A stretch of 64,000 nucleotides of DNA. It comes from Allohoeflea poritis (lineage in GTDB: Bacteria > Pseudomonadota > Alphaproteobacteria > Rhizobiales > Rhizobiaceae). Made by a program: the position numbers and the translations under genes. Of the stretch, positions 1 through 64,000 are shown in pieces (position 1 is the stretch's first letter; every line of letters begins with the position of its first letter). The notes under the pieces were generated by a model. The model was not told where the DNA came from. It did no database searches and worked only from the letters and a program-made list of their open reading frames with translations. The stretch lies in contig NZ_JAPJZH010000010.1 of the NCBI RefSeq assembly GCF_027889715.1, positions 62,001 to 126,000 on the forward strand. The letters run 5' to 3'.

Positions 1-970
1 GCTCAATTTCATCGGCTTCGTCTATCGCGAAATTCGCCAGGGTCTGACCGACATCGAGAACATGTTCGACCTGCTCGATATCGATGAAGAGGTCGTCGAC
101 AAGCCCGGCGCCAGGCCGCTGGAGCTGAAAAGCGGTGCCATACGCTTCGACGATGTGTATTTCCGCTACGAGCAGGACCGGCCGATCCTCAAGGGCATCT
201 CATTCGAAGTGCCCGACGGCAAGACCGTTGCCGTTGTCGGGCCGTCCGGTGCAGGCAAGTCGACGCTCTCGCGTCTTCTCTTTCGCTTCTATGACGTTCA
301 GGAAGGCGAGATCACCATCGATGGACAGGATATTCGCGGTGTGACCCAGAAATCGCTGCGCGAGGCGATCGGCATGGTTCCGCAGGACACGGTGCTTTTC
401 AATGACACGCTCGCCTACAATATCCGCTACGGCCGGATCGAGGCGAGCGATGAGGAAGTCCGTCAGGCGGCCGACATGGCGCAGATCGGCGGCTTCATCG
501 ACACGCTTCCGCAGGGCCTCGACACCATGGTCGGCGAGCGCGGGCTGAAGCTTTCCGGTGGCGAGAAGCAGCGCGTTGCCATTGCCCGCACGATCCTCAA
601 GGCGCCGCCGATCCTCATACTCGACGAGGCGACATCGGCGCTTGATTCAGCCACCGAGCAGGAAATCCAGTCGGCGCTCGATTATGTCAGCCGCGGCCGC
701 ACGACACTGGTGATTGCCCACCGCCTTTCGACCGTTATCGGCGCCGACGAGATCATCGTCCTTCAGGATGGCGTGATCGCCGAACGCGGCACGCACCAGC
801 AGCTGCTGGAGCACAAGGGCCTTTACCTCGATATGTGGAACCGCCAGCTTGAGGCCCGGGAGACGGAGCAAAAGCTCAAGGATTTCCGCGAGCACGACGA
901 ACTCGGTGTTATCGTGCGCAAGCGGCCTTACGATTACGTCGAGTCGGCAGACCCATTGCCTGAGGACTGA
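1..970 (+). CDS. Atm1/HMT1-type ABC exporter, C-terminal part (5' end outside window)
   Basis: The reading frame is open from base 2, so the window starts inside the gene; the first visible residues (LNFIGFVYREIRQ) are the end of the transmembrane domain. What remains is a complete nucleotide-binding domain: Walker A GPSGAGKS, signature LSGGEKQR, Walker B followed by DEATSALD, and H-loop AHRLST. The linker around the domain boundary is typical of the Atm1/HMT1 branch of half-transporters, which form inner-membrane homodimers and export glutathione- or metal-linked compounds, and whose loss can affect Fe-S homeostasis. The substrate here is an inference from family only. A short charged tail follows the ATPase domain. 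Next gene psd begins about 93 bases later on the same strand. Other type I exporters of the MsbA group are the main alternative. Confidence 0.85.
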   Translation, partial: LNFIGFVYREIRQGLTDIENMFDLLDIDEEVVDKPGARPLELKSGAIRFDDVYFRYEQDRPILKGISFEVPDGKTVAVVGPSGAGKSTLSRLLFRFYDVQEGEITIDGQDIRGVTQKSLREAIGMVPQDTVLFNDTLAYNIRYGRIEASDEEVRQAADMAQIGGFIDTLPQGLDTMVGERGLKLSGGEKQRVAIARTILKAPPILILDEATSALDSATEQEIQSALDYVSRGRTTLVIAHRLSTVIGADEIIVLQDGVIAERGTHQQLLEHKGLYLDMWNRQLEARETEQKLKDFREHDELGVIVRKRPYDYVESADPLPED

Positions 971-1063
971 GTCAATCGGTTGTTCAAGTCCGGCGCCAAT
1001 CCGTCTATATAGGCGCGGTCCGTTTTCCGCAGGTCGCGGGCCGCACACGCCACGGAGTTGTCG

Positions 1064-1762
1064 ATGAGTCTCTACGATACGGTGACAAGCACATTGGTGC
1101 CGGTTCACAAGGAAGGCTACAAATTCGTGCTCGCCTTTCTGGCTGCCTCCCTGGTCCTCGGCTGGATCTGGGATCCTCTGTTCTGGATCGGCCTGCTGCT
1201 GACCGCCTGGTGCGCCTATTTCTTCCGCGATCCGGAGCGTGTGACGCCGCTTGACGACGATCTCGTCATCAGCCCCGCGGATGGACGCGTATCATCCATC
1301 GTGTCTGTCGCTCCGCCAAGGGAACTCGGCCTCGGCGAAGACGAAATGCTGCGCATCTCCGTCTTCATGAACGTTTTCAACTGCCACGTGAACCGCGCGC
1401 CGATGGCGGGCAGCGTCCGCGAAGTGGTCCACAAGCCCGGCCAGTTCCTGAACGCGGAACTGGACAAGGCCAGCGAGGAAAACGAGCGCAACGGTCTGGT
1501 CATCGATACGGCCAAGGGGCCCATCGGCGTCGTGCAGATCGCCGGGCTGGTGGCCCGCCGCATTGTCTGCTGGACATCGGCCAACGATCACCTTGACGCC
1601 GGAGAACGCTTCGGCCTGATCCGTTTCGGCTCGCGGCTCGACGTATTCCTGCCTGCAAACGCCACACCGCGCGTAACGGTCGGGCAGACGGCGATTGCCG
1701 GCGAGACCGTCCTCGCCGAATTCGACGCGGCCAAGGGTAAAACCGTCTCCCGCAAGGCTTAG
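1064..1762 (+). CDS. psd: Phosphatidylserine decarboxylase proenzyme
   Basis: Converts phosphatidylserine to phosphatidylethanolamine in the inner membrane; the partner gene pssA lies downstream. The 232-residue product is the short form usual in alphaproteobacteria. An N-terminal hydrophobic hairpin (about residues 18-50) anchors the protein. The conserved FRDPER and [10 protein letters not shown] stretches are present. Self-cleavage should occur between Gly189 and Ser190 in RFGSRLDV, turning Ser190 into the pyruvoyl cofactor. ATG at 1064 is chosen because GGAG at 1053-1056 sits seven bases before it; the in-frame TTG at 1058 is too close to that site. The stop TAG is unusual: its TA is the left target duplication of the inserted element that follows, and its G is the first base of the element. 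Confidence 0.96.
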
Positions 1763-2060
1763 AGCGTGTCTGGCTTGGTTTGAAGCATTTGATGGTGGAA
1801 AATCGGTCCAGTCGGCTAGGCGCGTTGCGCAGCGCGATGTGGTGCATCGGGCAAGCGGCGCAACGACGCCGATGGGCCGATTTTCCCCACCCTTGAAAGG
1901 AAAGAAGATGTTAAAACGCACAGATGAATGGGCCGGGCGATTTTGGCCCCTGGCGTCGTTGGCTCGCGCTTGTGGTGGGGTGGCACCACGGCGCGCAACC
2001 CGCCTAGCCAGAGACCAAAATCGCCGCGGTCAAATGTTTCAAACTAAGCCAGACACGCTC
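1762..2060. mobile_element. MITE-like palindromic element with TA duplication
   Basis: A 299-bp non-autonomous element between psd and pssA. The ends are 30-bp inverted repeats (1762-1791 and 2031-2060) with only two mismatches, beginning GAGCGTGTCTGGCTT. Both are flanked by TA (1760-1761 and 2061-2062), the target duplication made by IS630/Tc1-mariner transposases. The symmetry continues inward: a GGCTAGGCGxGTTGCGC block on the left pairs with one on the right, and CAACGACGCC pairs with GGCGTCGTTG, so almost the whole element is one imperfect palindrome around an asymmetric centre near 1885-1930. No transposase is encoded. No second copy was noticed in the window. A rhizobial intergenic mosaic repeat is the alternative name. 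Confidence 0.75.
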
Positions 2061-2063
2061 TAG
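1908..2063 (+). CDS. Possible 51-residue peptide inside the MITE-like element
   Basis: An ATG at 1908 lies after a purine-rich GGAAAGAAG stretch that could serve as a ribosome-binding site. It opens a 51-codon frame running through the right arm of the element and ending at TAG formed by the right-hand TA duplication. The peptide starts MLKRTDEWAG, is rich in Arg and Ala, has no membrane segment and resembles no family I know. The right arm is constrained by palindrome pairing, so an open frame could be accidental. The good ribosome site in the only non-palindromic part of the element is the argument for expression. Confidence 0.25.
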   Translation: MLKRTDEWAGRFWPLASLARACGGVAPRRATRLARDQNRRGQMFQTKPDTL

Positions 2064-2067
2064 CACC

Positions 2068-2904
2068 ATGGATTCCGGTTTTTCACCCTTCGATCCAAAC
2101 GGCTCCGCAAAGGACGACGAGAGCAGGGGACCGCGCCTGCGCGATATCTCGTTGCGCATGATGGTGCCGACCATCATTACGGCACTGGCCATCTGTGCGG
2201 GCCTCACGGGCATTCGTCTGGCCTTCGAGCAACGTTTCGAACTGGCCGTGGCCATGCTGTTGCTCGCGGCGCTGCTGGACGCCGTCGACGGGCGCGCGGC
2301 CCGTCTGCTGAAAACCTCGACCAAATTCGGCGCTCACATGGATTCACTTGCCGATATCGTCAATTTCGGCGTGGCGCCGGCGCTGGTGCTCTATGCCTAT
2401 CTGCTCGACCAGATAACCTCCCTGGGATGGATCGCGGCGATGATCTACGCCATTGCCGCCGGCCTTCGCCTGGCTCGATTCAACGTCATGGAGGACAGGA
2501 TCGACAAGGCAAGCTGGCAGGCCGACTATTTCCTCGGCATACCGGCGCCCGGTGGCGCAATACTTGTGCTTTTGCCGGTCTATCTTGGCTTCCTGGGTGT
2601 CGAACCGGATCCGGTTGTTGCCTATGTCGCGGCTGTCTACACGCTGCTGATCGCTTTTCTGCTGGTCAGCCGCGTTCCGGTCTATTCCGGCAAATCGCTT
2701 GGCCAGCGAATCCGCCGTGATCTGGTTTTCCCGCTGCTGCTGGTAATTGTGCTTTACGTGGCCCTGTTGATGACCTTCACCTGGCAGACCATGACAGCCA
2801 GCACCTTGCTCTACCTGTTCTCGCTCCCGTTCGGCGCCCGCGCCTGGCGCAAGCGCTACGGTGCCGAGAACACGACCGGCAAACCGGACGACCTTGAAGG
2901 CTGA
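2068..2904 (+). CDS. pssA: CDP-diacylglycerol--serine O-phosphatidyltransferase
   Basis: Makes phosphatidylserine from CDP-diacylglycerol and serine, the substrate of Psd encoded just upstream. The CDP-alcohol phosphotransferase signature DG-x2-AR-x8-G-x3-D-x3-D runs from Asp74 to about residue 96. The rest is a multi-pass membrane protein with about eight hydrophobic segments, the usual type II Pss layout; 278 residues is normal. The N-terminus (PFDPNG, RGPRLRDISLR) matches rhizobial homologues, supporting ATG 2068. No Shine-Dalgarno sequence is visible, because the bases before the ATG are the right end of the inserted element. The gene may now depend on read-through or on sequences in that element. 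It ends 12 bases from the convergent cyclase gene. Confidence 0.94.
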   Translation: MDSGFSPFDPNGSAKDDESRGPRLRDISLRMMVPTIITALAICAGLTGIRLAFEQRFELAVAMLLLAALLDAVDGRAARLLKTSTKFGAHMDSLADIVNFGVAPALVLYAYLLDQITSLGWIAAMIYAIAAGLRLARFNVMEDRIDKASWQADYFLGIPAPGGAILVLLPVYLGFLGVEPDPVVAYVAAVYTLLIAFLLVSRVPVYSGKSLGQRIRRDLVFPLLLVIVLYVALLMTFTWQTMTASTLLYLFSLPFGARAWRKRYGAENTTGKPDDLEG

Positions 2905-2916
2905 AGCAGGTCCGCA

Positions 2917-4233
2917 TCACTCCAGTGTAAAGACCTCGATCTGGCGGTCCATGCCGCGAATGGCCTGCGCACCAAGTGATCGGGTGGTCATGTGGTGCCG
3001 AACCTTTTCCTGCGTCGCCCCGTCGAACAGGACCGTCTTCTTCAGCACCTTTGCAAGGCTCTCGAGCCGTGCGGCAAGGTTCACGACTTCGCCATAGACG
3101 GTAAAGGCCTGCCTTTGCGAAGAGCCGACATTGCCTGAGGCGACATTGCCCGAGGCAATACCGATACGGACCCTGTAATCGGTTGTTTCCGCCAGACGCG
3201 CAAGATCAACCGCCGCCTGCACGGCGCTCACCTCAGGCGCCTGGATTTCCATCGGCGTGTTGAATGTCGCGAGCAGCCCGTCGCCGGTAAAGCTGATGAC
3301 GATCCCGTCTTGGCTGCTGACAATGTCTGTTGCTGCCGCGAGAAAGGAATCCAGCGCCTCGATCACCTCCTGCGGATCGCGATTGGCGGCGAATTTGGAG
3401 AAATCGGCAATGTCCAGAACGAGCACCGTTGCGTGGCGGACCTGCGGCTTCAGCGCTTCGGGTTCATTTATGAGCCTTTCGGCAATGGCCTGGGGCACGT
3501 AACGTCCGAGCATATTGGAAATGCGTTCGCGCGCCCGCCGCTCGGTGTCCTGCCGAACCTCGGCTGCAATCTGGGCAAAGAAAACCCTGCGGGCGCGGAA
3601 CACCGCCAGCGCCATGATCAGGGCGCCCGCCAGGAGGAAACCGGTTTCCTCGATGCGGTTGCCCCTGCCGATGAAATCGATCGAAAGAAACACGGTCTCG
3701 TAGTCGTTTTTGTTCGCGTTGGGCGGAAGGTCGCCCCATGACAGGACGTTCTCCATGCCGTTGATGACCCAGAAGAAGGCAAGCCACCAGCCGGCGACCG
3801 CAACGGTGCCGGCCCAGATAACGAGACGCCAGGACAGTGACAGCGTCGCAAGCGCGATGATCGGAAACAGGTAATAGATGCCGTAGGCGCGAAAGGCGAT
3901 AATCTGCGGCACGTCGCCGGTCCGGCTGATCGGGATGAGCGCGAAAAGCGCGCAGATGCCGAGCGTGTCGAGGGTGTAGATCGCGTATTTCAGCCACCAC
4001 CGGTCAAACCGGGTTCCGATAACCGCGAGGTGCGCAATGCCGAAGGCCGCAAAGAAAAAGAGGACCACAAGTCCCGCGAAGCGTGGCTCTGAATCCGTGG
4101 CAAAAGTCGCTCCCGCATACCAGATGACAGCGGCCACGATGACCGCCGTGCGGCATGTGATCGCCAGGCGGAGACCGTTCTCCTCGGTCTGTTTCAGGCG
4201 TTCAAGCGCATGTTCGCGTATGCGTTCAGACAT
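2917..4233 (-). CDS. Membrane-bound class III adenylate/guanylate cyclase
   Basis: A 438-residue protein: short cytoplasmic N-terminus, about six membrane segments (roughly residues 25-215), a linker helix and a class III nucleotide cyclase domain (about 250-438). Both metal-binding aspartates are present (Asp274 in VLDIADF, Asp318 in FTGDG), as are the transition-state residues Asn385 and Arg389 in VNLAARLE. The two usual adenine-selecting positions differ: the Lys before the GD motif is Ser314, and the Asp before VVN is Glu382. Nucleotide specificity is therefore uncertain; cAMP is only the family default. ATG 4233 has AAAGGGG six bases upstream; a longer frame to 4308 lacks such a site. 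The gene faces pssA and is divergent from the methyltransferase at 4370. Confidence 0.88.
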   Translation of the reverse strand: MSERIREHALERLKQTEENGLRLAITCRTAVIVAAVIWYAGATFATDSEPRFAGLVVLFFFAAFGIAHLAVIGTRFDRWWLKYAIYTLDTLGICALFALIPISRTGDVPQIIAFRAYGIYYLFPIIALATLSLSWRLVIWAGTVAVAGWWLAFFWVINGMENVLSWGDLPPNANKNDYETVFLSIDFIGRGNRIEETGFLLAGALIMALAVFRARRVFFAQIAAEVRQDTERRARERISNMLGRYVPQAIAERLINEPEALKPQVRHATVLVLDIADFSKFAANRDPQEVIEALDSFLAAATDIVSSQDGIVISFTGDGLLATFNTPMEIQAPEVSAVQAAVDLARLAETTDYRVRIGIASGNVASGNVGSSQRQAFTVYGEVVNLAARLESLAKVLKKTVLFDGATQEKVRHHMTTRSLGAQAIRGMDRQIEVFTLE

Positions 4234-4369
4234 GTGAGCCCCTTTGTCCAGCGCAGGAGACAGTTTTCGCCGTGTTCCGCCACGGAGTCCATCGCCAATG
4301 CATTTCACTTATTGTCGAGGAAGATTCGCATGCGTCATTGCGCTATGTTGTCGGCGTTGAGGAGATCTT

Positions 4370-5470
4370 ATGAAACACAATCCGCATCATCCGATGAAGT
4401 CTACAGAGGGAATGGTCGACTATGACCGCAACTCTGCCGCCCAGCAGCAGATGGTCAATACACAGGCCGGGCGATTGAGTGATCTGGTGTCGGCTCTTGC
4501 ACCGGCCGGCCCTGAAATGACGATCGTGGACTATGGCTGCGGTCCGGGCTCAAGCGCCATTGAGGCGGTGCGGCCGTCGATCGAGGCCAGCCGCGCGCAT
4601 TTCCCGCAGCTTCCCGTCTCCGTCATTCACGCCGACCAGCCCGGCAACGACTGGAATGCCCTTTTTCAGCTCGTTTCCGGGCCGTCCGGCTATCAGGCCG
4701 GCCCGGGGGAAATCCGCACCAGTGCCGCCGTCGGTTCGTTCTACACGCAGATGGTCCCTGCCAACTCGGTCGATGCGGCCACATGTTTTGCCGCCAGCCA
4801 TTGGCTCAGCCGGGCGCTGGAACTTGATGCGCCGGGTTCGGTCTGGTTCGCCGATCTCGAAGGCGAGGCGAGGGCGCAGATGTGGGCGCAGGCCCGTGAG
4901 GATTGGGTGACGTTTCTGCGATGCCGGGCGGCGGAAATCCGCAGCGGCGGGTTCCTGCTCGTCGGGACCCTGGGTTCCGTCCCAGACGAGACCGAGGTCA
5001 ATGGCGCCGCAGCCTCCGGGCGGGGAATTTACCGGGCTCTGCAGGTGGTCGCCCAATCGATGGTGGATGATGGGCTGATCGGCAAGGCTGTCCTCGACCG
5101 ATTTGTCTTCTCACTGTGGTTCATGACCGGGCAGGACGCCAGGGGACCGATCGAGGAGGATGCACAATTGATGGAGGCGTTCGCTATCGAGGAAATCAGC
5201 GTGACGCCCGCGCCCGGCAATTACCGCGACGTCTTTGGCGCCTATGCGGGCGATCCCGACGACTACGCCAGACGCTATCGCGGCTATATTCGTGCCTTTG
5301 CGGATTCGACACTGCGCAAGCAGCTGTTCGAGCCTGCCGCCGCCGATGCCGCCGGCGCGGACAAGCTGGCGGACGAATATTTCGACCGGCTGGAGGAACT
5401 CTACCGGACCCAGACCGTCAAATATGCCTTCGAGCTCTGGCACCTTCTGGCTGTCCTGAGGAAGAAGTAA
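4370..5470 (+). CDS. SABATH-like SAM-dependent carboxyl methyltransferase
   Basis: A 366-residue methyltransferase resembling the SABATH family (Methyltransf_7), best known from plants, where members methylate carboxyl groups of salicylate, jasmonate, gibberellin or indole-3-acetate, or ring nitrogens of xanthines. Visible family marks in order: an N-terminal YDRNSAAQQQ stretch, SAM loop DYGCGPGSS, the acidic plus PGNDWNALF segment, VGSFYTQMVP, the SHWLS motif and GGFLLVGTLG. Start ATG 4370 has GAGGAG about seven bases upstream. The substrate cannot be told from sequence; a small carboxylic acid is the family expectation. It is followed 67 bases later by a small ABM-domain protein, probably co-transcribed. 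No clear base-composition break was seen. Confidence 0.8.
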   Translation: MKHNPHHPMKSTEGMVDYDRNSAAQQQMVNTQAGRLSDLVSALAPAGPEMTIVDYGCGPGSSAIEAVRPSIEASRAHFPQLPVSVIHADQPGNDWNALFQLVSGPSGYQAGPGEIRTSAAVGSFYTQMVPANSVDAATCFAASHWLSRALELDAPGSVWFADLEGEARAQMWAQAREDWVTFLRCRAAEIRSGGFLLVGTLGSVPDETEVNGAAASGRGIYRALQVVAQSMVDDGLIGKAVLDRFVFSLWFMTGQDARGPIEEDAQLMEAFAIEEISVTPAPGNYRDVFGAYAGDPDDYARRYRGYIRAFADSTLRKQLFEPAAADAAGADKLADEYFDRLEELYRTQTVKYAFELWHLLAVLRKK

Positions 5471-5537
5471 AGGACATGGCAGCCGCTTCGGCCTATGCTT
5501 GTTGATTATCAATCAGGAAAACGAAGGGAGCGTTGGA

Positions 5538-5897
5538 ATGACTTCAACGGTTGGCTGGTTCATCCAGGCTGAGATCAGGAGTGGCAAGCTGGATGCGCTG
5601 AAAGACCTGATCTCCGAGATGTGCGCGCGCTCACGGGATAACGAGCCGGGCACGATCGCCTATGAATGGTTGATCAGCGCGGACGGCACCACAGGACACC
5701 TCCATGAGCGGTACGCGGATTCAGATGCCGCACTGACGCATCTGGCATCGTTTGGCGAGAACTTTGCCGAGCGCTTCATGCCGCTTGTCGGCGCTCTGAA
5801 CATGAGTGTTTACGGATCACCGAGCGAAGCGCTCAGCCGGGAACTGGCCGACATGGAGCCTGTCTATTTCGAAAAAGTGGACGGTTTCGCCCGATAG
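5538..5897 (+). CDS. ABM-domain (antibiotic biosynthesis monooxygenase-fold) protein
   Basis: A 119-residue dimeric ferredoxin-like-fold protein of the ABM/putative quinol monooxygenase group. Recognisable pieces are the opening beta strand and helix (IQAEIRSGKLDALKDLI), the EPGTIAYEW strand, the HLHERYAD motif with conserved histidine/glutamate, and the later FMPLVG segment. Members oxidise quinols or polyketide-like aromatics without cofactor, or are of unknown function. ATG 5538 is chosen over an upstream TTG at 5499 because AGGGAG lies about eight bases before it. It follows the methyltransferase on the same strand and ends before a strong bidirectional terminator, suggesting a two-gene unit. 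Substrate unknown. Confidence 0.8.
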   Translation: MTSTVGWFIQAEIRSGKLDALKDLISEMCARSRDNEPGTIAYEWLISADGTTGHLHERYADSDAALTHLASFGENFAERFMPLVGALNMSVYGSPSEALSRELADMEPVYFEKVDGFAR

Positions 5898-5934
5898 GCG
5901 GCGTGCCTTTTTCAAAGCCGGAGCGCATAAAAAG

Positions 5935-5966
5935 ACAATGGCCGGCCCAAGGACCGGCCATTGTTT
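5935..5966. terminator. Bidirectional Rho-independent terminator
   Basis: Perfect 11-bp stem ACAATGGCCGG (5935-5945) with CCGGCCATTGT (5954-5964), 8-base loop. T-rich sequence follows on the plus strand, and on the minus strand the stem is followed by CTTTTT. It separates the convergent ABM and EF-G-like genes. Confidence 0.9.
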
Positions 5967-5977
5967 GTCGATCTGCC

Positions 5978-8050
5978 CTATGCCGCCTTCTTCCCGTATT
6001 TCTGCAGCACCTGGTCTGCCTGCTTGCCGGTCACCTCGGCCAGATGATCGAAGGCCTTGCGGAAGCTGGCGACGCCGGCGGTCGCCGAACGCAATTCGAT
6101 GATCAGGTCCTGGATTTCCGATTCCGGCATGATGGCGTTGACCGCGTCCCAGCCTTCCCAGCCCGGGCGGGCGTCAAAGCCCAGCAATTGCCCGCGCCGT
6201 CCCGACACGATGGCATTGATGCGGGCCGTTGCGTCATTCGGGCAGAAGATCTCCACCTTGCACATGGGTTCCAGCAGCACCGGTTTGCAGTTCGGCATGC
6301 CCTCGCGCATTGCGAGCTGGCCGGCCATCCGGAAGGCCTGGTCGGACGAATCTACCGTATGGTAGGAGCCGTCGGCCAGATTGACGGAGACGTCGACCAC
6401 CGGGAAGCCAAGCGGACCCTCTTGCAGATAGTCGCGAATGCCCTCGCGCACGGACGGAATATACTGCTTGGGAACCACGCCGCCCGTGATCGTATCCGTG
6501 AAGACGAAACCTTCACCGCGCGGCAGCGGTTTGATGTCCAAAACGACGTCGCCGAACTGGCCGTGGCCACCGCTCTGTTTCTTGTGGCGCCCGCGCACAT
6601 TCGTCGATTGCCTGATCGTCTCCTTGTAGGGCAGGGTCGGATTGCCGGTCTCGGCCGTGATGCCGTATTTGCCGGTCAGCCGTTCAAGCGCAACCCGCAG
6701 ATGCATCTCGCCCTGTCCCTCGAGCAGCGTCTCGCCGGTATCCTGAATATGCGTGAAACGCAGCGACGGATCCTCTTCGACGGAGCGCTGCAGCGCAGCC
6801 GAGAGCTTCACCTCATCCTTGCGCTCTGTCGGCGCGACGCGTTTGGCGATGACCGGGTCGGGTATATCGAGCTCGCAGAGATTTTCCGGCGGCTTGCCGT
6901 TGGCCGAAAGGGTTTCGCCCGTCAGGACGCCCTCGACCTTGTTGAGCGCAACGGTTTCGCCAATACCGGCCTCGCCGCGCCGCTTGCTCTGCTGGCCAAC
7001 CAGATCGAGCACGCTTGACACCCTTGCTTCCGAGCCGTCCGGACGGGTGACCGTGTCGCCCTCCGAAATCGTGCCGGAAAGCACCCGGGCAATCGAGAGT
7101 TTGCCGCCATGCTCGGAATAAACGGTCTTCAGAACCTGCAGCAGCGGCTCCTTGCCGGCTTCCGTGGCAAGGCCTAGGCGCTCGCGGGTCCGGGATATGC
7201 CGGGTGCCTCATGTCGCAGGGCCTTCAACAGCCGCCAGACACCGTTTCCATGCGATGCCGACCCGATGAATACCGGGCAGATCTCGCCCGTCTGCATTTC
7301 CTTGACGAGATCGCCGAAGACCAGATCGCGCTCCGGGTTGATATCCTCAAGAAGCTGCTCCATCAGCACGTCGTCATAGTCGGCGATCTGTTCCAGCATC
7401 TCGAAACGGGCCTCGACCTCGCGCGCCTGTTCCTCGTCCGGAATGTCGATAACCTCGCTCGTGGCGTGCTCCTTGTAGACATAGGCCCGCTCAAGGGCGA
7501 GATCGATAAAGCCTGTCGCGATCCCGTTCTGCCAGATGGGAATCTGGCGAACGACCAATGGCGCCTTCGAGGCCGGCTGCACGGCCTTCAGAAGATTGCG
7601 GATACTGCCCTGGAACTTGTCGATCTTGTTGATGAAGAGCATGTGCGGAATGCCGCGGTCTTCCAGTGACCGCAAGATGATCTGCAGTGCCGGGAGCTTC
7701 TTTTCATCGGCCTCCGCCACGATGATCGCCAGATCCGCGCCGCCGAAAACGCCATTCGCTTCGCTGAGAAATTCCACCGATCCGGGACAGTCAATGAATG
7801 TGTAGCGGTCGCCCAGATAATCGGTGCTTGCTACATTCGCCTCCACGCTCATCGAGTGCGCCCGTGCCTCGGGCGATGCGTCGCCGACCGTGTTGCCCTG
7901 ATCCACACTGCCTTGTCTGGCTATGGCCCCCGCGCGCGCCAGGACGGCTTCCAAAAGGGTTGTCTTACCGCTTCCAAAAGGTCCGACCAGCGCAATGCAC
8001 CGGGGCCCTGCTTCTCTGCCGCCTGCGGTTCCTCCGTCACCGTCACCCAT
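5978..8050 (-). CDS. EF-G-like translational GTPase (divergent paralogue)
   Basis: A 690-residue protein with full EF-G domain order (G domain, domain II, then III-V). G1 is GPFGSGKT (23-30), not the usual AHIDAGKT; G3 is DCPGS (87-91), where canonical EF-G has DTPGH, so the catalytic histidine is replaced by Ser91; G4 is NKID (141-144). The switch I region has SMSVE where EF-G has RGITI. These traits place it in the EF-G-like group that accompanies true EF-G in many bacteria and whose members may bind GTP without ribosome-stimulated hydrolysis. Its role here is unknown. ATG 8050 has AGGGAGG five to six bases upstream; the in-frame GTG at 8056 overlaps that site. A MerR-ATPase fusion lies 126 bases upstream on the same strand. 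Confidence 0.88.
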   Translation of the reverse strand: MGDGDGGTAGGREAGPRCIALVGPFGSGKTTLLEAVLARAGAIARQGSVDQGNTVGDASPEARAHSMSVEANVASTDYLGDRYTFIDCPGSVEFLSEANGVFGGADLAIIVAEADEKKLPALQIILRSLEDRGIPHMLFINKIDKFQGSIRNLLKAVQPASKAPLVVRQIPIWQNGIATGFIDLALERAYVYKEHATSEVIDIPDEEQAREVEARFEMLEQIADYDDVLMEQLLEDINPERDLVFGDLVKEMQTGEICPVFIGSASHGNGVWRLLKALRHEAPGISRTRERLGLATEAGKEPLLQVLKTVYSEHGGKLSIARVLSGTISEGDTVTRPDGSEARVSSVLDLVGQQSKRRGEAGIGETVALNKVEGVLTGETLSANGKPPENLCELDIPDPVIAKRVAPTERKDEVKLSAALQRSVEEDPSLRFTHIQDTGETLLEGQGEMHLRVALERLTGKYGITAETGNPTLPYKETIRQSTNVRGRHKKQSGGHGQFGDVVLDIKPLPRGEGFVFTDTITGGVVPKQYIPSVREGIRDYLQEGPLGFPVVDVSVNLADGSYHTVDSSDQAFRMAGQLAMREGMPNCKPVLLEPMCKVEIFCPNDATARINAIVSGRRGQLLGFDARPGWEGWDAVNAIMPESEIQDLIIELRSATAGVASFRKAFDHLAEVTGKQADQVLQKYGKKAA

Positions 8051-8176
8051 TTTCACCTCCCTGTTCGAATTAGTACCTCGCTACAGCCTTACCGCCGATG
8101 GCGGCGTAATCTTACCATCGTCCGACGTCGCTCGGTGTTTTGTCAAATTCTTTTGGAGGGCGGTGGAGAATTTCCG

Positions 8177-9211
8177 CTACTGCGGATTGGTCCGAATGGC
8201 GATCACACCCTCCGTTCTTGCCCGGATTTCCGGTGTCGCAAGGCAGGTTGCGACCGCTTCGTATCCCGGCGCGCCCGGATAGGCGGTGACAGGGGTCGGC
8301 GGGCTGTGATTGGCCGGACAGAGGATGATGCTCTCATGGACGCCGACGCGATCAAGGTCCAGGATCGCGCTTGACCGGGTTATGATGAACAGCGGTTTTG
8401 TGTTCGCTCTCCGGCCACGCAGATACGCAATCAGCGCCCGTTGGGAGGGCCGGTGGAGTCCCTGTTCTATCAGATCGATGACCGGAATTTCCTCACAGTC
8501 CCGCTCAAGGACCGCCAGCAGCGAGAGCAGTGCATCCGATCGCTCCGCGCCATTTGCCGCAAGTTCGGTAAGGGCCTCTTCGACCCGCGCAGATAGCCCA
8601 GGGTCTTTTGCCAGTTGCGTCTTGGTTTTTGCGGCGCCGTCTGCCAGCCGGTCGAGGCCGATGAAGACGCCACCGGGCAGCGTTTCGGCAAGCCGATGGG
8701 CAAGCCTGGTCTTTCCGCTGCCCAACGGGCCGATCACATAATTCAGCGGATGAATGTCGAGCAGCTCGAAACGCTCGCCGCCCCAGGGCCAGGGCAGCTC
8801 GAATACGACGGCCGGCGGAGCAGGTGTCGGAGATGTGCGCGTCTCATCTGCGGTTTCCTCCGGCTGGCGGCGCGCAATATGGCTGCGCCGCTGCCTTACC
8901 CGCTCGGCCTTTTCGGCAATCTGGCGCATCTGGCCTTCGAGCAAGGACTGATGCGCGGCGAGGAGGGCGTCGAGGTCGACATCTTCCTGGCCAAGCGCGT
9001 TTGCGATCTGCGCGAGGCTCAGGCCCATGGCGCGAAGCGCAACGATCTCGCTTGCGCGGTCCATCGCCTTTGGTCCGTAGGTGCGCCAGCCTGCCTCCGT
9101 GCGGGTGGGTTCGATCAGGCCGCGCTGCTCGTAGATGCGCAGCGCCTTGACGGACACGCCGAGTTTCCGTGCGGCTTCGGTCGGGTTCAGATATTCGGTC
9201 GGAGCGTTCAT
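8177..9211 (-). CDS. MerR-family regulator fused to a degenerate ABC/AAA-type ATPase domain
   Basis: Residues 8-76 form a MerR winged helix (AARKLGVSVKALRIYEQRG), followed by a helical dimerisation segment to about 115 and a Pro-rich linker. Residues 137-344 form a P-loop domain of the RecF/OLD/AAA_21 type: Walker A GPLGSGKT (161-168), a Walker B-like VIDLIEQGLH (244-253) where family members read IDEPExGLH, and ITRSSAIL (277-284) where they read ITHSPAIL. The catalytic Glu and switch His are thus Leu and Arg, so nucleotide binding looks kept and hydrolysis doubtful. The usual effector-binding C-terminus of MerR proteins is absent. It lies 126 bases upstream of the EF-G-like gene and may regulate it, which is inference. 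Confidence 0.82.
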   Translation of the reverse strand: MNAPTEYLNPTEAARKLGVSVKALRIYEQRGLIEPTRTEAGWRTYGPKAMDRASEIVALRAMGLSLAQIANALGQEDVDLDALLAAHQSLLEGQMRQIAEKAERVRQRRSHIARRQPEETADETRTSPTPAPPAVVFELPWPWGGERFELLDIHPLNYVIGPLGSGKTRLAHRLAETLPGGVFIGLDRLADGAAKTKTQLAKDPGLSARVEEALTELAANGAERSDALLSLLAVLERDCEEIPVIDLIEQGLHRPSQRALIAYLRGRRANTKPLFIITRSSAILDLDRVGVHESIILCPANHSPPTPVTAYPGAPGYEAVATCLATPEIRARTEGVIAIRTNPQ

Positions 9212-9269
9212 GAATCACCTCGCGATTCGTTGGGACGCATCCCTTATAGGAGCGGCCGCAGGGGCCGGG

Positions 9270-10010
9270 TCAACCGTGACGCTCTTGCGCGTTGTGATCG
9301 CGTGCTGCCGCCAGAAGCGAGAACACTTCGGCGTCCTCGATATCGAGCGCGGTCAGGTGCTCTGCGAGGTTCTCGACATATTCAAGGCTTGAGCCGAGAA
9401 CGCCTGCGCCGGTTGCGATATAGCGCACCTGCTCATCTCGGGTCAGGTCGCTGCGGATGCGGCTGGCCTCATGATTTGCGACGAAAGTGACGGCCGGCAG
9501 GGGCCCCACCTCGGAAACCGCCTCCACGAAGGTGGCGATATAGACACCGGTCGCCATTTCGCGGCGCCACAGGATGGCCGTCTCCTCCTCGACGCAGGCG
9601 CCGTCAATGCGGAAGGCCAGCCCCGTGCAGCCGGTTCCCCGGTCAAGCGCCGCCATCAGGCCCGGTGCGTCGCGGGTGCCCCGCGCGCCCAGCTCATCCT
9701 TCAGGCAGAACGAGCGTGCATAGCCGTCAACATGCGCCTTGCGGACCTCGACGAATTTGAAGCCCGGATCCCACATGAGCGAACCGTAGGCGAAAACCCA
9801 CAGGTCGCCCTCGGGCCGATCCGCGAGAACGCGTTTGCGCATCGCCTCGCGCTCTTCATCGCTCAGCCGCCAGTGCGGCGGCAGGCCGAGCGCCTTCATG
9901 CGTCCGTCGAAATCGGAAGGTTTGAAGTTCCGGAAAAAGGAGTCCGCTGGATCGACGATCTTGCCGCGCAACTCGGGATGATGTGTGAAAGGATCGTGCT
10001 CAGCGCTCAT
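9270..10010 (-). CDS. Gamma-glutamylcyclotransferase, ChaC family
   Basis: A 246-residue protein with the ChaC fold. The glycine-rich substrate loop VFAYGSLMW is at residues 72-80, and an acidic segment VEEETAILWRREM carries the expected catalytic glutamate. ChaC-type enzymes cleave glutathione to 5-oxoproline and Cys-Gly in the cytoplasm. The N-terminal 65 residues are an extension typical of alphaproteobacterial members. Start ATG 10010 has AGGA about ten bases upstream. It lies between the MerR-ATPase gene and the RND operon, separated from the latter by a terminator, so it is probably transcribed alone. The glutathione link fits the Atm1-type exporter and the GST in this window only loosely. 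Confidence 0.88.
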   Translation of the reverse strand: MSAEHDPFTHHPELRGKIVDPADSFFRNFKPSDFDGRMKALGLPPHWRLSDEEREAMRKRVLADRPEGDLWVFAYGSLMWDPGFKFVEVRKAHVDGYARSFCLKDELGARGTRDAPGLMAALDRGTGCTGLAFRIDGACVEEETAILWRREMATGVYIATFVEAVSEVGPLPAVTFVANHEASRIRSDLTRDEQVRYIATGAGVLGSSLEYVENLAEHLTALDIEDAEVFSLLAAARDHNAQERHG

Positions 10011-10081
10011 GAGATGCGATCCTAATGTCCATGCGCGTTTTCACAACGGATAAATGGATCGCGGCAGCCGCCGCGCAAAGA

Positions 10082-10113
10082 AAAAAGGCACCGCCGCGGG
10101 GCAGTGCCTTTTT
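10082..10113 (-). terminator. Rho-independent terminator after the RND efflux operon
   Basis: Stem AAAAAGGCAC (10082-10091) with GTGCCTTTTT (10104-10113) and a 12-base GC-rich loop. It reads as a terminator on both strands; on the minus strand it follows the stop of the RND pump gene at 10123. Confidence 0.88.
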
Positions 10114-10122
10114 GTCGGAGGC

Positions 10123-13100
10123 CTATTCGGCCGCGTCGGGTCGCGTAACCGGCAGATCGTCATTGTCCGCCCGTTTGTGCTGTTCCTCGTCATCGGCTGC
10201 CACGGTCTTGTTTTCGGAGCCTTCGGGCTCCGCCCGGGTGCCGTCTTCGACGCGTTTCGCCTTGCCGCCCCACAGATCCCGAACATTGGTCGGAAGCGCC
10301 AGCATTGACGGGATCAGGACCAGCGTCAGCATGGTCGAGAACGCCAGGCCGAAGATGATCGCCGTCGAAAGCTGGACCCACCAGATCGAGGTGATGCCGC
10401 CGACGGAGATCGTCTGGGTGAAGAAGTTCATGTTGATCTGCAGTGCCATCGGAATGAGGCCGAGGATCGTCGTGATCGTCGTCAGCATGATCGGACGCAG
10501 CCGCTGGGCGGCGGTCTTCAAGGCCGCCTGGCGAATGTCCGTCACGCCCTCGGCCCGCATGCGGTTGAACGTGTCGATCAAGACGATCGCATTGTTCACC
10601 ACGATACCCGCCAGCGCGACGATCCCGGTTCCTGTCATGATGATCGAGAAACGCTGTCCGGTCACGGCCATACCGACCAGGACACCCGACACCGCCAATA
10701 TGACGGTCGAGAGCGTCAGAACCGTCTGGTAGAACGAGTTGAACTGGGTCAGCAGAATGATGAACATCATGAACAGGGCGGCGATCGCCGCGCGGCCAAG
10801 AAAGGCGCTCGATTCCTGCTGCTCTTCATCCGCGCCGCGGAATTTGAGGAAGACGTTCTCCGGCCATTCCTGCGTGTCTAGCCAGGCCTGAACCTCGCGC
10901 ACAGCGTCATCCGGCGTCGCCGCCCGACCATCGACCGTCGCTCCGTCGGCAACACTTGCCTTGACGTCCATCGCATAGAGTCCGTCGCGCCGTGTGATCG
11001 ACGAAACTTTCGGCTGCGGGGTGCGCTCGATGAAGTTGGACAGCGGCACCTGGCCATTGGCGGTCCGCAGCTTCAGCAGCTCGAACTGGTCGAGGGTCCG
11101 CTGATCCTCCGGCAAGCGCACGCGAATATCGACCTCGTCCTCGGAATCGTTGGGACGGTATGTGCCGATCAGCACGCCATTGGTGACGAGCTGGACCATC
11201 GATCCCACGCCGACGATGCCGGCATTGTAACGGCCCGCCTGTTCGCGGTCGACGTCGATCTGCCATTCGATGCCGGGCAGGGGACGGCCGTCTTCCTGGT
11301 CGGAAAGGATATCGACGGTGTCGACGAATGCGCGGATGCGGTCCACGGCAGCGACCATGGTGTCATAGTCGGTCGATTTGACTTCAAGCTGCAGGTCCTT
11401 GCCCGTGGGCGGTCCGCCCTCGATCTTTCGGACTTCGACCTTGATGCCGGCCATGTCTGCAGTGCGTTGGCGAATGTCCTCGAAGATCTCGACGGCCTTG
11501 CGCCGGCAGCAGTAGTCCGCCAGTTCGATCTGCAGTTCGCCGACGACATCCGCCGGCTTGTCCTGGACGCCACCCAGCACATCCGGGCCGCCGCCGCCGG
11601 CCGCCGATGCGGACATCACGACATTGTCGATGCCCTGCACCTGCAGTACCTCGGCTTCCACTTCGCCGACCAGATCGCGGATTTCAGCTGCGGACATGTT
11701 GCCGCGTGCGGAGACCATCACAATGGCGACATCCGGTTCTTCATCGACGAAGAACTCGACGCCCTTGTTGTTAGCGGCAAAGAACATGAAGCTTGCAACA
11801 GTCATGCCCAGAATGACCACGATGACGAGGATGTTGCCCCAAAGCGTGCCGGCAGCGTAGCGCAGGAAGCGCAGATAACCGCCGGTGATGCCCGGAACCT
11901 TCTTGACGTCAAGCTCGGCACGGGACGAAAGCATCAGCGCCACTTCGTCGGCCTGGTCTTCTTCGGCCGGCTTGCTCTCGCGACGCGAGTTGATGAAGCC
12001 GGTGGCGTAGTAGCTCAGTGCAAAGGCGAGCAAAGCCGTCCCAAGGGCACCGCCCAGACGAAGCGATGCATCAAGGCCCGCCAGCGGCGCCGCATAGGCG
12101 AACACACCGGCAATCGCGCCGACGAACAGTCCGGTTGTCCTTTGCGAGTTCCTTGCCGCGAACGCAGCGATCCGCGCGAAAGCGGTGCCCGTCACGGGCA
12201 GGAAAACCAGAGCCGTCAACAGCGATGCAGTCAGGACGATGATGACCATCCTGGGCAGATAGCTCATGAACTCGCCCGGAACGCCCGGCCACAGAAGCAA
12301 CGGAAGGAAGGCGGCAAGCGTCGTGGCAGTCGAGGAAACGACCGGCCAGAACATCAGTTTCGATGCGCGCTTGTAGGCGTCCGCTGCGTTCATGCCTTCC
12401 GAGATCTTCCGGTCCGCATACTCGGTGACGACGATGGCACCGTCGACGAGCATGCCGACCGTCAGAACCATGCCGAACATGACCATCATGTTGACCGTCA
12501 TGCCGAGGCCGGCCAGGATCAGGAAGGCGAGCATGAAGGAGCCCGGAATAGCGAGGCCGACCAGCAGGCCGGAGCGAACGCCGAGGGTTCCGACGACCGA
12601 AATCATGACCAGAACGATGGCGGTCATGATCGACGATTGCAGCGATCCCAGAACCTCGAAGATGAAGCTCGACTGATCGAGAAGGTAGTTCACCTTGATC
12701 GATTGCGGCCAGTCCTTGGTAAAGTCCTGCACGACGGCCCGTACTTCATCGTTGTTCTCGATGATGTTGGTGCCGATGCGCTTGGTCACCTCGATGGCGA
12801 TGGCCGGCTGGCCGTTGACGCGCGTGAAGGCGGAGGGGTCCTTGTAGGTCCGCCGGATCTCCGCCACTTCGCCAAGCGTCACAACGCCTTCACCGCTCTG
12901 CTTGATCGGGATCTCGTAGACATCCTGCGCCGTTTCGACGAGGCCCGGAACCTTGACGTTGAAGCGGCCGTTTCCATCGTCGATGAAGCCGGCGGCGACG
13001 AGCTGGTTGTTCTGTGTCAGCGCATTGAGAAGCTCGTCCTGCGTGATGTCGTAGGATTCCATCTTCATCAGATCGAGCACGACCTCGAGCAGCTCCTCGC

Positions 13101-13635
13101 GGTTGCCGCCAAGACTCGCCTCGCGCACCGATGATATGGCCTCGATCTCGTCCTTGAGCCGGCGCGCATGCGTCGTCAGCGTGCGTTCGGGAACGTCGCC
13201 CGAAAGCGTCACAATGATTGTCGGCTGCAGGGCGAAGTTGGTTTCCGTGATCGTCGGCTCGTCCGCCTCGTCGGGCAGTTCGGCCTTGGCCTCGTCGACC
13301 TTGTCGCGCACGTCGGCGAGCACCTGGTCGCTGTCTGTCTCGATATTGAATTCCAGAACGATGCCGGCATGGCCCTCGGAGGCGATCGCCGTCAGTTCCT
13401 TCAGCCCGTCAATGCCTCGAAGCGAGGTCTCCATCGGTCTGATAAGAAGGCGCTCTGCATCGCGCGGGGAAATGCCCTGCTGACCGATCGACACATAGTA
13501 GATCGGCACGTCAATGTCCGGATTGGCTTCTTTCGGAACGCTGATATAGGACATGATGCCCGCAGCGATCATGAAGACCATCAATGTGAGGACGGTCTTC
13601 GGCCGTGAGATTATGGTTTGAAGCGCGGAAGTCAT
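10123..13635 (-). CDS. RND-family efflux pump, inner-membrane subunit (HAE1 type)
   Basis: A 1170-residue proton-driven pump, related to AcrB/MdtB, expected to work as a trimer with the adaptor encoded upstream and an outer-membrane channel not in this window. TM1, the first porter domain, TM2-TM6, the second porter domain and TM8-TM12 are recognisable. In TM4 the proton-relay motif reads GMLVDGAIV (Asp near residue 395), so the second Asp of the AcrB pair is Gly. Between TM6 and TM7 there is an insert of about 50-100 residues (from about 500) with two extra hydrophobic stretches, and the C-terminus has an acidic tail; together these explain the extra length over the usual 1030-1050. Its ATG overlaps the adaptor stop by four bases (ATGA). 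Confidence 0.93.
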   Translation of the reverse strand: MTSALQTIISRPKTVLTLMVFMIAAGIMSYISVPKEANPDIDVPIYYVSIGQQGISPRDAERLLIRPMETSLRGIDGLKELTAIASEGHAGIVLEFNIETDSDQVLADVRDKVDEAKAELPDEADEPTITETNFALQPTIIVTLSGDVPERTLTTHARRLKDEIEAISSVREASLGGNREELLEVVLDLMKMESYDITQDELLNALTQNNQLVAAGFIDDGNGRFNVKVPGLVETAQDVYEIPIKQSGEGVVTLGEVAEIRRTYKDPSAFTRVNGQPAIAIEVTKRIGTNIIENNDEVRAVVQDFTKDWPQSIKVNYLLDQSSFIFEVLGSLQSSIMTAIVLVMISVVGTLGVRSGLLVGLAIPGSFMLAFLILAGLGMTVNMMVMFGMVLTVGMLVDGAIVVTEYADRKISEGMNAADAYKRASKLMFWPVVSSTATTLAAFLPLLLWPGVPGEFMSYLPRMVIIVLTASLLTALVFLPVTGTAFARIAAFAARNSQRTTGLFVGAIAGVFAYAAPLAGLDASLRLGGALGTALLAFALSYYATGFINSRRESKPAEEDQADEVALMLSSRAELDVKKVPGITGGYLRFLRYAAGTLWGNILVIVVILGMTVASFMFFAANNKGVEFFVDEEPDVAIVMVSARGNMSAAEIRDLVGEVEAEVLQVQGIDNVVMSASAAGGGGPDVLGGVQDKPADVVGELQIELADYCCRRKAVEIFEDIRQRTADMAGIKVEVRKIEGGPPTGKDLQLEVKSTDYDTMVAAVDRIRAFVDTVDILSDQEDGRPLPGIEWQIDVDREQAGRYNAGIVGVGSMVQLVTNGVLIGTYRPNDSEDEVDIRVRLPEDQRTLDQFELLKLRTANGQVPLSNFIERTPQPKVSSITRRDGLYAMDVKASVADGATVDGRAATPDDAVREVQAWLDTQEWPENVFLKFRGADEEQQESSAFLGRAAIAALFMMFIILLTQFNSFYQTVLTLSTVILAVSGVLVGMAVTGQRFSIIMTGTGIVALAGIVVNNAIVLIDTFNRMRAEGVTDIRQAALKTAAQRLRPIMLTTITTILGLIPMALQINMNFFTQTISVGGITSIWWVQLSTAIIFGLAFSTMLTLVLIPSMLALPTNVRDLWGGKAKRVEDGTRAEPEGSENKTVAADDEEQHKRADNDDLPVTRPDAAE

Positions 13636-14759
13636 GAGCGGACGTCATCCTTGCTCGTATTTGCGGCGATATCGGCCGCGACAGGCTCGACTGTCTGGCC
13701 GGCGGTCACATAATCCTGGCCGACCGAAATGACCTTGGTGCCCGGCTCCAGTCCGGTCACCCACATCGTTTCCTGTGTGTGGGCGACAATGTTGAGCGGC
13801 CTGAACGCCACTGCGTCGTTTTCCTCGACCACCCGCACGCCGATGGAGCCATCGTCGCTGAGGGTCAGCCAGGAGGGCTTGATCCGGTAGGCTTCGGCAC
13901 CGTCCAGTTCGATTTGCGCAGCGGCGGTCACACCGTCACGCAGGACATTGCCCGGATTGGGCATTTCGACCTCGATGAGGAATGTGCGCGTCGCCGCATC
14001 GGCCGACGGTGCGATGTAGCGGATATTGCCCGTCACGGTTTCGCCGGTAATTGGCTGGACAACCACGCCATCACCGACATCGATACGGCCGATCTGACGT
14101 TCGGAAACCTGACCGACAAACAGCATCGGATCGGTATTGATCAGCGTAACGCAGACATCGCCGCTGGACAGGTTGTCGCCAACCTCGGCAATCGGGTCCT
14201 GAACGACGCCGCTGGCCGTTGCGGTGATGTCGGTATAGGAAAGCTCGTGGCGCGCCTCGTCCAGCGTCGCCGATGCACTGTCCATCGCCGCCTTCAGCGC
14301 TTTCAGGCGCGTTTCGGAGGCAAAACCCTTCTCACGCAGCGCAACGGCACCCTCATAATCGAACACCGCCTGGTCATGGGCCGCGAGCGCCCGGTCGACG
14401 GCGCGTTCACGCACGCCGCGGTCAAGCTGGCAGACAAGCTCGCCGGCCTCGACACGGTCACCCTTCGATACAAGGCGTTTTTCGATCGTGCCTCCTGTTT
14501 CGGCGCGCACCGGAACGATGGCATCGGCCTGGGTGCGTCCGCGCACGAGCAGGACATCCGGACGCACTTCCGGATTGACGGTCACATAGCGGACCTTGAA
14601 CAGCGCGTCTTCATTGCTCTGCCTTTCGGCAGGCGGTGGAGTCGCATTGGCCGAATTGGCCTGGCCGCCGACGACAATGTTGCCGGTGCCCATCCACCCT
14701 ATGACCGCGCCCGCTATGACCAGTGCGGCAATGTGAGATCCCTTGATGCGAAATGCCAT
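13632..14759 (-). CDS. RND efflux periplasmic adaptor (membrane fusion protein)
   Basis: A 375-residue HlyD-type adaptor. An N-terminal membrane anchor (about residues 8-30) is followed by a biotinyl-lipoyl half (VPVRAETGGTIEKRLVSKGDRVEAGELV), a short alpha-helical hairpin, the second lipoyl half (ITATASGVVQDPIAEVGDNL), a beta-barrel and a membrane-proximal domain. No lipobox cysteine is visible, so it is probably anchored by the N-terminal helix. It bridges the RND pump and an outer-membrane channel. It is the middle gene of PadR regulator - adaptor - pump, with 23 bases to the regulator and a 4-base overlap to the pump, so co-transcription is likely. Confidence 0.92.
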   Translation of the reverse strand: MAFRIKGSHIAALVIAGAVIGWMGTGNIVVGGQANSANATPPPAERQSNEDALFKVRYVTVNPEVRPDVLLVRGRTQADAIVPVRAETGGTIEKRLVSKGDRVEAGELVCQLDRGVRERAVDRALAAHDQAVFDYEGAVALREKGFASETRLKALKAAMDSASATLDEARHELSYTDITATASGVVQDPIAEVGDNLSSGDVCVTLINTDPMLFVGQVSERQIGRIDVGDGVVVQPITGETVTGNIRYIAPSADAATRTFLIEVEMPNPGNVLRDGVTAAAQIELDGAEAYRIKPSWLTLSDDGSIGVRVVEENDAVAFRPLNIVAHTQETMWVTGLEPGTKVISVGQDYVTAGQTVEPVAADIAANTSKDDVRS

Positions 14760-14782
14760 GATCTGGCTCTCCTGTCGTCGTT

Positions 14783-15337
14783 CTATTCAGCCGCTTCGCT
14801 GGCGGGGTTGGGAGCCCGCGTCAGCGCTTCCAGCTTGTCCCTGTTTTCCAAAAGATATTTGAGGCTGGCCTCGTGCACGCAGCGGCCGTATTCGGCCACC
14901 CATCCCAAGCCCGGCGGGCCGCTTTCCGCACAGGTTTCGGCCTCATCGAACATCTCAAGATCAGATCTTAAGTCTTTGATTCTTTTGTCTATAGCGCGCG
15001 TAATCGTCTCACCATCCAGAAGCCCGGCGCAAAGCGCAATCAGCAGGAACTCGGATTTGAACGTGTCCGGCCGCGGCAGCACCTGGAGCGATTCAATCAG
15101 CTCCGCGCGTCCCTTGTCGGTAATCGAATAGATTTTTCGCGGTGGCTTGCCCGATTCATACTCTTCGCGCACGGTAACGCAGCCATCATCCTGCAGCCGC
15201 GAGAGCGCAGGGTAAATCGAGCCGAAACTGGCGTCGACAAAATAGGAGAAACGCTCCTCGGTCGACATCTTCTTGATCTCGTAACCGGTGGCGTCCGAAA
15301 ACTGCAGAATGGCCAAGCATACTGTGCGTACGTTCAT
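14783..15337 (-). CDS. PadR-family transcriptional regulator of the efflux operon
   Basis: A 184-residue PadR protein: N-terminal winged helix (LAILQFSDATGYEIKKM, then the wing GKPPRKIYSITDKGR) and a C-terminal Vir_C-like helical dimerisation domain. PadR proteins repress efflux or detoxification genes and release DNA on binding a ligand, often a phenolic or drug. It is the first gene of the efflux operon, so autoregulation is the simplest model. ATG 15337 is preferred over ATG 15343 because AAGGGA lies seven bases before it and only one before the other. The upstream region shared with the divergent serine hydrolase is AT-rich and may hold its operator. Confidence 0.9.
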   Translation of the reverse strand: MNVRTVCLAILQFSDATGYEIKKMSTEERFSYFVDASFGSIYPALSRLQDDGCVTVREEYESGKPPRKIYSITDKGRAELIESLQVLPRPDTFKSEFLLIALCAGLLDGETITRAIDKRIKDLRSDLEMFDEAETCAESGPPGLGWVAEYGRCVHEASLKYLLENRDKLEALTRAPNPASEAAE

Positions 15338-15399
15338 GAGCATATCCCTTGCTCTGCGTCCTCCCGATACGCACCGGTCAGCCGGCTGGATCAGGGCGC

Positions 15400-15450
15400 A
15401 ATGATATTTTTGATGAGCATATAGTCACTCAATATATATCAAACAAGAAT
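15400..15450. promoter_or_regulatory. AT-rich divergent control region, possible PadR operator
   Basis: This AT-rich tract, including GCATATAGTCACTCAATATA, lies between the PadR-led efflux operon and the serine hydrolase gene and stands out from the GC-rich surroundings. An ATATA-type dyad is suggestive of a PadR or similar operator overlapping the operon promoter. The exact boundaries are a guess. Confidence 0.3.
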
Positions 15451-15563
15451 ATGACGTAAAATAATATGAACAAAATTCATAAAGCTGACGCGGCGTGTTT
15501 TTACGCTCCGCAGGCGTTGATGTCGGGCCATCGAAACGGGGCCGCACTGAATGGGAGTTCGAA

Positions 15564-16640
15564 ATGCGAAAATATCTGGCAGACCTGTTCGCCGTCGGTG
15601 CGCTGTTCCTGGCGGCCCTGTCATCGACCGGAACCGCTGCCGATACCGAATTGGACCGCAAGCTGAAACAAGCGCACGCTGCGGGAGAACTGGTTGGCCT
15701 GCATGGGGTCCTTATCGTTCACAAGGGCGATGTGATCGCCGAAGCCTATTTTGACGGCAATGACGAGCGGTGGGGAACACCGCTGCCCGATGTCGAACAC
15801 GGCGCGGCGACGCTTCACGATCTGCGTTCTGTTACCAAGTCCGTTGTCGGTCTGCTTTACGGGATTGCGCTGGATGAGGGGATCGTACCGCCGGTCGACG
15901 CGCCGCTGATCGCGCAATTTCCGCAATATGCCGATCTGGCAGGCGACCCGCAACGTGACCGGATATTGGTTCAGCACGCGCTGTCCATGAGAATGGGTAC
16001 CGAGTGGAACGAGGATCTTCCCTACACCGACCCGCGCAACAGCGAGATCGCCATGGAAAATGCGCCTGACCGTTACCGCTTCGTTCTTGATCGGCCGATG
16101 GTCGCCGACCCTGGAGAGGAATGGCGCTATAACGGCGGTGCGACGGCCATTATTGCCAAATTGATCGCCGACGGGGCGGGCATGCCGATTGATCAATATG
16201 CCCGCCAAAAGCTGTTCGAGCCGCTCGGCATCGAGAATTTCGAGTGGGTCAGGGGCAGGGGCGGCGTTCCCTCGGCGGCGTCGGGACTGAGGCTGGCCCT
16301 CCCGGATCTCGTCAAAATCGGACAACTCATCCTTGATGACGGCGTCTACAATGGCACGCGTGTCGTTTCCCGGGAATGGCTGCGGGAGTCCTTCAAGCCG
16401 CGCGCCGAGCTCAACCAGTTGCGCTACGGATACCAGTGGTGGCTGGCATCCTGGGGCGATCCGCCAAGCTGGGTAGCGGGTTTCGGCAATGGCGGCCAGC
16501 GTCTGACGGTGCAGCCGGAACACGATCTGATCGTCGCGGTCTTTGCCGGCAACTACAATCGGCCGGATGCCTGGAAGCTGCCGGTCAGGATCATCGAGGA
16601 GTTCATGGTCCCGGCTGTAAGGGCCAGAACGAATAAATAG
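15564..16640 (+). CDS. Secreted serine hydrolase of the class C beta-lactamase/penicillin-binding fold
   Basis: A 358-residue protein with a signal peptide (MRKYLADLFAVGALFLAALS, cleavage near ATA-AD). The catalytic motif SxxK is Ser89-Val-Thr-Lys92; the Tyr motif is RYNGG; the third motif is represented by GFGNGGQRL rather than KTG. This pattern is typical of esterase/peptidase-like members of the family, so beta-lactam hydrolysis should not be assumed. ATG 15564 is chosen because GGAG lies seven bases upstream and it starts the signal peptide; the frame extends further up without one. It is divergent from the efflux operon and ends six bases from the convergent SDR gene. Confidence 0.87.
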   Translation: MRKYLADLFAVGALFLAALSSTGTAADTELDRKLKQAHAAGELVGLHGVLIVHKGDVIAEAYFDGNDERWGTPLPDVEHGAATLHDLRSVTKSVVGLLYGIALDEGIVPPVDAPLIAQFPQYADLAGDPQRDRILVQHALSMRMGTEWNEDLPYTDPRNSEIAMENAPDRYRFVLDRPMVADPGEEWRYNGGATAIIAKLIADGAGMPIDQYARQKLFEPLGIENFEWVRGRGGVPSAASGLRLALPDLVKIGQLILDDGVYNGTRVVSREWLRESFKPRAELNQLRYGYQWWLASWGDPPSWVAGFGNGGQRLTVQPEHDLIVAVFAGNYNRPDAWKLPVRIIEEFMVPAVRARTNK

Positions 16641-16646
16641 GGCGCC

Positions 16647-17384
16647 TCACTCCGGGTGCCGGAAATGCTTCCAGCGGTCGTCAGGAACATCGTAGAGCAT
16701 GCCGGTTTCCTGCAGCGCCGGATCGGCAAGCTTGACGATTTTGGCGGCGACCTCCGACGGGTGCGGCACGGTCATCGGATCCTCGCCCGGCATGGCAAGC
16801 GCCCGCATGGCGGTGCGGGTGCGGCCGGGATTAACGCAATTGACCTTCAACGGCGTGTTGGCGGTTTCCGCTGCCCAACAGCGCGCGAGTGCCTCCAGCG
16901 CCGCCTTGCTCGCCGCATAGGCGCCCCAGAACGCCCGGCAATTATGCGCGGCGCCTGATGAAAGGATGATCGCTCTTCCCGCGTCGGATTTCTGAAGCAG
17001 CGGCTCGACCGAGCGGATGACCCGCCAGGTTGAGGTCACATTCTTGGTCATCACCTTCTCGAAGGCCCTGGCCTCGAAATGGCCGACGGGCGAGAGCGGC
17101 CCGAGGATGCCGGAATTGGCGACAAGGATGTCGAGCTTCTGCCAGCGCTCGTTGATCGCGGCGCCCAGCTTGTCGATGGCTTTCATGTCCATCAGGTCCT
17201 GGGGCACCAGCGTTGCCGTACCGCCCGCTTCGCCTATGGCATCGTCGAGCTCTTCCAGCCCGCCCACGGTTCGGGCGACGGCAATGACATGTGCGCCGGC
17301 ACGGGCCAGTTCCAATGCGGTGAAATAGCCGATGCCGCGCGATGCGCCGGTCACCAGCGCGATGCGGCCGTTTAGGTCTAACAT
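16647..17384 (-). CDS. Short-chain dehydrogenase/reductase (SDR)
   Basis: A 245-residue classical SDR. The nucleotide-binding motif TGASRGIG is at residues 12-19, NSG (ANSGILG) replaces NNAG, and the active-site Tyr and Lys are in YAASKAA, with Ser in ILSSGAA. The C-terminal part is closest in feel to the YciK-like group of oxidoreductases of unknown substrate. It starts five bases after the stop of purF on the same strand and is likely the last gene of the purF unit, an arrangement common in rhizobia. Cofactor preference and substrate are not determined by what is visible. Confidence 0.88.
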   Translation of the reverse strand: MLDLNGRIALVTGASRGIGYFTALELARAGAHVIAVARTVGGLEELDDAIGEAGGTATLVPQDLMDMKAIDKLGAAINERWQKLDILVANSGILGPLSPVGHFEARAFEKVMTKNVTSTWRVIRSVEPLLQKSDAGRAIILSSGAAHNCRAFWGAYAASKAALEALARCWAAETANTPLKVNCVNPGRTRTAMRALAMPGEDPMTVPHPSEVAAKIVKLADPALQETGMLYDVPDDRWKHFRHPE

Positions 17385-17389
17385 TCCAA

Positions 17390-18856
17390 CTATCCGTGTT
17401 TGGCGAGCAAAGAGAGGGTGCGTGTGGTCTCCGTGCCGTCCCGGTCCGTCAGGGCGGTCGGGTAGTCGCCTGTAAAGCAGGCGTCGCAGAATTGCGGGCA
17501 GGCATTGTCGCGTCCGGGCTCGCTGACAGCCCGGTAGAGACCGTCGATGGACAGGAAGGCGAGGGAATCGACCTTGATATAGTCCCTCATGTCCTCGATC
17601 GACATGCGCGAGGCGAGAAGTTTCGACGTCTCCGGCGTATCGACGCCGTAGAAACAGGACGCCGCCGTTGGCGGCGATGCAATGCGCATATGCACTTCCG
17701 CGGCGCCCGCATCGCGCACCATCTGCACGATTTTCTGCGATGTCGTGCCGCGCACGATGGAATCGTCGACCAGCACGACGCGTTTGCCCTCGATCGCCTT
17801 GCGGTTGGCGTTGTGCTTCAGCTTGACGCCCATATGGCGGATCGAGGCGGTCGGCTGGATGAAGGTACGCCCAACATAATGGTTGCGGATGATGCCGAGA
17901 TCGAAGGGAAGGCCAGCCTGTTGCGCAAAGCCGATGGCCGCCGGCGTTCCTGAATCCGGCACCGGTACCACCATGTCCGCATCGACCGGGCTTTCCCTGG
18001 CAAGCTGTTCGCCGATCATCTTCCGGGTCTCGTAGACGTTCCGGCCTTCGAGATTTGAATCCGGACGGGCGAAATAGACATATTCGAAGATGCAGAAGCG
18101 TGGCTTCAGTTCTCCCCAGGGGAAATAGCTGCGCAAGCCTTCATTGGTAATGACCAGCACTTCGCCCGGTTTGAGGTCGCGTACGTAATGTGCGCCGATA
18201 ATGTCGAGCGCGCATGTTTCGGATGCCAGGATATAGGCGCCGTCGAGATCGCCGAGCACGAGCGGGCGGATGCCGAGCGGATCGCGCGCGCCGATCATCT
18301 TCTTGCCCGACAGGCCGACCAGCGAGAAGGCACCCTCGAGCTGTGTGACGGCATCGATGAACTTGTCGATGAACAATTCCCGCTCGCTCATGGCGATAAG
18401 GTGGAGCAGCGTCTCGGTGTCGGATGTCGACGAGAAGATCGCGCCGCGCTTCTGCAACTCCCGCTGCTTGGTCAGCGCGTTGGTAATGTTGCCATTGTGC
18501 GAGATGGCGAACCCGCCGCCGGCGAACTCGGCAAAGAACGGTTGCACATTGCGCAGGCCTTCGCCGCCGGTGGTCGAATAGCGGGTATGGCCGATGGCCC
18601 GGCTGCCCGGCAGGCGCGCCAGAACCGAAGGCTTCGTGAAGGTATCGCCGATCAGCCCGACATGGCGTTCGACCGAGAACTGGCTGCCGTCATAAGAGAC
18701 GATGCCGGCGGCTTCCTGTCCGCGATGCTGGAGCGCATGCAGGCCGAGCGTGACGACTGCCGAAGCGTCGGCCTTGCCGAAAATCCCGAAGACGCCGCAT
18801 TCGTCGCGAAAGGCGTCGGCTTCACCGTCAAGATCGGTGCTGGTGAACTCTGTCAC
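17390..18856 (-). CDS. purF: Amidophosphoribosyltransferase
   Basis: First committed step of purine synthesis: PRPP plus glutamine to 5-phosphoribosylamine. A propeptide of 19 residues precedes Cys20 (DEC-GVFGIFG), the N-terminal nucleophile of the class II glutaminase domain. The phosphoribosyltransferase domain carries the PRPP loop VLVDDSIVRGTTS. Cysteines in RFCIFEY, SCFYGVD and CPQFCDAC match the 4Fe-4S ligands of the Bacillus-type enzyme. Length 488 is normal. GTG 18856 is chosen: AGGAGG lies nine bases upstream, while the longer frame to 19066 is only the shadow of cvpA. The gene overlaps the end of cvpA by 29 bases, implying coupled translation. Confidence 0.95.
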   Translation of the reverse strand: MTEFTSTDLDGEADAFRDECGVFGIFGKADASAVVTLGLHALQHRGQEAAGIVSYDGSQFSVERHVGLIGDTFTKPSVLARLPGSRAIGHTRYSTTGGEGLRNVQPFFAEFAGGGFAISHNGNITNALTKQRELQKRGAIFSSTSDTETLLHLIAMSERELFIDKFIDAVTQLEGAFSLVGLSGKKMIGARDPLGIRPLVLGDLDGAYILASETCALDIIGAHYVRDLKPGEVLVITNEGLRSYFPWGELKPRFCIFEYVYFARPDSNLEGRNVYETRKMIGEQLARESPVDADMVVPVPDSGTPAAIGFAQQAGLPFDLGIIRNHYVGRTFIQPTASIRHMGVKLKHNANRKAIEGKRVVLVDDSIVRGTTSQKIVQMVRDAGAAEVHMRIASPPTAASCFYGVDTPETSKLLASRMSIEDMRDYIKVDSLAFLSIDGLYRAVSEPGRDNACPQFCDACFTGDYPTALTDRDGTETTRTLSLLAKHG

Positions 18857-19409
18857 GGAGACGGGCCTCCTGATCGCTGCCTGCGTTTTCGCCGCCCAAG
18901 CCTTTAAGCCGGTCCAGGATGGTCGCGTCCGCGTCCTCCGGCAGGATGTTGACGAGCTGCTCGCCGATGGAATCGAGCAGTGGCTTCGATTTCGCATCCG
19001 CCACCCAGGTCGGCTGCTGCGGTCCGGCGACGAGCCAGTTGAAAAACAGCATGGCCACGGCGACAAGCAGTATACCGCGCGCGGCGCCGAATACGAAGCC
19101 GAGTGTGCGGTCGAGCGCGCCGATGCGGCTGTCGATGACGAAATCCGCGATCCGCATGGTCAGAACCGACACGACGATCAGCGCCACGAGGAAGATGATG
19201 CCGGCGGAGACCACCATCGCAATGGTTTCGCGCTCGGTATATTCGAGAATATAGGGCACGAGCAGCGGATAGAAGTAATAGGCGGCTGCCGCCGCCGCGA
19301 TCCAGGATGCAACCGAAAGCACCTCGCGCGAAAAGCCGCGGACCATCGCAAGAACCGCTGAAAACAGGGTGACGCCGATGAGTATTCCATCAAGTATGGT
19401 GATTGGCAT
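18828..19409 (-). CDS. cvpA: CvpA family membrane protein
   Basis: A 193-residue inner-membrane protein with four predicted helices in the first 135 residues (including LDGILIGVTLFSAVLAMVRG and GILLVAVAMLFFNWL) and a charged cytoplasmic tail. CvpA was named for colicin V production in E. coli and is linked to envelope stress and purine operon context; its biochemical role is still unclear. As in E. coli it is directly before purF, here overlapping it by 29 bases. It follows radA by 51 bases on the same strand. The ATG at 19409 has CGAGG about eleven bases upstream. Confidence 0.9.
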   Translation of the reverse strand: MPITILDGILIGVTLFSAVLAMVRGFSREVLSVASWIAAAAAAYYFYPLLVPYILEYTERETIAMVVSAGIIFLVALIVVSVLTMRIADFVIDSRIGALDRTLGFVFGAARGILLVAVAMLFFNWLVAGPQQPTWVADAKSKPLLDSIGEQLVNILPEDADATILDRLKGLGGENAGSDQEARLRDRVHQHRS

Positions 19410-19460
19410 TGTGACTGAACCTCGGGGATGCCGGATAGAACGGGCCGGCCTACCATATTT

Positions 19461-20861
19461 CTATTCGTCTTCGCCTTGCGTTAGCCGGGCTTTGGAGCCG
19501 GCAATCTTCACAACAAGATCGGCCAGAGCATCGACCGTATTCCAAGTCCCACTGGCGTTCTTCGGCATGTCCGATGATCCTTTCGGCAACACGGCTTGTC
19601 CGAAACCCAATTTCTCAGCTTCTTTAAGGCGCTGCGCGGTGTGCGCGACGGGCCGCACGGCGCCAGACAGGCTGATCTCGCCGAAATAGACGCAATCCGC
19701 AGGAAGAGCAAGACCGGCAAGTGATGAAACCAGTGCAGAAGCGACGGCAAGGTCCGCGGCCGGCTCTGAAATCCTGTAACCGCCTGCAACATTGAGATAG
19801 ACGTCGTGTTGGCCGAGGCGCACGCCGCAATGGGCTTCGAGCACGGCCAGGATCATCGAAAGGCGCGCCGAATCCCAGCCGACGACCGCGCGCCGGGGTG
19901 TGCCGAGCGGCGAGGGCGCCACCAGTGCCTGGACCTCGACGAGGACGGGGCGCGTGCCCTCCATGCCGGCAAACACCGACGCGCCGGGCGCCTTGTCGTT
20001 GCGTTCGCCGAGAAACAGCTCCGAAGGATTGGCGACCTCGCCGAGCCCGCCATCGGACATCTCGAACACGCCGATTTCATCGGTCGGGCCGAAGCGGTTC
20101 TTGACCGTGCGCAGGATGCGGTAGTGGTGGCCACGATCGCCCTCGAAATAGAGCACCGCGTCGACCATGTGCTCGACGACGCGCGGTCCTGCGATCTGGC
20201 CTTCCTTTGTGACATGCCCGACCAGCACCACGGCGGCGCCCGTTTTCTTGGCGAACCGGATCATCGCCTGCGCGCCGGTGCGCACCTGCGTGACTGTGCC
20301 CGGTGCCGATTCGGCGACATCGCTCCATAGCGTCTGGATGGAGTCGATAATGACGAGGTCCGGCCGCTTTTCCTGCGCAAGGGTCGCCAGGATATCCTCG
20401 ACATTGGTCTCGGCGGCGAGCTTGACGTCGGTATCGGCGGCGCCGAGGCGCTGCGCCCGCAGCCGGATCTGCGCCACCGCCTCTTCGCCGGATACATAGA
20501 TGATGGTATTGCCCTGGCGGGCAAGGGCCGCCGCCGCCTGCATCAGCAATGTCGACTTGCCGATGCCCGGATCGCCGCCGACAAGCAGCGCCGATCCGCG
20601 CACGAAACCGCCGCCGGTCACCCGGTCGAGTTCGGAAATGCCGGTCCTGATGCGCGGTGCGTCCTCGATATCGCCGGAGAGCGAAGTGAGCGCAACGGGC
20701 TTGCCCTTGCTGCGCGGTTTGCCCGGGCCGCTGGCAATGCCGCCGGCCTCGTTTTCCTCGACCAGCGTGTTCCACGCCCCGCATCCGTCGCATTTGCCCG
20801 CCCAGCGCGAGTGAACGGTGCCGCAGTTCTGACAGACGAATTGGGCCTTGGCGCGTGCCAT
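19461..20861 (-). CDS. radA: DNA repair protein RadA
   Basis: Branch-migration ATPase of homologous recombination, acting with RecA. The 466-residue protein shows all parts: N-terminal four-cysteine zinc finger (CQNCGTVHSRWAGKCDGCG), RecA-like ATPase with Walker A GGDPGIGKSTL, the RadA-specific KNRFG motif, and a C-terminal Lon-protease-like domain without protease activity. Start ATG 20861 has GGGAGA about six bases upstream. It lies 11 bases after alr, so alr-radA-cvpA-purF-SDR look like one transcript. Confidence 0.97.
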   Translation of the reverse strand: MARAKAQFVCQNCGTVHSRWAGKCDGCGAWNTLVEENEAGGIASGPGKPRSKGKPVALTSLSGDIEDAPRIRTGISELDRVTGGGFVRGSALLVGGDPGIGKSTLLMQAAAALARQGNTIIYVSGEEAVAQIRLRAQRLGAADTDVKLAAETNVEDILATLAQEKRPDLVIIDSIQTLWSDVAESAPGTVTQVRTGAQAMIRFAKKTGAAVVLVGHVTKEGQIAGPRVVEHMVDAVLYFEGDRGHHYRILRTVKNRFGPTDEIGVFEMSDGGLGEVANPSELFLGERNDKAPGASVFAGMEGTRPVLVEVQALVAPSPLGTPRRAVVGWDSARLSMILAVLEAHCGVRLGQHDVYLNVAGGYRISEPAADLAVASALVSSLAGLALPADCVYFGEISLSGAVRPVAHTAQRLKEAEKLGFGQAVLPKGSSDMPKNASGTWNTVDALADLVVKIAGSKARLTQGEDE

Positions 20862-20872
20862 GCTGTCTCCCG

Positions 20873-22072
20873 TTATCCGCTCTTCCCGGCCGGCAGGTAG
20901 TGCCTGCGATAGCGCGAACCCAACAGCGTCAAAAGCTCGTAGCCGATGGTGCCGGCCGTTGCAGCGACATCGTCCAGCGGAACGTTTTTCCCGAACAGCT
21001 CGATGAAATCGCCGGCCTTCAGCGAGCCCGCCGGAAGGTCGGTAATATCGAATGCCGTCATATCCATCGTTACCCGTCCGAGAACGGGCAGTTTGTGCCC
21101 GCAGGCAAAGCCGTGGCCGCCTTCGGGGTGGTGGCCGCGCAGCGTCACGCCGGTGCCTGACAGGGCGCGCATATAGCCGTCGGCGTAACCGATCGAGCAG
21201 ATGGCGATGCGGCTGTCGCGCCTCAGCGTCATCGTGCCGCCATAGCTGACCGTCTCGCCGCGCTTTGCTTCCCGTACGGTGATGATCCGCGCCTCCGCCG
21301 AGACCACCGGGTCGGTCAGGGGGCGGACGTGGTCGCCGACGGCGCCGCCGAACAGCGCGATGCCGGGACGCGTCAGGTCAAACCGGTACGCATCGCCGAG
21401 CATGATCCCCGCCGAGTTGGCCAGGCTCGCCTCGACGCCGCCGAAGGCTTCGGCGATATCTCGGAACGCGGCGAGCTGCTGGTCGTTGAGCGGGTGCTCC
21501 GGCTCGTCCGCGCAGGCAAGATGGCTCATGACAAGCACCGGCGAGAAGCCGGGCGGACGCGTCACGTCGTCGGCCAGCGCCGCCGCCTCGTCGATTGAAA
21601 GGCCCAGCCGGTTCATGCCGGTGTCCACCTGCAACGCGCAGGGGTGCTCGCCATTGTCGATGCAGGCCTGGGTCCACAGCGCCACATGCTCCATCGACGC
21701 AAGGACCGGCACCAGTTCGGCAACCCGGCAGGTTTCTTCGATGCCAGGCAGGATGCAGTTCATGACGAAGATACGGGCATCGGGCGCGTGCTGGCGCACG
21801 ACGGCACCCTCGCGCGCCGTGGCGACGAAGAAATCGCGGCAGCCAGCGTCATAGAGCGACGTTGCGACCGGCTCGGCCCCAAGGCCGTATCCGTTGGCCT
21901 TGATGACGGCCGAACAGCGGGCAGGGGACGAGTGCTCGCGCATCTTTCGCCAATTATCGGCAAGCGCCTGCAGATCGATCGTCAGGCGCGCGCCGAAGCC
22001 CTCGTCGATATCCGATTCAGCGATGTCGTGCGGTTCGTTCAATGAGCCGGTCTGTTCCGTTGACGCAATCAC
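20873..22072 (-). CDS. alr: Alanine racemase
   Basis: PLP enzyme that makes D-alanine for peptidoglycan. The PLP lysine is Lys58 in AVIKANGYGLG and the second catalytic base is the Tyr of ICSIGYADGY. The fold is a TIM barrel plus C-terminal beta domain; 399 residues includes an N-terminal extension of about 25 residues compared with the E. coli enzymes. The ATG at 22072 overlaps the dnaB stop by four bases (ATGA), so its translation is probably coupled to dnaB. A catabolic role (DadX) is possible but the housekeeping position argues for biosynthetic Alr. Confidence 0.96.
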   Translation of the reverse strand: MIASTEQTGSLNEPHDIAESDIDEGFGARLTIDLQALADNWRKMREHSSPARCSAVIKANGYGLGAEPVATSLYDAGCRDFFVATAREGAVVRQHAPDARIFVMNCILPGIEETCRVAELVPVLASMEHVALWTQACIDNGEHPCALQVDTGMNRLGLSIDEAAALADDVTRPPGFSPVLVMSHLACADEPEHPLNDQQLAAFRDIAEAFGGVEASLANSAGIMLGDAYRFDLTRPGIALFGGAVGDHVRPLTDPVVSAEARIITVREAKRGETVSYGGTMTLRRDSRIAICSIGYADGYMRALSGTGVTLRGHHPEGGHGFACGHKLPVLGRVTMDMTAFDITDLPAGSLKAGDFIELFGKNVPLDDVAATAGTIGYELLTLLGSRYRRHYLPAGKSG

Positions 22073-23595
22073 TCATGGCTGTATTGCAGGTAGGAGTTAT
22101 CCGCAAGGTCGGAGAAGCGCGTGTACTCCGCCTGGAAGCCGAGCGTGACGGTTCCGGTCGGGCCGTGACGCTGCTTGGCGATGATAACGTCCGCCATGCC
22201 GCGCACCTTGGTCATCTTCTCCTCCCAGCGCATATATTCCTCGGTCTTGATGTCGTTGGCGACCTCTTCCGGAGAGCGGCGCGGCTCGGTGTTCTTGACG
22301 TAATATTCTTCGCGGTAGACGAACAGCACGACGTCGGCATCCTGCTCGATGGAGCCGGATTCACGGAGGTCGGAGAGCTGCGGCCGCTTGTCGTCGCGGT
22401 TCTCCACCTGACGCGAAAGCTGGGACAAGGCGATGATTGGCACGTTGAGTTCCTTGCCCAGCGCCTTCAGTCCGGTGGTGATCTCGGTGATTTCCTGGAC
22501 CCGGTTGTCGCCGGCCTTCTTTGAACCGGTCATCAGCTGGACATAGTCGACGACCAGAAGGTCGAGCCCGCGCTGGCGTTTGAGCCGCCGCGCCCTTGCC
22601 GCAAGCTGAGCGATCGAAATGCCGCCGGTCTGGTCGATATAGAACGGAATCTTCTGCATTTCCTGGGAACAGCCGACGAGCAGTTCGAAATCCGCTTCTG
22701 TGATTTCGCCCCGGCGGATCTTGGAAGAGGAGATCTCGGTCTGCTCCGAGATGATACGTGTCGCCAGCTGCTCGGACGACATTTCGAGCGAGTAGAAGCC
22801 GACCACGCCGCCATTGACGGCCTTGGCGGTGCCATCCGCCTGAACTTCCGACTGATAGGCCTTGGCGATGTTGTAGGCGATGTTCGTCGCCAGCGACGTC
22901 TTGCCCATGCCGGGCCGGCCGGCAAGGATGATAAGGTCCGAGGGCTGCAGCCCGCCCATGCGCGCATCCAGCGACGTAATGCCGGTCGAAATGCCGGAAA
23001 GCCCGCCGTCGCGCTGATAGGCGGCCCCCGCCATATCGATGGCGAGTGCCACCGCGTCGTTGAATGCCTGGAAGCCGCCATCGTAGCGCCCGGTTTCCGC
23101 CAGTTCGAAGAGCCGCCGCTCCGCGTCCTCGATCTGGTTCTGCGGCGGCATGTCGAGCGGCGCGTCATAGGCGATGTTGACCATGTCCTCGCCGATGGTG
23201 ATCAGCGAGCGGCGCAGCGCAAGATCGTAGATGGCGCGGCCATAGTCTTCCGCGTTGATAATGGTGACGGCCTCGGCGGCGAGACGGGCGAGATATTGCG
23301 CCACGGTCATGTCGCCGACCTTCTCGTCGGCCGGCAGGAAGGTCTTGATGGTCACCGGATTGGCGGTCTTGCCCATGCGGATGATGTCGCCGGCCACTTC
23401 GAAAATCTTGCGGTGAAGCGGCTCGTGCAGATGGCCGGGCTTCAGGAAGTCCGAAACGCGATAATAGGCGTCGTTGTTGACGAGGATAGCGCCGAGCAGG
23501 GCCTGTTCGGCTTCTATGTTTCCGGGTGCTTCCCGATAAAGTCCACTGCCTTCCTTGCCGATTGCATCGTCTATCGGTCTCGCCGGATCGCTCAT
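22069..23595 (-). CDS. dnaB: Replicative DNA helicase
   Basis: Hexameric 5'-3' helicase of the replication fork. The 508-residue product has the DnaB N-terminal helical collar (PGNIEAEQALLGAIL), a linker and the RecA-like C-terminal domain with Walker A GRPGMGKTSLA and Walker B LLVVDYVQLM, plus the arginine-finger region. No intein is present. ATG 23595 begins a normal N-terminus (MSDPARPIDD); the open frame to 23709 has no family match and no start signal. The ribosome site is weak (GAAGAAGAAC). The gene follows cfa by 183 bases and overlaps alr by four. Confidence 0.96.
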   Translation of the reverse strand: MSDPARPIDDAIGKEGSGLYREAPGNIEAEQALLGAILVNNDAYYRVSDFLKPGHLHEPLHRKIFEVAGDIIRMGKTANPVTIKTFLPADEKVGDMTVAQYLARLAAEAVTIINAEDYGRAIYDLALRRSLITIGEDMVNIAYDAPLDMPPQNQIEDAERRLFELAETGRYDGGFQAFNDAVALAIDMAGAAYQRDGGLSGISTGITSLDARMGGLQPSDLIILAGRPGMGKTSLATNIAYNIAKAYQSEVQADGTAKAVNGGVVGFYSLEMSSEQLATRIISEQTEISSSKIRRGEITEADFELLVGCSQEMQKIPFYIDQTGGISIAQLAARARRLKRQRGLDLLVVDYVQLMTGSKKAGDNRVQEITEITTGLKALGKELNVPIIALSQLSRQVENRDDKRPQLSDLRESGSIEQDADVVLFVYREEYYVKNTEPRRSPEEVANDIKTEEYMRWEEKMTKVRGMADVIIAKQRHGPTGTVTLGFQAEYTRFSDLADNSYLQYSHE

Positions 23596-23778
23596 TTCGT
23601 TCTTCTTCTTCGTTACGTGACGGTCTTCTTCGTGCCGGGCAGATATAACGCCTGCTGCATAGCGCGGTGTGTAATTCGCGCGGCCATGCTCAATGTCCAC
23701 AACACACAATGTGGAAAAATGAATCTTAACTGATTCTGTTTGACTTCCGAACGGGAATCAAATTGCGGGCCGCGAAAA

Positions 23779-25053
23779 CTACTTCGCTTTGGCCTCGCGT
23801 TTCTTGCGTGCCGATTCGTTTGCCTTTTTTACCCGGTGCGGCGCACGGTCGCTTCGGCCGATATAGTCGCGGGTCAGCGGCACGGCATCCGGCCGATGGG
23901 CGAGCTGGAGCTGGAAGACGACGAGATCCTGCCAGCGGAACGCGGCCTCGCAGGAGGCGAGGTAAAAGTCCCACATGCGGCAGAACCGTTCGTCGTAAAG
24001 CTCTGCGGCCTTGTCCCAGTTCTCCAGGAAACGGGCCCGCCAGGCCTTGAGCGTTTCCGCATAATGCAGCCGCAGCACTTCCACGTCGGTGATGACGAGA
24101 CCGGAACGCTCGACCGCCAAGACGATCTCGGACAGTGATGGAATGTAGCCGCCCGGGAATATGTGCTTCTTGATGAACGGATTGGTCGGCGTCGGCGGTT
24201 CCGACTGGCCGATCGTGTGAAGCAGCATGACCCCGTCATCGGCCAGCATCTCGGCGCATTTATCGAAATAGGTGCCGAAATGCCTGCGTCCGACATGCTC
24301 GAACATGCCCACCGAAACGATGCGGTTGAAGGTCTGGTCGAGCTTGCGGTAATCGAGCAGTTTGAACTCGACCTGGCCGGCAAAGCCGTCTTCCCGCGCC
24401 CGTTGCTTGGAAACCGCGTGCTGTTCGTCCGACAGCGTCACGCCGGTGACCCTGGCATTGAACTGACGCGCCAGATGCAGGCCCATGCCGCCCCATCCCG
24501 AGCCGATGTCGAGAACCTTGAGGCCTTCGCGGTCCATGATCAGCTTGGAAGCGATGTGACGCTTCTTTGCCATCTGCGCCTGCTCGAGATCCATCGACGG
24601 ATCCTCGAAATAGGCGCAGGAATACTGGCGGTCCGGATCCAGGAACAGGTCGTAGAGTTCGCCGGACAGATCGTAGTGATGCTTCACGTTCGAGCGCGAC
24701 CGGCCGAGCGTGTTCCACTCCAGCAGGTGGGCGGGAATGCGCCGCAACTGCTCGATCAGCTTCACCCATTTTGTCGGTGCGGTGCTGTTCAGCTGAATGT
24801 TCTTGAAGAGGATCTCCAGCAGACGGTAGATGTCGCCATCGGGCAGGTCGATCTCGCCGTCCATATAGCATTCGCCGAGCTTGAGATTAGGATCGAGAGC
24901 GACCGCCCGTTCGGCCCGCGCGCTGTTGAACCGCAAAGTGACCGGTTCGCCGGTTCCATCGCCGAGGCGCAGGTCACTGCCGTCGGCAAATTTGATTGTC
25001 AGATCGCCGGTCTTGATGAGCCGGCGCACGAGGTGGCTCAAAAAACGGTTCAC
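23779..25053 (-). CDS. cfa: Cyclopropane-fatty-acyl-phospholipid synthase family methyltransferase
   Basis: Transfers a methylene group from SAM to double bonds of membrane phospholipid acyl chains, usually in stationary phase or stress. The 424-residue protein has the N-terminal lipid-binding domain and a C-terminal Rossmann domain with SAM loop LDIGSGWGGMGLHLA, followed by GVTLSDEQ and the SVGMFEHVG signature. The C-terminus is Lys/Arg-rich. GTG 25053 is chosen: GAGGA lies about eight bases upstream and the N-terminus matches the family. A longer frame to 25425 runs into rplI in another frame and is not credible. An inverted repeat sits in the leader. Rhizobia often have several such enzymes, so this may be one of a set. 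Confidence 0.92.
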   Translation of the reverse strand: MNRFLSHLVRRLIKTGDLTIKFADGSDLRLGDGTGEPVTLRFNSARAERAVALDPNLKLGECYMDGEIDLPDGDIYRLLEILFKNIQLNSTAPTKWVKLIEQLRRIPAHLLEWNTLGRSRSNVKHHYDLSGELYDLFLDPDRQYSCAYFEDPSMDLEQAQMAKKRHIASKLIMDREGLKVLDIGSGWGGMGLHLARQFNARVTGVTLSDEQHAVSKQRAREDGFAGQVEFKLLDYRKLDQTFNRIVSVGMFEHVGRRHFGTYFDKCAEMLADDGVMLLHTIGQSEPPTPTNPFIKKHIFPGGYIPSLSEIVLAVERSGLVITDVEVLRLHYAETLKAWRARFLENWDKAAELYDERFCRMWDFYLASCEAAFRWQDLVVFQLQLAHRPDAVPLTRDYIGRSDRAPHRVKKANESARKKREAKAK

Positions 25054-25085
25054 GATCAAAATCCTCAACGACCAAAGGACAGGCG

Positions 25086-25121
25086 AAGGCTGCATCGCTG
25101 ACAGAAAAGTGTAGCAGCCTT
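25086..25121 (-). repeat. Inverted repeat in the cfa leader
   Basis: AAGGCTGC (25086-25093) and GCAGCCTT (25114-25121) form a perfect 8-bp dyad with a 20-base loop, ending 32 bases before the cfa GTG. It could be an mRNA hairpin or a protein-binding dyad. No T-tract follows, so it is not a classic terminator. Confidence 0.45.
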
Positions 25122-25241
25122 TGCAAAATAGTCCAGTATGTTGTTTTTGCTGAGGAAAACAAGAATTATAACCCCCGGATTTAAGGGGCTTTGGCATGGC
25201 GGTCGGTTCGGCGGACTGCCTTGAGCGACCTTCGCAAACGA

Positions 25242-25270
25242 AAAAGCCCGGCGCATCAGCCGGGCTTTTA
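25242..25270 (-). terminator. Rho-independent terminator after rplI
   Basis: Perfect 11-bp stem AAAAGCCCGGC (25242-25252) with GCCGGGCTTTT (25259-25269), 6-base loop, 19 bases after the rplI stop on the minus strand. It separates the ribosomal operon from cfa. Confidence 0.92.
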
Positions 25271-25288
25271 CTCAGGATCGGTTCTCGA

Positions 25289-25978
25289 TCAGGCCTTGGT
25301 TTCATCCTCGGCGGCCGTATCGCCTTCGGCCTCTTCCGAAGCTTCCGCTTCCGCTTCCGCTTCCGCTTCAACTTCGGCTTCCGCGGCTTCCTCGTTTGCC
25401 AGTTCCTCGGTCTCGAACTCGACACCCTCGTCGAAGAGATCCTCCGCGTTCACCTCTTCTTCCGCTTCTTCGGTGCCGTATATCGCGTCGGCCGAGGTCA
25501 GATCCTCGCCCTTGGCCTGGCGTTCGGCTTCATCGACCGAGCGGGCGACATTGAGCTGAATGGCCACTTCGACTTCGGCATGAAGGGAAATGATGACTTC
25601 ATGCATGCCGATCGCCTTGATCGGCGTGCGCAGCTCGATCTGGCTGCGGCCGACGGAAAAACCCTCTTCTTCCAGGATGGTGACCACGTCGCGGGCAGCG
25701 ACCGAACCGTAGAGCTGGCCGGTTTCCCCGGCAGCGCGCACGACGATGAAGGACTTGCCCTCCAGCTTGTCTGCCACCTGCTGGGCTTCGCCGCGGCGTT
25801 CGAGGTTGCGGGCCTCAAGCTGCGAGCGCTCGTTTTCGAAGCGCGCCTTGTTGGCGTCGTTCGCACGCAGCGCCTTTCCCTTCGGCAGAAGATAGTTGCG
25901 CGCAAAGCCGTCACGGACTTTGACGACATCGCCCATCTGTCCAAGCTTGGCGACGCGTTCAAGAAGAATGACATCCAT
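25289..25978 (-). CDS. rplI: 50S ribosomal protein L9 with long acidic C-terminal extension
   Basis: L9 binds 23S rRNA near the L1 stalk. Residues 1-150 give the usual two-domain protein: N-domain with [20 protein letters not shown] and [13 protein letters not shown], long helix, C-domain ending near [13 protein letters not shown]. The remaining 75 or so residues are an Ala/Glu-rich acidic tail, making 229 residues against about 150 in E. coli. The tail contains a hexamer repeat at DNA level encoding EA repeats. Rhizobial L9 proteins often have such tails. The gene ends the rpsF-rpsR-DUF2232-rplI cluster and is followed by a strong terminator. Confidence 0.97.
25341..25369. repeat. GCTTCC hexamer repeat inside rplI
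   Basis: Nearly five tandem copies of GCTTCC (GGAAGC on the coding strand), encoding Glu-Ala repeats in the L9 tail. The unit is a multiple of three, so copy-number change would alter tail length without frameshift. Confidence 0.85.
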
Positions 25979-25999
25979 TGTGGTTTCCTTTCGTGAATT

Positions 26000-26998
26000 T
26001 CAGTTCGTTTGATTGTTGGAGTTCGATGAATCGCCGGGGTCGTCCGGTGGGTTGCCGGAGGTCGACAGCGGCGCCGTTCGCGCCGTATCGAAAAGGCCTG
26101 CGAACAGGAAAACGATCAACGGCAGCGGAAACAGGATGAAGATCGCCATATAGGAGAACCACAGTGCCACGAACCGCCATGCCCGCCCCACGGTGCGGTG
26201 ATGAAGCATCGCAAGGCCGGCCAGCATGAAACCGCCCGCGAAAGCGCCGGAAATGGCCGACCCGATCAGACCCGCCGTGCCGCCGATGAAGCTCAGAGCA
26301 AGTCCGGCGCCGAAGATCAGCAGGGCGAGCCGCGACATGCGCAGCGCAGCCGGAATGAAATCGGCCGGACGTTTGCCGCGCCCGGACACGCGAACGATGC
26401 CGCAGGCCAGATACCAGGTCGTGAAAAGGATGATTACCCACATCGCCGATTGCAGCGCCGGCAGGACACGGGTCATGAATGTGACCATCTCGGCGGTGAC
26501 TTCCGCGTCCAACTGGCTCTGCGGGTTCTGTTCGGCGAGGATGGTAAAGACGTCGTCGAGGACTGGCCGGACGAGTTCCTCGCCATAGCCGACAGCGTAG
26601 CCCAGAATGATCAGGGAGAGCGACACCAGGCCGCAAATGTGCAGCATGATGTCCGACAGCGGGTACCATGCGAGCTTGCCTTGCGGCCCGCCGATCTCCT
26701 CCGCCGGACGGGCAAGGTTGCTCAGATGTGCGATCCACGCGGCGGGCAACAGTGTTGTGACGGCGACCATCAGCGCGCCGAGCGGCGATATGACCGCTGC
26801 GATGATAACGGTGCCCGTTATCACAGACACGGCGCCAGCGAAGTTCGACCAGCCGAGACCGGCAATCAGAATGGGCAGTACCGCACAGGCAGACAGCAGC
26901 ACGGACAGGGGCGAAAGGTTGCCCGGACCCATGATAAGAAGGGCCGAGGCGACGCCGCCGACCAGTCCCACCAACAATGATTGCGTCCTGCTGTTCAT
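26000..26998 (-). CDS. DUF2232 (YybS-like) integral membrane protein
   Basis: A 332-residue hydrophobic protein with about eight membrane segments, for example LLVGLVGGVASALLIM and PLSVLLSACAVLPILI near the N-terminus, and a short hydrophilic Ser/Asn-rich tail. It matches the DUF2232 family, which is found beside rpsR and rplI in alphaproteobacteria and is related to Bacillus YybS, encoded near rplI there too. Function is unknown. ATG 26998 is preferred to an upstream TTG at 27046 because the membrane domain starts at once; the ribosome site is weak. The opposite strand is open over much of this gene but shows no protein-like composition. Confidence 0.8.
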   Translation of the reverse strand: MNSRTQSLLVGLVGGVASALLIMGPGNLSPLSVLLSACAVLPILIAGLGWSNFAGAVSVITGTVIIAAVISPLGALMVAVTTLLPAAWIAHLSNLARPAEEIGGPQGKLAWYPLSDIMLHICGLVSLSLIILGYAVGYGEELVRPVLDDVFTILAEQNPQSQLDAEVTAEMVTFMTRVLPALQSAMWVIILFTTWYLACGIVRVSGRGKRPADFIPAALRMSRLALLIFGAGLALSFIGGTAGLIGSAISGAFAGGFMLAGLAMLHHRTVGRAWRFVALWFSYMAIFILFPLPLIVFLFAGLFDTARTAPLSTSGNPPDDPGDSSNSNNQTN

Positions 26999-27149
26999 AG
27001 GTTTCGCTGTCCTGCTTGCCGAAGCAGTTAGGGGTGTCGCGGACAATCCGCCTGCTCACCCCAACTCGGGATTTTCATTGAGCCGCACCGTGCCCATCAC
27101 GGCGGGAAGCGGCCGGGTTTTCCCGACCGCGATCTTCGCGGACCTGTGC

Positions 27150-27398
27150 CTACTTGACGAGGTAGGGAAGCAGTCCGAGGAAGCGGGCGCGCTTGATGGC
27201 GCGCGCAAGCTCACGCTGCTTCTTCTGGCTCACGGCCGTGATGCGTGACGGAACGATCTTCCCGCGCTCGGAAATGTAGCGCTGCAGGAGACGCACGTCC
27301 TTGTAATCGATCTTCGGCGCGTTGGCGCCCGAAAACGGACAGGTCTTGCGGCGGCGGTGGAACGGGCGCCGGGTCGGAATCTGATTAATGTCAACCAT
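27150..27398 (-). CDS. rpsR: 30S ribosomal protein S18
   Basis: Small basic protein of 82 residues, binding 16S rRNA together with S6. The family stretches [27 protein letters not shown] and [14 protein letters not shown] are all present. It follows rpsF by 11 bases, the standard bacterial order, and the two are presumably co-translated. Confidence 0.98.
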
Positions 27399-27409
27399 GA
27401 CTGGGCTCC

Positions 27410-27802
27410 CTATTTGCGGTCTTCGCGCGGACGGCGCGGACGGTCATCGCGGTCGCCGCGGCGCGGACGGTCATCGCGGTCGCGCTTTTGCATCATGACC
27501 GACGGGCCTTCCTCGTGCTCGTCGACGCGGATCGTCATGTAACGCAGAACGTCCTCATTGATGCGCATCTGGCGTTCCATCTCCTGCACGGCATTGGCCG
27601 GTGCATCGATGTCCATCAGCGTGTAGTGCGCCTTGCGGTTCTTGTTCATGCGGTAGGAAAGGGACTTCAGTCCCCAGTTTTCAACACGCCCGACCGATCC
27701 GCCATTGGATTCGAGGATACCCTTGAACTGCTCGACAAGGGCCTCGACCTGCTGGCTGGATACGTCCTGCCGGGCAAGGAAAACATGTTCATATAGAGCC
27801 AT
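27410..27802 (-). CDS. rpsF: 30S ribosomal protein S6
   Basis: Partner of S18 on the 30S platform. The 130-residue protein begins [16 protein letters not shown] and has the ferredoxin-like S6 fold through [16 protein letters not shown]. The C-terminal tail is strongly Arg/Asp-rich (RDDRPRRGD, repeated), encoded by a 24-base direct repeat. ATG 27802 is chosen over the longer frame to 27844 because it starts the family N-terminus and has an AAAGG site upstream. First gene of the rpsF-rpsR-DUF2232-rplI cluster. Confidence 0.97.
27433..27483. repeat. 24-bp direct repeat in the rpsF tail
   Basis: Two identical copies of a 24-base unit (27433-27456 and 27460-27483), period 27 bases, containing GGACGGTCATCGCGGTCG. 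They encode two copies of an RDDRPRRGD-like nonapeptide in S6. Confidence 0.85.
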
Positions 27803-27870
27803 GGTAAGCTTGCCTTTCTTGGTCACACATCGTTCTGACACCACGGCTTCCGGCGGCTAAGCCTCAACAA
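27803..27870 (-). promoter_or_regulatory. rpsF leader with a hairpin, possible S6:S18 autoregulatory site
   Basis: On the minus strand, the leader about 43-61 bases before the rpsF ATG contains GGCTT-AGCCGCCGG-AAGCC (stem 27845-27849 with 27859-27863) with CCG in the loop. rpsF leaders in many bacteria carry a structured CCG-containing site bound by the S6:S18 complex. This hairpin is a candidate only; I could not test it against the covariance model. Confidence 0.3.
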
Positions 27871-28097
27871 CCCTCTTTTCGCCGCACGGCGGCGTTCAAG
27901 AAAGGCGTTGGATACGAGACGGTCGAGAGCGGAGACACGGGAGGCCGGAAATCTCTATTTCCTGTCGCCGGATGGCGGCCCTCCGTTCAGCCCCCAGCCA
28001 GATGACCGGGCGTTTCGAACAGCGCGCTTATACGCCATTTTCATGCCGATGCAAGAGAATTCGCGCCGATCACGGGCGGGACGCTACAGGCGGGCGT

Positions 28098-29147
28098 CTA
28101 CTGCCGGCGGTAAAGAAGCCAGTCCTTGAATGCCTTGCCGTTGCCGGGCGGAATCTCGGAGAAGCGGGTGACACGGTTTCGGCCGCTGTTCTTCGAGGCG
28201 TAAAGCGCCTGGTCCGTCTTGCGGAACAGATCGGTCGCGTCATCGGCTTCTGAGCCCATGCACACGCCGAGCGACAAGGTCACAGGCCCGTAATCGACGC
28301 CGGATTTGTTGTTGACGAATTTCTTGTCTTCGACCGCTGCGCGCAATTCCTCGGCAACCTGGCAGGCCATTTTTTCCGTGGTATCCGTGTGCGCGATGGC
28401 AAATTCCTCGCCACCGATACGCGCGACGAAGGCCTCTTCGCCGCAGGTCTTGCTCAATATGCCGGCGACATAGGAGAGGATCTTGTCGCCGATAATGTGG
28501 CCATAGGCGTCGTTGATGCGCTTGAAGTGATCGATATCGGCAAAGATGAGGCTCGAATACATGGCGCCTTTCTTGTCGCCATGGACTTCCGCGATATGGG
28601 AGTCGAAGGCGCGCCGGTTGGCAAGTTTCGTCAGCGGATCGGTATTGGCAAGTTTTTTGTAGCGCTCGAGTTCGTTGTTGATTTTCTTGATTTCCGCCGA
28701 TTTCTCATTCATCGAGACGGCGACTTTCTTTCCGTGATCCAATGTCGAATGGGTCGCCTCGGACAGCAGATTGACGATCTGTGTGAGAAGGACGGTGTCT
28801 CTGCCCTGCGGTTCGCCCATCCGGACCGTCGTGTCGCCAAGCACCTTGCCGTAGTTTTGCAATGACGTCTGCTCTTCCCGCAACAGGGCAAGAACTTCCT
28901 TGATTTGCCTCGCAATACGCGTCTGCGCTTCCTCGAATACGCCGTGGCCGTGATGATGGGCCAGGTAGCGCCGTCCCAGCTTGTCCAGGTCCTCCTGCGA
29001 TATCCGATTGCCGAGTCTGGCCAGTTCCTTGCTCAGTTCCTGGTTGGTGCCGGTGACAGATTCATAAAAGAGTTCGTAGTTGCGCGGCAGGCCCGCAACG
29101 CCCTGCTCACCCATCATCATGACTATTTTTTTGGCGATATCTGTCAT
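28098..29147 (-). CDS. GGDEF diguanylate cyclase
   Basis: A 349-residue cytoplasmic protein. The first 165 residues are largely helical with coiled-coil character and no membrane segment. The GGDEF domain (about 168-335) has an intact GGEEF active site at residues 245-249 and the metal-binding Asp in FADIDHFKRIND. The allosteric RxxD inhibitory site expected nine residues earlier is absent (GEEA), so product inhibition is unlikely. It should make cyclic di-GMP. ATG 29147 is chosen as the start of the structured N-terminus; the frame runs on to 29282 without support. It is divergent from the coiled-coil gene at 29610 and shares its AT-rich, CtrA-boxed upstream region. Confidence 0.88.
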   Translation of the reverse strand: MTDIAKKIVMMMGEQGVAGLPRNYELFYESVTGTNQELSKELARLGNRISQEDLDKLGRRYLAHHHGHGVFEEAQTRIARQIKEVLALLREEQTSLQNYGKVLGDTTVRMGEPQGRDTVLLTQIVNLLSEATHSTLDHGKKVAVSMNEKSAEIKKINNELERYKKLANTDPLTKLANRRAFDSHIAEVHGDKKGAMYSSLIFADIDHFKRINDAYGHIIGDKILSYVAGILSKTCGEEAFVARIGGEEFAIAHTDTTEKMACQVAEELRAAVEDKKFVNNKSGVDYGPVTLSLGVCMGSEADDATDLFRKTDQALYASKNSGRNRVTRFSEIPPGNGKAFKDWLLYRRQ

Positions 29148-29434
29148 TGGCGAAGTAATTCCGGTGCCGCCGCCGCATGGCGAACGTATTTGCTTTGCCG
29201 TTCCTATTATGGGGTATTGAGTAAATATTTCGCAAAAATTGAACAGTTGTACGGAACCGAAGTACAACTTGCGCGAAGGCATGAGCGTGCCTTGCCTGCC
29301 AAGGCTCCATGAAATTTGTTGATTGTCAGGTCGGCGCCGCTTGTGTGATTTCTGATCAAGTATTAATAAATATAAAGAGCATTGTAATTTAAAATTTTAT
29401 TCAAATTTATTTCATTGGCCTGTATACCTAAAAA

Positions 29435-29449
29435 TTAACGTTAACTTAA
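29435..29449. promoter_or_regulatory. CtrA-type box TTAA-N7-TTAA
   Basis: TTAACGTTAACTTAA matches exactly the full consensus of the alphaproteobacterial cell-cycle regulator CtrA. It lies 161 bases before the coiled-coil gene and 288 before the diguanylate cyclase. Either could be the target. Confidence 0.6.
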
Positions 29450-29468
29450 CGAACGATTTGATCGCGCG

Positions 29469-29483
29469 TTAAATATTCATTAG
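29469..29483. promoter_or_regulatory. Second, imperfect CtrA-type box
   Basis: TTAA-N7-TTAG, one mismatch from consensus, 34 bases after the perfect box. The spacing is close to three helical turns, which would allow side-by-side binding. Confidence 0.4.
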
Positions 29484-29609
29484 CTATTTTCCAGGGCGAG
29501 AACCGAAAGCCCGAATGTGATCGGATTCATAAATTCCCGATAACTAGGTGCTGTGAGAATAAAAACTGGTGATGTGGTGGTGACCAGTATTCACCGAGGA
29601 GAGCAACGA

Positions 29610-30095
29610 ATGAACGCAACGTCTACAACCAGCAACGTGATCCGGGCGGCACGCTCCGTTGATCGCGCAGAGAATATAGGGCGTCCGGTCGACACCGCTG
29701 AAAAGGCGGTTGTCAGCAGCCTGAATGACGTCGTCGAACGCATGATGACAACAAATCGCACCATGCCGACCAGCAAGTCCGACCACGCCGTCAATCTTTA
29801 CGATGCGGCCATTCGCGACGCTGTCGCCGATATCGAGCGCATGGAAGCCGAGAGGGAAGCCGCGCAGCAGGTTCTCGAAGAAAGCTTCACCGAGCGCGAA
29901 AGCAAAGTGCGCAACGACATCGTGTTCCACGAGCAGGGTCTCGAAGCGGCGCGCGAAGAGCTGAAGCAGCTCGGCGCCGAGCACAAGCAGCAGGGCGAGG
30001 AACTGATTGCCCGTTACGACAGTCAGATCGCCGCCGCGATGCGCATGAAGGAGGCCAACAAGGCCGCACGCGACATCCTGCTGGGGGACATTTAG
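29610..30095 (+). CDS. Coiled-coil protein of unknown function
   Basis: I do not recognise this 161-residue protein. The N-terminal third is Ser/Thr/Arg-rich and probably disordered; residues from about 65 to 150 are strongly helical with heptad-like spacing (IERMEAEREAAQQVLEESF, AAREELKQLGAEHKQQGEEL). No signal peptide, membrane segment or cysteine is seen. ATG 29610 has a strong GAGGAGAG site seven bases upstream; an in-frame ATG at 29553 lacks one. It is monocistronic, with two CtrA-type boxes upstream and a strong terminator downstream, suggesting regulated and perhaps abundant expression. A structural or flagellar/cell-cycle accessory role is only a guess. Confidence 0.7.
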   Translation: MNATSTTSNVIRAARSVDRAENIGRPVDTAEKAVVSSLNDVVERMMTTNRTMPTSKSDHAVNLYDAAIRDAVADIERMEAEREAAQQVLEESFTERESKVRNDIVFHEQGLEAAREELKQLGAEHKQQGEELIARYDSQIAAAMRMKEANKAARDILLGDI

Positions 30096-30144
30096 GACGG
30101 GCCCGCCAGGCGATTGCCGGCAACAAACCCCTCCGACAGATCGG

Positions 30145-30172
30145 AACGGGCGCAGTATCTGCGCCCGTTTTT
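30145..30172 (+). terminator. Rho-independent terminator after the coiled-coil gene
   Basis: Perfect 11-bp stem AACGGGCGCAG (30145-30155) with CTGCGCCCGTT (30159-30169), 3-base loop, then TTT. Strong intrinsic terminator 50 bases after the stop. Confidence 0.92.
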
Positions 30173-30326
30173 CTTTGCCCTGATATGTTTCACAAGCTGC
30201 GCGCTGCCGCACCGATTTCACTTTCCCGCATTTGCAAACAGCGTCGGCGTCCGGTAAAGCGCGTCGCAAACTTGACTTGCAGCCTGTTCGGTGGTGAGAG
30301 GCGGCAAAGCAGATGGGGATTTTCGC

Positions 30327-31262
30327 ATGAGCATTGCTTTCACATTTCCGGGGCAGGGCAGCCAAAGCGTCGGAATGGGCAGGGACCTTGCCGAGGCCTT
30401 CCCCGAAGCCCGTGCCGTATTCGACGAGGTCGACGATGCGCTCGGAGAAAAGCTGTCCGCGCTGATGTGGGACGGGCCGGAGGAGGAACTGACCCTGACC
30501 GCCAATGCGCAGCCGGCCCTGATGGCGGTATCGCTTGCCGCATTGCGGGCGCTCGAGGCCGGCGGGCTGGCGCTTCCGGAAAAGGTTGCGTTCGTGGCCG
30601 GACACTCACTTGGTGAATATTCGGCGCTGGCGGCAGCCGGCGCGCTTTCCGTCGCGGATACTGCGCGGCTGCTGCGTGTCCGCGGCAACGCCATGCAGGA
30701 GGCCGTTCCGGTCGGCGAGGGGGCCATGGCAGCAATCATCGGTCTTGATGAGGCCGATGTGGAAGCCGTATGCACGGAATGCGCACAGGACGGCGTGTGC
30801 CAGATTGCCAACGACAATGGCGGTGGCCAGTTGGTCATCTCCGGCTCGCGCGCCAACGTCGAAAGGGCTGCCGGCCTGGCCGGGGAGAAAGGCTCGCGCA
30901 GGGCGCTGTTACTGCCGGTCTCAGCGCCGTTTCACTCTGAGCTCATGCAACCGGCTGCCGATATCATGCGTCAGGCGCTCGAGACCGTGGATTTCAAAAC
31001 GCCGGTGGCGCCGCTGGTTGCCAATGTACTTGCCGGCCCCGTCACCGATCCGTCCGAGATCAAGGCGTTGCTGGTCAAGCAGGTGACCGGCCGCGTCCGT
31101 TGGCGCGAGACCATATCCTGGTTTGCCGCCAATGGCGTAACGGAGGTCTGTGAACTCGGCGCCGGGAAGGTCCTGACGGGACTGGCCCGCCGTATCGACC
31201 GGTCGATTGCGGCCAAGGCCATCAATACGCCACAGGATATTGAGACCTACCTGCAGGGTTGA
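30327..31262 (+). CDS. fabD: Malonyl-CoA:ACP transacylase
   Basis: Loads malonyl groups onto acyl carrier protein for type II fatty-acid synthesis. The 311-residue enzyme has TFPGQGSQ near the N-terminus, nucleophile Ser94 in GHSLGEYSAL, and the catalytic His in SAPFHSELM. ATG 30327 has GGGGA about eight bases before it; the frame extends to 30291 without a start signal. First gene of fabD-fabG-acpP-fabF, with 37 bases to fabG. Confidence 0.96.
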   Translation: MSIAFTFPGQGSQSVGMGRDLAEAFPEARAVFDEVDDALGEKLSALMWDGPEEELTLTANAQPALMAVSLAALRALEAGGLALPEKVAFVAGHSLGEYSALAAAGALSVADTARLLRVRGNAMQEAVPVGEGAMAAIIGLDEADVEAVCTECAQDGVCQIANDNGGGQLVISGSRANVERAAGLAGEKGSRRALLLPVSAPFHSELMQPAADIMRQALETVDFKTPVAPLVANVLAGPVTDPSEIKALLVKQVTGRVRWRETISWFAANGVTEVCELGAGKVLTGLARRIDRSIAAKAINTPQDIETYLQG

Positions 31263-31299
31263 TTGCAAGCTTCATACAATTTCAATCATAGGAACTGAG

Positions 31300-32037
31300 A
31301 TGTTTGAACTGACTGGCCGCAAGGCACTGATAACCGGCGCATCCGGAGGCATAGGCGAGGCGATCGCACGGGTTCTGCACGCAAACGGCGCCATTGTCGG
31401 TCTTCACGGAACCCGCGTTGAGAAGCTCGAAAGCCTTGCCGGCGAACTCGGCGGCAATACGCACATATTCCCGGCCAATCTTGCCGATGCCGATGACGTC
31501 AAGGCGCTCGCCGAGAAGGCTGAGACCGAGCTTGAGGGCGTCGAGATCCTGGTCAACAATGCCGGCATCACGAAGGACGGGCTGTTTGTGCGGATGTCGG
31601 ACGAGGACTGGCAATCGGTCATCGACATCAATCTGACGGCGGTCTTCCAGCTGACGCGCCAGCTGACGCATCCGATGATGCGCCGGCGGCATGGCCGCAT
31701 CATCAACATCACATCCGTCGTGGGTGTCACCGGCAATCCCGGCCAGGCGAACTACTGCGCGGCAAAGGCGGGCATGATCGGTTTCTCGAAATCTTTGGCC
31801 CAGGAGATCGCGACGCGAAATGTCACGGTCAATTGCGTGGCGCCCGGCTTTATCGAATCGGCGATGACCGACAAGCTCAACGACAAGCAGAAGGACGCCA
31901 TCATGAACGCCATTCCCATGCGCCGCATGGGAACCGGCGCTGAAGTCGCGTCGGCGGTGTCCTATCTTGCGTCCGATGAGGCGGCCTATGTGACGGGCCA
32001 GACCATCCACGTCAACGGTGGCATGGCAATGATCTGA
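31300..32037 (+). CDS. fabG: 3-oxoacyl-ACP reductase
   Basis: NADPH-dependent reduction of beta-ketoacyl-ACP. Classical SDR of 245 residues: TGASGGIG at 12-19, NNAGITKDGL, catalytic Ser in NITSVVG and Tyr/Lys in NYCAAKAG, ending in the family signature TIHVNGGMAMI. ATG 31300 has AGGA about seven bases upstream. Position between fabD and acpP confirms the assignment among SDRs. Confidence 0.97.
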   Translation: MFELTGRKALITGASGGIGEAIARVLHANGAIVGLHGTRVEKLESLAGELGGNTHIFPANLADADDVKALAEKAETELEGVEILVNNAGITKDGLFVRMSDEDWQSVIDINLTAVFQLTRQLTHPMMRRRHGRIINITSVVGVTGNPGQANYCAAKAGMIGFSKSLAQEIATRNVTVNCVAPGFIESAMTDKLNDKQKDAIMNAIPMRRMGTGAEVASAVSYLASDEAAYVTGQTIHVNGGMAMI

Positions 32038-32333
32038 ACCGGGCCTGCTGTCACGGTAAGCCGGGGAATTTGGTGTTTATCGGCAACTTTGGCCGACGAA
32101 GACACTTTACCGGAAAATTCGGGCTTTGCGGTTGACATAAACCGTGATAAGGCCCGCAGCCAATGCTGACAACGGCCAGCTGGCGTTGCGGCATGCCCGG
32201 TCAAACCGGGAAATCCACAGGCCCGTTTTTTGACGGGGCATGTGCGCCTGATTATAAGGCGCTTGAACTTGATTGAGTGACTGCATGCCGCTATCCAAGG
32301 CATTGCAAAAGGATAAGGGTCGAGGATAACGAC

Positions 32334-32570
32334 ATGAGCGATATCGCAGAACGCGTTAAGAATATTGTTGTCGAGCATCTTGGCGTCGACGCCGAGAAAG
32401 TAACGGAAGGCGCCAGCTTCATCGATGATCTGGGTGCCGATTCTCTCGACACTGTTGAACTTGTCATGGCGTTCGAGGAAGAATTCGGTGTCGAGATCCC
32501 GGACGACGCCGCAGACACGATCCTGACCGTTGGCGATGCGGTCAAATATATTGAAAAGTCGCAAAACTAA
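32334..32570 (+). CDS. acpP: Acyl carrier protein
   Basis: Small acidic carrier of 78 residues. The phosphopantetheine attachment residue is Ser37 in [18 protein letters not shown]. Start ATG 32334 follows a GAGGATAA site. The 296 bases before it, after fabG, hold no ORF with a good start; a TTGACA hexamer at about 32133 could be part of a separate acpP promoter, giving the high ACP level cells need, but no convincing -10 goes with it. Confidence 0.98.
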
Positions 32571-32646
32571 GTTCAATCTGCGGGGCGGCATGAGTCCCGC
32601 ATTGCCGTTTTGGCTTGTGGACTTTCGATCATAAAACGATACGTGC

Positions 32647-32669
32647 CAGCCCGGGAAATTTCCGGGCTG
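32647..32669 (+). other. Hairpin between acpP and fabF
   Basis: CAGCCCGGGAAATTTCCGGGCTG can fold into a stem with one bulged base. It lies 77 bases after the acpP stop. There is no T-run after it, so it may reduce read-through into fabF or protect the acpP mRNA 3' end rather than terminate fully. Confidence 0.4.
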
Positions 32670-32763
32670 TATAATTGTTGCGGCACTGTTTCGCCGATGT
32701 TCGGATACATCCAGGTTTCGCAGTGCAGATAACGCCGAGTGCAGGCATTAGGATGGGAACACC

Positions 32764-34026
32764 ATGAGGCGTGTAGTAATCACGGGAACCGGCATGGTTT
32801 CCCCCCTCGGCAACAGTACCGAGGTGACGTGGAAAAGGCTGCTGGCCAGCGCCAACGCGGCCGACAGGATACGCGAGTTCGAGACCGAGGATCTGGCAGC
32901 GAAGATTGCCTGTCGCATTCCGGTCGGTGACGGCAGTGACGGAACGTTCAATGCCGACGACTATATGGAACCGAAGGAACAGCGTAAGGTCGATCCCTTC
33001 ATAACCTATGCCATGGCCGCGGCAGACCAGGCGCTTGAGGATTCGGGCTGGAAGCCGGAGAGCGACGAGGACCAGATCGCCACCGGCGTTTTGATCGGCT
33101 CCGGCATCGGTGGACTGCAAGGCATCATTGACGCCGGCGATACGCTGCGCGAGCGCGGTCCGCGAAGGGTTTCCCCGTTCTTCATTCCCGGGCGGCTGAT
33201 CAATCTCGCCGCCGGCCAGGTCTCGATCCGTCACAATCTTCGCGGCCCGAACCACTCGGTTGTAACAGCCTGCTCGACAGGCGCACACGCCATCGGCGAT
33301 GCCAGCCGCCTGATTATGCTCGGTGATGCCGAAGTCATGGTCGCCGGCGGTACCGAATCGCCGATCTGCCGTATCGCAATGGCCGGCTTTGCAGCCTGCA
33401 AGGCGCTTTCGACGAGTTACAATGACGATCCCAAGAGCGCCTCGCGTCCCTATGACGAGGCCCGTGACGGCTTCGTCATGGGCGAGGGCGCCGGTGTCGT
33501 TGTTCTTGAGGAACTGGAGCACGCAAAGGCCCGCGGTGCGAAGATCTACGGCGAGGTCATCGGCTACGGCCTGTCGGGCGATGCCTACCATATTACGGCA
33601 CCGTCGGAGGACGGGGACGGCGCCTATCGCTGCATGCGCTCTGCCATGAAACGCGCCGGCGTGACGGCACACGATATCGACTACATCAACGCCCACGGCA
33701 CATCGACCATGGCCGATACGATTGAACTTGCGGCGGTCGAGAGGCTCGTCGGCGATGCCGCCCCGGGGCTGTCCATGTCTTCGACGAAATCCGCCATTGG
33801 CCACCTGCTCGGGGCGGCGGGTGCTGTCGAGGCGATCTTCTCGCTCCTGGCGATCCGGGACAATGTCGCACCGCCGACACTGAACCTGGACAATCCGTCG
33901 GTCGAAACTCCCATTGACCTCGTCCCGAAGGTCGCCCGCGAGCGCGAGATCAACGTCGCGCTGTCCAATTCATTCGGATTTGGCGGCACGAACGCCTCGC
34001 TGGTACTGCGGCGATTTGACGGATAA
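32764..34026 (+). CDS. fabF: 3-oxoacyl-ACP synthase II
   Basis: Condensing enzyme for chain elongation in fatty-acid synthesis. The 420-residue thiolase-fold protein has nucleophile Cys170 in VTACSTGAHAI, and the two catalytic histidines in NAHGTST and KSAIGHLLGAAG. Start ATG 32764 with a GGATGGGA site. It completes the fabD-fabG-acpP-fabF set and is followed by mltG 96 bases later. Confidence 0.97.
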   Translation: MRRVVITGTGMVSPLGNSTEVTWKRLLASANAADRIREFETEDLAAKIACRIPVGDGSDGTFNADDYMEPKEQRKVDPFITYAMAAADQALEDSGWKPESDEDQIATGVLIGSGIGGLQGIIDAGDTLRERGPRRVSPFFIPGRLINLAAGQVSIRHNLRGPNHSVVTACSTGAHAIGDASRLIMLGDAEVMVAGGTESPICRIAMAGFAACKALSTSYNDDPKSASRPYDEARDGFVMGEGAGVVVLEELEHAKARGAKIYGEVIGYGLSGDAYHITAPSEDGDGAYRCMRSAMKRAGVTAHDIDYINAHGTSTMADTIELAAVERLVGDAAPGLSMSSTKSAIGHLLGAAGAVEAIFSLLAIRDNVAPPTLNLDNPSVETPIDLVPKVAREREINVALSNSFGFGGTNASLVLRRFDG

Positions 34027-34122
34027 AATATTTCGGATATGAACCGGGCTGCCATCTGTTGCCATATTCGTGTTCATAGTGGCATGTCTGACATGGGTGA
34101 TTACCGGTATTGGGGATAGATT

Positions 34123-35280
34123 GTGAGTGACGGCAATATGTCTGACGATCAGGGCGGCTTCGGACGCTCCAGGTCCAACGGGCCGATAGTTCCTCAATCC
34201 GCCAGACAGGCGCTCAAGCCGGAAGAGGCGCCACAGCCGCCCAAGCGGTCGGAACGGGCACGCAGCCAGTTCGTGGTCTTCCTTAATTTCATGCTGTCCC
34301 TGGTCGTTTTTCTGATGTTGGCGGCGGGCGGCGCCGTTTATTTCGGCAAGATCCAGTTCGACGGACAAGGGCCGCTGGAACGCAACACCTACGTTCTGGT
34401 GCCTGAAGGCGCAGGCCTGAACTGGATCGCCAACATGCTCCAGCGCCGCGAGGTCATTTCAAGCGCCACGATCTTCAAGTTCGGGGTCACCGCCTATATG
34501 GCCGACGACTCGCTGAAAGCGGGCGAGTACGAGGTCAAGGCCGGCGCGTCGATGCGCGATGTTATGGATCTGCTGCGGTCCGGAAAGTCGATCCTGCACT
34601 CCGTGACCATTGCCGAGGGACTGACCGTTGAGCAGATATTCTCTCGCTTGTCGGCCAATGGGGAACTGACCGGCGATCTGCCCGAGGAACTGCCGCCGGA
34701 AGGTTCTCTGCGTCCGGAAACCTATAAATTTACCCGTGGTACGACGCGTGCGGATATCATAGATCAGATGCGCGCGGCGCAGACTGCGCTGATCGACGAG
34801 ATCTGGGAGGACCGCCGCGACGGCCTGCCGATCAAGACAAAGGAAGAATTCGTCACCCTGGCTTCCATTGTTGAAAAGGAAACGGGCAGGGCCGATGAGC
34901 GGTCGCTGGTCGCTTCGGTCTTTTTGAACCGTATCGAACGCGGAATGCGCCTGCAGAGCGACCCGACGATCATCTACGGTCTGTTCGGCGGCAAGGGCAA
35001 ACCTTCCGACCGGCCGATCTATCAATCCGACATCAGAAAACCGACGCCCTACAACACCTATGTCATAGACGGACTGCCGCCGACACCGATCGCCAATCCC
35101 GGCCGGGCCGCGCTCGAAGCCGTTGCTAATCCCTCCCAGACGAATAATGTGTTCTTTGTGGCGGATGGCACAGGCGGTCATGTGTTTGCCGAAACGCTTG
35201 AACAGCACAACCGCAACGTCCGCCGCTGGCGCCAGATCGAAGCCGAGCGCGCCAAGCAGGATGAAAAGGCGGCCGAGTAG
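34123..35280 (+). CDS. mltG: Endolytic murein transglycosylase MltG
   Basis: Inner-membrane lytic transglycosylase that cleaves nascent glycan strands and sets their length. The 385-residue protein has a Pro/Arg-rich cytoplasmic N-terminus, one membrane helix (about residues 45-70), a LysM-like subdomain and the YceG catalytic domain with the catalytic Glu in LASIVEKET and the signature QSDPTIIYG. GTG 34123 has GGGGA six bases upstream; ATG 34138 is the alternative. It sits between fabF and yicC, the usual alphaproteobacterial order. Confidence 0.95.
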   Translation: MSDGNMSDDQGGFGRSRSNGPIVPQSARQALKPEEAPQPPKRSERARSQFVVFLNFMLSLVVFLMLAAGGAVYFGKIQFDGQGPLERNTYVLVPEGAGLNWIANMLQRREVISSATIFKFGVTAYMADDSLKAGEYEVKAGASMRDVMDLLRSGKSILHSVTIAEGLTVEQIFSRLSANGELTGDLPEELPPEGSLRPETYKFTRGTTRADIIDQMRAAQTALIDEIWEDRRDGLPIKTKEEFVTLASIVEKETGRADERSLVASVFLNRIERGMRLQSDPTIIYGLFGGKGKPSDRPIYQSDIRKPTPYNTYVIDGLPPTPIANPGRAALEAVANPSQTNNVFFVADGTGGHVFAETLEQHNRNVRRWRQIEAERAKQDEKAAE

Positions 35281-35325
35281 AACCGGCCGCGGCGGCGGCC
35301 ATGCGGCTGCCCGGAGGGTGCTGGC

Positions 35326-36213
35326 ATGACCTTGCAATCGATGACCGGCTACGCCCATCAGGACGGTAACCTTGGCGCGCTGCGCTGGACATGGGAGTTG
35401 CGGAGCGTAAACGGCCGTGGTCTGGATACGCGCGTTCGCGTTCCGGCTGGTTATGAGCGGCTGGAACAGGACATCAAGAAAAGGCTTTCGACAGCATTCA
35501 GGCGCGGCAGCATTCAGGTGACGCTCAGCGCCGTTCGCGAAACGAAACAGATCGAAGCCGTCGTCAATCAGGATGTGCTCGATGCGGCGCTTGCGCTTGC
35601 CAAGCGGCTCGGCGACGAAATCGATGCGGAACCGCCGCGCATCGACGGAATACTCAACATTCGCGGCGTGCTGGAATTCAACGAACCCGTGCCGGATGAC
35701 AGGACCGTTACGGCGGAGCACGCGGCCATACTTGAGAGCCTTGATGGCGCCATAGCCGCGCTGGCCGCCATGCGCCAGGCGGAAGGCGAGAAAATCGGCA
35801 GCTTCATCAAAAGCCAGATCGACGGGATTGAAACGCTTGCGCGCAAGGCGGATGAAGACCCGTCGACGGAACCCGGCAGCATCGCCGAAAGGCTGGGCAT
35901 GCAGGTCAGGATGCTCCTTGAGACGGGTGTCGAACTTGATGAGGACCGGTTGCACATGGAAGCCGCGATCCTTGCCGCCAAGGCCGATATCCGAGAAGAA
36001 ATCGACCGGCTGTTCACCCATGTCGCCGCATGCCGCGCGCTTGTCGAGGAGGGCGGCGCCGTCGGCCGCAGACTGGATTTTTTAGCGCAGGAATTTAACC
36101 GGGAATCGAATACGATCTGTTCGAAGTCCAACGCCTCGTCGGTGACTGCCGTCGGCTTGGAGCTCAAGGTGCTGATCGATCAGTTCCGCGAGCAGATACA
36201 GAATTTGGAATAG
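35326..36213 (+). CDS. YicC family endoribonuclease
   Basis: A 295-residue protein with the YicC N-terminal domain ([20 protein letters not shown]) and C-terminal DUF1732 ([19 protein letters not shown]). E. coli YicC is an endoribonuclease implicated in sRNA turnover, and the protein is widely linked to gmk by position. ATG 35326 follows a GGAGGGTGCT site. Stop and the start of gmk are eight bases apart, implying co-transcription. Confidence 0.94.
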
Positions 36214-36221
36214 GAGTTGCG

Positions 36222-36875
36222 TTGGCCGACATGCCGTCAACAAATGTCAAACGCAGGGGCCTCATGCTGGTGCTCTCGTCACCTTCAGGCGCAGGTAAAT
36301 CGACGATTGCCCGTAACCTTCTGGAAAATGACAACGATCTGAACCTGTCGGTCAGCGTTACGACCCGGAAGCGACGGGGCAGCGAGATCGATGGCGTCCA
36401 CTATCACTTTCTCACCGATGTCGATTTTCAGCGGTTGCGTGATACCGATGCGCTGCTCGAGTGGGCTGAAGTGCACGGCAATTTCTACGGAACGCCGCGC
36501 GAGCCCGTGGAGCGCAGCATGGCGGAGGGTCACGACATGCTGTTCGACATCGATTGGCAGGGCGCGCTTCAACTGCAGGAAAAAATGCCCGCCGACGTGG
36601 TTTCGGTATTCATATTGCCGCCGTCGCTTGCCGAGCTGAAGTCACGTCTGCACCGCCGGGCCGAAGACAGCGACGAGGTTATCGAACAGCGGCTGGAAAA
36701 CTCCAGGGAAGAGATGCAGCACTGGCGCGACTATGATTACGTCGTCATCAACGACGATCTGGACCGCGCCTATTCTGCAGTTCGCTCGATTGTGCTGGCC
36801 GAACGGCTTCGCCGTGACCGCAGGCCCGGACTGTTCGACTTCGTCTCCGGCCTGCTCGACGAAAAGCTCCGATAG
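36222..36875 (+). CDS. gmk: Guanylate kinase
   Basis: Phosphorylates GMP to GDP. The 217-residue enzyme has P-loop SPSGAGKS (about 20-27), the GMP-binding [18 protein letters not shown] and the lid region. TTG 36222 is chosen: TAGGAG (36211-36216) is six bases upstream, whereas ATG 36231 would be 14 bases away. Last gene of the fab-mltG-yicC-gmk run; ends 41 bases from a convergent GDPD gene. Confidence 0.96.
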
Positions 36876-36916
36876 CTCGATTGCTCAGGATCCGGTTGCC
36901 TTGACGGCTTCCGCAA

Positions 36917-37687
36917 TCAGGCGATCTGATCGACGGCCTGCAAGTGGCCCCGCTCAAGCAGAAGAGGATCGTCCGTGAGCACGGATTCCACGCCCGAGCG
37001 CAGGAGATATTTTGCCCGCAACGGATCGTTGACGGTGGCCACTCCGAATTCCGTTGCTGAAGCGCGAACGATCTCCAGGGCTTCGTCGTCCACGAACTTG
37101 TCCTGCACGTGAATGATCTGCACCCCATGCTCCTCGGCATAGGCATCCGGATCGTCCGGAACGCAGATCAGGGCGATTGCGCGCGGAACATCCGGCATTT
37201 TCTCGGCGATGCGCCGCATGCAGCGTGCTGAAAAGCCCGAGACGAACAGTTTCCGTTCGCCGAAGGGCCACAGTTCCGCAAGCGCGTCGCAGGCCCGGTC
37301 CGACAAATGATACTCGCGGCCGGCAAGCTCCTTGAGCTCGAGCTGAAGGTTGAGGCCATTGTCGACGACGCAGCCGATGAACTCCTCGAGGGTCGGAACC
37401 TTGCAGTGCCCGAAGCCGTGTCCGAACCAGCTTCCTGCGTCGAGATCCCGTATTTCGTCCAATGTATGGTGTGCGACGAAACCGGACCCATTCGTCGTCC
37501 GGTCCAGTTCCAGGTCATGAATGATCACGAGTTCATCGTCAGCCGTCAGCTGCACGTCCGTCTCGATCCACTTGGCACCCATCTCGGCTGCGCGCTGAAC
37601 GGCCTGCAATGTGTTTTCGGGCGCGTAAAGCGAGGCGCCCCTGTGTGCCAGCAACGGAGCGTCCACGATCGGCGAGGCATGTGGCAT
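36917..37687 (-). CDS. Glycerophosphodiester phosphodiesterase
   Basis: Cytoplasmic GDPD-domain enzyme of 256 residues, expected to hydrolyse glycerophosphodiesters from phospholipid turnover to glycerol-3-phosphate and an alcohol. The His-Arg-Gly motif is at 15-17 (AHRGAS), metal ligands Glu42 and Asp44 (IETDVQL), and His57 in IIHDLELDRT; the substrate Lys motif appears as LQLELKE. No signal peptide. It resembles UgpQ but no ugp transporter is nearby. It is divergent from the ROK regulator, from which it could be controlled. Confidence 0.9.
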   Translation of the reverse strand: MPHASPIVDAPLLAHRGASLYAPENTLQAVQRAAEMGAKWIETDVQLTADDELVIIHDLELDRTTNGSGFVAHHTLDEIRDLDAGSWFGHGFGHCKVPTLEEFIGCVVDNGLNLQLELKELAGREYHLSDRACDALAELWPFGERKLFVSGFSARCMRRIAEKMPDVPRAIALICVPDDPDAYAEEHGVQIIHVQDKFVDDEALEIVRASATEFGVATVNDPLRAKYLLRSGVESVLTDDPLLLERGHLQAVDQIA

Positions 37688-38061
37688 TCGGTCTTCCTCT
37701 TTTCATACGGTTGCTGGGGCCGGCCACGTTCCCGAAGCCCGGATCCGTTTCGGTGGGTCAACAGCGATCCGGGACACGCCCGTCGAATCAAGGACAGGTT
37801 AGCGGTTCTTTGTGACAAGCGCGATAGGCCGGCCATTCAATCCGCCTTCGCATTGTTTCACCGCTCTCGGCCCGACAGTCGTTTACAGCCCGGTCATTAG
37901 ACGGCTTTCTTCATGCAATAAGTGCAATGCAAATGTTGTTTTCCGGCAAAGTGGCGATGTGCAGTAACGCGCTAACAATTTGTTGGTTCAAGCGCTATGG
38001 GACTTGGAAATACTATGGGCAGGGCGCTAGTCTTGATCGCGGAATCAGGGATATGTGCATT
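37688..38061. other. Intergenic region between GDPD and ROK regulator genes
   Basis: 374 bases with divergent promoters expected. A weak promoter-like pair TTGGAA (38004-38009) and TAGTCT (38028-38033), 18 bases apart, points toward the ROK gene. No RNA structure, repeat or credible small gene was seen. Confidence 0.6.
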
Positions 38062-39195
38062 ATGGACATGGCCGGCGAATCAGAAAGACTTGTGCTGTCG
38101 GACAGTGAGCGCGAAGTCATGAATGTCGTTCGCCGGCGCGGTTCGATCTCGCGTGCCGATATCACCGACTTCACCGATCTCTCTCAGCAATCGGTTCACC
38201 GCCTGGTCGACAATCTGCTCCAATACAAGCTGCTGAAAACGGAAAAGGCCATCGTCAAGGGGCGCGGTAAACCGAGCCCGCAGATCACGTTTGACACCGA
38301 AGCCACGACTTCGCTCGGTGTGTCCGTGAGCACCAATGCGATCGAATACACCGCAGTCGATCTTTCCGGAACGCCGATTTGTAGCGGGGAATTGAAAGCC
38401 CTTCCGAACGATCGTGATGCGGTGATGGCTGAAATGGCCGAGCTGGTTGCGGCACTTCAGTCGCATGGTGTCCTGTCAAAGCGCCGTTTCATCGGTGTCG
38501 GTGTTGCGATGCAGGGCCTGCGCGTCACCCACCACAATCAATTCACGACACCCTGGCCACTCGATAACTGGGCGCGTATTCCGATTGATGAATTGTTCCA
38601 AGCCGCATTGGGTGAGCCTGCATATGTTGAGAACAACGCGACAAGCGCGGCGATTGCGGAGCTCTTCTGCGGCGGTGGCTCGGGACATCGCTGTTTCGGA
38701 TATCTTTCCTTCAACCATGGCTTCGGTGGCGGTCTGATGTGGAACGAGGCGCCGGTCTTCGGCGGACATGGCAACGCGGGCGAGATTGGCTCGATCTTCA
38801 AGTGGTCGGAATTGCCTCACAGGCCGGCATTGGAGCAACTGCTGATCCGGCTGTCGGATCGCGGAATTGTCGCGTCCTACCCGCAGCTCCTCGCCGAGTT
38901 CGATCCGAGCTGGGAAGGCGTTGCCGAGTGGATTGCCGAGGTCAAACCCAGTCTTGACCTTGCCATCCGGGCGCTTTCGGCCGTCATCGATCCGAATGCG
39001 ATCTTTTTCGGCGGAGAGGCGCCGGCAGCGCTCCGCAAGATGCTGATAGAAGCCTGTGAGCCGCCGGATACGGATCGCCTCGGAACGCCGAAACCCTATC
39101 CGCAATTGCTGCCCAGTGCCATTGACGGTGATGCGGCAACGCTCGGAGCGGCGATGCTGCCGCTCCAGCAAACCATCTTTCGCAGCCGGTCATAG
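38062..39195 (+). CDS. ROK-family transcriptional regulator
   Basis: A 377-residue regulator: N-terminal winged helix (VMNVVRRRGSISRADITDFTDLSQQSVHRLVDNLL) and a sugar-kinase-like ROK domain. The ROK fold is visible in AYVENNATSAAIAE and GFGGGLMWNEAPVFGGHGNAGEIG, but the cysteine-rich zinc motif of typical ROK kinases is missing, as in several sugar-responsive repressors of rhizobia. It probably senses a carbohydrate and controls sugar genes elsewhere or the divergent GDPD. Start is uncertain: ATG 38053 or 38062, with AGGGA nearby. Ends 26 bases from convergent rsmA. Confidence 0.85.
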   Translation: MDMAGESERLVLSDSEREVMNVVRRRGSISRADITDFTDLSQQSVHRLVDNLLQYKLLKTEKAIVKGRGKPSPQITFDTEATTSLGVSVSTNAIEYTAVDLSGTPICSGELKALPNDRDAVMAEMAELVAALQSHGVLSKRRFIGVGVAMQGLRVTHHNQFTTPWPLDNWARIPIDELFQAALGEPAYVENNATSAAIAELFCGGGSGHRCFGYLSFNHGFGGGLMWNEAPVFGGHGNAGEIGSIFKWSELPHRPALEQLLIRLSDRGIVASYPQLLAEFDPSWEGVAEWIAEVKPSLDLAIRALSAVIDPNAIFFGGEAPAALRKMLIEACEPPDTDRLGTPKPYPQLLPSAIDGDAATLGAAMLPLQQTIFRSRS

Positions 39196-39221
39196 GCTGC
39201 AGTAATCGAAGCGATGTCTTT

Positions 39222-40052
39222 TCAATACACCGCTTGTGCCAATCTGCAGAATTCCTCCACCGAGAGTGTTTCGGCGCGGCGTTGCGGATCGATTCCGGCA
39301 CCGACGAGCAGCCCTTCGCCGCCCAGGGCCTTGAGACTTTGGCGGAGCATCTTTCGGCGCTGACCAAAAGCTGCCTGCGTGACCTTGGCAAGACTGGATG
39401 CGGCGCAGGCGAGGGGCGTTTCCCGCGGGGTCAGGTGCACGACCGAGGATGTGACTTTCGGCGGCGGCGTAAATGCCTGGCGCGGCACGTCGAAAACGAG
39501 TTCGGCCTCCATCCGCCACCCGGCCAGAACGCTGAGGCGTCCATAGGCGCTGGTGCCTGGCCGGGCGACAATACGCTGTGCGACCTCCTTCTGGAACATC
39601 AGCGTGAGCGATGCGAAATAAGGCGGCCAGGGTTCGGTGAGCAGCCAGCTCACGAGAAGCGGCGTGCCGATATTGTAAGGCAGGTTCGCGACGATCTTTA
39701 TCGTATCGCCGGCCGCGAGGGCGGCAAAATCCACCTCAAGCGCGTCGCCTTCAACGATTTGCAGGCGTTGGGGGTAGTGCCCGGCGATCTCCTGCAAAGC
39801 GGGCATGCACCGCGCGTCCCTTTCCACGGCGATGACCTTCCGTGCGCCGCAGGCAAGCAGGGCCCGGGTCAGCCCTCCGGGTCCGGGACCGACTTCGAGA
39901 ATGACTGCGCCGTCGAGATTGCCGGCCGCCCGCGCGATCTTTTGCGTCAGGTTGAGGTCGAGCAGGAAATTCTGACCGAGTGTCTTTTTGGCGTTCAGAC
40001 CGTATCGGGCGATCACATCGCGCAGGGGAGGAAGCCCGTCGATCGCCGCCAT
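39222..40052 (-). CDS. rsmA: 16S rRNA dimethyladenosine transferase
   Basis: Also known as KsgA: dimethylates two adjacent adenines in helix 45 of 16S rRNA (A1518 and A1519 in E. coli numbering). The 276-residue protein has [11 protein letters not shown] loop [14 protein letters not shown] and the catalytic NLPYN motif. ATG 40052 has GGGAG about eight bases upstream and overlaps the pdxA stop as TGATG. Last gene of the lptF-lptG-lptD-surA-pdxA-rsmA series, an order shared with many proteobacteria. Confidence 0.96.
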
Positions 40053-41083
40053 CAGCAATTCTCCCGGGTACGCGCCATGACCATCGTGTCCGCCAGCCTG
40101 ACGGCGGCGATCAGACTGTCCGGCCGGGCTGTCCCGGTGCCGGCGATATCGAACGCCGTTCCATGGTCAGGCGATGTCCGGATGAAAGGCAGTCCAAGCG
40201 TTGTGTTCACCGTATCGTCGAAACCGAGCACCTTTGCAGGAATGAGCGCCTGGTCGTGATACATGCAGATGGCTGCATCGTACCCGCTTCGCGCGGCGTC
40301 GTGGAACATGGTGTCCGCCGGAAGCGGCCCGAAAGCGTTGATGCCGGCTGCCTTCAGCTTTGAGACCGCCGGTCGGACGATATCGCCATCCTCGCTGCCG
40401 AGCGCCCCGTCCTCGCCTGCATGCGGATTGAGGCCGGCCACTGCCAGCGCCGGTTCGGCGATACCGAACCGTGCCTTGAGATCAGATGCGGTGATCATCG
40501 CCGTTTCGACAATGAGTTCCGTGGAGAGCGTGCCGGGAACCGAATGGAGCGGAATATGAACGGTTACGGGCACGGCTTTGAGCTTGGGGCCCGCCAGCAT
40601 CATGACGGGCCTGCACTGCATCTTGAAGTGCCGTTGTGCGAGTTCGGCCAGAAACTCGGTGTGGCCGGGAAAGGAAAAGCCAGCCGCATACAGCACGGAT
40701 TTTGCGATCGGATTGGTGACGATGGCGCCGGCTTTCCCGGCAGCAGTCAGTGACACGGCCCGCTCGATGGATTCGATGATTGCCGGCGCATTCTCGGAGG
40801 CCGGTGTGCCGGGACGGGCAAGAACGGGATTGTCGAGCGCAAGGACCGGCAAGGCATCACCGCATGACCACGCCTCCGATATATCGCCTATCTCCGCAAG
40901 TGATACGTCAATGCCGAGCGTTTCGGCCCTTTGCACAAGCATGGCCGGGCAGGCGATAGCCACCAATGACGGAAGGTCCAGCGTCTTGCGTCGGCCCCAC
41001 ATGTTAAGTGTGATATCAGGACCGATCCCCGCGGGATCGCCCATCGTCAAAACCAGGGGAGCGGCATTCCGGGTCTGTGGCAT
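40052..41083 (-). CDS. pdxA: 4-hydroxythreonine-4-phosphate dehydrogenase
   Basis: NAD-dependent step of pyridoxal-phosphate synthesis. The 343-residue enzyme shows the N-terminal [11 protein letters not shown] motif, metal-binding histidines in [10 protein letters not shown] and in [11 protein letters not shown], and the C-terminal [13 protein letters not shown] signature. Start ATG 41083, 19 bases after the surA-like stop; it overlaps rsmA by one base. PdxA supplies the cofactor used, for example, by Alr in this window, but there is no operon link. Confidence 0.96.
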
Positions 41084-41102
41084 GGTTGATCGGAACGTTG
41101 GA

Positions 41103-42056
41103 TCACTTGTAGATGACCCGGGCCCTCTCGCGCAGTTCCTTGAGATATTTTTCGCTGTTCTTGTTCTGGCTGCTCGAGTCGGAAGACTGCTCCGACCTGA
41201 AGACCATTTCCGCCGCGAGGTCGTCCGAGACCTCCTTGCTGGAACAGACCGCGATGAACTCCACGCCGCGATCCGTCACCCTCGTCGCCGTTGTTTTGCC
41301 GGAGGCTGTTTTCTCGACCAGCGCCTTCCAGTCCGGCGGCAGTGCCGGTTGCATGACACGGCCGAGGTCCCTGACCGATACGTCCTTCAGCCCCTTCGCG
41401 AATTCGCGCGTGCTGTTGCAGCTCACAAACCGTCCGCGCATCGACTCGGCCTCGCGCTTGCGGCTGTTCAGGATGGATTTGCGTTTCGAGGCCGGGACAA
41501 CGAAGATCACCTGCTGCAGGATATACTCGGTCGTCGTCGGCTTTTCGCCGCCGCGCTCGAGCATTTTGGCCACGAGGTCCTCTGTGCTCATGCGTCCGCC
41601 CGAATTGTACCGCGCGCTGACGACGCGGGGCCATGACATCTGCACCCGGATAAACTCCTTGAAGTGACTGGCACCGACGCCAGCCTGGCTGAGCATTTGC
41701 GACAGCTGCTTGCTGGACAGCTTGTTGGCAGAGGCAAAGCGGCCGAATGACTGATTGACCTGAGCGTCACTGACGCCGGCGCGAAGGCGCGATACCTCCG
41801 ACATTTTGATCGCTTCCTCGACCAGCTGCTCCCGCGCTTTCTTTTTCAAATCGCCACGTTCGCGCTGCAACTGCAGCAGCTTGACGCGTCTTTGAACATC
41901 GCCCGACGTGATCGCTTTCCCATTCACGATGATGGAGATCTTGCCGGCTGCGAAGGCCGGAGTGTTGAAGGTGGCTGCCGCCGCGATGACCAGCGCCAGT
42001 GCCAACACGGCTCTCATCATCACTGGATACGACAATCTGGCAAACCCGCTGCTCAT
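41103..42056 (-). CDS. surA: SurA-like periplasmic chaperone (SurA N-terminal domain)
   Basis: Periplasmic folding factor expected to assist outer-membrane proteins, notably LptD encoded next to it. The 317-residue product has a signal peptide (hydrophobic stretch [14 protein letters not shown], cleavage near AFA-AG) and a SurA N-domain ([20 protein letters not shown]), then a parvulin-like segment that is poorly conserved, so isomerase activity is doubtful. ATG 42056 is chosen over a longer frame to 42098; GAGGAA lies upstream. It is 129 bases after lptD. Confidence 0.85.
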
Positions 42057-42185
42057 TCCTTTGGTTCCTCGTTCCCCCTCAGGTGGATATTTTCGCAAAA
42101 CTAGGCGTCGCGGTAAATCCCAACGTTATTTTGGCGAAATAAAGGCTCTTGTCCTGCTGAACGTGGAGATACACCGCCCGATCAA

Positions 42186-44522
42186 CTAGTTGTTATTCAG
42201 GAATCCGTCCAACGAAGCAGAGCCGAAGTTAACGTCGCCCAAGGTACGCAGGCTGATCTTTGCGCCGACGCTCCAGTCGATTGCCTCGTCGGCATCGCGC
42301 TGTTGGGTATAGGAAAGCGTGATGGCGAAACATTCGTCGGCATAGCCGAAGCCGATTGTATTGTCGGCCATGAATTTGTTCTCGATGTCATAGCTCACGG
42401 AGCCGAATGCCTTCCAGTACTCGGTGAACTGTATCGAGGCGGCGCCCTTCAATTCGTTACGACTGGTTGTCGATCCATAGCCGGGCTGCGGCTTCACGGT
42501 CGTATGCGCGAATGCGGTGCTTATGATCTTTCCACTGTAGGAAACACCCACATCCGAGCGTTCAAGGTTGAATGACGTCTCGTCGAAGCGGCCCTCGGCG
42601 GTCATCGAGAAGCCGTTTGGAAGGTCCACGCCGACACTTCCCACAAAGTCGGACCGATCGGTCTCCAGTCCGGAGAACGCGCCGACATTGACGAGGTCAG
42701 GTGTTGCGAAGGAATTCAGTCCGGCAATCTGGTAGGACTGGCCGAATATGCCGCGCAATGAAACGCCATTGCGGAAGGTGCCGGTATAACGAACACCGAG
42801 ATTCGCACGCGTTCCGCCTTCCATGCGGTCATAGCCTGAGAACTTGTCGCGCTCGAAAAGCGTGCTGGCGTCGAACACGAAGCTCTGCGCATCCTCGTTG
42901 GGAAGACCGCCGGCCAGTTGCTCGTCGTTGCGCGCAAATATCTGACCGATCGGTTCCACGACATGCGATACGGAGGCGGTGGCGATCTGGATCGGGTAGC
43001 GCGCCTCGACGCCTGCCGTCAGAAGGCCCCGCGCCGGCGTCGTCTGCGTTGTGAACGGGCCGGTATAGCCCATCGGCGCATCGACATCGAGATAATACAG
43101 ATCGCCTCTGGCAGCGGCGATCGGCGTGATCAGCAGTCCCTGATCGGTGACAATGGTGCGTTTCCACTCCAGTTCGGTCGTCAGACGGGTGCTCGTTCCC
43201 TCGACACCGGGATATTTGTCGTTGGCGGCGTCAATCTCGGCCTCGTCGCGCGTCAGGCTGAGCAGGTTGGAATTGAACGTCAACTCGCCGCCGGCAACCG
43301 GCCGATCGAAGATCCGCGTATAATCCAGCGACGGATGCACGATCGGCTGCTCTTCCTCATCGGTGCTGGCCGGGTTGGTCGACTGAATGTCGAAATAGAA
43401 GCCGCGCAGGTCGAAGAAGTTGCGCCCGGAAAGGCCGGTCAGATAGATCTGGGACGTCTCCGTTATCTCGTTGTAGCCGCCGATGTCATAGGTGTTGGAG
43501 AAACTGTTGTCGCTCTGCACCATGACGTCCCAGCCGAACGTCCAGCGCGGGTTGATCTGGAACTCGCCGCGCGAGGCGATCATGCCGCGGTTATCGACAC
43601 CCGCGTCCACCGTTCCCGCGTCGAACGCATTCGGCGAAAGCTGATGAATCCCGGCGATTTTCAAGACATGCTTGCCGCTCTCGAACTGCTGGCGGAACTC
43701 GGCTTCACCGAGGAACCCCTGCCGCGTATAGCCGGAAACGGTTACCGTCAGATCATAGTGCGGGTTCAGCGCGAAGTAATATGGAACACCGACCTTGGCG
43801 CCCAGTTGCTTGCTATAGCTGAATGACGGGATAAGAAAGCCGCTTTTGCGCTTGACCGTATGGTCCGGCACCACGAGGAAGGGAAGATAGGCGATCGGCC
43901 TGCCGAACAGTTCGAATTGCGCGCCTTCCAGGCGTATGGTCTTCGTCTTGCCGTCCTGTGTGACCCGTCTTGCCTTGATCTGCCACAGAGGCGGTTTGCT
44001 CGGGTCTTCCTCACAAATCTCGCATGCCGTGTAGACACCATTGTTCAGCGTCGTGCGCTCTCCGTCGAAACGCTGCGCGCTGTCAGCTACAATCCGCGTG
44101 TTGTCCGGGCGCTCAATGCGCAGCGCATTGACAAATCCGTCACCGAAATCGTCCGTAACGTCGAGTTCCTGAGCGTAGATGATGTTACCGTCCGGCTCGA
44201 TCATCTCGATGTCGCCATAGGCTTTCAGCCGACCGGTCCGCTGATGGTATTCGAGCCGCCGCGCAACCATCCGGTATCCGTCATAGTCGACCTGGACGGC
44301 ACCCGTCGCGATAACGGTCTGGGTGTCCTGGTTGAAGACGAGTTCGTTGGCTGTCAGCAACAGCTGGGCGTCCGGTGACGCCTGGAAGTTGATGTCGGTG
44401 CCGTTAATGCCTTGTGCCTGGGCCGACGAGACGAGGGCGTCGGGCGCCGTGCTTGCCGCAAGGACAGCGAAAAGGCCTGCGATACGCAATATTTTATTTT
44501 TGCAGATCGCTGCCGATCCCAC
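42186..44522 (-). CDS. lptD: LPS-assembly outer-membrane protein LptD
   Basis: Outer-membrane beta-barrel that inserts lipopolysaccharide with the lipoprotein LptE. The 778-residue protein has a signal peptide (ILRIAGLFAVLAASTAPDAL, cleavage near AQA), a periplasmic OstA/LptA-like jellyroll (about 50-200) with ACEIC cysteines that could form disulfides, and a C-terminal barrel of alternating strands. GTG 44522 is chosen: AAGGAGG at 44530-44536 gives ideal spacing, and the GTG shares a base with the lptG stop (TAGTG). The longer frame to 44588 lies inside lptG. Confidence 0.95.
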   Translation of the reverse strand: MGSAAICKNKILRIAGLFAVLAASTAPDALVSSAQAQGINGTDINFQASPDAQLLLTANELVFNQDTQTVIATGAVQVDYDGYRMVARRLEYHQRTGRLKAYGDIEMIEPDGNIIYAQELDVTDDFGDGFVNALRIERPDNTRIVADSAQRFDGERTTLNNGVYTACEICEEDPSKPPLWQIKARRVTQDGKTKTIRLEGAQFELFGRPIAYLPFLVVPDHTVKRKSGFLIPSFSYSKQLGAKVGVPYYFALNPHYDLTVTVSGYTRQGFLGEAEFRQQFESGKHVLKIAGIHQLSPNAFDAGTVDAGVDNRGMIASRGEFQINPRWTFGWDVMVQSDNSFSNTYDIGGYNEITETSQIYLTGLSGRNFFDLRGFYFDIQSTNPASTDEEEQPIVHPSLDYTRIFDRPVAGGELTFNSNLLSLTRDEAEIDAANDKYPGVEGTSTRLTTELEWKRTIVTDQGLLITPIAAARGDLYYLDVDAPMGYTGPFTTQTTPARGLLTAGVEARYPIQIATASVSHVVEPIGQIFARNDEQLAGGLPNEDAQSFVFDASTLFERDKFSGYDRMEGGTRANLGVRYTGTFRNGVSLRGIFGQSYQIAGLNSFATPDLVNVGAFSGLETDRSDFVGSVGVDLPNGFSMTAEGRFDETSFNLERSDVGVSYSGKIISTAFAHTTVKPQPGYGSTTSRNELKGAASIQFTEYWKAFGSVSYDIENKFMADNTIGFGYADECFAITLSYTQQRDADEAIDWSVGAKISLRTLGDVNFGSASLDGFLNNN

Positions 44523-45610
44523 TACCCATCCTCCTTGTGGAGAAGCACCGTAATCCCCAATGCCGACGCTACGATTGCAGGCAACCACGCAGCCACGAAA
44601 GGCGGCACGGCACCGGCAGTCCCGAACGATTTCGCCAACACTGACACGACATAAAGCAGAAAGCCGGCCAATATGCCAGATAAAATCACCGCTCCGGACT
44701 GTCCAAATCGAACAAATTTCAGAGACACCGTTGCAGCAATAAGTGTCATTGCGATCAGGAGCATCGGCAGAGCAAGAAGCGATTGATATTGCATTGCAAA
44801 CGCATTGGCGCCCAGGCCGTAGGACCGGGCGACCTCGATTTTCCGCGGCAACTCGAAAAATGAGATCGATTGTGGCGATGCCAGCGTCTCCTCGACAAAC
44901 TCCGGCCGCAGGTTGGTCTTCACCGTCGTCTCGGCGACATTTACAGGCTTTTCCCCGCGGTCGATTCGCGTTGTATTCCGAAGAATCCAGTGACCGTCTT
45001 CCAAAACCGCGGTCTCCGCGTCCAAACGCGAGGCGATCCCGCCTTCATTGTCGAATCGAAGAAATGTTGCGCCGCCGAGCAACAGCCCGCGGCGCGCAAC
45101 GGAGTCGGCGCCGATGATCGTTACCCCGTCCGCCGTGCGTTGCCGCAGCCAGGGTGGGCGCTCGATTGTGCCGACGGTTCCGCGCTTGATGCCGAGGCCC
45201 AGTTCCAGTTCCTGCACCTTGGAAAGCGCATAGGAAGAAAATGGGTTGACCACGGCGACCATGATCACACCGATAAGGAAACTGGCGGCGCAAAGCGGGG
45301 TCAGGAACTGCCATGCCGAGATGCCTGCCGACCGGGCAACCACGAGCTCATATTTCCTGTTGAGAATCAGCAGCACCGATATCGATGAAAACAGGATAAC
45401 GAAGGGGACCGTCTCCTGGATGATATTCGGCAGGCGCAGCAGGGACAGAAGCGCGCCAAGACCGAGCGTGTAGCCGGGAAGACGCGAGGCGCGGCTGGAA
45501 AACTCAGTGAAATCAACCATGTATATTATGGCGAGAACGCCGAGGATGAACCAGATCGTCATCACGACATAACGCCGGAAGAGATAACGCCAGAGCGTGA
45601 AGCCGATCAT
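44522..45610 (-). CDS. lptG: LPS export ABC transporter permease LptG
   Basis: Inner-membrane subunit of LptB2FG, which extracts lipopolysaccharide and pushes it along the periplasmic bridge. The 362-residue protein has six membrane helices (three at each end) around a periplasmic jellyroll, the YjgP/YjgQ architecture; LPNIIQETVPFVILFSSI in TM2-3 is characteristic. The ATG at 45610 overlaps the lptF stop by four bases (ATGA). The ATPase gene lptB is not in this window. Confidence 0.94.
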   Translation of the reverse strand: MIGFTLWRYLFRRYVVMTIWFILGVLAIIYMVDFTEFSSRASRLPGYTLGLGALLSLLRLPNIIQETVPFVILFSSISVLLILNRKYELVVARSAGISAWQFLTPLCAASFLIGVIMVAVVNPFSSYALSKVQELELGLGIKRGTVGTIERPPWLRQRTADGVTIIGADSVARRGLLLGGATFLRFDNEGGIASRLDAETAVLEDGHWILRNTTRIDRGEKPVNVAETTVKTNLRPEFVEETLASPQSISFFELPRKIEVARSYGLGANAFAMQYQSLLALPMLLIAMTLIAATVSLKFVRFGQSGAVILSGILAGFLLYVVSVLAKSFGTAGAVPPFVAAWLPAIVASALGITVLLHKEDG

Positions 45611-46818
45611 TGCGCGCTCCTCTTGCCGCTTCCCGTCAGGTCTGACATCCAGTTGCGCAGATGGACCAGGAAGGGTTGGTCCTCTGAACTCAATCGGCTC
45701 GACAGATCGGTCAGATAGCGCGGCGTTCTGTAAGTCCAGTTCGTGATCATGAAAAGGCTGCAGATCCCGATCGCGCCAAGAGGGACAGCGTAGCACAAAA
45801 TGCTGAAGATGCGGCTGCTGGAGGATTCGTCCACAGAATAGAACCCGAAGCCGCGCAGCAGAAACGCAATCGACGCGGCTGTAACCACGCTCCAGACCTG
45901 CTCATGACGGTTGGAATGGGCTTTCCCCAGGAAAAACACGGTAATGAAGCCAAAAGTGAGCGGGTAAAGCCATTCCGACAATCGTTTGTTTATGCGTTTG
46001 ATGAAGTCGCGGGGGTTGCGCTCGTAATAGGGATCGCTCGTGTCCGGGTTGAACAGATAGCTGGTCGGTCTTTCCTTTGGAGGCGGTGCGCCGGTACGCC
46101 CGGACGAACCGCCGATCAGGCTGAGATCCAGCGCATAGGTGGCAAAGCGGATGATCGAAACATTGCCGCTGCCATTATCCTTGCGGTGAAGCTCGCCGTC
46201 CGACAGAATCAGCAGATCGCGTCCGCCGCCTTCCGTGAAGACCCCGTGTTTCGCGTGGTAGAGCAGATCGACATCCTTGTCGCGCTCATCCGCCAGGAAA
46301 ATGCCGCCGAGTTGCCCGCCGGGAAGTTTCTCGGCGACACTGACATAAAGACCGTCCTCGACCTTGTGAAACGCGCCCGACTGGACCGCAGCGGAAAAAA
46401 GATCGGCGGATGCCTGGCTGACCAGGATCTTTATCTGCTTGTTTATCCAGGGTTCGACGAAATTGCTTTCGGCCAGGCTGAGCAGCGACATCAATGTCGC
46501 GACCAGCAGGATGGGGCGCGCGATCAAGGCGCGCGATCCCCCGGATGCCTCGATCACCGCGAGCTCTGAATCCGTGTTCATGGTGCTCAACGTCTGGGCC
46601 GCGCCGATCATGAGCGCAAAGGGCATGACGATGACCATCATGGTCGGCATGACAAGCCCGGCCAGCTTGAGAAAGGCAAGCAGCGATTGCCCGGTGGAGC
46701 TCAGGAGGTCCACACGAAGCAGAACCTGCGTTGTCATTGCGATGGTGGCCGTCGCGAGCATCGTGCCGACGGAAAGGATCAGCACTCTGCTGAGTATGTA
46801 TCGTTCAATGAGCTTCAT
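45607..46818 (-). CDS. lptF: LPS export ABC transporter permease LptF
   Basis: Partner permease of LptG with the same YjgP/YjgQ layout: helices near residues 10-115 and 300-375 around a periplasmic beta-jellyroll. The N-terminus MKLIERYILSRVL is typical for LptF. Length 403. First gene of the LPS-assembly operon on the minus strand, divergent from pepA. Its promoter must lie in the 313-base gap to pepA. Confidence 0.93.
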   Translation of the reverse strand: MKLIERYILSRVLILSVGTMLATATIAMTTQVLLRVDLLSSTGQSLLAFLKLAGLVMPTMMVIVMPFALMIGAAQTLSTMNTDSELAVIEASGGSRALIARPILLVATLMSLLSLAESNFVEPWINKQIKILVSQASADLFSAAVQSGAFHKVEDGLYVSVAEKLPGGQLGGIFLADERDKDVDLLYHAKHGVFTEGGGRDLLILSDGELHRKDNGSGNVSIIRFATYALDLSLIGGSSGRTGAPPPKERPTSYLFNPDTSDPYYERNPRDFIKRINKRLSEWLYPLTFGFITVFFLGKAHSNRHEQVWSVVTAASIAFLLRGFGFYSVDESSSSRIFSILCYAVPLGAIGICSLFMITNWTYRTPRYLTDLSSRLSSEDQPFLVHLRNWMSDLTGSGKRSAQ

Positions 46819-47131
46819 TCAGCACAATAATCCGGCAGACCATCAACCGGCTGCGAATTGCCGCGACCGGATTTACCCACTATTTGCTTATACCTAACAC
46901 GCGGTGAGCTGCGATAGTAAACACTTCATTAACACATGTTCGCACGCTGCATTGTGTGACAAATCGGTACCCATAATCCTGTAACGCCTTTGTCGGTGCG
47001 CCGCCGATTCCGGCGCATGCCGGATCTGTGTACTTGTCATTGCGCTTGAAAAGGCCAACATGTTGCTTTGACTGTTGTCGTTCCTCGTTCGGACCAGCGT
47101 CCGATATACCCACTGAAATTGCGGAGCTTTT
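46819..47131. other. Divergent promoter region between lptF and pepA
   Basis: 313 bases without a credible gene. It must drive the LPS-assembly operon on one side and pepA-holC on the other. A TTGACT hexamer lies about 60 bases before pepA but no convincing -10 partner was found. Confidence 0.6.
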
Positions 47132-48625
47132 ATGTCGCGGAAAATCAACTTTACCTTCTCCAGATCTTCGACGGCCAATGACGGATTGATCGTCCTTTTA
47201 TGCCCGAAGGGTGGGGAATTGCCCGAAAGTGCCTCGATCGCCGACCCCGAGGGTGTACTGAAGAAGGCAATGCAGGTTGCCGAATTTGAAGGAAAGAAAT
47301 TCTCCGCTCTTGACGTCCTCGCGCCGCAGGGAAGTCCCGCGGACCGTATCGTGGTCGTTGGCATCGGCGATGCTGCTGATTTGAACGGCAATGACTGGCT
47401 GCGAATAGGCGGTGCGATCTTCGGTCAGGTCAAGAAGTCGCGAAAGGTGGTCGTCTATGCCGATGCCGGCGCGTTGGAGATTCCGGCGGACGACATCGCA
47501 AACATGGCGCTTGGCATCATGCTGCGCAGCTACGAGTTCGATGCCTACAAGACGAAGAAGAAAAACAATGGTGGCGCCGGGAAGGACAAGGACTTTGCCG
47601 TGAAGCTGGTCAGCGGCAATGCGGCCACGGCGAAAAAATCCTTCGCGGCGGCGCAGGCCGTCGCCGACGGCGTCATGCTCGCACGCGATCTTGTCAATGA
47701 GCCGGCCAATATCCTCGGACCCGTCGAATTCGCCAAGAAGGCGAGCGCGCTCGAAAAACTCGGTGTGGAGGTCGAAATTCTTACCGAGAAAGAGATGAAG
47801 AAGCTGGGCATGCGTGCGCTTCTGGGCGTTGCACAGGGCTCGGTTCGGCCGCCGCGCCTTGCAATCATGCATTGGAAGGGCGGCAAGCAGAAACAAAAGC
47901 CGATCGCCTTCGTCGGCAAGGGCGTCGTGTTCGATACCGGCGGCATTTCTCTCAAACCCGGCGCCGGAATGGAGGACATGAAGGGAGACATGGGCGGAGC
48001 CGCCGCGGTGCTCGGTCTGATGCATACGCTGGCTGCGCGCAAGGCCAAGGCCAATGTGGTCGGCATTCTCGGGCTCGTCGAGAACATGCCGGACGGCAAT
48101 GCCCAGCGGCCCGGCGACATCGTAACCTCGATGTCCGGCCAGACAATCGAGGTGATCAATACGGATGCCGAAGGACGCCTGGTTCTTGGCGATGCGCTCT
48201 GGTACTGCCAGGACCGGTTCGATCCGCAGTTCATGATCAATCTCGCGACCCTGACCGGAGCGGTGATCGTGGCGCTCGGCCATCATCACGCGGGCCTTTT
48301 CTCCAATGATGATGAATTGTGCGAGCGCCTCGCGGAGGCCGGAAAGGTGACCGGCGAGCATGTCTGGCGCATGCCGCTGGCGCCGGAATACGACAAGATG
48401 ATCGATTCCAAATTTGCCGATATGAAGAATGTCGGCGGCCGCTGGGCGGGTTCGATTACGGCAGGCCAGTTCCTGCAGCGATTCGTCAACGACACGCCCT
48501 GGGCGCATCTCGACATCGCCGGCACCGCAATGGGTTCGCCGCAGACCGAAATCAACCGTTCCTGGGCTTCCGGTTTCGGTGTGCGGTTGCTCGACGAGCT
48601 CGTGCGCGCCCATTACGAGCGGTAA
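47132..48625 (+). CDS. pepA: Leucyl aminopeptidase (M17 family)
   Basis: Cytosolic hexameric metallo-aminopeptidase, removing N-terminal residues from peptides; PepA homologues may also bind DNA. The 497-residue protein has the two-metal site and catalytic residues in [27 protein letters not shown] and the family signature NTDAEGRL. Start ATG 47132 follows a GGAG site. It is followed by holC, the standard alphaproteobacterial pair. Confidence 0.96.
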
Positions 48626-48677
48626 TCGCCAACTTGGCGGTTGTCCGTTCATGGTCTCTGCGTGTAGCTTCCGGGCG

Positions 48678-49127
48678 ATGACGGACGTGCTTTTCTATCA
48701 CCTGACCGAGTCGCGGCTCGAGGACGCGCTGCCGCCGCTGCTGGAGAAAAGTCTGGAGCGCGGGTGGCGCGTGGTGGTTCAGACAGGCAGCGAAGAACGC
48801 CGCGATGCCCTGGACCAGCATTTGTGGACCTATCGCGATGAAAGTTTCCTGCCCCACGGCACGGACGTGTCGCAGCAGCCCGACCGGCAGCCCGTTCTTG
48901 TCTGCGCGACACCGGGAAATGCCAATTCGGCGCAGGTACGGTTTCTGGTCGACGGCGCGGAACCGGCGGAGCTCGCGGACTATGAGCGTGCCGTGTTCAT
49001 GTTCGATGGGCATGACCAGGGTCAGGTCGAGGCGGCGCGGTCCCACTGGAAGGTCCTGAAAGACGCCGGGCACGAACTGACATACTGGCAGCAGACGCCT
49101 GACAGGCGTTGGGAGAAGAAGGCTTGA
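48678..49127 (+). CDS. holC: DNA polymerase III chi subunit
   Basis: Clamp-loader accessory subunit that binds SSB. The 149-residue protein begins MTDVLFYHLTESRLEDALPP and has the WTYRDESFLPHG motif typical of HolC, with the C-terminal half VRFLVDGAEPAELADYERAVFMFDG. ATG 48678 starts the family N-terminus; the frame extends upstream only as a shadow of pepA. It ends next to the first glycosyltransferase gene. Confidence 0.93.
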   Translation: MTDVLFYHLTESRLEDALPPLLEKSLERGWRVVVQTGSEERRDALDQHLWTYRDESFLPHGTDVSQQPDRQPVLVCATPGNANSAQVRFLVDGAEPAELADYERAVFMFDGHDQGQVEAARSHWKVLKDAGHELTYWQQTPDRRWEKKA

Positions 49128-49132
49128 CGGAA

Positions 49133-50659
49133 ATGATCCGGCAGGACCGTCTGCCGGTCGCCTTCGTCCTGCTGCTCTTGGCTTACTTCCTGGTTCAGAC
49201 CCTGACTTTCTCGCTTTTCAAGAGCGGGGCCGATATCGATACGACGGAACTGATGATGTACAACCAGTTCTGGTCGCTGGGATATTGGGGAAGCCAGCCG
49301 CCGCTCTACAATTGGATGACGCATCTGGCCGCGGATGTTTTCGGCACGTCGATCATCGTCTATTCGGCGGTAAAGTTTTTTCTCTTGTTCGCGGCCCTGG
49401 TTTTCGTATTCCTGAGCGCGAGGGAGCTGGGTTTTTCCACGCGCGCTGCTGTCGCGTCGGCGTTGGGCGTCTTTGCGGTGCCGGAAATCTCCTGGGAGAC
49501 CCAAAGGGCTTTATCTCACAGCGCCGCGGTCAATGCTTTCTGTGCGATGAGCCTTTTTGCGTTCGTGCGTCTGCGCAGGACGGGCGAGCTGGCAGATTAC
49601 GGGTTCTTCGGCCTTGCTGCCGCGGCGGCTGCTTTGTCCAAATATAACGGCGTCTTCTTCCTTTCGGCGATCGTGTTGGCCGCCTCACTGACGCGCGGCT
49701 TTGCCGGTGCAATTCTGAACCGGAAAATAGTCGTTTCGGTTGCCGTATTCGCGGTTGCCGTCCTGCCGCATCTCTTGTGGGCGCTGGACAATACCGAGAT
49801 CGTTTTCCACCGGCAGGTAAAATTCGGCGTCGGTGAGGGCACTGGTGCCGCTGGAAATCTGCTGTCGGCCGTTCTTTCCTGGACAAAGGCGAATGTCCTG
49901 ACCGCGATCCTTGTCGTCGTCGCTGTATTGGCCACATATCTTGTGGACCGGGCTCGCGCGCGCCGGTGGACCATCAGCGTCGGGGAGACCGGCAGATTTT
50001 TGGTCCTCACGATTCTGTTTTTTGAGCTCATTTTGCTGGGCCTGTTGCTGTTTTACGGCGCCACAAGAATGGAAAACCGTTGGCTCCAGCCCGTTTTGCT
50101 GATCCTCCCGCTGACGATTCTGTCGCTGTTTGAGTGCGGTTCGCGGGTCGATGCCGATCGACGCCCACCCGGCAACCCGGGACTGACCAGGACGTTTTCC
50201 ACAATGGGGCTGATCATCATGGCCGCGACACTCGTCGCCTTGCCCTTGTCCGAGGTGGTCATGGGCCGGATGAAGGCAAATGAGACCCACTTTGCCTATG
50301 ACGTTTTGCTGGAAGATCTTGAAAAAGGGGCGTCCGGACGCGTCGGCACGGTCGTTTCGAACGAGTCGGACGTGTTCGGCAATCTGTTGCTTTATGACCC
50401 CGACATGCGATTCTACAGCACCAACCTGATCCGGGCCGGGCACGACATCCCGGTTCCGGCGGTCTTGATCTGGTCGGGGCACGGCAATGTTCCGCACTAT
50501 CTGTCGGAGATCGCGAAGGCTGTGGGGTGGCCGGTCGACGACATTAAGGTTCACAGGTCGACCATGCCGGTAAACGGCAATACCAGGCGTGTTCGCTACA
50601 GCTACTTGGTCGTGCATGAGCCAGTACACCAGGACACGACCGGTCCTGATACGCATTGA
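49133..50659 (+). CDS. ArnT-like GT39/PMT family glycosyltransferase
   Basis: A 508-residue polytopic membrane protein of the dolichyl-phosphate-mannose/ArnT superfamily, which transfers sugars from polyprenyl-phosphate donors to lipid A or proteins on the periplasmic face. The first periplasmic loop has the acidic motif DIDTTELMMYNQFW followed by SQPPLYNWM, matching the family (D/E pair, QPPL). About 11 helices follow, then a periplasmic C-terminal domain. ATG 49133 is used; TTG 49124, overlapping the holC stop, is possible. It is about 29 % identical in pattern to the second copy downstream only at motif level. Donor and acceptor unknown. Confidence 0.85.
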   Translation: MIRQDRLPVAFVLLLLAYFLVQTLTFSLFKSGADIDTTELMMYNQFWSLGYWGSQPPLYNWMTHLAADVFGTSIIVYSAVKFFLLFAALVFVFLSARELGFSTRAAVASALGVFAVPEISWETQRALSHSAAVNAFCAMSLFAFVRLRRTGELADYGFFGLAAAAAALSKYNGVFFLSAIVLAASLTRGFAGAILNRKIVVSVAVFAVAVLPHLLWALDNTEIVFHRQVKFGVGEGTGAAGNLLSAVLSWTKANVLTAILVVVAVLATYLVDRARARRWTISVGETGRFLVLTILFFELILLGLLLFYGATRMENRWLQPVLLILPLTILSLFECGSRVDADRRPPGNPGLTRTFSTMGLIIMAATLVALPLSEVVMGRMKANETHFAYDVLLEDLEKGASGRVGTVVSNESDVFGNLLLYDPDMRFYSTNLIRAGHDIPVPAVLIWSGHGNVPHYLSEIAKAVGWPVDDIKVHRSTMPVNGNTRRVRYSYLVVHEPVHQDTTGPDTH

Positions 50660-50971
50660 CGGGACCGCCGCTGCCGATTGCGATTTAAATCCTGTTCCAT
50701 TCCTGCTAAGAGCCCCTTCGGGAAGTAATGATTGGTTTGGGCTGAGCCTGTTTGTCCAATATCAAACGCGCCGATAGGGGCAAGGCAGGCTCAATTCGAA
50801 CGGGCGAAACCAGTTCAGGTGCTTTTTGAGGAGAGGCCGGCTGACGGGAGGTCAGCCTGCAGCGTCGTCTTTTCGTCAAAAATCGCTTGAAACTGGCTAT
50901 GTCAAACCAGCCGTTAACTCCCGAAAGGGCTCCAAGAGCCGATCAGATTCGAAGACAGCCAGGCAACGTTC
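50660..50971. other. Intergenic region between the two glycosyltransferase genes
   Basis: 312 bases with no credible ORF. A perfect 7-bp hairpin GGCTGAC-GGGAG-GTCAGCC lies at 50839-50857, without a directly following T-run. It may be a leader structure of the second glycosyltransferase gene or a weak terminator of the first. Confidence 0.5.
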
Positions 50972-52459
50972 GTGCACGCCATTCTCAGTCCACTGAAAAA
51001 CCAAGAACTCGACCCGGCATCGCAAGACTGGATGAAGGCGGGAATTGCAGCCTGTGCGATCCTTACTCTCTATCGCGTTATTCTTTTCCTTTTCGACCAG
51101 ACCGACCTGTTCGTGGACGAATCGCAGTATTGGCTTTGGAGTCAGGATCTTGACTTCGGTTATTACTCGAAGCCGCCGCTGATCGCCTGGACGATCCGCC
51201 TCTTCACGGAGATCGGGCAGAGCGATTCGATTTTCTGGGTGCGGCTGCCGGTTCCGCTTTTCCATTTCGCGACCGCTCTGATCCTGGGTTCGCTCGGCAA
51301 ATATCTCTACGATGCGCGCACCGCCTGCTGGGCGATGATCTCCTACATCACCATGCCGGCCGTGACTCTCGGCAGCGCCGTCATTTCGACCGACACGATC
51401 ATGGCGCCGTTCTTCTCTCTGGCGCTGCTGTTCTATTTCCGGCTGCTGCACGAGGGCCATGCCCGATTTGCGCTGCTCGCCGGTGCCATGGCGGGGCTTG
51501 CTTTTCTTGCCAAATATGCGGGCATCTATTTCATCATATGCGTGGTACTGGCGGCCGTCTTCATGTCCAAGGCGCGGCCATCGTGGCGCAACGCGCTTCT
51601 GGTTCTGGTGACATTCGCGGTCGTCGCCATGCCGAACCTCGTCTGGAACTATTTCAACGACCTGACGACCTTCGAACATACGATGGACAATGCGGACTGG
51701 GTTCGCAGGAACTCCAGCGAACTGGACCTGAAATATCTCAAACTCGCCGAGTTCTTCTTCAGCCAGTTCGGCGTTTTCGGTCCGATCCTGTTCGGGTCCC
51801 TGATCGCCAGTGTTTACAAGGCGCGCGAAGCGGATTCGCGTATCCTTCTGTTCTTTTCTGTGCCTGTTATCCTCATCGTGTGCGTTCAGGCATTGCTGTC
51901 CAAAGCCTATGCGAACTGGGCGGTCGCCGCCTATTTTGGTGGCACGGTGCTCGTCGTGGCGGGACTTCTGCAGGAGCGCTACTACCGGTTGCTCAGACTT
52001 TCCGTCTGGATCGGCGTTGTCATAGCCATCGGCCTGCCGTTCCTGACGGCCATTGCCTATCATGTAAGCATTGACGGCGAAAAACCCGCTCTCAAACGCA
52101 TACTGGGAAGGGAAAGACTAAGCCAGGACATCATTGACGCGGCGAAAGCGAACAATGCCGACTTCATCCTGGTGGGTGGGCGCGATATCCTTGCTGATCT
52201 CTTCTATACCGGGCGCGATTCCGGCGTGGTCATCCGCTCGATAAGACCGCGCGGCCGGGCGCAGAATTACTACCAGCAAAATTTCTCCCTGGATGAGAAC
52301 ACACCCGGAAAGGCTGTACTTTGGGTCGCCGGCCGGCCGACCGTGGAGTGCGACGGGGAAATAATCCAGCCCGTGGCAACCCTGACGACGCAGGGCGGCG
52401 CGTATCATGGCGGTGAGATGTTCGCCTTCCTGATGGACCGTGGGTGTTTCGATGGCTGA
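50972..52459 (+). CDS. ArnT-like GT39/PMT family glycosyltransferase, second copy
   Basis: A 495-residue relative of the preceding gene. The first loop carries FVDESQYWLWSQDLDFGYYSKPPLIAW, the canonical acidic (DE) and KPPL motifs of this superfamily. Helices follow to about residue 380; the last 110 residues form a soluble periplasmic domain. GTG 50972 is used, with AGG nine bases before it; ATG 51032 is an alternative that would shorten the N-terminus before the first helix. Its stop overlaps the start of the PAP2 phosphatase gene by eight bases, so the two are translationally coupled and probably act on the same lipid. Confidence 0.86.
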   Translation: MHAILSPLKNQELDPASQDWMKAGIAACAILTLYRVILFLFDQTDLFVDESQYWLWSQDLDFGYYSKPPLIAWTIRLFTEIGQSDSIFWVRLPVPLFHFATALILGSLGKYLYDARTACWAMISYITMPAVTLGSAVISTDTIMAPFFSLALLFYFRLLHEGHARFALLAGAMAGLAFLAKYAGIYFIICVVLAAVFMSKARPSWRNALLVLVTFAVVAMPNLVWNYFNDLTTFEHTMDNADWVRRNSSELDLKYLKLAEFFFSQFGVFGPILFGSLIASVYKAREADSRILLFFSVPVILIVCVQALLSKAYANWAVAAYFGGTVLVVAGLLQERYYRLLRLSVWIGVVIAIGLPFLTAIAYHVSIDGEKPALKRILGRERLSQDIIDAAKANNADFILVGGRDILADLFYTGRDSGVVIRSIRPRGRAQNYYQQNFSLDENTPGKAVLWVAGRPTVECDGEIIQPVATLTTQGGAYHGGEMFAFLMDRGCFDG

Positions 52460-53168
52460 TCCGGATCATGGTCAACTCACCGAGGAGGTCCTGCTGGGGC
52501 TCGGGCTTCTCTTCCTGCTGTTCAACATATTTCCGGGCATCGACCTCTGGGTGTCGGGGTTTTTCTACGACAGCGTCACCGGAGGGTGGACGGCACAAAA
52601 CGCCTTCTTCAACGCCTATCGCGGCGCATTCAACGTCGCCAGCATCGGGCTGGCCGTAACCTGTCTTGCGCTTTGGGTCGTGTCGATCTGGCGCGGGCCC
52701 GTCTTCAAGGTGCCACAGCCTGTCTGGGGTTTCGTTCCGCTTCTCTACATTCTCGGACCGGGCATTCTTGTGAACGCAGTCCTGAAGAACATGTGGGGAA
52801 GGGCCCGCCCTGGCGACGTGGCCGAATTCGGCGGCGAAAGGTCGTTTTCGCCTGCTTTCATCATATCCGACCAGTGTGACGGCAACTGCTCATTCGTATC
52901 GGGCGAGGGCTCCGGAGCGACCGCCTTTTTCATCTCCGTGCTGGTCTTGAGCGCTTACATACCCAACAAGGCATTGCGCAATTGCATTTTGGCTTTGGCG
53001 CTGGCATGCGCATCGCTTGCCGCGCTGCTGCGGGTCCTGAAGGGTCGGCACTTCCTTTCCGACACCCTTGGATCGGTTTTGTTCGTGTCATTGGTCGCCG
53101 TTCTGCTGCACTGGCTTCTGGTCGGAAAAGCGGCTGGCAAGCAAAGGGATCCAGCGCAAAAGGCATGA
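52452..53168 (+). CDS. PAP2-family membrane phosphatase (lipid phosphatase)
   Basis: A 238-residue six-helix membrane protein with the three PAP2 motifs: KNMWGRARP (Lys and Arg-Pro), CSFVSGEGSG in place of the common PSGH, and RVLKGRHFLSDTLGS with the catalytic His and Asp. The SGEG form of motif 2 occurs in LpxE/LpxF-like lipid A phosphatases and related undecaprenyl-lipid phosphatases. ATG 52452 overlaps the upstream glycosyltransferase by eight bases. Together with the two ArnT-like genes this suggests lipid A or glycolipid remodelling; the exact substrate is inference. It ends three bases from a convergent helicase gene. Confidence 0.85.
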   Translation: MADPDHGQLTEEVLLGLGLLFLLFNIFPGIDLWVSGFFYDSVTGGWTAQNAFFNAYRGAFNVASIGLAVTCLALWVVSIWRGPVFKVPQPVWGFVPLLYILGPGILVNAVLKNMWGRARPGDVAEFGGERSFSPAFIISDQCDGNCSFVSGEGSGATAFFISVLVLSAYIPNKALRNCILALALACASLAALLRVLKGRHFLSDTLGSVLFVSLVAVLLHWLLVGKAAGKQRDPAQKA

Positions 53169-53171
53169 CGG

Positions 53172-54932
53172 CTATGCGGATTTCGGCTTGCCTGCGCGTT
53201 TTTTCTTGGGCGCGGCCGGACGTTTCGCCTTTGCTTTGTTCTTGAAGCCACGCGGTTTTCGACCGTTTTCCGGGCGCTTGTGTTTTTTCCCGCGGCTCTT
53301 CCGTGGATTATCCGGTCGGCGATTGTTTTCAACGTCGGATTCGTCCGGTTGATATTCGCCGATATGCTCGATCGTCAGATCGGGCTCGACACACCCGTCG
53401 TCGCTGATCTTCTTCCAGAACGCGACCACGCAGTCCGGATCGATCTCGAAGAGCGTGTAAGAATTCCTGATCTGGATCGATCCGACAGAGCGGCGCGTGA
53501 TGCCGCCGGAGCGGCATATGATCGGCAGGAGCCGCCTCGGCTCCGCTTTCTGCTTCCTGCCCGTGCTGATGCGGAACCAGACCCCGTCCTGGAATTCCCG
53601 TGTCTTTTTCGGTTCGCTTTCGTCTTGAGCAACGACCGAGATTTCTTCGGCCGCCGGAAGGAAGGACCGGTGCATACGGCAGAAGGCGGCCGCGATCTGC
53701 TCAGCCGTGTATCTTTGGAGCAGGGTGCCGGCAAGGTCCCGTTCGCCGTCATCCGGATCGCCGCTCAAATATGCGCTGTTCAAAAGCCTGTCGTCATCGC
53801 GCTCGGTGATCTGATCGAGGCTGGGTGCCGGGATCCAGGTCAGCTTTATCTTTGCGCCGCGCACCAGGCGCTCGGCGCTGCGCTTCCGGTCGCCGCCTAC
53901 CACCACGGCGCAAACGCCCTTGCGTCCGGCGCGGCCCGTGCGGCCGCTTCTGTGCAGCAGTGTTTCCGGATCGTTCGGAAGATCGGCGTGGACCACGAGA
54001 TCGAGCTCCGGCAGGTCGATGCCGCGCGCCGCGACGTCGGTGGCCACACAAACCCGGGCGCGCCCGTCGCGGATCGACTGCAATGCATGCGACCGTTCGC
54101 TCTGGCTCAGTTCACCTGAAAGCGCGACCGCGGAAAAACCGCGATTTGCCAGGCGGCTGGACAGGCGTTTGACCTCGCCACGGGTACCGCAGAATACGAT
54201 GGACCGGGGCGCATCATGGAAGCGCAGGAGGTTGATGACCGCGTTTTCGCGCTCGTTCGGGGCCACCACATGGGCGAAATAGGTGATATCGGCGTGATGG
54301 CTTCGTTCTCCATGGACCGATATGCTTTCCGCGTCCCGCTGATAGCGTTTCGCCAATGCGGTTACCGTGCGCGGCAGGGTGGCCGAGAACATCAGCGTGC
54401 GGCGGTCCTGCGGCGCGGCATCGAGAATGAACTCCAGATCCTCGCGAAATCCGAGGTCGAGCATCTCATCCGCTTCATCGAGCACAACCGTTCGCAGCTC
54501 TGTTGTGTCGAGCGAGCCGCGTGTGATGTGATCGCGAAGCCGCCCCGGCGTTCCGACGACAATGTCCACGCCGCGCTCAAGGGCACGCCGTTCGCTGCGC
54601 GGATCCATGCCGCCGACGCAGGAGGAAACACGCAAACCGGTCCGTTCGAACAGCCATTCGAATTCACGGCGCACCTGCAATGCAAGCTCGCGTGTCGGCG
54701 CGACGATAAGCGCGAGGGGCGACGCGCCTTCCGCATCGTTTCGGGCATCGATCACACCGCGCGAAATCGCAAGGCCGAAAGCCACCGTCTTGCCCGAGCC
54801 GGTCTGGGCGGAGACGAGAAGATCGCCGTGATCCTTATCCAGAACGGCGGACTGAACGGGTGTGAATTCGGTAAAGCCGCGTTGGTTCAACGCGGCGGCA
54901 AGCGCCGGATCGACGCGCTCGAAGGCAGACAT
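53172..54932 (-). CDS. DEAD-box ATP-dependent RNA helicase (DbpA/DeaD type)
   Basis: A 586-residue RNA helicase. Q motif FTEFTPVQ, motif I AQTGSGKT (42-49), Ia PTRELALQ, II DEAD (LDEADEMLDLGF), III SAT and VI HRSGRTGRAG are intact. After the two RecA-like domains comes a DbpA/CsdA-type RNA-binding domain (PF03880-like, about 440-540) and a Lys/Arg-rich tail. Such proteins assist ribosome assembly and cold-shock RNA remodelling. The C-terminal tail is basic enough to bind RNA nonspecifically. No operon partner; the divergent side has a short gap to the L,D-transpeptidase. Confidence 0.93.
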   Translation of the reverse strand: MSAFERVDPALAAALNQRGFTEFTPVQSAVLDKDHGDLLVSAQTGSGKTVAFGLAISRGVIDARNDAEGASPLALIVAPTRELALQVRREFEWLFERTGLRVSSCVGGMDPRSERRALERGVDIVVGTPGRLRDHITRGSLDTTELRTVVLDEADEMLDLGFREDLEFILDAAPQDRRTLMFSATLPRTVTALAKRYQRDAESISVHGERSHHADITYFAHVVAPNERENAVINLLRFHDAPRSIVFCGTRGEVKRLSSRLANRGFSAVALSGELSQSERSHALQSIRDGRARVCVATDVAARGIDLPELDLVVHADLPNDPETLLHRSGRTGRAGRKGVCAVVVGGDRKRSAERLVRGAKIKLTWIPAPSLDQITERDDDRLLNSAYLSGDPDDGERDLAGTLLQRYTAEQIAAAFCRMHRSFLPAAEEISVVAQDESEPKKTREFQDGVWFRISTGRKQKAEPRRLLPIICRSGGITRRSVGSIQIRNSYTLFEIDPDCVVAFWKKISDDGCVEPDLTIEHIGEYQPDESDVENNRRPDNPRKSRGKKHKRPENGRKPRGFKNKAKAKRPAAPKKKRAGKPKSA

Positions 54933-55034
54933 ATGAGCAGAACTTTCGTGAAGGCGCTTTGAGTTGCCGCGCCGCTTGGCCGCCTGACTGTTCAGGCAGG
55001 TTCCGCGCTGCTCTACAGCCTGACGCCCGGAACG

Positions 55035-56411
55035 TCAATCCGACCAGTTGTTGGTCACGACAATGAAATCCGTGCCCTTGTGGGCTTCGTCGTTGATGCC
55101 TCCGTCGGCAATGACGATCGAGGAACCGGCGACGGTCATGACAAGAAGGCGCGAGCGCACATATTGCGGCAGGTGAACGCGGTCGAGCGTGGCATGGACC
55201 CCTGACGCGCGGATGGCGCTGTATTCGTCCAGTTCGAGCAGTGGCGAAGTGGCCACGCTATCCGCGAGCTGCATATGCTGCCATTGAAGCTTGTCAGGCT
55301 CCATGCGGTGGGCAATCGCCGACAGGAAATGCGTGCCGAGGGGCTGGGTCGGGTTGTCTATGAAGACCGGCGCGTCGAAGAGCGGCCGGAAGCCCTGGCG
55401 AACATAGATATGCCCGGTGGAGAAGCCGCCACGGCCGGTGTCCTGCGACAGCTCGCGGGCCAGAGCCACCGAAACCGCCCCGGTCGGCTCCAGCTCCCGG
55501 TCCCTCTGGTAGCGCAGGATCGCATCGCCCATCTCGCTGCCGATCAGACCGTCTTCGCTGCCGGCCTCGAAGCCGAGCTGATTGAGCATGGACTGGATGT
55601 CGCGAACGAGCTCGCGGCCCGTCCTCTGGGTGATCAGAATGCGAATGGGATCGCGCGATGACGGCATGACAAAACCGTCATCGGCATCAACGAGTTCCAT
55701 ATGCGCGTCAAAGCTGCTGCGAAGCTCGAGATTGTCGGAGGTTGTGTCCGCGTCGCTGCCCGATTCGGCATTGCCTGATCCGAACACCACCATCGAACCG
55801 GTGGACTTGCGGTTCATCGGCTTGACCACCACCGGCGTGATGGCCGCAGACCGCGCCACGGTCTGAGCGGGTTTGCCGCCCGGATAGAACAGCTTGTTGT
55901 GGGCGATGGGGCGCGGCAGGCGCTCATCTTCCGTAATCAGCACATGTGCCCCGGTTCCGGTAAAGCCGAAAAGCTGTTTCGCAAATGCGCCCGGCATTCG
56001 AATGCAGCCATGCGATGCCGGATAATCGGGAACGTGATCGGATTCGTGCAGCGCGATGCCCGACCAGGTCAGGCGCTGCATGAAGGGCATGGGCGCCTGG
56101 CTATAGATGTTGGATTTGTGATGACGCCGTTTTTCCAGGATGCTGAAGATGCCCGTCGGTGTTCTGTGACCTTGTTTTCCGGTCGATACATGGGTGCGCG
56201 CGACAATTTCGTCGCCGACGATGACCCGCATGGACTGATTGTCCAGCGAAACAAGCATCAGTACCGGCTCGACCGGCCGTTCATTCGGAAGAATGGACGG
56301 TATGGCGCCCGAATCCCTGACATGGACGCTGGCCGCCTGTGCCGGCCCATCGGCAAAGAGCGCGGTCGTCGAAATCGCGAGCGTGATGCCTATCGAAGAC
56401 AGAATACGCAT
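55035..56411 (-). CDS. L,D-transpeptidase with peptidoglycan-binding domain
   Basis: A 458-residue secreted protein with a signal peptide (IGITLAISTTALFADGPAQA). The YkuD domain is at about 48-150: His122 in ALHESDHVPDY and the catalytic Cys136 in ASHGCIRM. A peptidoglycan_binding_1 domain follows near 290-350 (VRDIQSMLNQLGFEAG...DAILRYQRD). Such enzymes make 3-3 crosslinks or attach proteins to peptidoglycan; the 100-residue C-terminal extension is of unknown role. ATG 56411 starts the signal peptide; the frame to 56504 is unsupported. It is divergent from the isomerase gene. Confidence 0.9.
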   Translation of the reverse strand: MRILSSIGITLAISTTALFADGPAQAASVHVRDSGAIPSILPNERPVEPVLMLVSLDNQSMRVIVGDEIVARTHVSTGKQGHRTPTGIFSILEKRRHHKSNIYSQAPMPFMQRLTWSGIALHESDHVPDYPASHGCIRMPGAFAKQLFGFTGTGAHVLITEDERLPRPIAHNKLFYPGGKPAQTVARSAAITPVVVKPMNRKSTGSMVVFGSGNAESGSDADTTSDNLELRSSFDAHMELVDADDGFVMPSSRDPIRILITQRTGRELVRDIQSMLNQLGFEAGSEDGLIGSEMGDAILRYQRDRELEPTGAVSVALARELSQDTGRGGFSTGHIYVRQGFRPLFDAPVFIDNPTQPLGTHFLSAIAHRMEPDKLQWQHMQLADSVATSPLLELDEYSAIRASGVHATLDRVHLPQYVRSRLLVMTVAGSSIVIADGGINDEAHKGTDFIVVTNNWSD

Positions 56412-56624
56412 GACAAGGGCTGCCTCCCGTTTGCAGCCTGACCATACGGCCACAGGATTAGAAATCCGTAAACCGGTTTTGCTGCAAGGAAGCGCCCCGC
56501 ACAAGCAGCCATTAGGTAAGGGAACTCCATTGCCTTTTACGTAAACGTTATTTATCCCTTGTGGACGCTGTCGAGGCGCGGCGCTTGATGTCGCCGCCGA
56601 AGGTTACCGTCCAGGAGGTTGGAA

Positions 56625-57224
56625 TTGTCCAAAACCATTGATTTTTATTATGATTTCGTAAGCAGTGCATCCTATATCGCCTACAAGCGGCTGCCTGAGA
56701 TGATCGAGAAGGCCGGCGGCAAGATCAATTGGAAACCGATGGTTCTGGGCGGTGTGTTCAAGGCGGTCGGCAATAGCGGACCCGCCAATATCCCGGCCAA
56801 GGGCAAGTGGATGTTCGACGACATGATGCGGATCAGCGGCAAGCACGGCTTCAAATTTTCCGTCAACCCGAAATTTCCTCTCAACACGATCATGGTCCTG
56901 CGTGGAGCCGTGGCGGCGGAAAAGTTCGGCGACGATGTCCTCAAGAAATATATGGATGTCATGTTCGATGGCGCCTGGGCCAATGACGACGATATTTCCG
57001 ACCCCGCGGTGGTCATGGAGCTGATGGACAAGGCCGGCCTGCCCGCGCAGGAGATCGCCAACATGGTGCAGGACCAGGCCATCAAGGACGAGCTTCGCGC
57101 CAATACGGAAGAAGCGGTCGAGCGCGGCGCATTCGGGGCCCCGACGTTCTTCGTCAACGGCGAGATGCATTGGGGACAGGACCGGATTGACGATGTCATG
57201 GAGGCTTTCCACAAGGAAAGCTGA
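56625..57224 (+). CDS. 2-hydroxychromene-2-carboxylate isomerase family (thioredoxin-fold)
   Basis: A 199-residue DsbA-fold/kappa-GST protein. The N-terminal motif FYYDFVSSASYIAYKRL places Ser where DsbA has catalytic Cys, as in glutathione-dependent HCCA isomerases of naphthalene degradation; the cis-Pro loop is GAFGAPTFFVNGE. No aromatic degradation genes are nearby, so the true substrate may differ. TTG 56625 is chosen because AGGAGG (56613-56618) is six bases upstream; TTG 56619 is too close to it. It is followed by the DUF2339 gene 73 bases later. Confidence 0.85.
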   Translation: MSKTIDFYYDFVSSASYIAYKRLPEMIEKAGGKINWKPMVLGGVFKAVGNSGPANIPAKGKWMFDDMMRISGKHGFKFSVNPKFPLNTIMVLRGAVAAEKFGDDVLKKYMDVMFDGAWANDDDISDPAVVMELMDKAGLPAQEIANMVQDQAIKDELRANTEEAVERGAFGAPTFFVNGEMHWGQDRIDDVMEAFHKES

Positions 57225-57297
57225 GGCAGCATTGACCGGGGATTGCAGCAGTCCGTAACGTCTTGATCCTGGTTGCGGAGGAAAAGGATGCGGGCCC

Positions 57298-59976
57298 ATG
57301 TTTGACCTGATGGCGCCGATTCTGTTGCTGGCGGCGCTGCTGGTCGTCGGCCCGATCCTGGGAACCATAGCTTTTTTCAAGGTGCGGACCCTGCAACGGG
57401 AAGTCGACAAGCTGCGTGCAAGCCTGGCCGGTTCAGCGCCGGATGTATCGGCAGCGGTGTCGGTCCCGTCCGTCGGGTCCAGGTCCGAGGCTCCTGAGCG
57501 GCAGCCGGAAGAAGACGATATCAGGGCCGATGAACCGGCGGCGTCCGAAGAGCCGGCCGATGACGACGGCGATAAGGACGCACCACCCGAAGCGCCCGCT
57601 GCGCAGCCGGATACGGGAGGACGGGGCCTCGAAGAAACCGTCGGCGCCAAATGGGCCGTCTGGGTCGGAGGGCTGGCGCTGGCGCTCGGCGCCGTTTTCA
57701 TGGTCCGCTACTCCATCGAGCAGGGTATTCTCGGGCCGGGCGCCCGTATCCTTGCCGGCCTGTTCTTTTCAGCCGCGCTCATCGCCGTCGGCGAGTGGAC
57801 ACGCGGGCGCGGCGCAGCCTACTCCGTCGGCGGTTTCGAGAGCGCCAATGTTCCGGCGATCCTGACCGCGGCGGGAACACTCGGAGCATTTGCGACCATA
57901 TACGCGGCTTACCAGCTTTATGGCTTCCTCGCGCCCGGTATGGCCTTCATCGCGCTCGGGCTTGTCGCGGTTGCAACGATGATTGCCGCACTGCTGCACG
58001 GGCCGCTGCTTGCAGCAATCGGCATTGTCGGCAGTTACGTCGTTCCCTTCCTGGTCAGTTCGCAGGAGCCGAATACGGCCGGTCTTGGCCTTTACGCATT
58101 CGCGGTCTCTATTGCCGCCTTCGGTGTCGGTCGCCTTCGCCTCTGGCGATGGCTGGCGGTGATCGCCGCGCTTGGGCTCGTCTTCTTCGGCGCCCTGATG
58201 TTTATCCTTGCAACGCAAGGTGAAAAGCCGATTGTCGGCATTTATATTCTCGCCACCTGGGCAGCCGTCTTCTACGTCTTTGTCTCCAGCCTCTATCAAC
58301 GGTCGATATCGGAATGTCCGGTCAATGACCGGATTGCCGTTCTGATGCTGTCTCTGGTGCTTGTGTTGGCGCTGGGCTTCGTGGTCACCGATACCGATGC
58401 CGCCACCGTAGTCGGCCTGCTGTTGCTGGTCTTCATTCCTTTCGCTTCCGCCTTCTTTTATCCGGCGATCCGCCTGATTGTTCCGGTTGCCAGCCTGGTT
58501 GTCGTGCTCGGCTATGCGGGTTGGGAACTCACGGCCGATAGCTGGGCGCCGCTCGCCTATGGTCCCGATGCGCCGGGTTCGATCAATCCGAACATCCTCC
58601 CGGGTTATCAGCAGAAGGTGCTGTCGCTCTTCGGCGGCTTGGGCTTTGCGATCGCGGCGCTGGCCGGTGCCATAGGCCTCTTCGGAGCGTTGCGATCGGC
58701 CGCCCGGGTGCCGCTCGCCTTTGGCGGCGCGTTCGTGCCGCCGCTGATCCTCGCAGTCTGTTATGCGCGCACCGACTTTCTTGACGTATCCGTGCGTCTC
58801 GGCGTCATTGCGCTGGTCTTGAGCATCGCGCTTTACGCGGTGGCGCAATATGCCGATCGCCGGCTGTCGGATACGAGCGCGGGCAGGGCGGGCGTTGCCG
58901 CCAACTATATGATCGCGGCTCTTTCGACCTTGACGCTCGGTCTGTGCATGGTCCTCGAACGCGGCGCACTCACGGTCTCGCTTGCGCTGATGGCACCGGC
59001 CACCGCTTATATCTACAGTCGCAACCCGCTGGCGGCGCTGCGGCCGCTGGCGCTGGTTCCGGCGGTGCTCTGGGCGGCGCGCATTGCCTGGGATCCGGCC
59101 ATCGTGGGCGGGTCGCTGGGCGACACACCGGTCTTCAACTGGCTGCTTTACGGTTATGGAATTCCGGCAATCGGTTTCGTTGCGGCCGCCTGGCTGCTCG
59201 CCCGCCACGGCCGCGACCGCTGGCTTGACGTGATGGAGGCCGTGGCCGTGGCGACGGTGACGGCGGCTCCTGCGATTGTCGGCTTGCACGCGCTCGATCC
59301 CGAGGCCGTTTTCACACCGATCGACACGCTGCCCGAAGCGGCTCTGCTGGTGCTCGTTGGTGGAGGGGTGGCCCTCGGCATCCTGCAGTTGCGGCTGGCA
59401 GGCGTCAGCGCGACACTGCGCGTGGCCACCGATATCCTGGGCTATGCCGGCATGATTGTCGCGGTCTTGTGCCTCATCGGAATTTACAATCCGTTGTTGA
59501 CCGGCGCCACCATCGGAAAAAGCTGGTTCTTCAACATTCTGGCCTTCAGCTATCTGTTGCCCGGTTTACTTTATGGCGTCCTTGGTCTCCGGAGCGCTGC
59601 AGTTCGGCCCGTCTATGCGATTGGAGCCTACAGCGTCAGCGGCGTCCTGCTCTTTGCCTGGATCAGCCTTTCCATCCGCCACTGGTTCCATCCGGTCGCC
59701 CTTGATGTCGGTCCGACGAGCGATCCGGAGCTGTACACCTATTCGGCGGCGTGGCTGGCCATCGGCATCGCGACGCTTGCGGCAGGCATGATAGGCGGCG
59801 TCCGGACGTTGCGCCTGCTTTCCGGTGTCATCATCGTGGTTGTCGTCGCCAAGGTTTTCGTGGTCGATATGTCGAGCCTGACGGGTTTCCTGCGGGCGTT
59901 GTCATTCATCGGCCTCGGCGCCGTGCTCGTCGCGATCGGACTTGTCTATCAGCGGCTGTTGCGCCGGCATGCTTAG
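57298..59976 (+). CDS. DUF2339 polytopic membrane protein
   Basis: An 892-residue protein with one N-terminal helix, an acidic Pro/Glu-rich linker (about 60-105) and then more than 20 predicted membrane helices. The stretch GAKWAVWVGGLALALGAVFMVRY and the QGILGPGARI motif are hallmarks of DUF2339. Members are widespread in Gram-negative bacteria and largely uncharacterised. ATG 57298 follows a GGAGGAAAAGGA site. It overlaps the end of the convergent ABC-F gene by four bases. No partner gene suggests its job. Confidence 0.88.
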   Translation: MFDLMAPILLLAALLVVGPILGTIAFFKVRTLQREVDKLRASLAGSAPDVSAAVSVPSVGSRSEAPERQPEEDDIRADEPAASEEPADDDGDKDAPPEAPAAQPDTGGRGLEETVGAKWAVWVGGLALALGAVFMVRYSIEQGILGPGARILAGLFFSAALIAVGEWTRGRGAAYSVGGFESANVPAILTAAGTLGAFATIYAAYQLYGFLAPGMAFIALGLVAVATMIAALLHGPLLAAIGIVGSYVVPFLVSSQEPNTAGLGLYAFAVSIAAFGVGRLRLWRWLAVIAALGLVFFGALMFILATQGEKPIVGIYILATWAAVFYVFVSSLYQRSISECPVNDRIAVLMLSLVLVLALGFVVTDTDAATVVGLLLLVFIPFASAFFYPAIRLIVPVASLVVVLGYAGWELTADSWAPLAYGPDAPGSINPNILPGYQQKVLSLFGGLGFAIAALAGAIGLFGALRSAARVPLAFGGAFVPPLILAVCYARTDFLDVSVRLGVIALVLSIALYAVAQYADRRLSDTSAGRAGVAANYMIAALSTLTLGLCMVLERGALTVSLALMAPATAYIYSRNPLAALRPLALVPAVLWAARIAWDPAIVGGSLGDTPVFNWLLYGYGIPAIGFVAAAWLLARHGRDRWLDVMEAVAVATVTAAPAIVGLHALDPEAVFTPIDTLPEAALLVLVGGGVALGILQLRLAGVSATLRVATDILGYAGMIVAVLCLIGIYNPLLTGATIGKSWFFNILAFSYLLPGLLYGVLGLRSAAVRPVYAIGAYSVSGVLLFAWISLSIRHWFHPVALDVGPTSDPELYTYSAAWLAIGIATLAAGMIGGVRTLRLLSGVIIVVVVAKVFVVDMSSLTGFLRALSFIGLGAVLVAIGLVYQRLLRRHA

Positions 59977-61853
59977 CCCTTTGACGCATCCTCGTATTCG
60001 CCGGACAGAAGCAGCCACTGCTCCTCGGCTTCGGCCAGTTGCGCCTGCGCATTGCTGCGCTCCTTGGCCTTGAGCGCTGCCCTGTCCGGTGACTTTTCGT
60101 AGATTTGCGGGTCCGCCAGCTCCGCATCGAGCTGTTGAATCAGCGCCTCAAGACGCCCCGTCAAGGCTTCAATTTCATTGATCTTTTTCTTCAAAGGCGC
60201 CAGTTCCTTGCGTCGGTCGGCGGCGGCCCGGCGCTGTTCCGCCTTCGACGCTCCGCCCGGAACGTCCTTTTGCCGGCTCTGCCCGCGCGATCCGCTCACC
60301 ACAATGCTGCGGTATTCCTCCAGATCGCCTTCGAAACTCTGGACGGTTCCGTCCTTGACCAGCCACAGCCGGTCCGCCGTCGCCTCGATCAGGTGCTGGT
60401 CATGCGAAATCAGGATAACCGCGCCATCGAAGGTATTGAGCGCATCGATCAGCGCCGACCGGCTGTCGATATCCAGATGGTTGGTCGGCTCGTCGAGGAT
60501 CATGAGATGCGGCCCCTCGAATGTCGCGAGACCCATGAGGAGGCGGGCTTTCTCGCCGCCGGAAAGATCGCGGGCAGGGGTGTCCATCTTTTCCGTCGAT
60601 AGCCCCATCTGCGCCACACGCGAGCGCACCTCGGCTTCCGGCGCATCCGGCAGCCGTTTGCGCACATGTTCATAGGCGCTGGCGGTTGGCACGAGGTCGT
60701 CGATCTGGTGTTGCGCGAAATAGCCGATCTTGAGGTTCGGCGCGCGGGTCATGACGCCGCTACCCGGTTGCAGTTTTTCCGATATCAGCTTCGCGAAGGT
60801 GGATTTGCCGTTGCCGTTGGCGCCAAGCAGGGCAATGCGGTCGTCATTGTCGATGCGCAGGTTCAGCCTGCTGAGCACCGAATCGCCCGGATTGTATCCG
60901 ACCGAGACCCCTTCAAGCTTGATGATGGGGGAGGCGGGCTGTTTCTTCGGTGCCTGAAAGGCAAAGCCCTGCACATGCTCCTCGACAACCGCTGAAATGT
61001 CGCCGAGGCGTTCGATCGCCTTGAGGCGCGACTGGGCCTGGCGCGCTTTCGAGGCCTTGTAGCGGAAGCGCTCGACAAAGGCTTCCATGTGCTTGCGCCT
61101 GGCCTGCTGCTTCTCGCGCGCCTTCATCTGCAACTCGCGCGCGGCGGCGCGCTGGCGCTCGAACTGGTCGAACGGGCCGCGATAGAACACAAGCTTCTTG
61201 CGCTCCAGATGCACGATGGAATTGACGGCCCGGTTTAGCAGGTCGCGGTCGTGGCTGATGATGATTACCGTGTGCGGGTATCGCCGCACATAATCCTCAA
61301 GCCACAGCGTGCCTTCCAGGTCGAGATAGTTCGTCGGCTCGTCAAGCAGCAGCAGATCGGGTTGCGCGAACAGCACGGCGGCAAGGGCCACGCGCATGCG
61401 CCACCCGCCGGAAAAACTCGAAGCCGGGCGCTTCTGTGCCTCGTTGTCGAAGCCGAGCCCGGAGAGAATGCTGGCGGCGCGCGACTCCGCCGAATGCGCA
61501 CCGATATCGGTCAGCCGGGTCTGAATCTCGGCAATACGGTGCGGGTCCGTTGCCGTCTCGGCTTCCTGCAACAGGGCGACGCGCTCGGTATCGGCCTCGA
61601 GAACGATGTCGATCAGCGGCTCCTCGGTTCCCGGCGCTTCCTGCGCGACCTGGCCGATGCGGCAGTTCCTTGGCAGGCTGACCGTGCCGGTTTCGGCGGT
61701 AAGATCGCCGCAGATGACGCGAAACAGGGTCGATTTGCCGGCGCCGTTGCGGCCGACCAGACCGGCCTTGGTTCCTTCCGGCAGAGTCAGGGAGGCGTGA
61801 TCGATCAGCAGGCGTCCGGCGATGCGGGCCGAGATGTCGGACAGGGTCAGCAT
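59973..61853 (-). CDS. ABC-F family ATPase (Uup/YheS group)
   Basis: A soluble 626-residue protein with two ABC domains and no membrane segment: Walker A GRNGAGKS (34-41) and GANGNGKS, signatures SFSGGWRMR and LSGGEKARL, Walker B with LLLDEPTNYLD and LILDEPTNHLD, the ABC-F hallmark. The linker between domains (about 230-300) is rich in Arg/Lys, and the C-terminus is coiled coil. ABC-F proteins act on ribosome E-site tRNA during stalled or difficult translation. Subgroup assignment to YheS/Uup is by layout. The product is translated from ATG 61853. Confidence 0.93.
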   Translation of the reverse strand: MLTLSDISARIAGRLLIDHASLTLPEGTKAGLVGRNGAGKSTLFRVICGDLTAETGTVSLPRNCRIGQVAQEAPGTEEPLIDIVLEADTERVALLQEAETATDPHRIAEIQTRLTDIGAHSAESRAASILSGLGFDNEAQKRPASSFSGGWRMRVALAAVLFAQPDLLLLDEPTNYLDLEGTLWLEDYVRRYPHTVIIISHDRDLLNRAVNSIVHLERKKLVFYRGPFDQFERQRAAARELQMKAREKQQARRKHMEAFVERFRYKASKARQAQSRLKAIERLGDISAVVEEHVQGFAFQAPKKQPASPIIKLEGVSVGYNPGDSVLSRLNLRIDNDDRIALLGANGNGKSTFAKLISEKLQPGSGVMTRAPNLKIGYFAQHQIDDLVPTASAYEHVRKRLPDAPEAEVRSRVAQMGLSTEKMDTPARDLSGGEKARLLMGLATFEGPHLMILDEPTNHLDIDSRSALIDALNTFDGAVILISHDQHLIEATADRLWLVKDGTVQSFEGDLEEYRSIVVSGSRGQSRQKDVPGGASKAEQRRAAADRRKELAPLKKKINEIEALTGRLEALIQQLDAELADPQIYEKSPDRAALKAKERSNAQAQLAEAEEQWLLLSGEYEDASKG

Positions 61854-61902
61854 GCCCGCTTATTGGATCGGCGGCTGCCCGATGGCAAGCGGAAAGTTGC
61901 CG

Positions 61903-62805
61903 TCAAGCGCTGGTGCGCGTGGCAAATTCGGACGCGTAGTGATCGCGCTGCAACCGCGCCGCCGTTACCGAATTCTTCAAAAGGGTCGCCACCGTGACGG
62001 GGCCGACACCACCGGGCACCGGGGTGATCCAGCCGGCGACATCCGCGCAGCTTTCGAAATCGGCATCACCGACAACCTTCGGGCCGTCGGCCGTATCGAT
62101 CTGGTTGATGCCGATATCGATTAGGACCGCGCCGGGTTTGAGCATGGCGCCGGTCACGAGGCCCGGCTTGCCGACGGCGACGAAGACGGCATCCGCCGAG
62201 CGCGAATGCATGGCAATGTTGCGCGTCTCGTGATGACAGACCGTAACGGTCGCGCCCTGCGCCATCAGCAGAAAGGCGATCGGCTTGCCGACAATGGCCG
62301 AATGGCCGATAACCGTGACCTCCAGGCCTTCCAGATTGACGCCCGTCGACTTGAGCAGCTCCACGGCGGCCACCGCGGTGCAGGGCCCCATCTTCAGGTC
62401 GTTGTAAACGATGTCGCCGATATTCGACGGGTGCATGCCCTCGACATCCTTGAGTGGATGCACCGTTCGTTGCAGTCGCCGCTCGGTTAGATGCTTCGGG
62501 GTCGGGCGCTGGATGATGATGCCGGTGACGCGCGGATCCGTATTAAGACCCTGGATGATGCCGAGCAGTTCGTCACGGCCGATTTCCGCCGGATAGTGGC
62601 GTGCCTCGAAGGCGATGCCTGTTTTCTCGGCTGCTTTCTGCTGGTTGCGGACATAAAGTGCCGACGCCTCCACATCGCCCATGGAAATCGAGACCAGTTT
62701 CACCGGCCAGCCTTCCGTCTTGAGCGTTTCCACCTCGGACGCGACATCCTTGCGGATCTGTGCGGCTATCGCCCTGCCATTGAGCAGCTTGTACGAATTG
62801 GGCAT
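61903..62805 (-). CDS. folD: Bifunctional methylenetetrahydrofolate dehydrogenase/cyclohydrolase
   Basis: Interconverts 5,10-methylene-, methenyl- and 10-formyl-tetrahydrofolate, feeding purine synthesis. The 300-residue enzyme has the catalytic Tyr51 and Lys57 in ALYVRNQQKAAEKTGI, the signature segment MHPSNIGDI, the nucleotide-binding VTVIGHSAIVGKP and the C-terminal TPVPGGVGPVTVATL. Start ATG 62805. Metabolic link to PurF is by pathway only; no operon with it. Confidence 0.96.
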   Translation of the reverse strand: MPNSYKLLNGRAIAAQIRKDVASEVETLKTEGWPVKLVSISMGDVEASALYVRNQQKAAEKTGIAFEARHYPAEIGRDELLGIIQGLNTDPRVTGIIIQRPTPKHLTERRLQRTVHPLKDVEGMHPSNIGDIVYNDLKMGPCTAVAAVELLKSTGVNLEGLEVTVIGHSAIVGKPIAFLLMAQGATVTVCHHETRNIAMHSRSADAVFVAVGKPGLVTGAMLKPGAVLIDIGINQIDTADGPKVVGDADFESCADVAGWITPVPGGVGPVTVATLLKNSVTAARLQRDHYASEFATRTSA

Positions 62806-63023
62806 CGTTTCGCCTCCCTCATTACGGCGCGATCATAGTGTGGGTAAGGCCTGACGATACAGCCCCAAATGCGGCGCATGATGGAGCCAATGCGTCAGCG
62901 GTTTACAGCATACTATCAAATTAAGGTGACACGGGAGTGCCGGCTCGCGAAGCTGTTGAAACGCCGGGCAAAAACGGCACAATGCCGCAAAACGCATCCA
63001 AGGCAACCATCGCGGAGTATTTC

Positions 63024-63716
63024 ATGACCATCATGCTTTACGAACTGGCCGGCCGTGACGCGGCGCGGCCCTTCAGCCCCCATTGCTGGAAGACCGTCAT
63101 GTCGCTGGCACACAAGGGTCTGGAATTTGAGCGTTCGGCGGTTCCCTTTACCGGCGTGCCGGAGGTCGAAAACCGTTTCGGCAAGACCGTTCCGGTGCTG
63201 CGCGACGGCGACAAGGTCATATCCGACTCCTTCGACATCGCGCTTTACCTTGAGGAGACCTATCCCGACCGGCCGACGCTCTTTGGCGGCGAGGGCGGCG
63301 TCGCGCTTTCCCGCTTCATGGAAGCCTGGTCTGCATCGCAAATTCACACGACGATCGGCGGCCGGCTGCTGCTCGACATCCACGCCATGCTGGAGCCGCA
63401 GGACCAGGCCTATTTCCGCGAGAGCCGCGAAGCGCGCTTCGGAAGGCCGTTGGAGGATGTTGTCGAGGCCGGCGCTGAGCGGATCAGGGAGTTCGGCGCC
63501 AAGCTCGAACCTCTGCGCCTGATGCTCAAGCGACAGCCCTTCATCGGCGGTGAGGGACCGCTTTTTGCCGACTACATTGTCTTCGGCGCTTTCCAATGGG
63601 CGCGTGTCTGCTCAGCCGAAGAGTTGCTGGAACCGGACGATCCGGTGTCGCTCTGGTTCGATCGCTGCCTCGATCTTCACGCCGGCATTGGCCGTTCCGT
63701 CGCGGCCGCGGCCTGA
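63024..63716 (+). CDS. Glutathione S-transferase family protein
   Basis: A 230-residue GST: N-terminal thioredoxin fold ([22 protein letters not shown], with cis-Pro in TVPVLRDG and the Ser of [13 protein letters not shown]) and a helical C-domain. The SPHC segment places a Ser and Cys at the active-site start, resembling beta/etherase-like classes. Function is not determined. ATG 63024 has GGAG seven bases upstream; the open frame to 62937 has no support. It is followed 127 bases later by ndk. Confidence 0.87.
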
Positions 63717-63843
63717 AGGCAGGGTAATTCCGCAAAGAGCGATACCGGCTGCCTATACGGTGCGCCGAGCCCTTGTCTTGCCAGCCCCGCAAGGCTATAG
63801 AGCGCGCAAATCTCCCGCAAACCGATGCAAGGACAAGAATTTC

Positions 63844-64000
63844 ATGGCGATCGAACGCACCTTTTCGATGATCAAACCCGATGCCACAAAGCGCAATCTG
63901 ACCGGCGAAATTACCAGGATGTTCGAGGATGCCGGCCTGCGGGTCGTCGCCTCGAAGCGGGTCTGGATGAGCCTGCGCGAAGCCGAAGGTTTCTATGCCG
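63844..64000 (+). CDS. ndk: Nucleoside diphosphate kinase, N-terminal part (continues past window)
   Basis: The first 52 codons are visible, starting [19 protein letters not shown], the diagnostic N-terminus of Ndk, which equalises NTP pools by transferring the gamma phosphate through a histidine that lies outside the window. ATG 63844 has AAGGACAAG about seven bases upstream. The gene is cut by the window end, not by mutation. Confidence 0.96.

Follow-up and report, generated by a model that had tools for sequence, protein, structure and literature searches.

A TA-flanked repeat between psd and pssA belongs to an alphaproteobacterial family with a conserved fold and variable arms

The insert at the psd-pssA junction

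In the window, the 64,000-nt stretch of an Allohoeflea poritis contig analyzed here (NZ_JAPJZH010000010.1, positions 62,001 to 126,000), the plus-strand genes psd (phosphatidylserine decarboxylase, PF02666; 1058-1762) and pssA (CDP-alcohol phosphatidyltransferase, PF01066; 2068-2904), both assigned by Pfam match, are separated by a palindromic element in plus orientation. With the TA at either border it occupies 303 bp (1760-2062), of which 299 bp (1762-2060) were inserted, as delimited by arm pairing, the predicted fold, other copies and empty sites. Its left arm (1760-1792, starting TAGAGC), defined by arm pairing and by comparing arms across copies, pairs with the right arm (2030-2062) to form the stem P1; 31 of the 33 nt are matched (94% complementary). 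A sequence-only reading of this DNA had described 30-bp terminal inverted repeats with 28 of 30 positions identical, TA at both borders of a 299-bp unit, and inner pairing. All of this was confirmed, the last by further inverted pairs at 1814-1839/1984-2009, 1936-1954/2007-2025 and 1797-1810/1873-1886. Within the window, a 27-nt end pattern with up to three mismatches matched at the two element ends only (0.00 expected by chance), and an Rfam scan of 1500-2300 gave a single chance-level match (14.3 bits, against a family gathering score of 380).

The same reading had proposed folding the element as RNA, and had suggested that a very long hairpin could form. The fold of 1760-2062 reached -180 kcal/mol, whereas shuffled sequences averaged -116 (z -12.4; none of 100 shuffles as good), so that strong folding was upheld, but the consensus structure is P1 enclosing two hairpins and a linker rather than a single long hairpin. 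Hairpin P2 (helices 2-5) lies at approximately 1793-1889 and carries at its tip the most conserved core, AGCGCGATGTGGTGCATCGGGCAAGC (1831-1856), located by core search and alignment. The linker (1890-1931, placed by alignment) is long in most copies of the host genus and short elsewhere in the alignment, and hairpin P3 (helices 6-10) follows at approximately 1932-2029. A conserved subterminal box, CATTTGATGG (1786-1795), has its mirror TCAAATG at 2030-2036.

The left copy of the target TA (1760-1761) is kept as the TA of the psd stop codon TAG, as judged by comparison with the site CGCAAGGCTTAGCAACAATGG of G007, the closest relative by pssA; the right copy (2061-2062) was placed by empty-site comparison. 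The element does supply the last base of the psd stop codon, as the sequence-only reading had it, but the stop itself is unchanged, because the empty site of G007 also reads TAG.

On the minus strand, an open frame (1292-1921, peptide like PLARCTTSRCATRLA) runs through the element, and similar ORFs were seen again at many loci. Many members of the largest ORF cluster, which spans 66 loci, overlap the element; such frames may be annotated in error as hypothetical proteins.

Copies, conserved fold and drifting arms

A blastn search of the host genome (5.58 Mb, 54 contigs) found 58 matching pieces at about 40 places or more, counting partial ones and the copy in the window. This number is a lower bound, since 40 of 74 candidates were scored; a single copy may, however, be split between two of the places, both of them contig ends. 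Direct matches elsewhere in the genome are 76-95% identical. At E ≤0.001, 18 of 61 genomes matched, among them all eight of the genus. The psd-pssA site is empty in all seven other genus genomes; it reads CGCAAGGCT-TA-GCAACAATGG in G007, compared with CGCAAGGCT-TA-(299 bp)-TA-GCACCATGG here. No insert was seen in the 150 nt around the junction in 18 further genomes of the family (of 40 with a match), and G007 provides a second empty site, at the place of copy L006. Given that the empty site of G007 holds a single TA, the psd-pssA copy is a precise insertion at TA, with the TA doubled, that is missing from the other genus genomes. The sequence-only reading had anticipated a multi-copy mobile element inserted at TA, and had suggested looking for empty sites in relatives; both its expectation and its check were borne out, the seven relatives' sites being empty and the element being repeated. 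Among 89 copies with clean TA borders (36 of 125 were dropped), C or T preceded the TA on 143 of 178 flanks, which defines a YTAR target.

The core pattern AGCGCGATGYGGNNCATCGGGCAAGC was found in at least 119 stretches of the genome_contigs collection. Among the 80 loci listed for it, record titles were alphaproteobacterial or 'Proteobacteria' only, and the groups named included Hyphomicrobiales, Rhodospirillaceae, Kiloniellales, Inquilinus, Tistlia, Pelagibius and Anderseniella, among others. The core pattern had no match in viral_contigs, the element had none in phage records, and a search of 72,556 plasmids gave partial matches to two records only. Judging from these matches, the element is a copy of an alphaproteobacterial family found in several groups, with about 58% G+C and about 260-305 bp per copy. 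In the literature searched, with ISfinder and subscription papers outside its scope, we recognized no description of this repeat; two of six core and arm strings occur there, both in one unrelated Artemia paper.

Of 126 intact-arm copies selected on arm score and length, four were duplicates; the other 122 were aligned, and 37 of these are below 80% identity. In these 37 divergent copies, 95.2% of the outer P1 pairs (cells with letters) are Watson-Crick, compared with 39.8% in shuffles, a figure that is inflated by the selection of copies on arm match. Between copies, identity is only 34% in the arm columns and 72% in the paired columns of P2. Among loci collected by core alone with enough sequence, the arm score was at least 42 in 54 of 62 (four of them duplicate copies already in the set; 18 further loci were cut by edges), so that arm matching is not solely a product of selection by arm score. 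In the covariation test on alignment A1, which covers 37 divergent copies, 88.6% of cells were paired against 64.0 ± 0.5% in shuffles, double-change cells numbered 806 against 248, and 81 of 89 pairs had double compensatory changes; sliding the partners by 1-3 columns reduced pairing to 36-40%. These double changes, together with the excess of paired cells over shuffles, indicate that compensatory change has preserved the entire fold, P1 with P2 and P3 inside it, across the genomes aligned.

The host genome holds several arm types, yet in a full copy the left arm matches the right, and the arms of relatives have different sequences that are still matched within a copy. On this comparative evidence, what defines the family is its fold and its core, not the sequence of its ends. 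The proposal of a miniature inverted-repeat transposable element (MITE) in the sequence-only reading was thus right in kind: the unit is 299 bp (below 500), repeated in the genome, too short for a transposase, and flanked by a target duplication with empty sites in relatives. It was wrong in a key detail, because family-wide terminal repeats shared with a parent insertion sequence (IS) were not seen, no parent was found in the genomes and loci searched, and no IS630 partner is supported.

The arms fall into classes. In the class defined by the six bases TAGAGC (77 copies, 41 distinct arms), A18 and G23 are kept at 93%, positions 27-36 (the subterminal box) at 83-98%, and T10, G14, T16, A20 and T21 at 73-80%; conservation at the other middle positions is 32-68%. 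Other classes start TAATACC or TAGCCC, and in the class TAGCCCGCATTTCTCA about 15 nt are kept across genera. From this pattern, the element end looks bipartite, with a tip and a subterminal box. Copies L134 and L135, from one genome, have interiors that are 99.6% identical and arms that are 60% identical, both arms having changed together; this contrast shows that arms and interiors reassort.

Several other repeats were noted around the copies. In L315 (about 388-443, complete chromosome), a copy has lost its interior, and both arms are left as a short near-perfect palindrome. Solo ends of 14-24 nt (TAGAGCGTGTCTGGCTT) with no remaining element occur near position 1501 of L033, L041, L044, L046, L047, L051, L052 and L055; some lie at gene ends by eye, and they are possibly deletion footprints of similar length. 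A second palindromic family, of about 100-110 bp (TAGACCGTTTCACGTTTTGTCAG...), appears, in two genomes of the genus, to be nested near the GCCTAGCC of certain copies (L062, L123, L124, L125, and L333 at 1131-1240 and 2610-2707). An IS end, GGTCTAATCGACATTCAGGATTCA, marks a second mobile element at CTAG (L005 1-71, L021 1803-1875, L049 1-70 and L058 at about 1778-1846); in L005 and L021 it coincides exactly with the CTAG end of the copy. Since contigs break at these ends, this IS is probably multi-copy and collapsed in assembly. Some of the spurious hypothetical proteins and assembly breaks of the host genomes may likewise be due to the family described here.

Stop codons and operon junctions

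Of the 89 copies with clean borders, 51 have inserted precisely at a stop-codon TA, the ORF concerned having at least 100 codons. Counted by side, 58 are in the stop frame, compared with 13 and 28 in the other two frames. In a fresh set of 40 regions, 18 were dropped (15 without borders, three at edges), leaving 22 clean copies; L363, which equals L250, was excluded, and 14 of the 21 new copies were at a stop codon. Given that most arms start with TAG, a TAR stop is kept, and this would explain the survival of the element next to genes such as psd. The preference suggests how a 300-base insert can survive inside operons, psd-pssA, ureD-ureA and EIIA-HPr among them.

At tight operon junctions of the first set, 18 copies were in plus and one in minus orientation with a limit of 20 nt (21 to five with 40 nt), the limit having been tightened from 40 to 20 nt after the first look. 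A Pfam family was found in the downstream ORF of 14 of the 18 plus copies, and in neither ORF of the single minus case (L072). Examples of the 14 are livM-livG, EIIA-HPr, ureD-ureA, TctB-TctA, FolB-UvrC and CobO-CobB, some of these being the names that we presume from the protein families. The fresh set, a small sample, gave an orientation ratio of 1:1 under the same criteria, and its minus case (L367), where by eye a transporter-like gene comes after a cyclopropane-fatty-acid-synthase-like one, appears real. We therefore regard the orientation bias at tight junctions as a lead only.

In seven relatives, pssA starts 5-9 nt past the psd stop, a gap so short that the ribosome-binding region of pssA is probably inside the psd end. 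With the insert in place, some 300 nt separate the end of psd from the start of pssA. In the predicted fold of 1720-2110, the P1 stem is kept and extends two bases beyond the TA, and part of the start codon is paired. Two hypothetical small ORFs were read on the plus strand of the element. One, of 34 codons (1792-1896), starts at the ATG of the subterminal box, and its TGA adjoins a Shine-Dalgarno-like stretch. The other, of 51 codons (1908-2063), is led by AAGGA (1897-1901), starts at ATG 1908, and ends at the terminal TAG (2061-2063), 5 nt before the pssA ATG. This Shine-Dalgarno-led ORF could re-couple psd and pssA through a translated relay inside the element, whereas the sequence-only reading had supposed that the insert could uncouple the two steps of phosphatidylethanolamine synthesis; either effect may hold.

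Across the 89 copies, the plus frame that ends at the terminal TA is open for at least 40 codons in 73, compared with 14 and 15 for the other plus frames; the minus frames are open in 43, 12 and 50. Shine-Dalgarno-led ORFs reach the element end in 35 copies on the plus strand and 12 on the minus strand, mostly in copies with a long linker. They are present in 11 of 18 junction copies and 24 of 71 others (p 0.057), and only 15 of 77 ORFs from the box ATG end at the terminal stop. Together these counts are at most suggestive of a relay. One might suppose that the element is an operon-transparent insert: in plus orientation it would take the upstream stop, ribosomes would read its own small ORF or ORFs, and they would then pass on to the start codon of the next gene; at present we consider this quite unlikely. 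If it were true, insertion of this mobile repeat would restore translational coupling where other inserts break it, and the relay stop codon would be built from the right end of the element and the target TA.

Origin and relation to known repeats

The explanation that we favor, and hold to be somewhat probable, is a family of non-autonomous fold-back elements that depends on a TA-targeting DDE transposase, on arm copying and on survival at stop codons. The transposase would act in trans, and would recognize the subterminal CATTTGA box together with a short tip, mostly TAGAGC. Repeated copying of one inverted arm onto the other, by template switching in the hairpin, may keep the middle of the arms matched although it is less constrained; such copying is a known process (PMC8794818, PMC8604942). 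Interiors would spread between copies by recombination, and insertions would survive mainly at stop codons, where the first bases of the element, TAG, restore the stop. Because no transposase with matching ends was found, the mobilizer in this explanation is a guess. The class TAGCCCGCATTTCTCA, with its 15 nt kept across genera, looks like ordinary terminal-repeat recognition and counts against the explanation, as do the several middle positions of the TAGAGC class kept at 63-80%.

The sequence-only reading had named an IS630-type element with the same ends as the likely mobilizer. On such a view the repeat would be a classic MITE, an internal deletion derivative of IS630/Tc1-mariner with terminal repeats bound by the IS630 transposase. 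The duplicated TA target agrees with this, although it is common to another IS (L087, below) and so is not diagnostic, and a DDE_3 (IS630-type) fragment is present in the host genome. However, DDE_3 was found in four of the eight genus genomes (mostly drafts, which may lack some) and the element in all eight, no IS630 with the same ends was found in these genomes and the loci fetched, and none of seven DDE_3 loci had TAGAGC-type ends. In the complete IMCC20636 chromosome, 70 arm matches with up to three mismatches (reversed control, 0) formed pairs mostly 240-254 bp apart, plus shorter pairs and unpaired remnants, and no pair framed a gene-sized insert. Arm pairs in the Inquilinus and Tistlia genomes were at most 265 bp apart, one further Inquilinus match being unpaired, and all four arm matches in the Pelagibius genome were unpaired. 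In 356 loci (1.44 Mb, partly overlapping), 121 end pairs of the TAGAGC class were all within 434 bp, with none 0.5-3.5 kb apart. Moreover, the arms are the least conserved part of the element and differ between copies, so that 'same ends' does not define the family; we regard an IS630 derivative as improbable. A MITE moved by an IS5-family transposase, presumably of the IS427 group, which also targets YTAR, is a doubtful but more serious possibility. The PF13340 domain (IS5/IS427 type) was found in all eight genus genomes, and L087, an apparently intact IS with this domain that we take to belong to the same group, lies in CTTTAAAG with the TA doubled. L087 thus resembles the element in its YTAR target and TA duplication, but it carries a transposase and its ends, TAGGCTGAATCGACATTC, are unlike those of the element, and the other 19 PF13340 loci are without TAGAGC-type terminal repeats. 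A pattern search of the host genome and of the PF13358 and PF13340 loci found no parent transposon with the same ends, and neither did a sensitive inverted-repeat comparison of 27 transposase loci (20 PF13340, seven DDE_3) find TAGAGC-type ends. Capture of terminal repeats from a resident IS is unsupported in the genomes searched, where no arm pair frames a gene-sized insert.

Alternatively, the structure may be held by selection on a single-stranded form, a transcript or single-stranded DNA, recognized for example by a vertically inherited host enzyme in the manner of REPIN/RAYT systems. Compensatory change throughout P2 and P3 is in line with this, as are the failure to find an autonomous partner in IMCC20636 or the 356 loci and the viral, phage and plasmid searches described above, which resemble the pattern of chromosomally dependent repeats. 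On the other hand, an excess of G-U over A-C, which looked strong in pooled cells, was carried by few columns and failed a per-column sign test (22 versus 18, not significant). The 36 divergent copies folded about equally on both strands (19 better on plus), although plus was better in 84 of all 121 copies. No transposase-like gene recurs beside the element in the 25 protein clusters inspected: the clusters beside it in most loci contain ORFs overlapping the element, and the largest others resemble, by eye, ABC ATPases (11 loci) and short-chain dehydrogenases (eight loci), both common families. We therefore take this single-strand selection to be unlikely, if worth keeping in mind. A host regulatory repeat like CIR of Caulobacter, kept for function and not mobile, would fit the two-hairpin design that is conserved across the class and often lies between genes; it is contradicted by empty sites with precise TA borders and by the 40 or so differing places in the host genome, and GANTC occurs in only 47 of 122 copies, which makes it highly improbable.

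Three candidate transposons were rejected on inspection or left as observations of their own. L355 (DDE_3) shows TAGAGC on either side; the right-hand copy, however, falls within tRNA-like sequence, and the match covers only 8 nt. The ends GAGAGTGTC of L353 resemble the arms about as well as shuffles did in 64 and 279 of 2000 cases; at 883-2215, this genus-genome locus carries a transposase gene (IS256-like by eye) between 25-nt inverted ends GAGAGTGTCNGRTC, with an IS630 fragment adjoining. L333 seemed to hold a transposase-like gene between 48-nt inverted repeats, but the repeats proved to be a different palindrome present twice, and the genes that they enclose are unrelated.

In this family, the usual rule for small transposons is reversed, the fold being conserved and much of the end sequence being free. 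The family therefore lends itself to testing what keeps inverted repeats matched, selection on pairing or template-switch copying.

Finally, we compared the element with known repeats, as they are characterized in the sources cited. REPs are 20-40 bp long with a GTAG tag, and REPINs are moved by RAYTs (PMC3733652). Like REPINs, the element has paired hairpins (here about 95 nt), and an autonomous copy with the same ends was not found; unlike REPs, it is about ten times larger and duplicates TA. CIR of Caulobacter and other Alphaproteobacteria is about 110 bp long, with a GANTC site and no terminal inverted repeat (PMC2229807). The element is likewise alphaproteobacterial and intergenic, with two hairpin arms and a linker, but it differs in its size of 260-305 bp, its closing stem, and the minority of copies with GANTC. 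MITEs such as Correia/NEMIS, RUP and ERIC are described there by their terminal inverted repeats, which RUP shares with an IS (PMC2229807, PMC10969869). The element is like them in being short, in its TA termini and target duplication, and in its long stem-loop transcripts; it is unlike them in that its arms vary by copy while the interior fold is conserved, in a repeat of about 58% G+C and about 260-305 bp.
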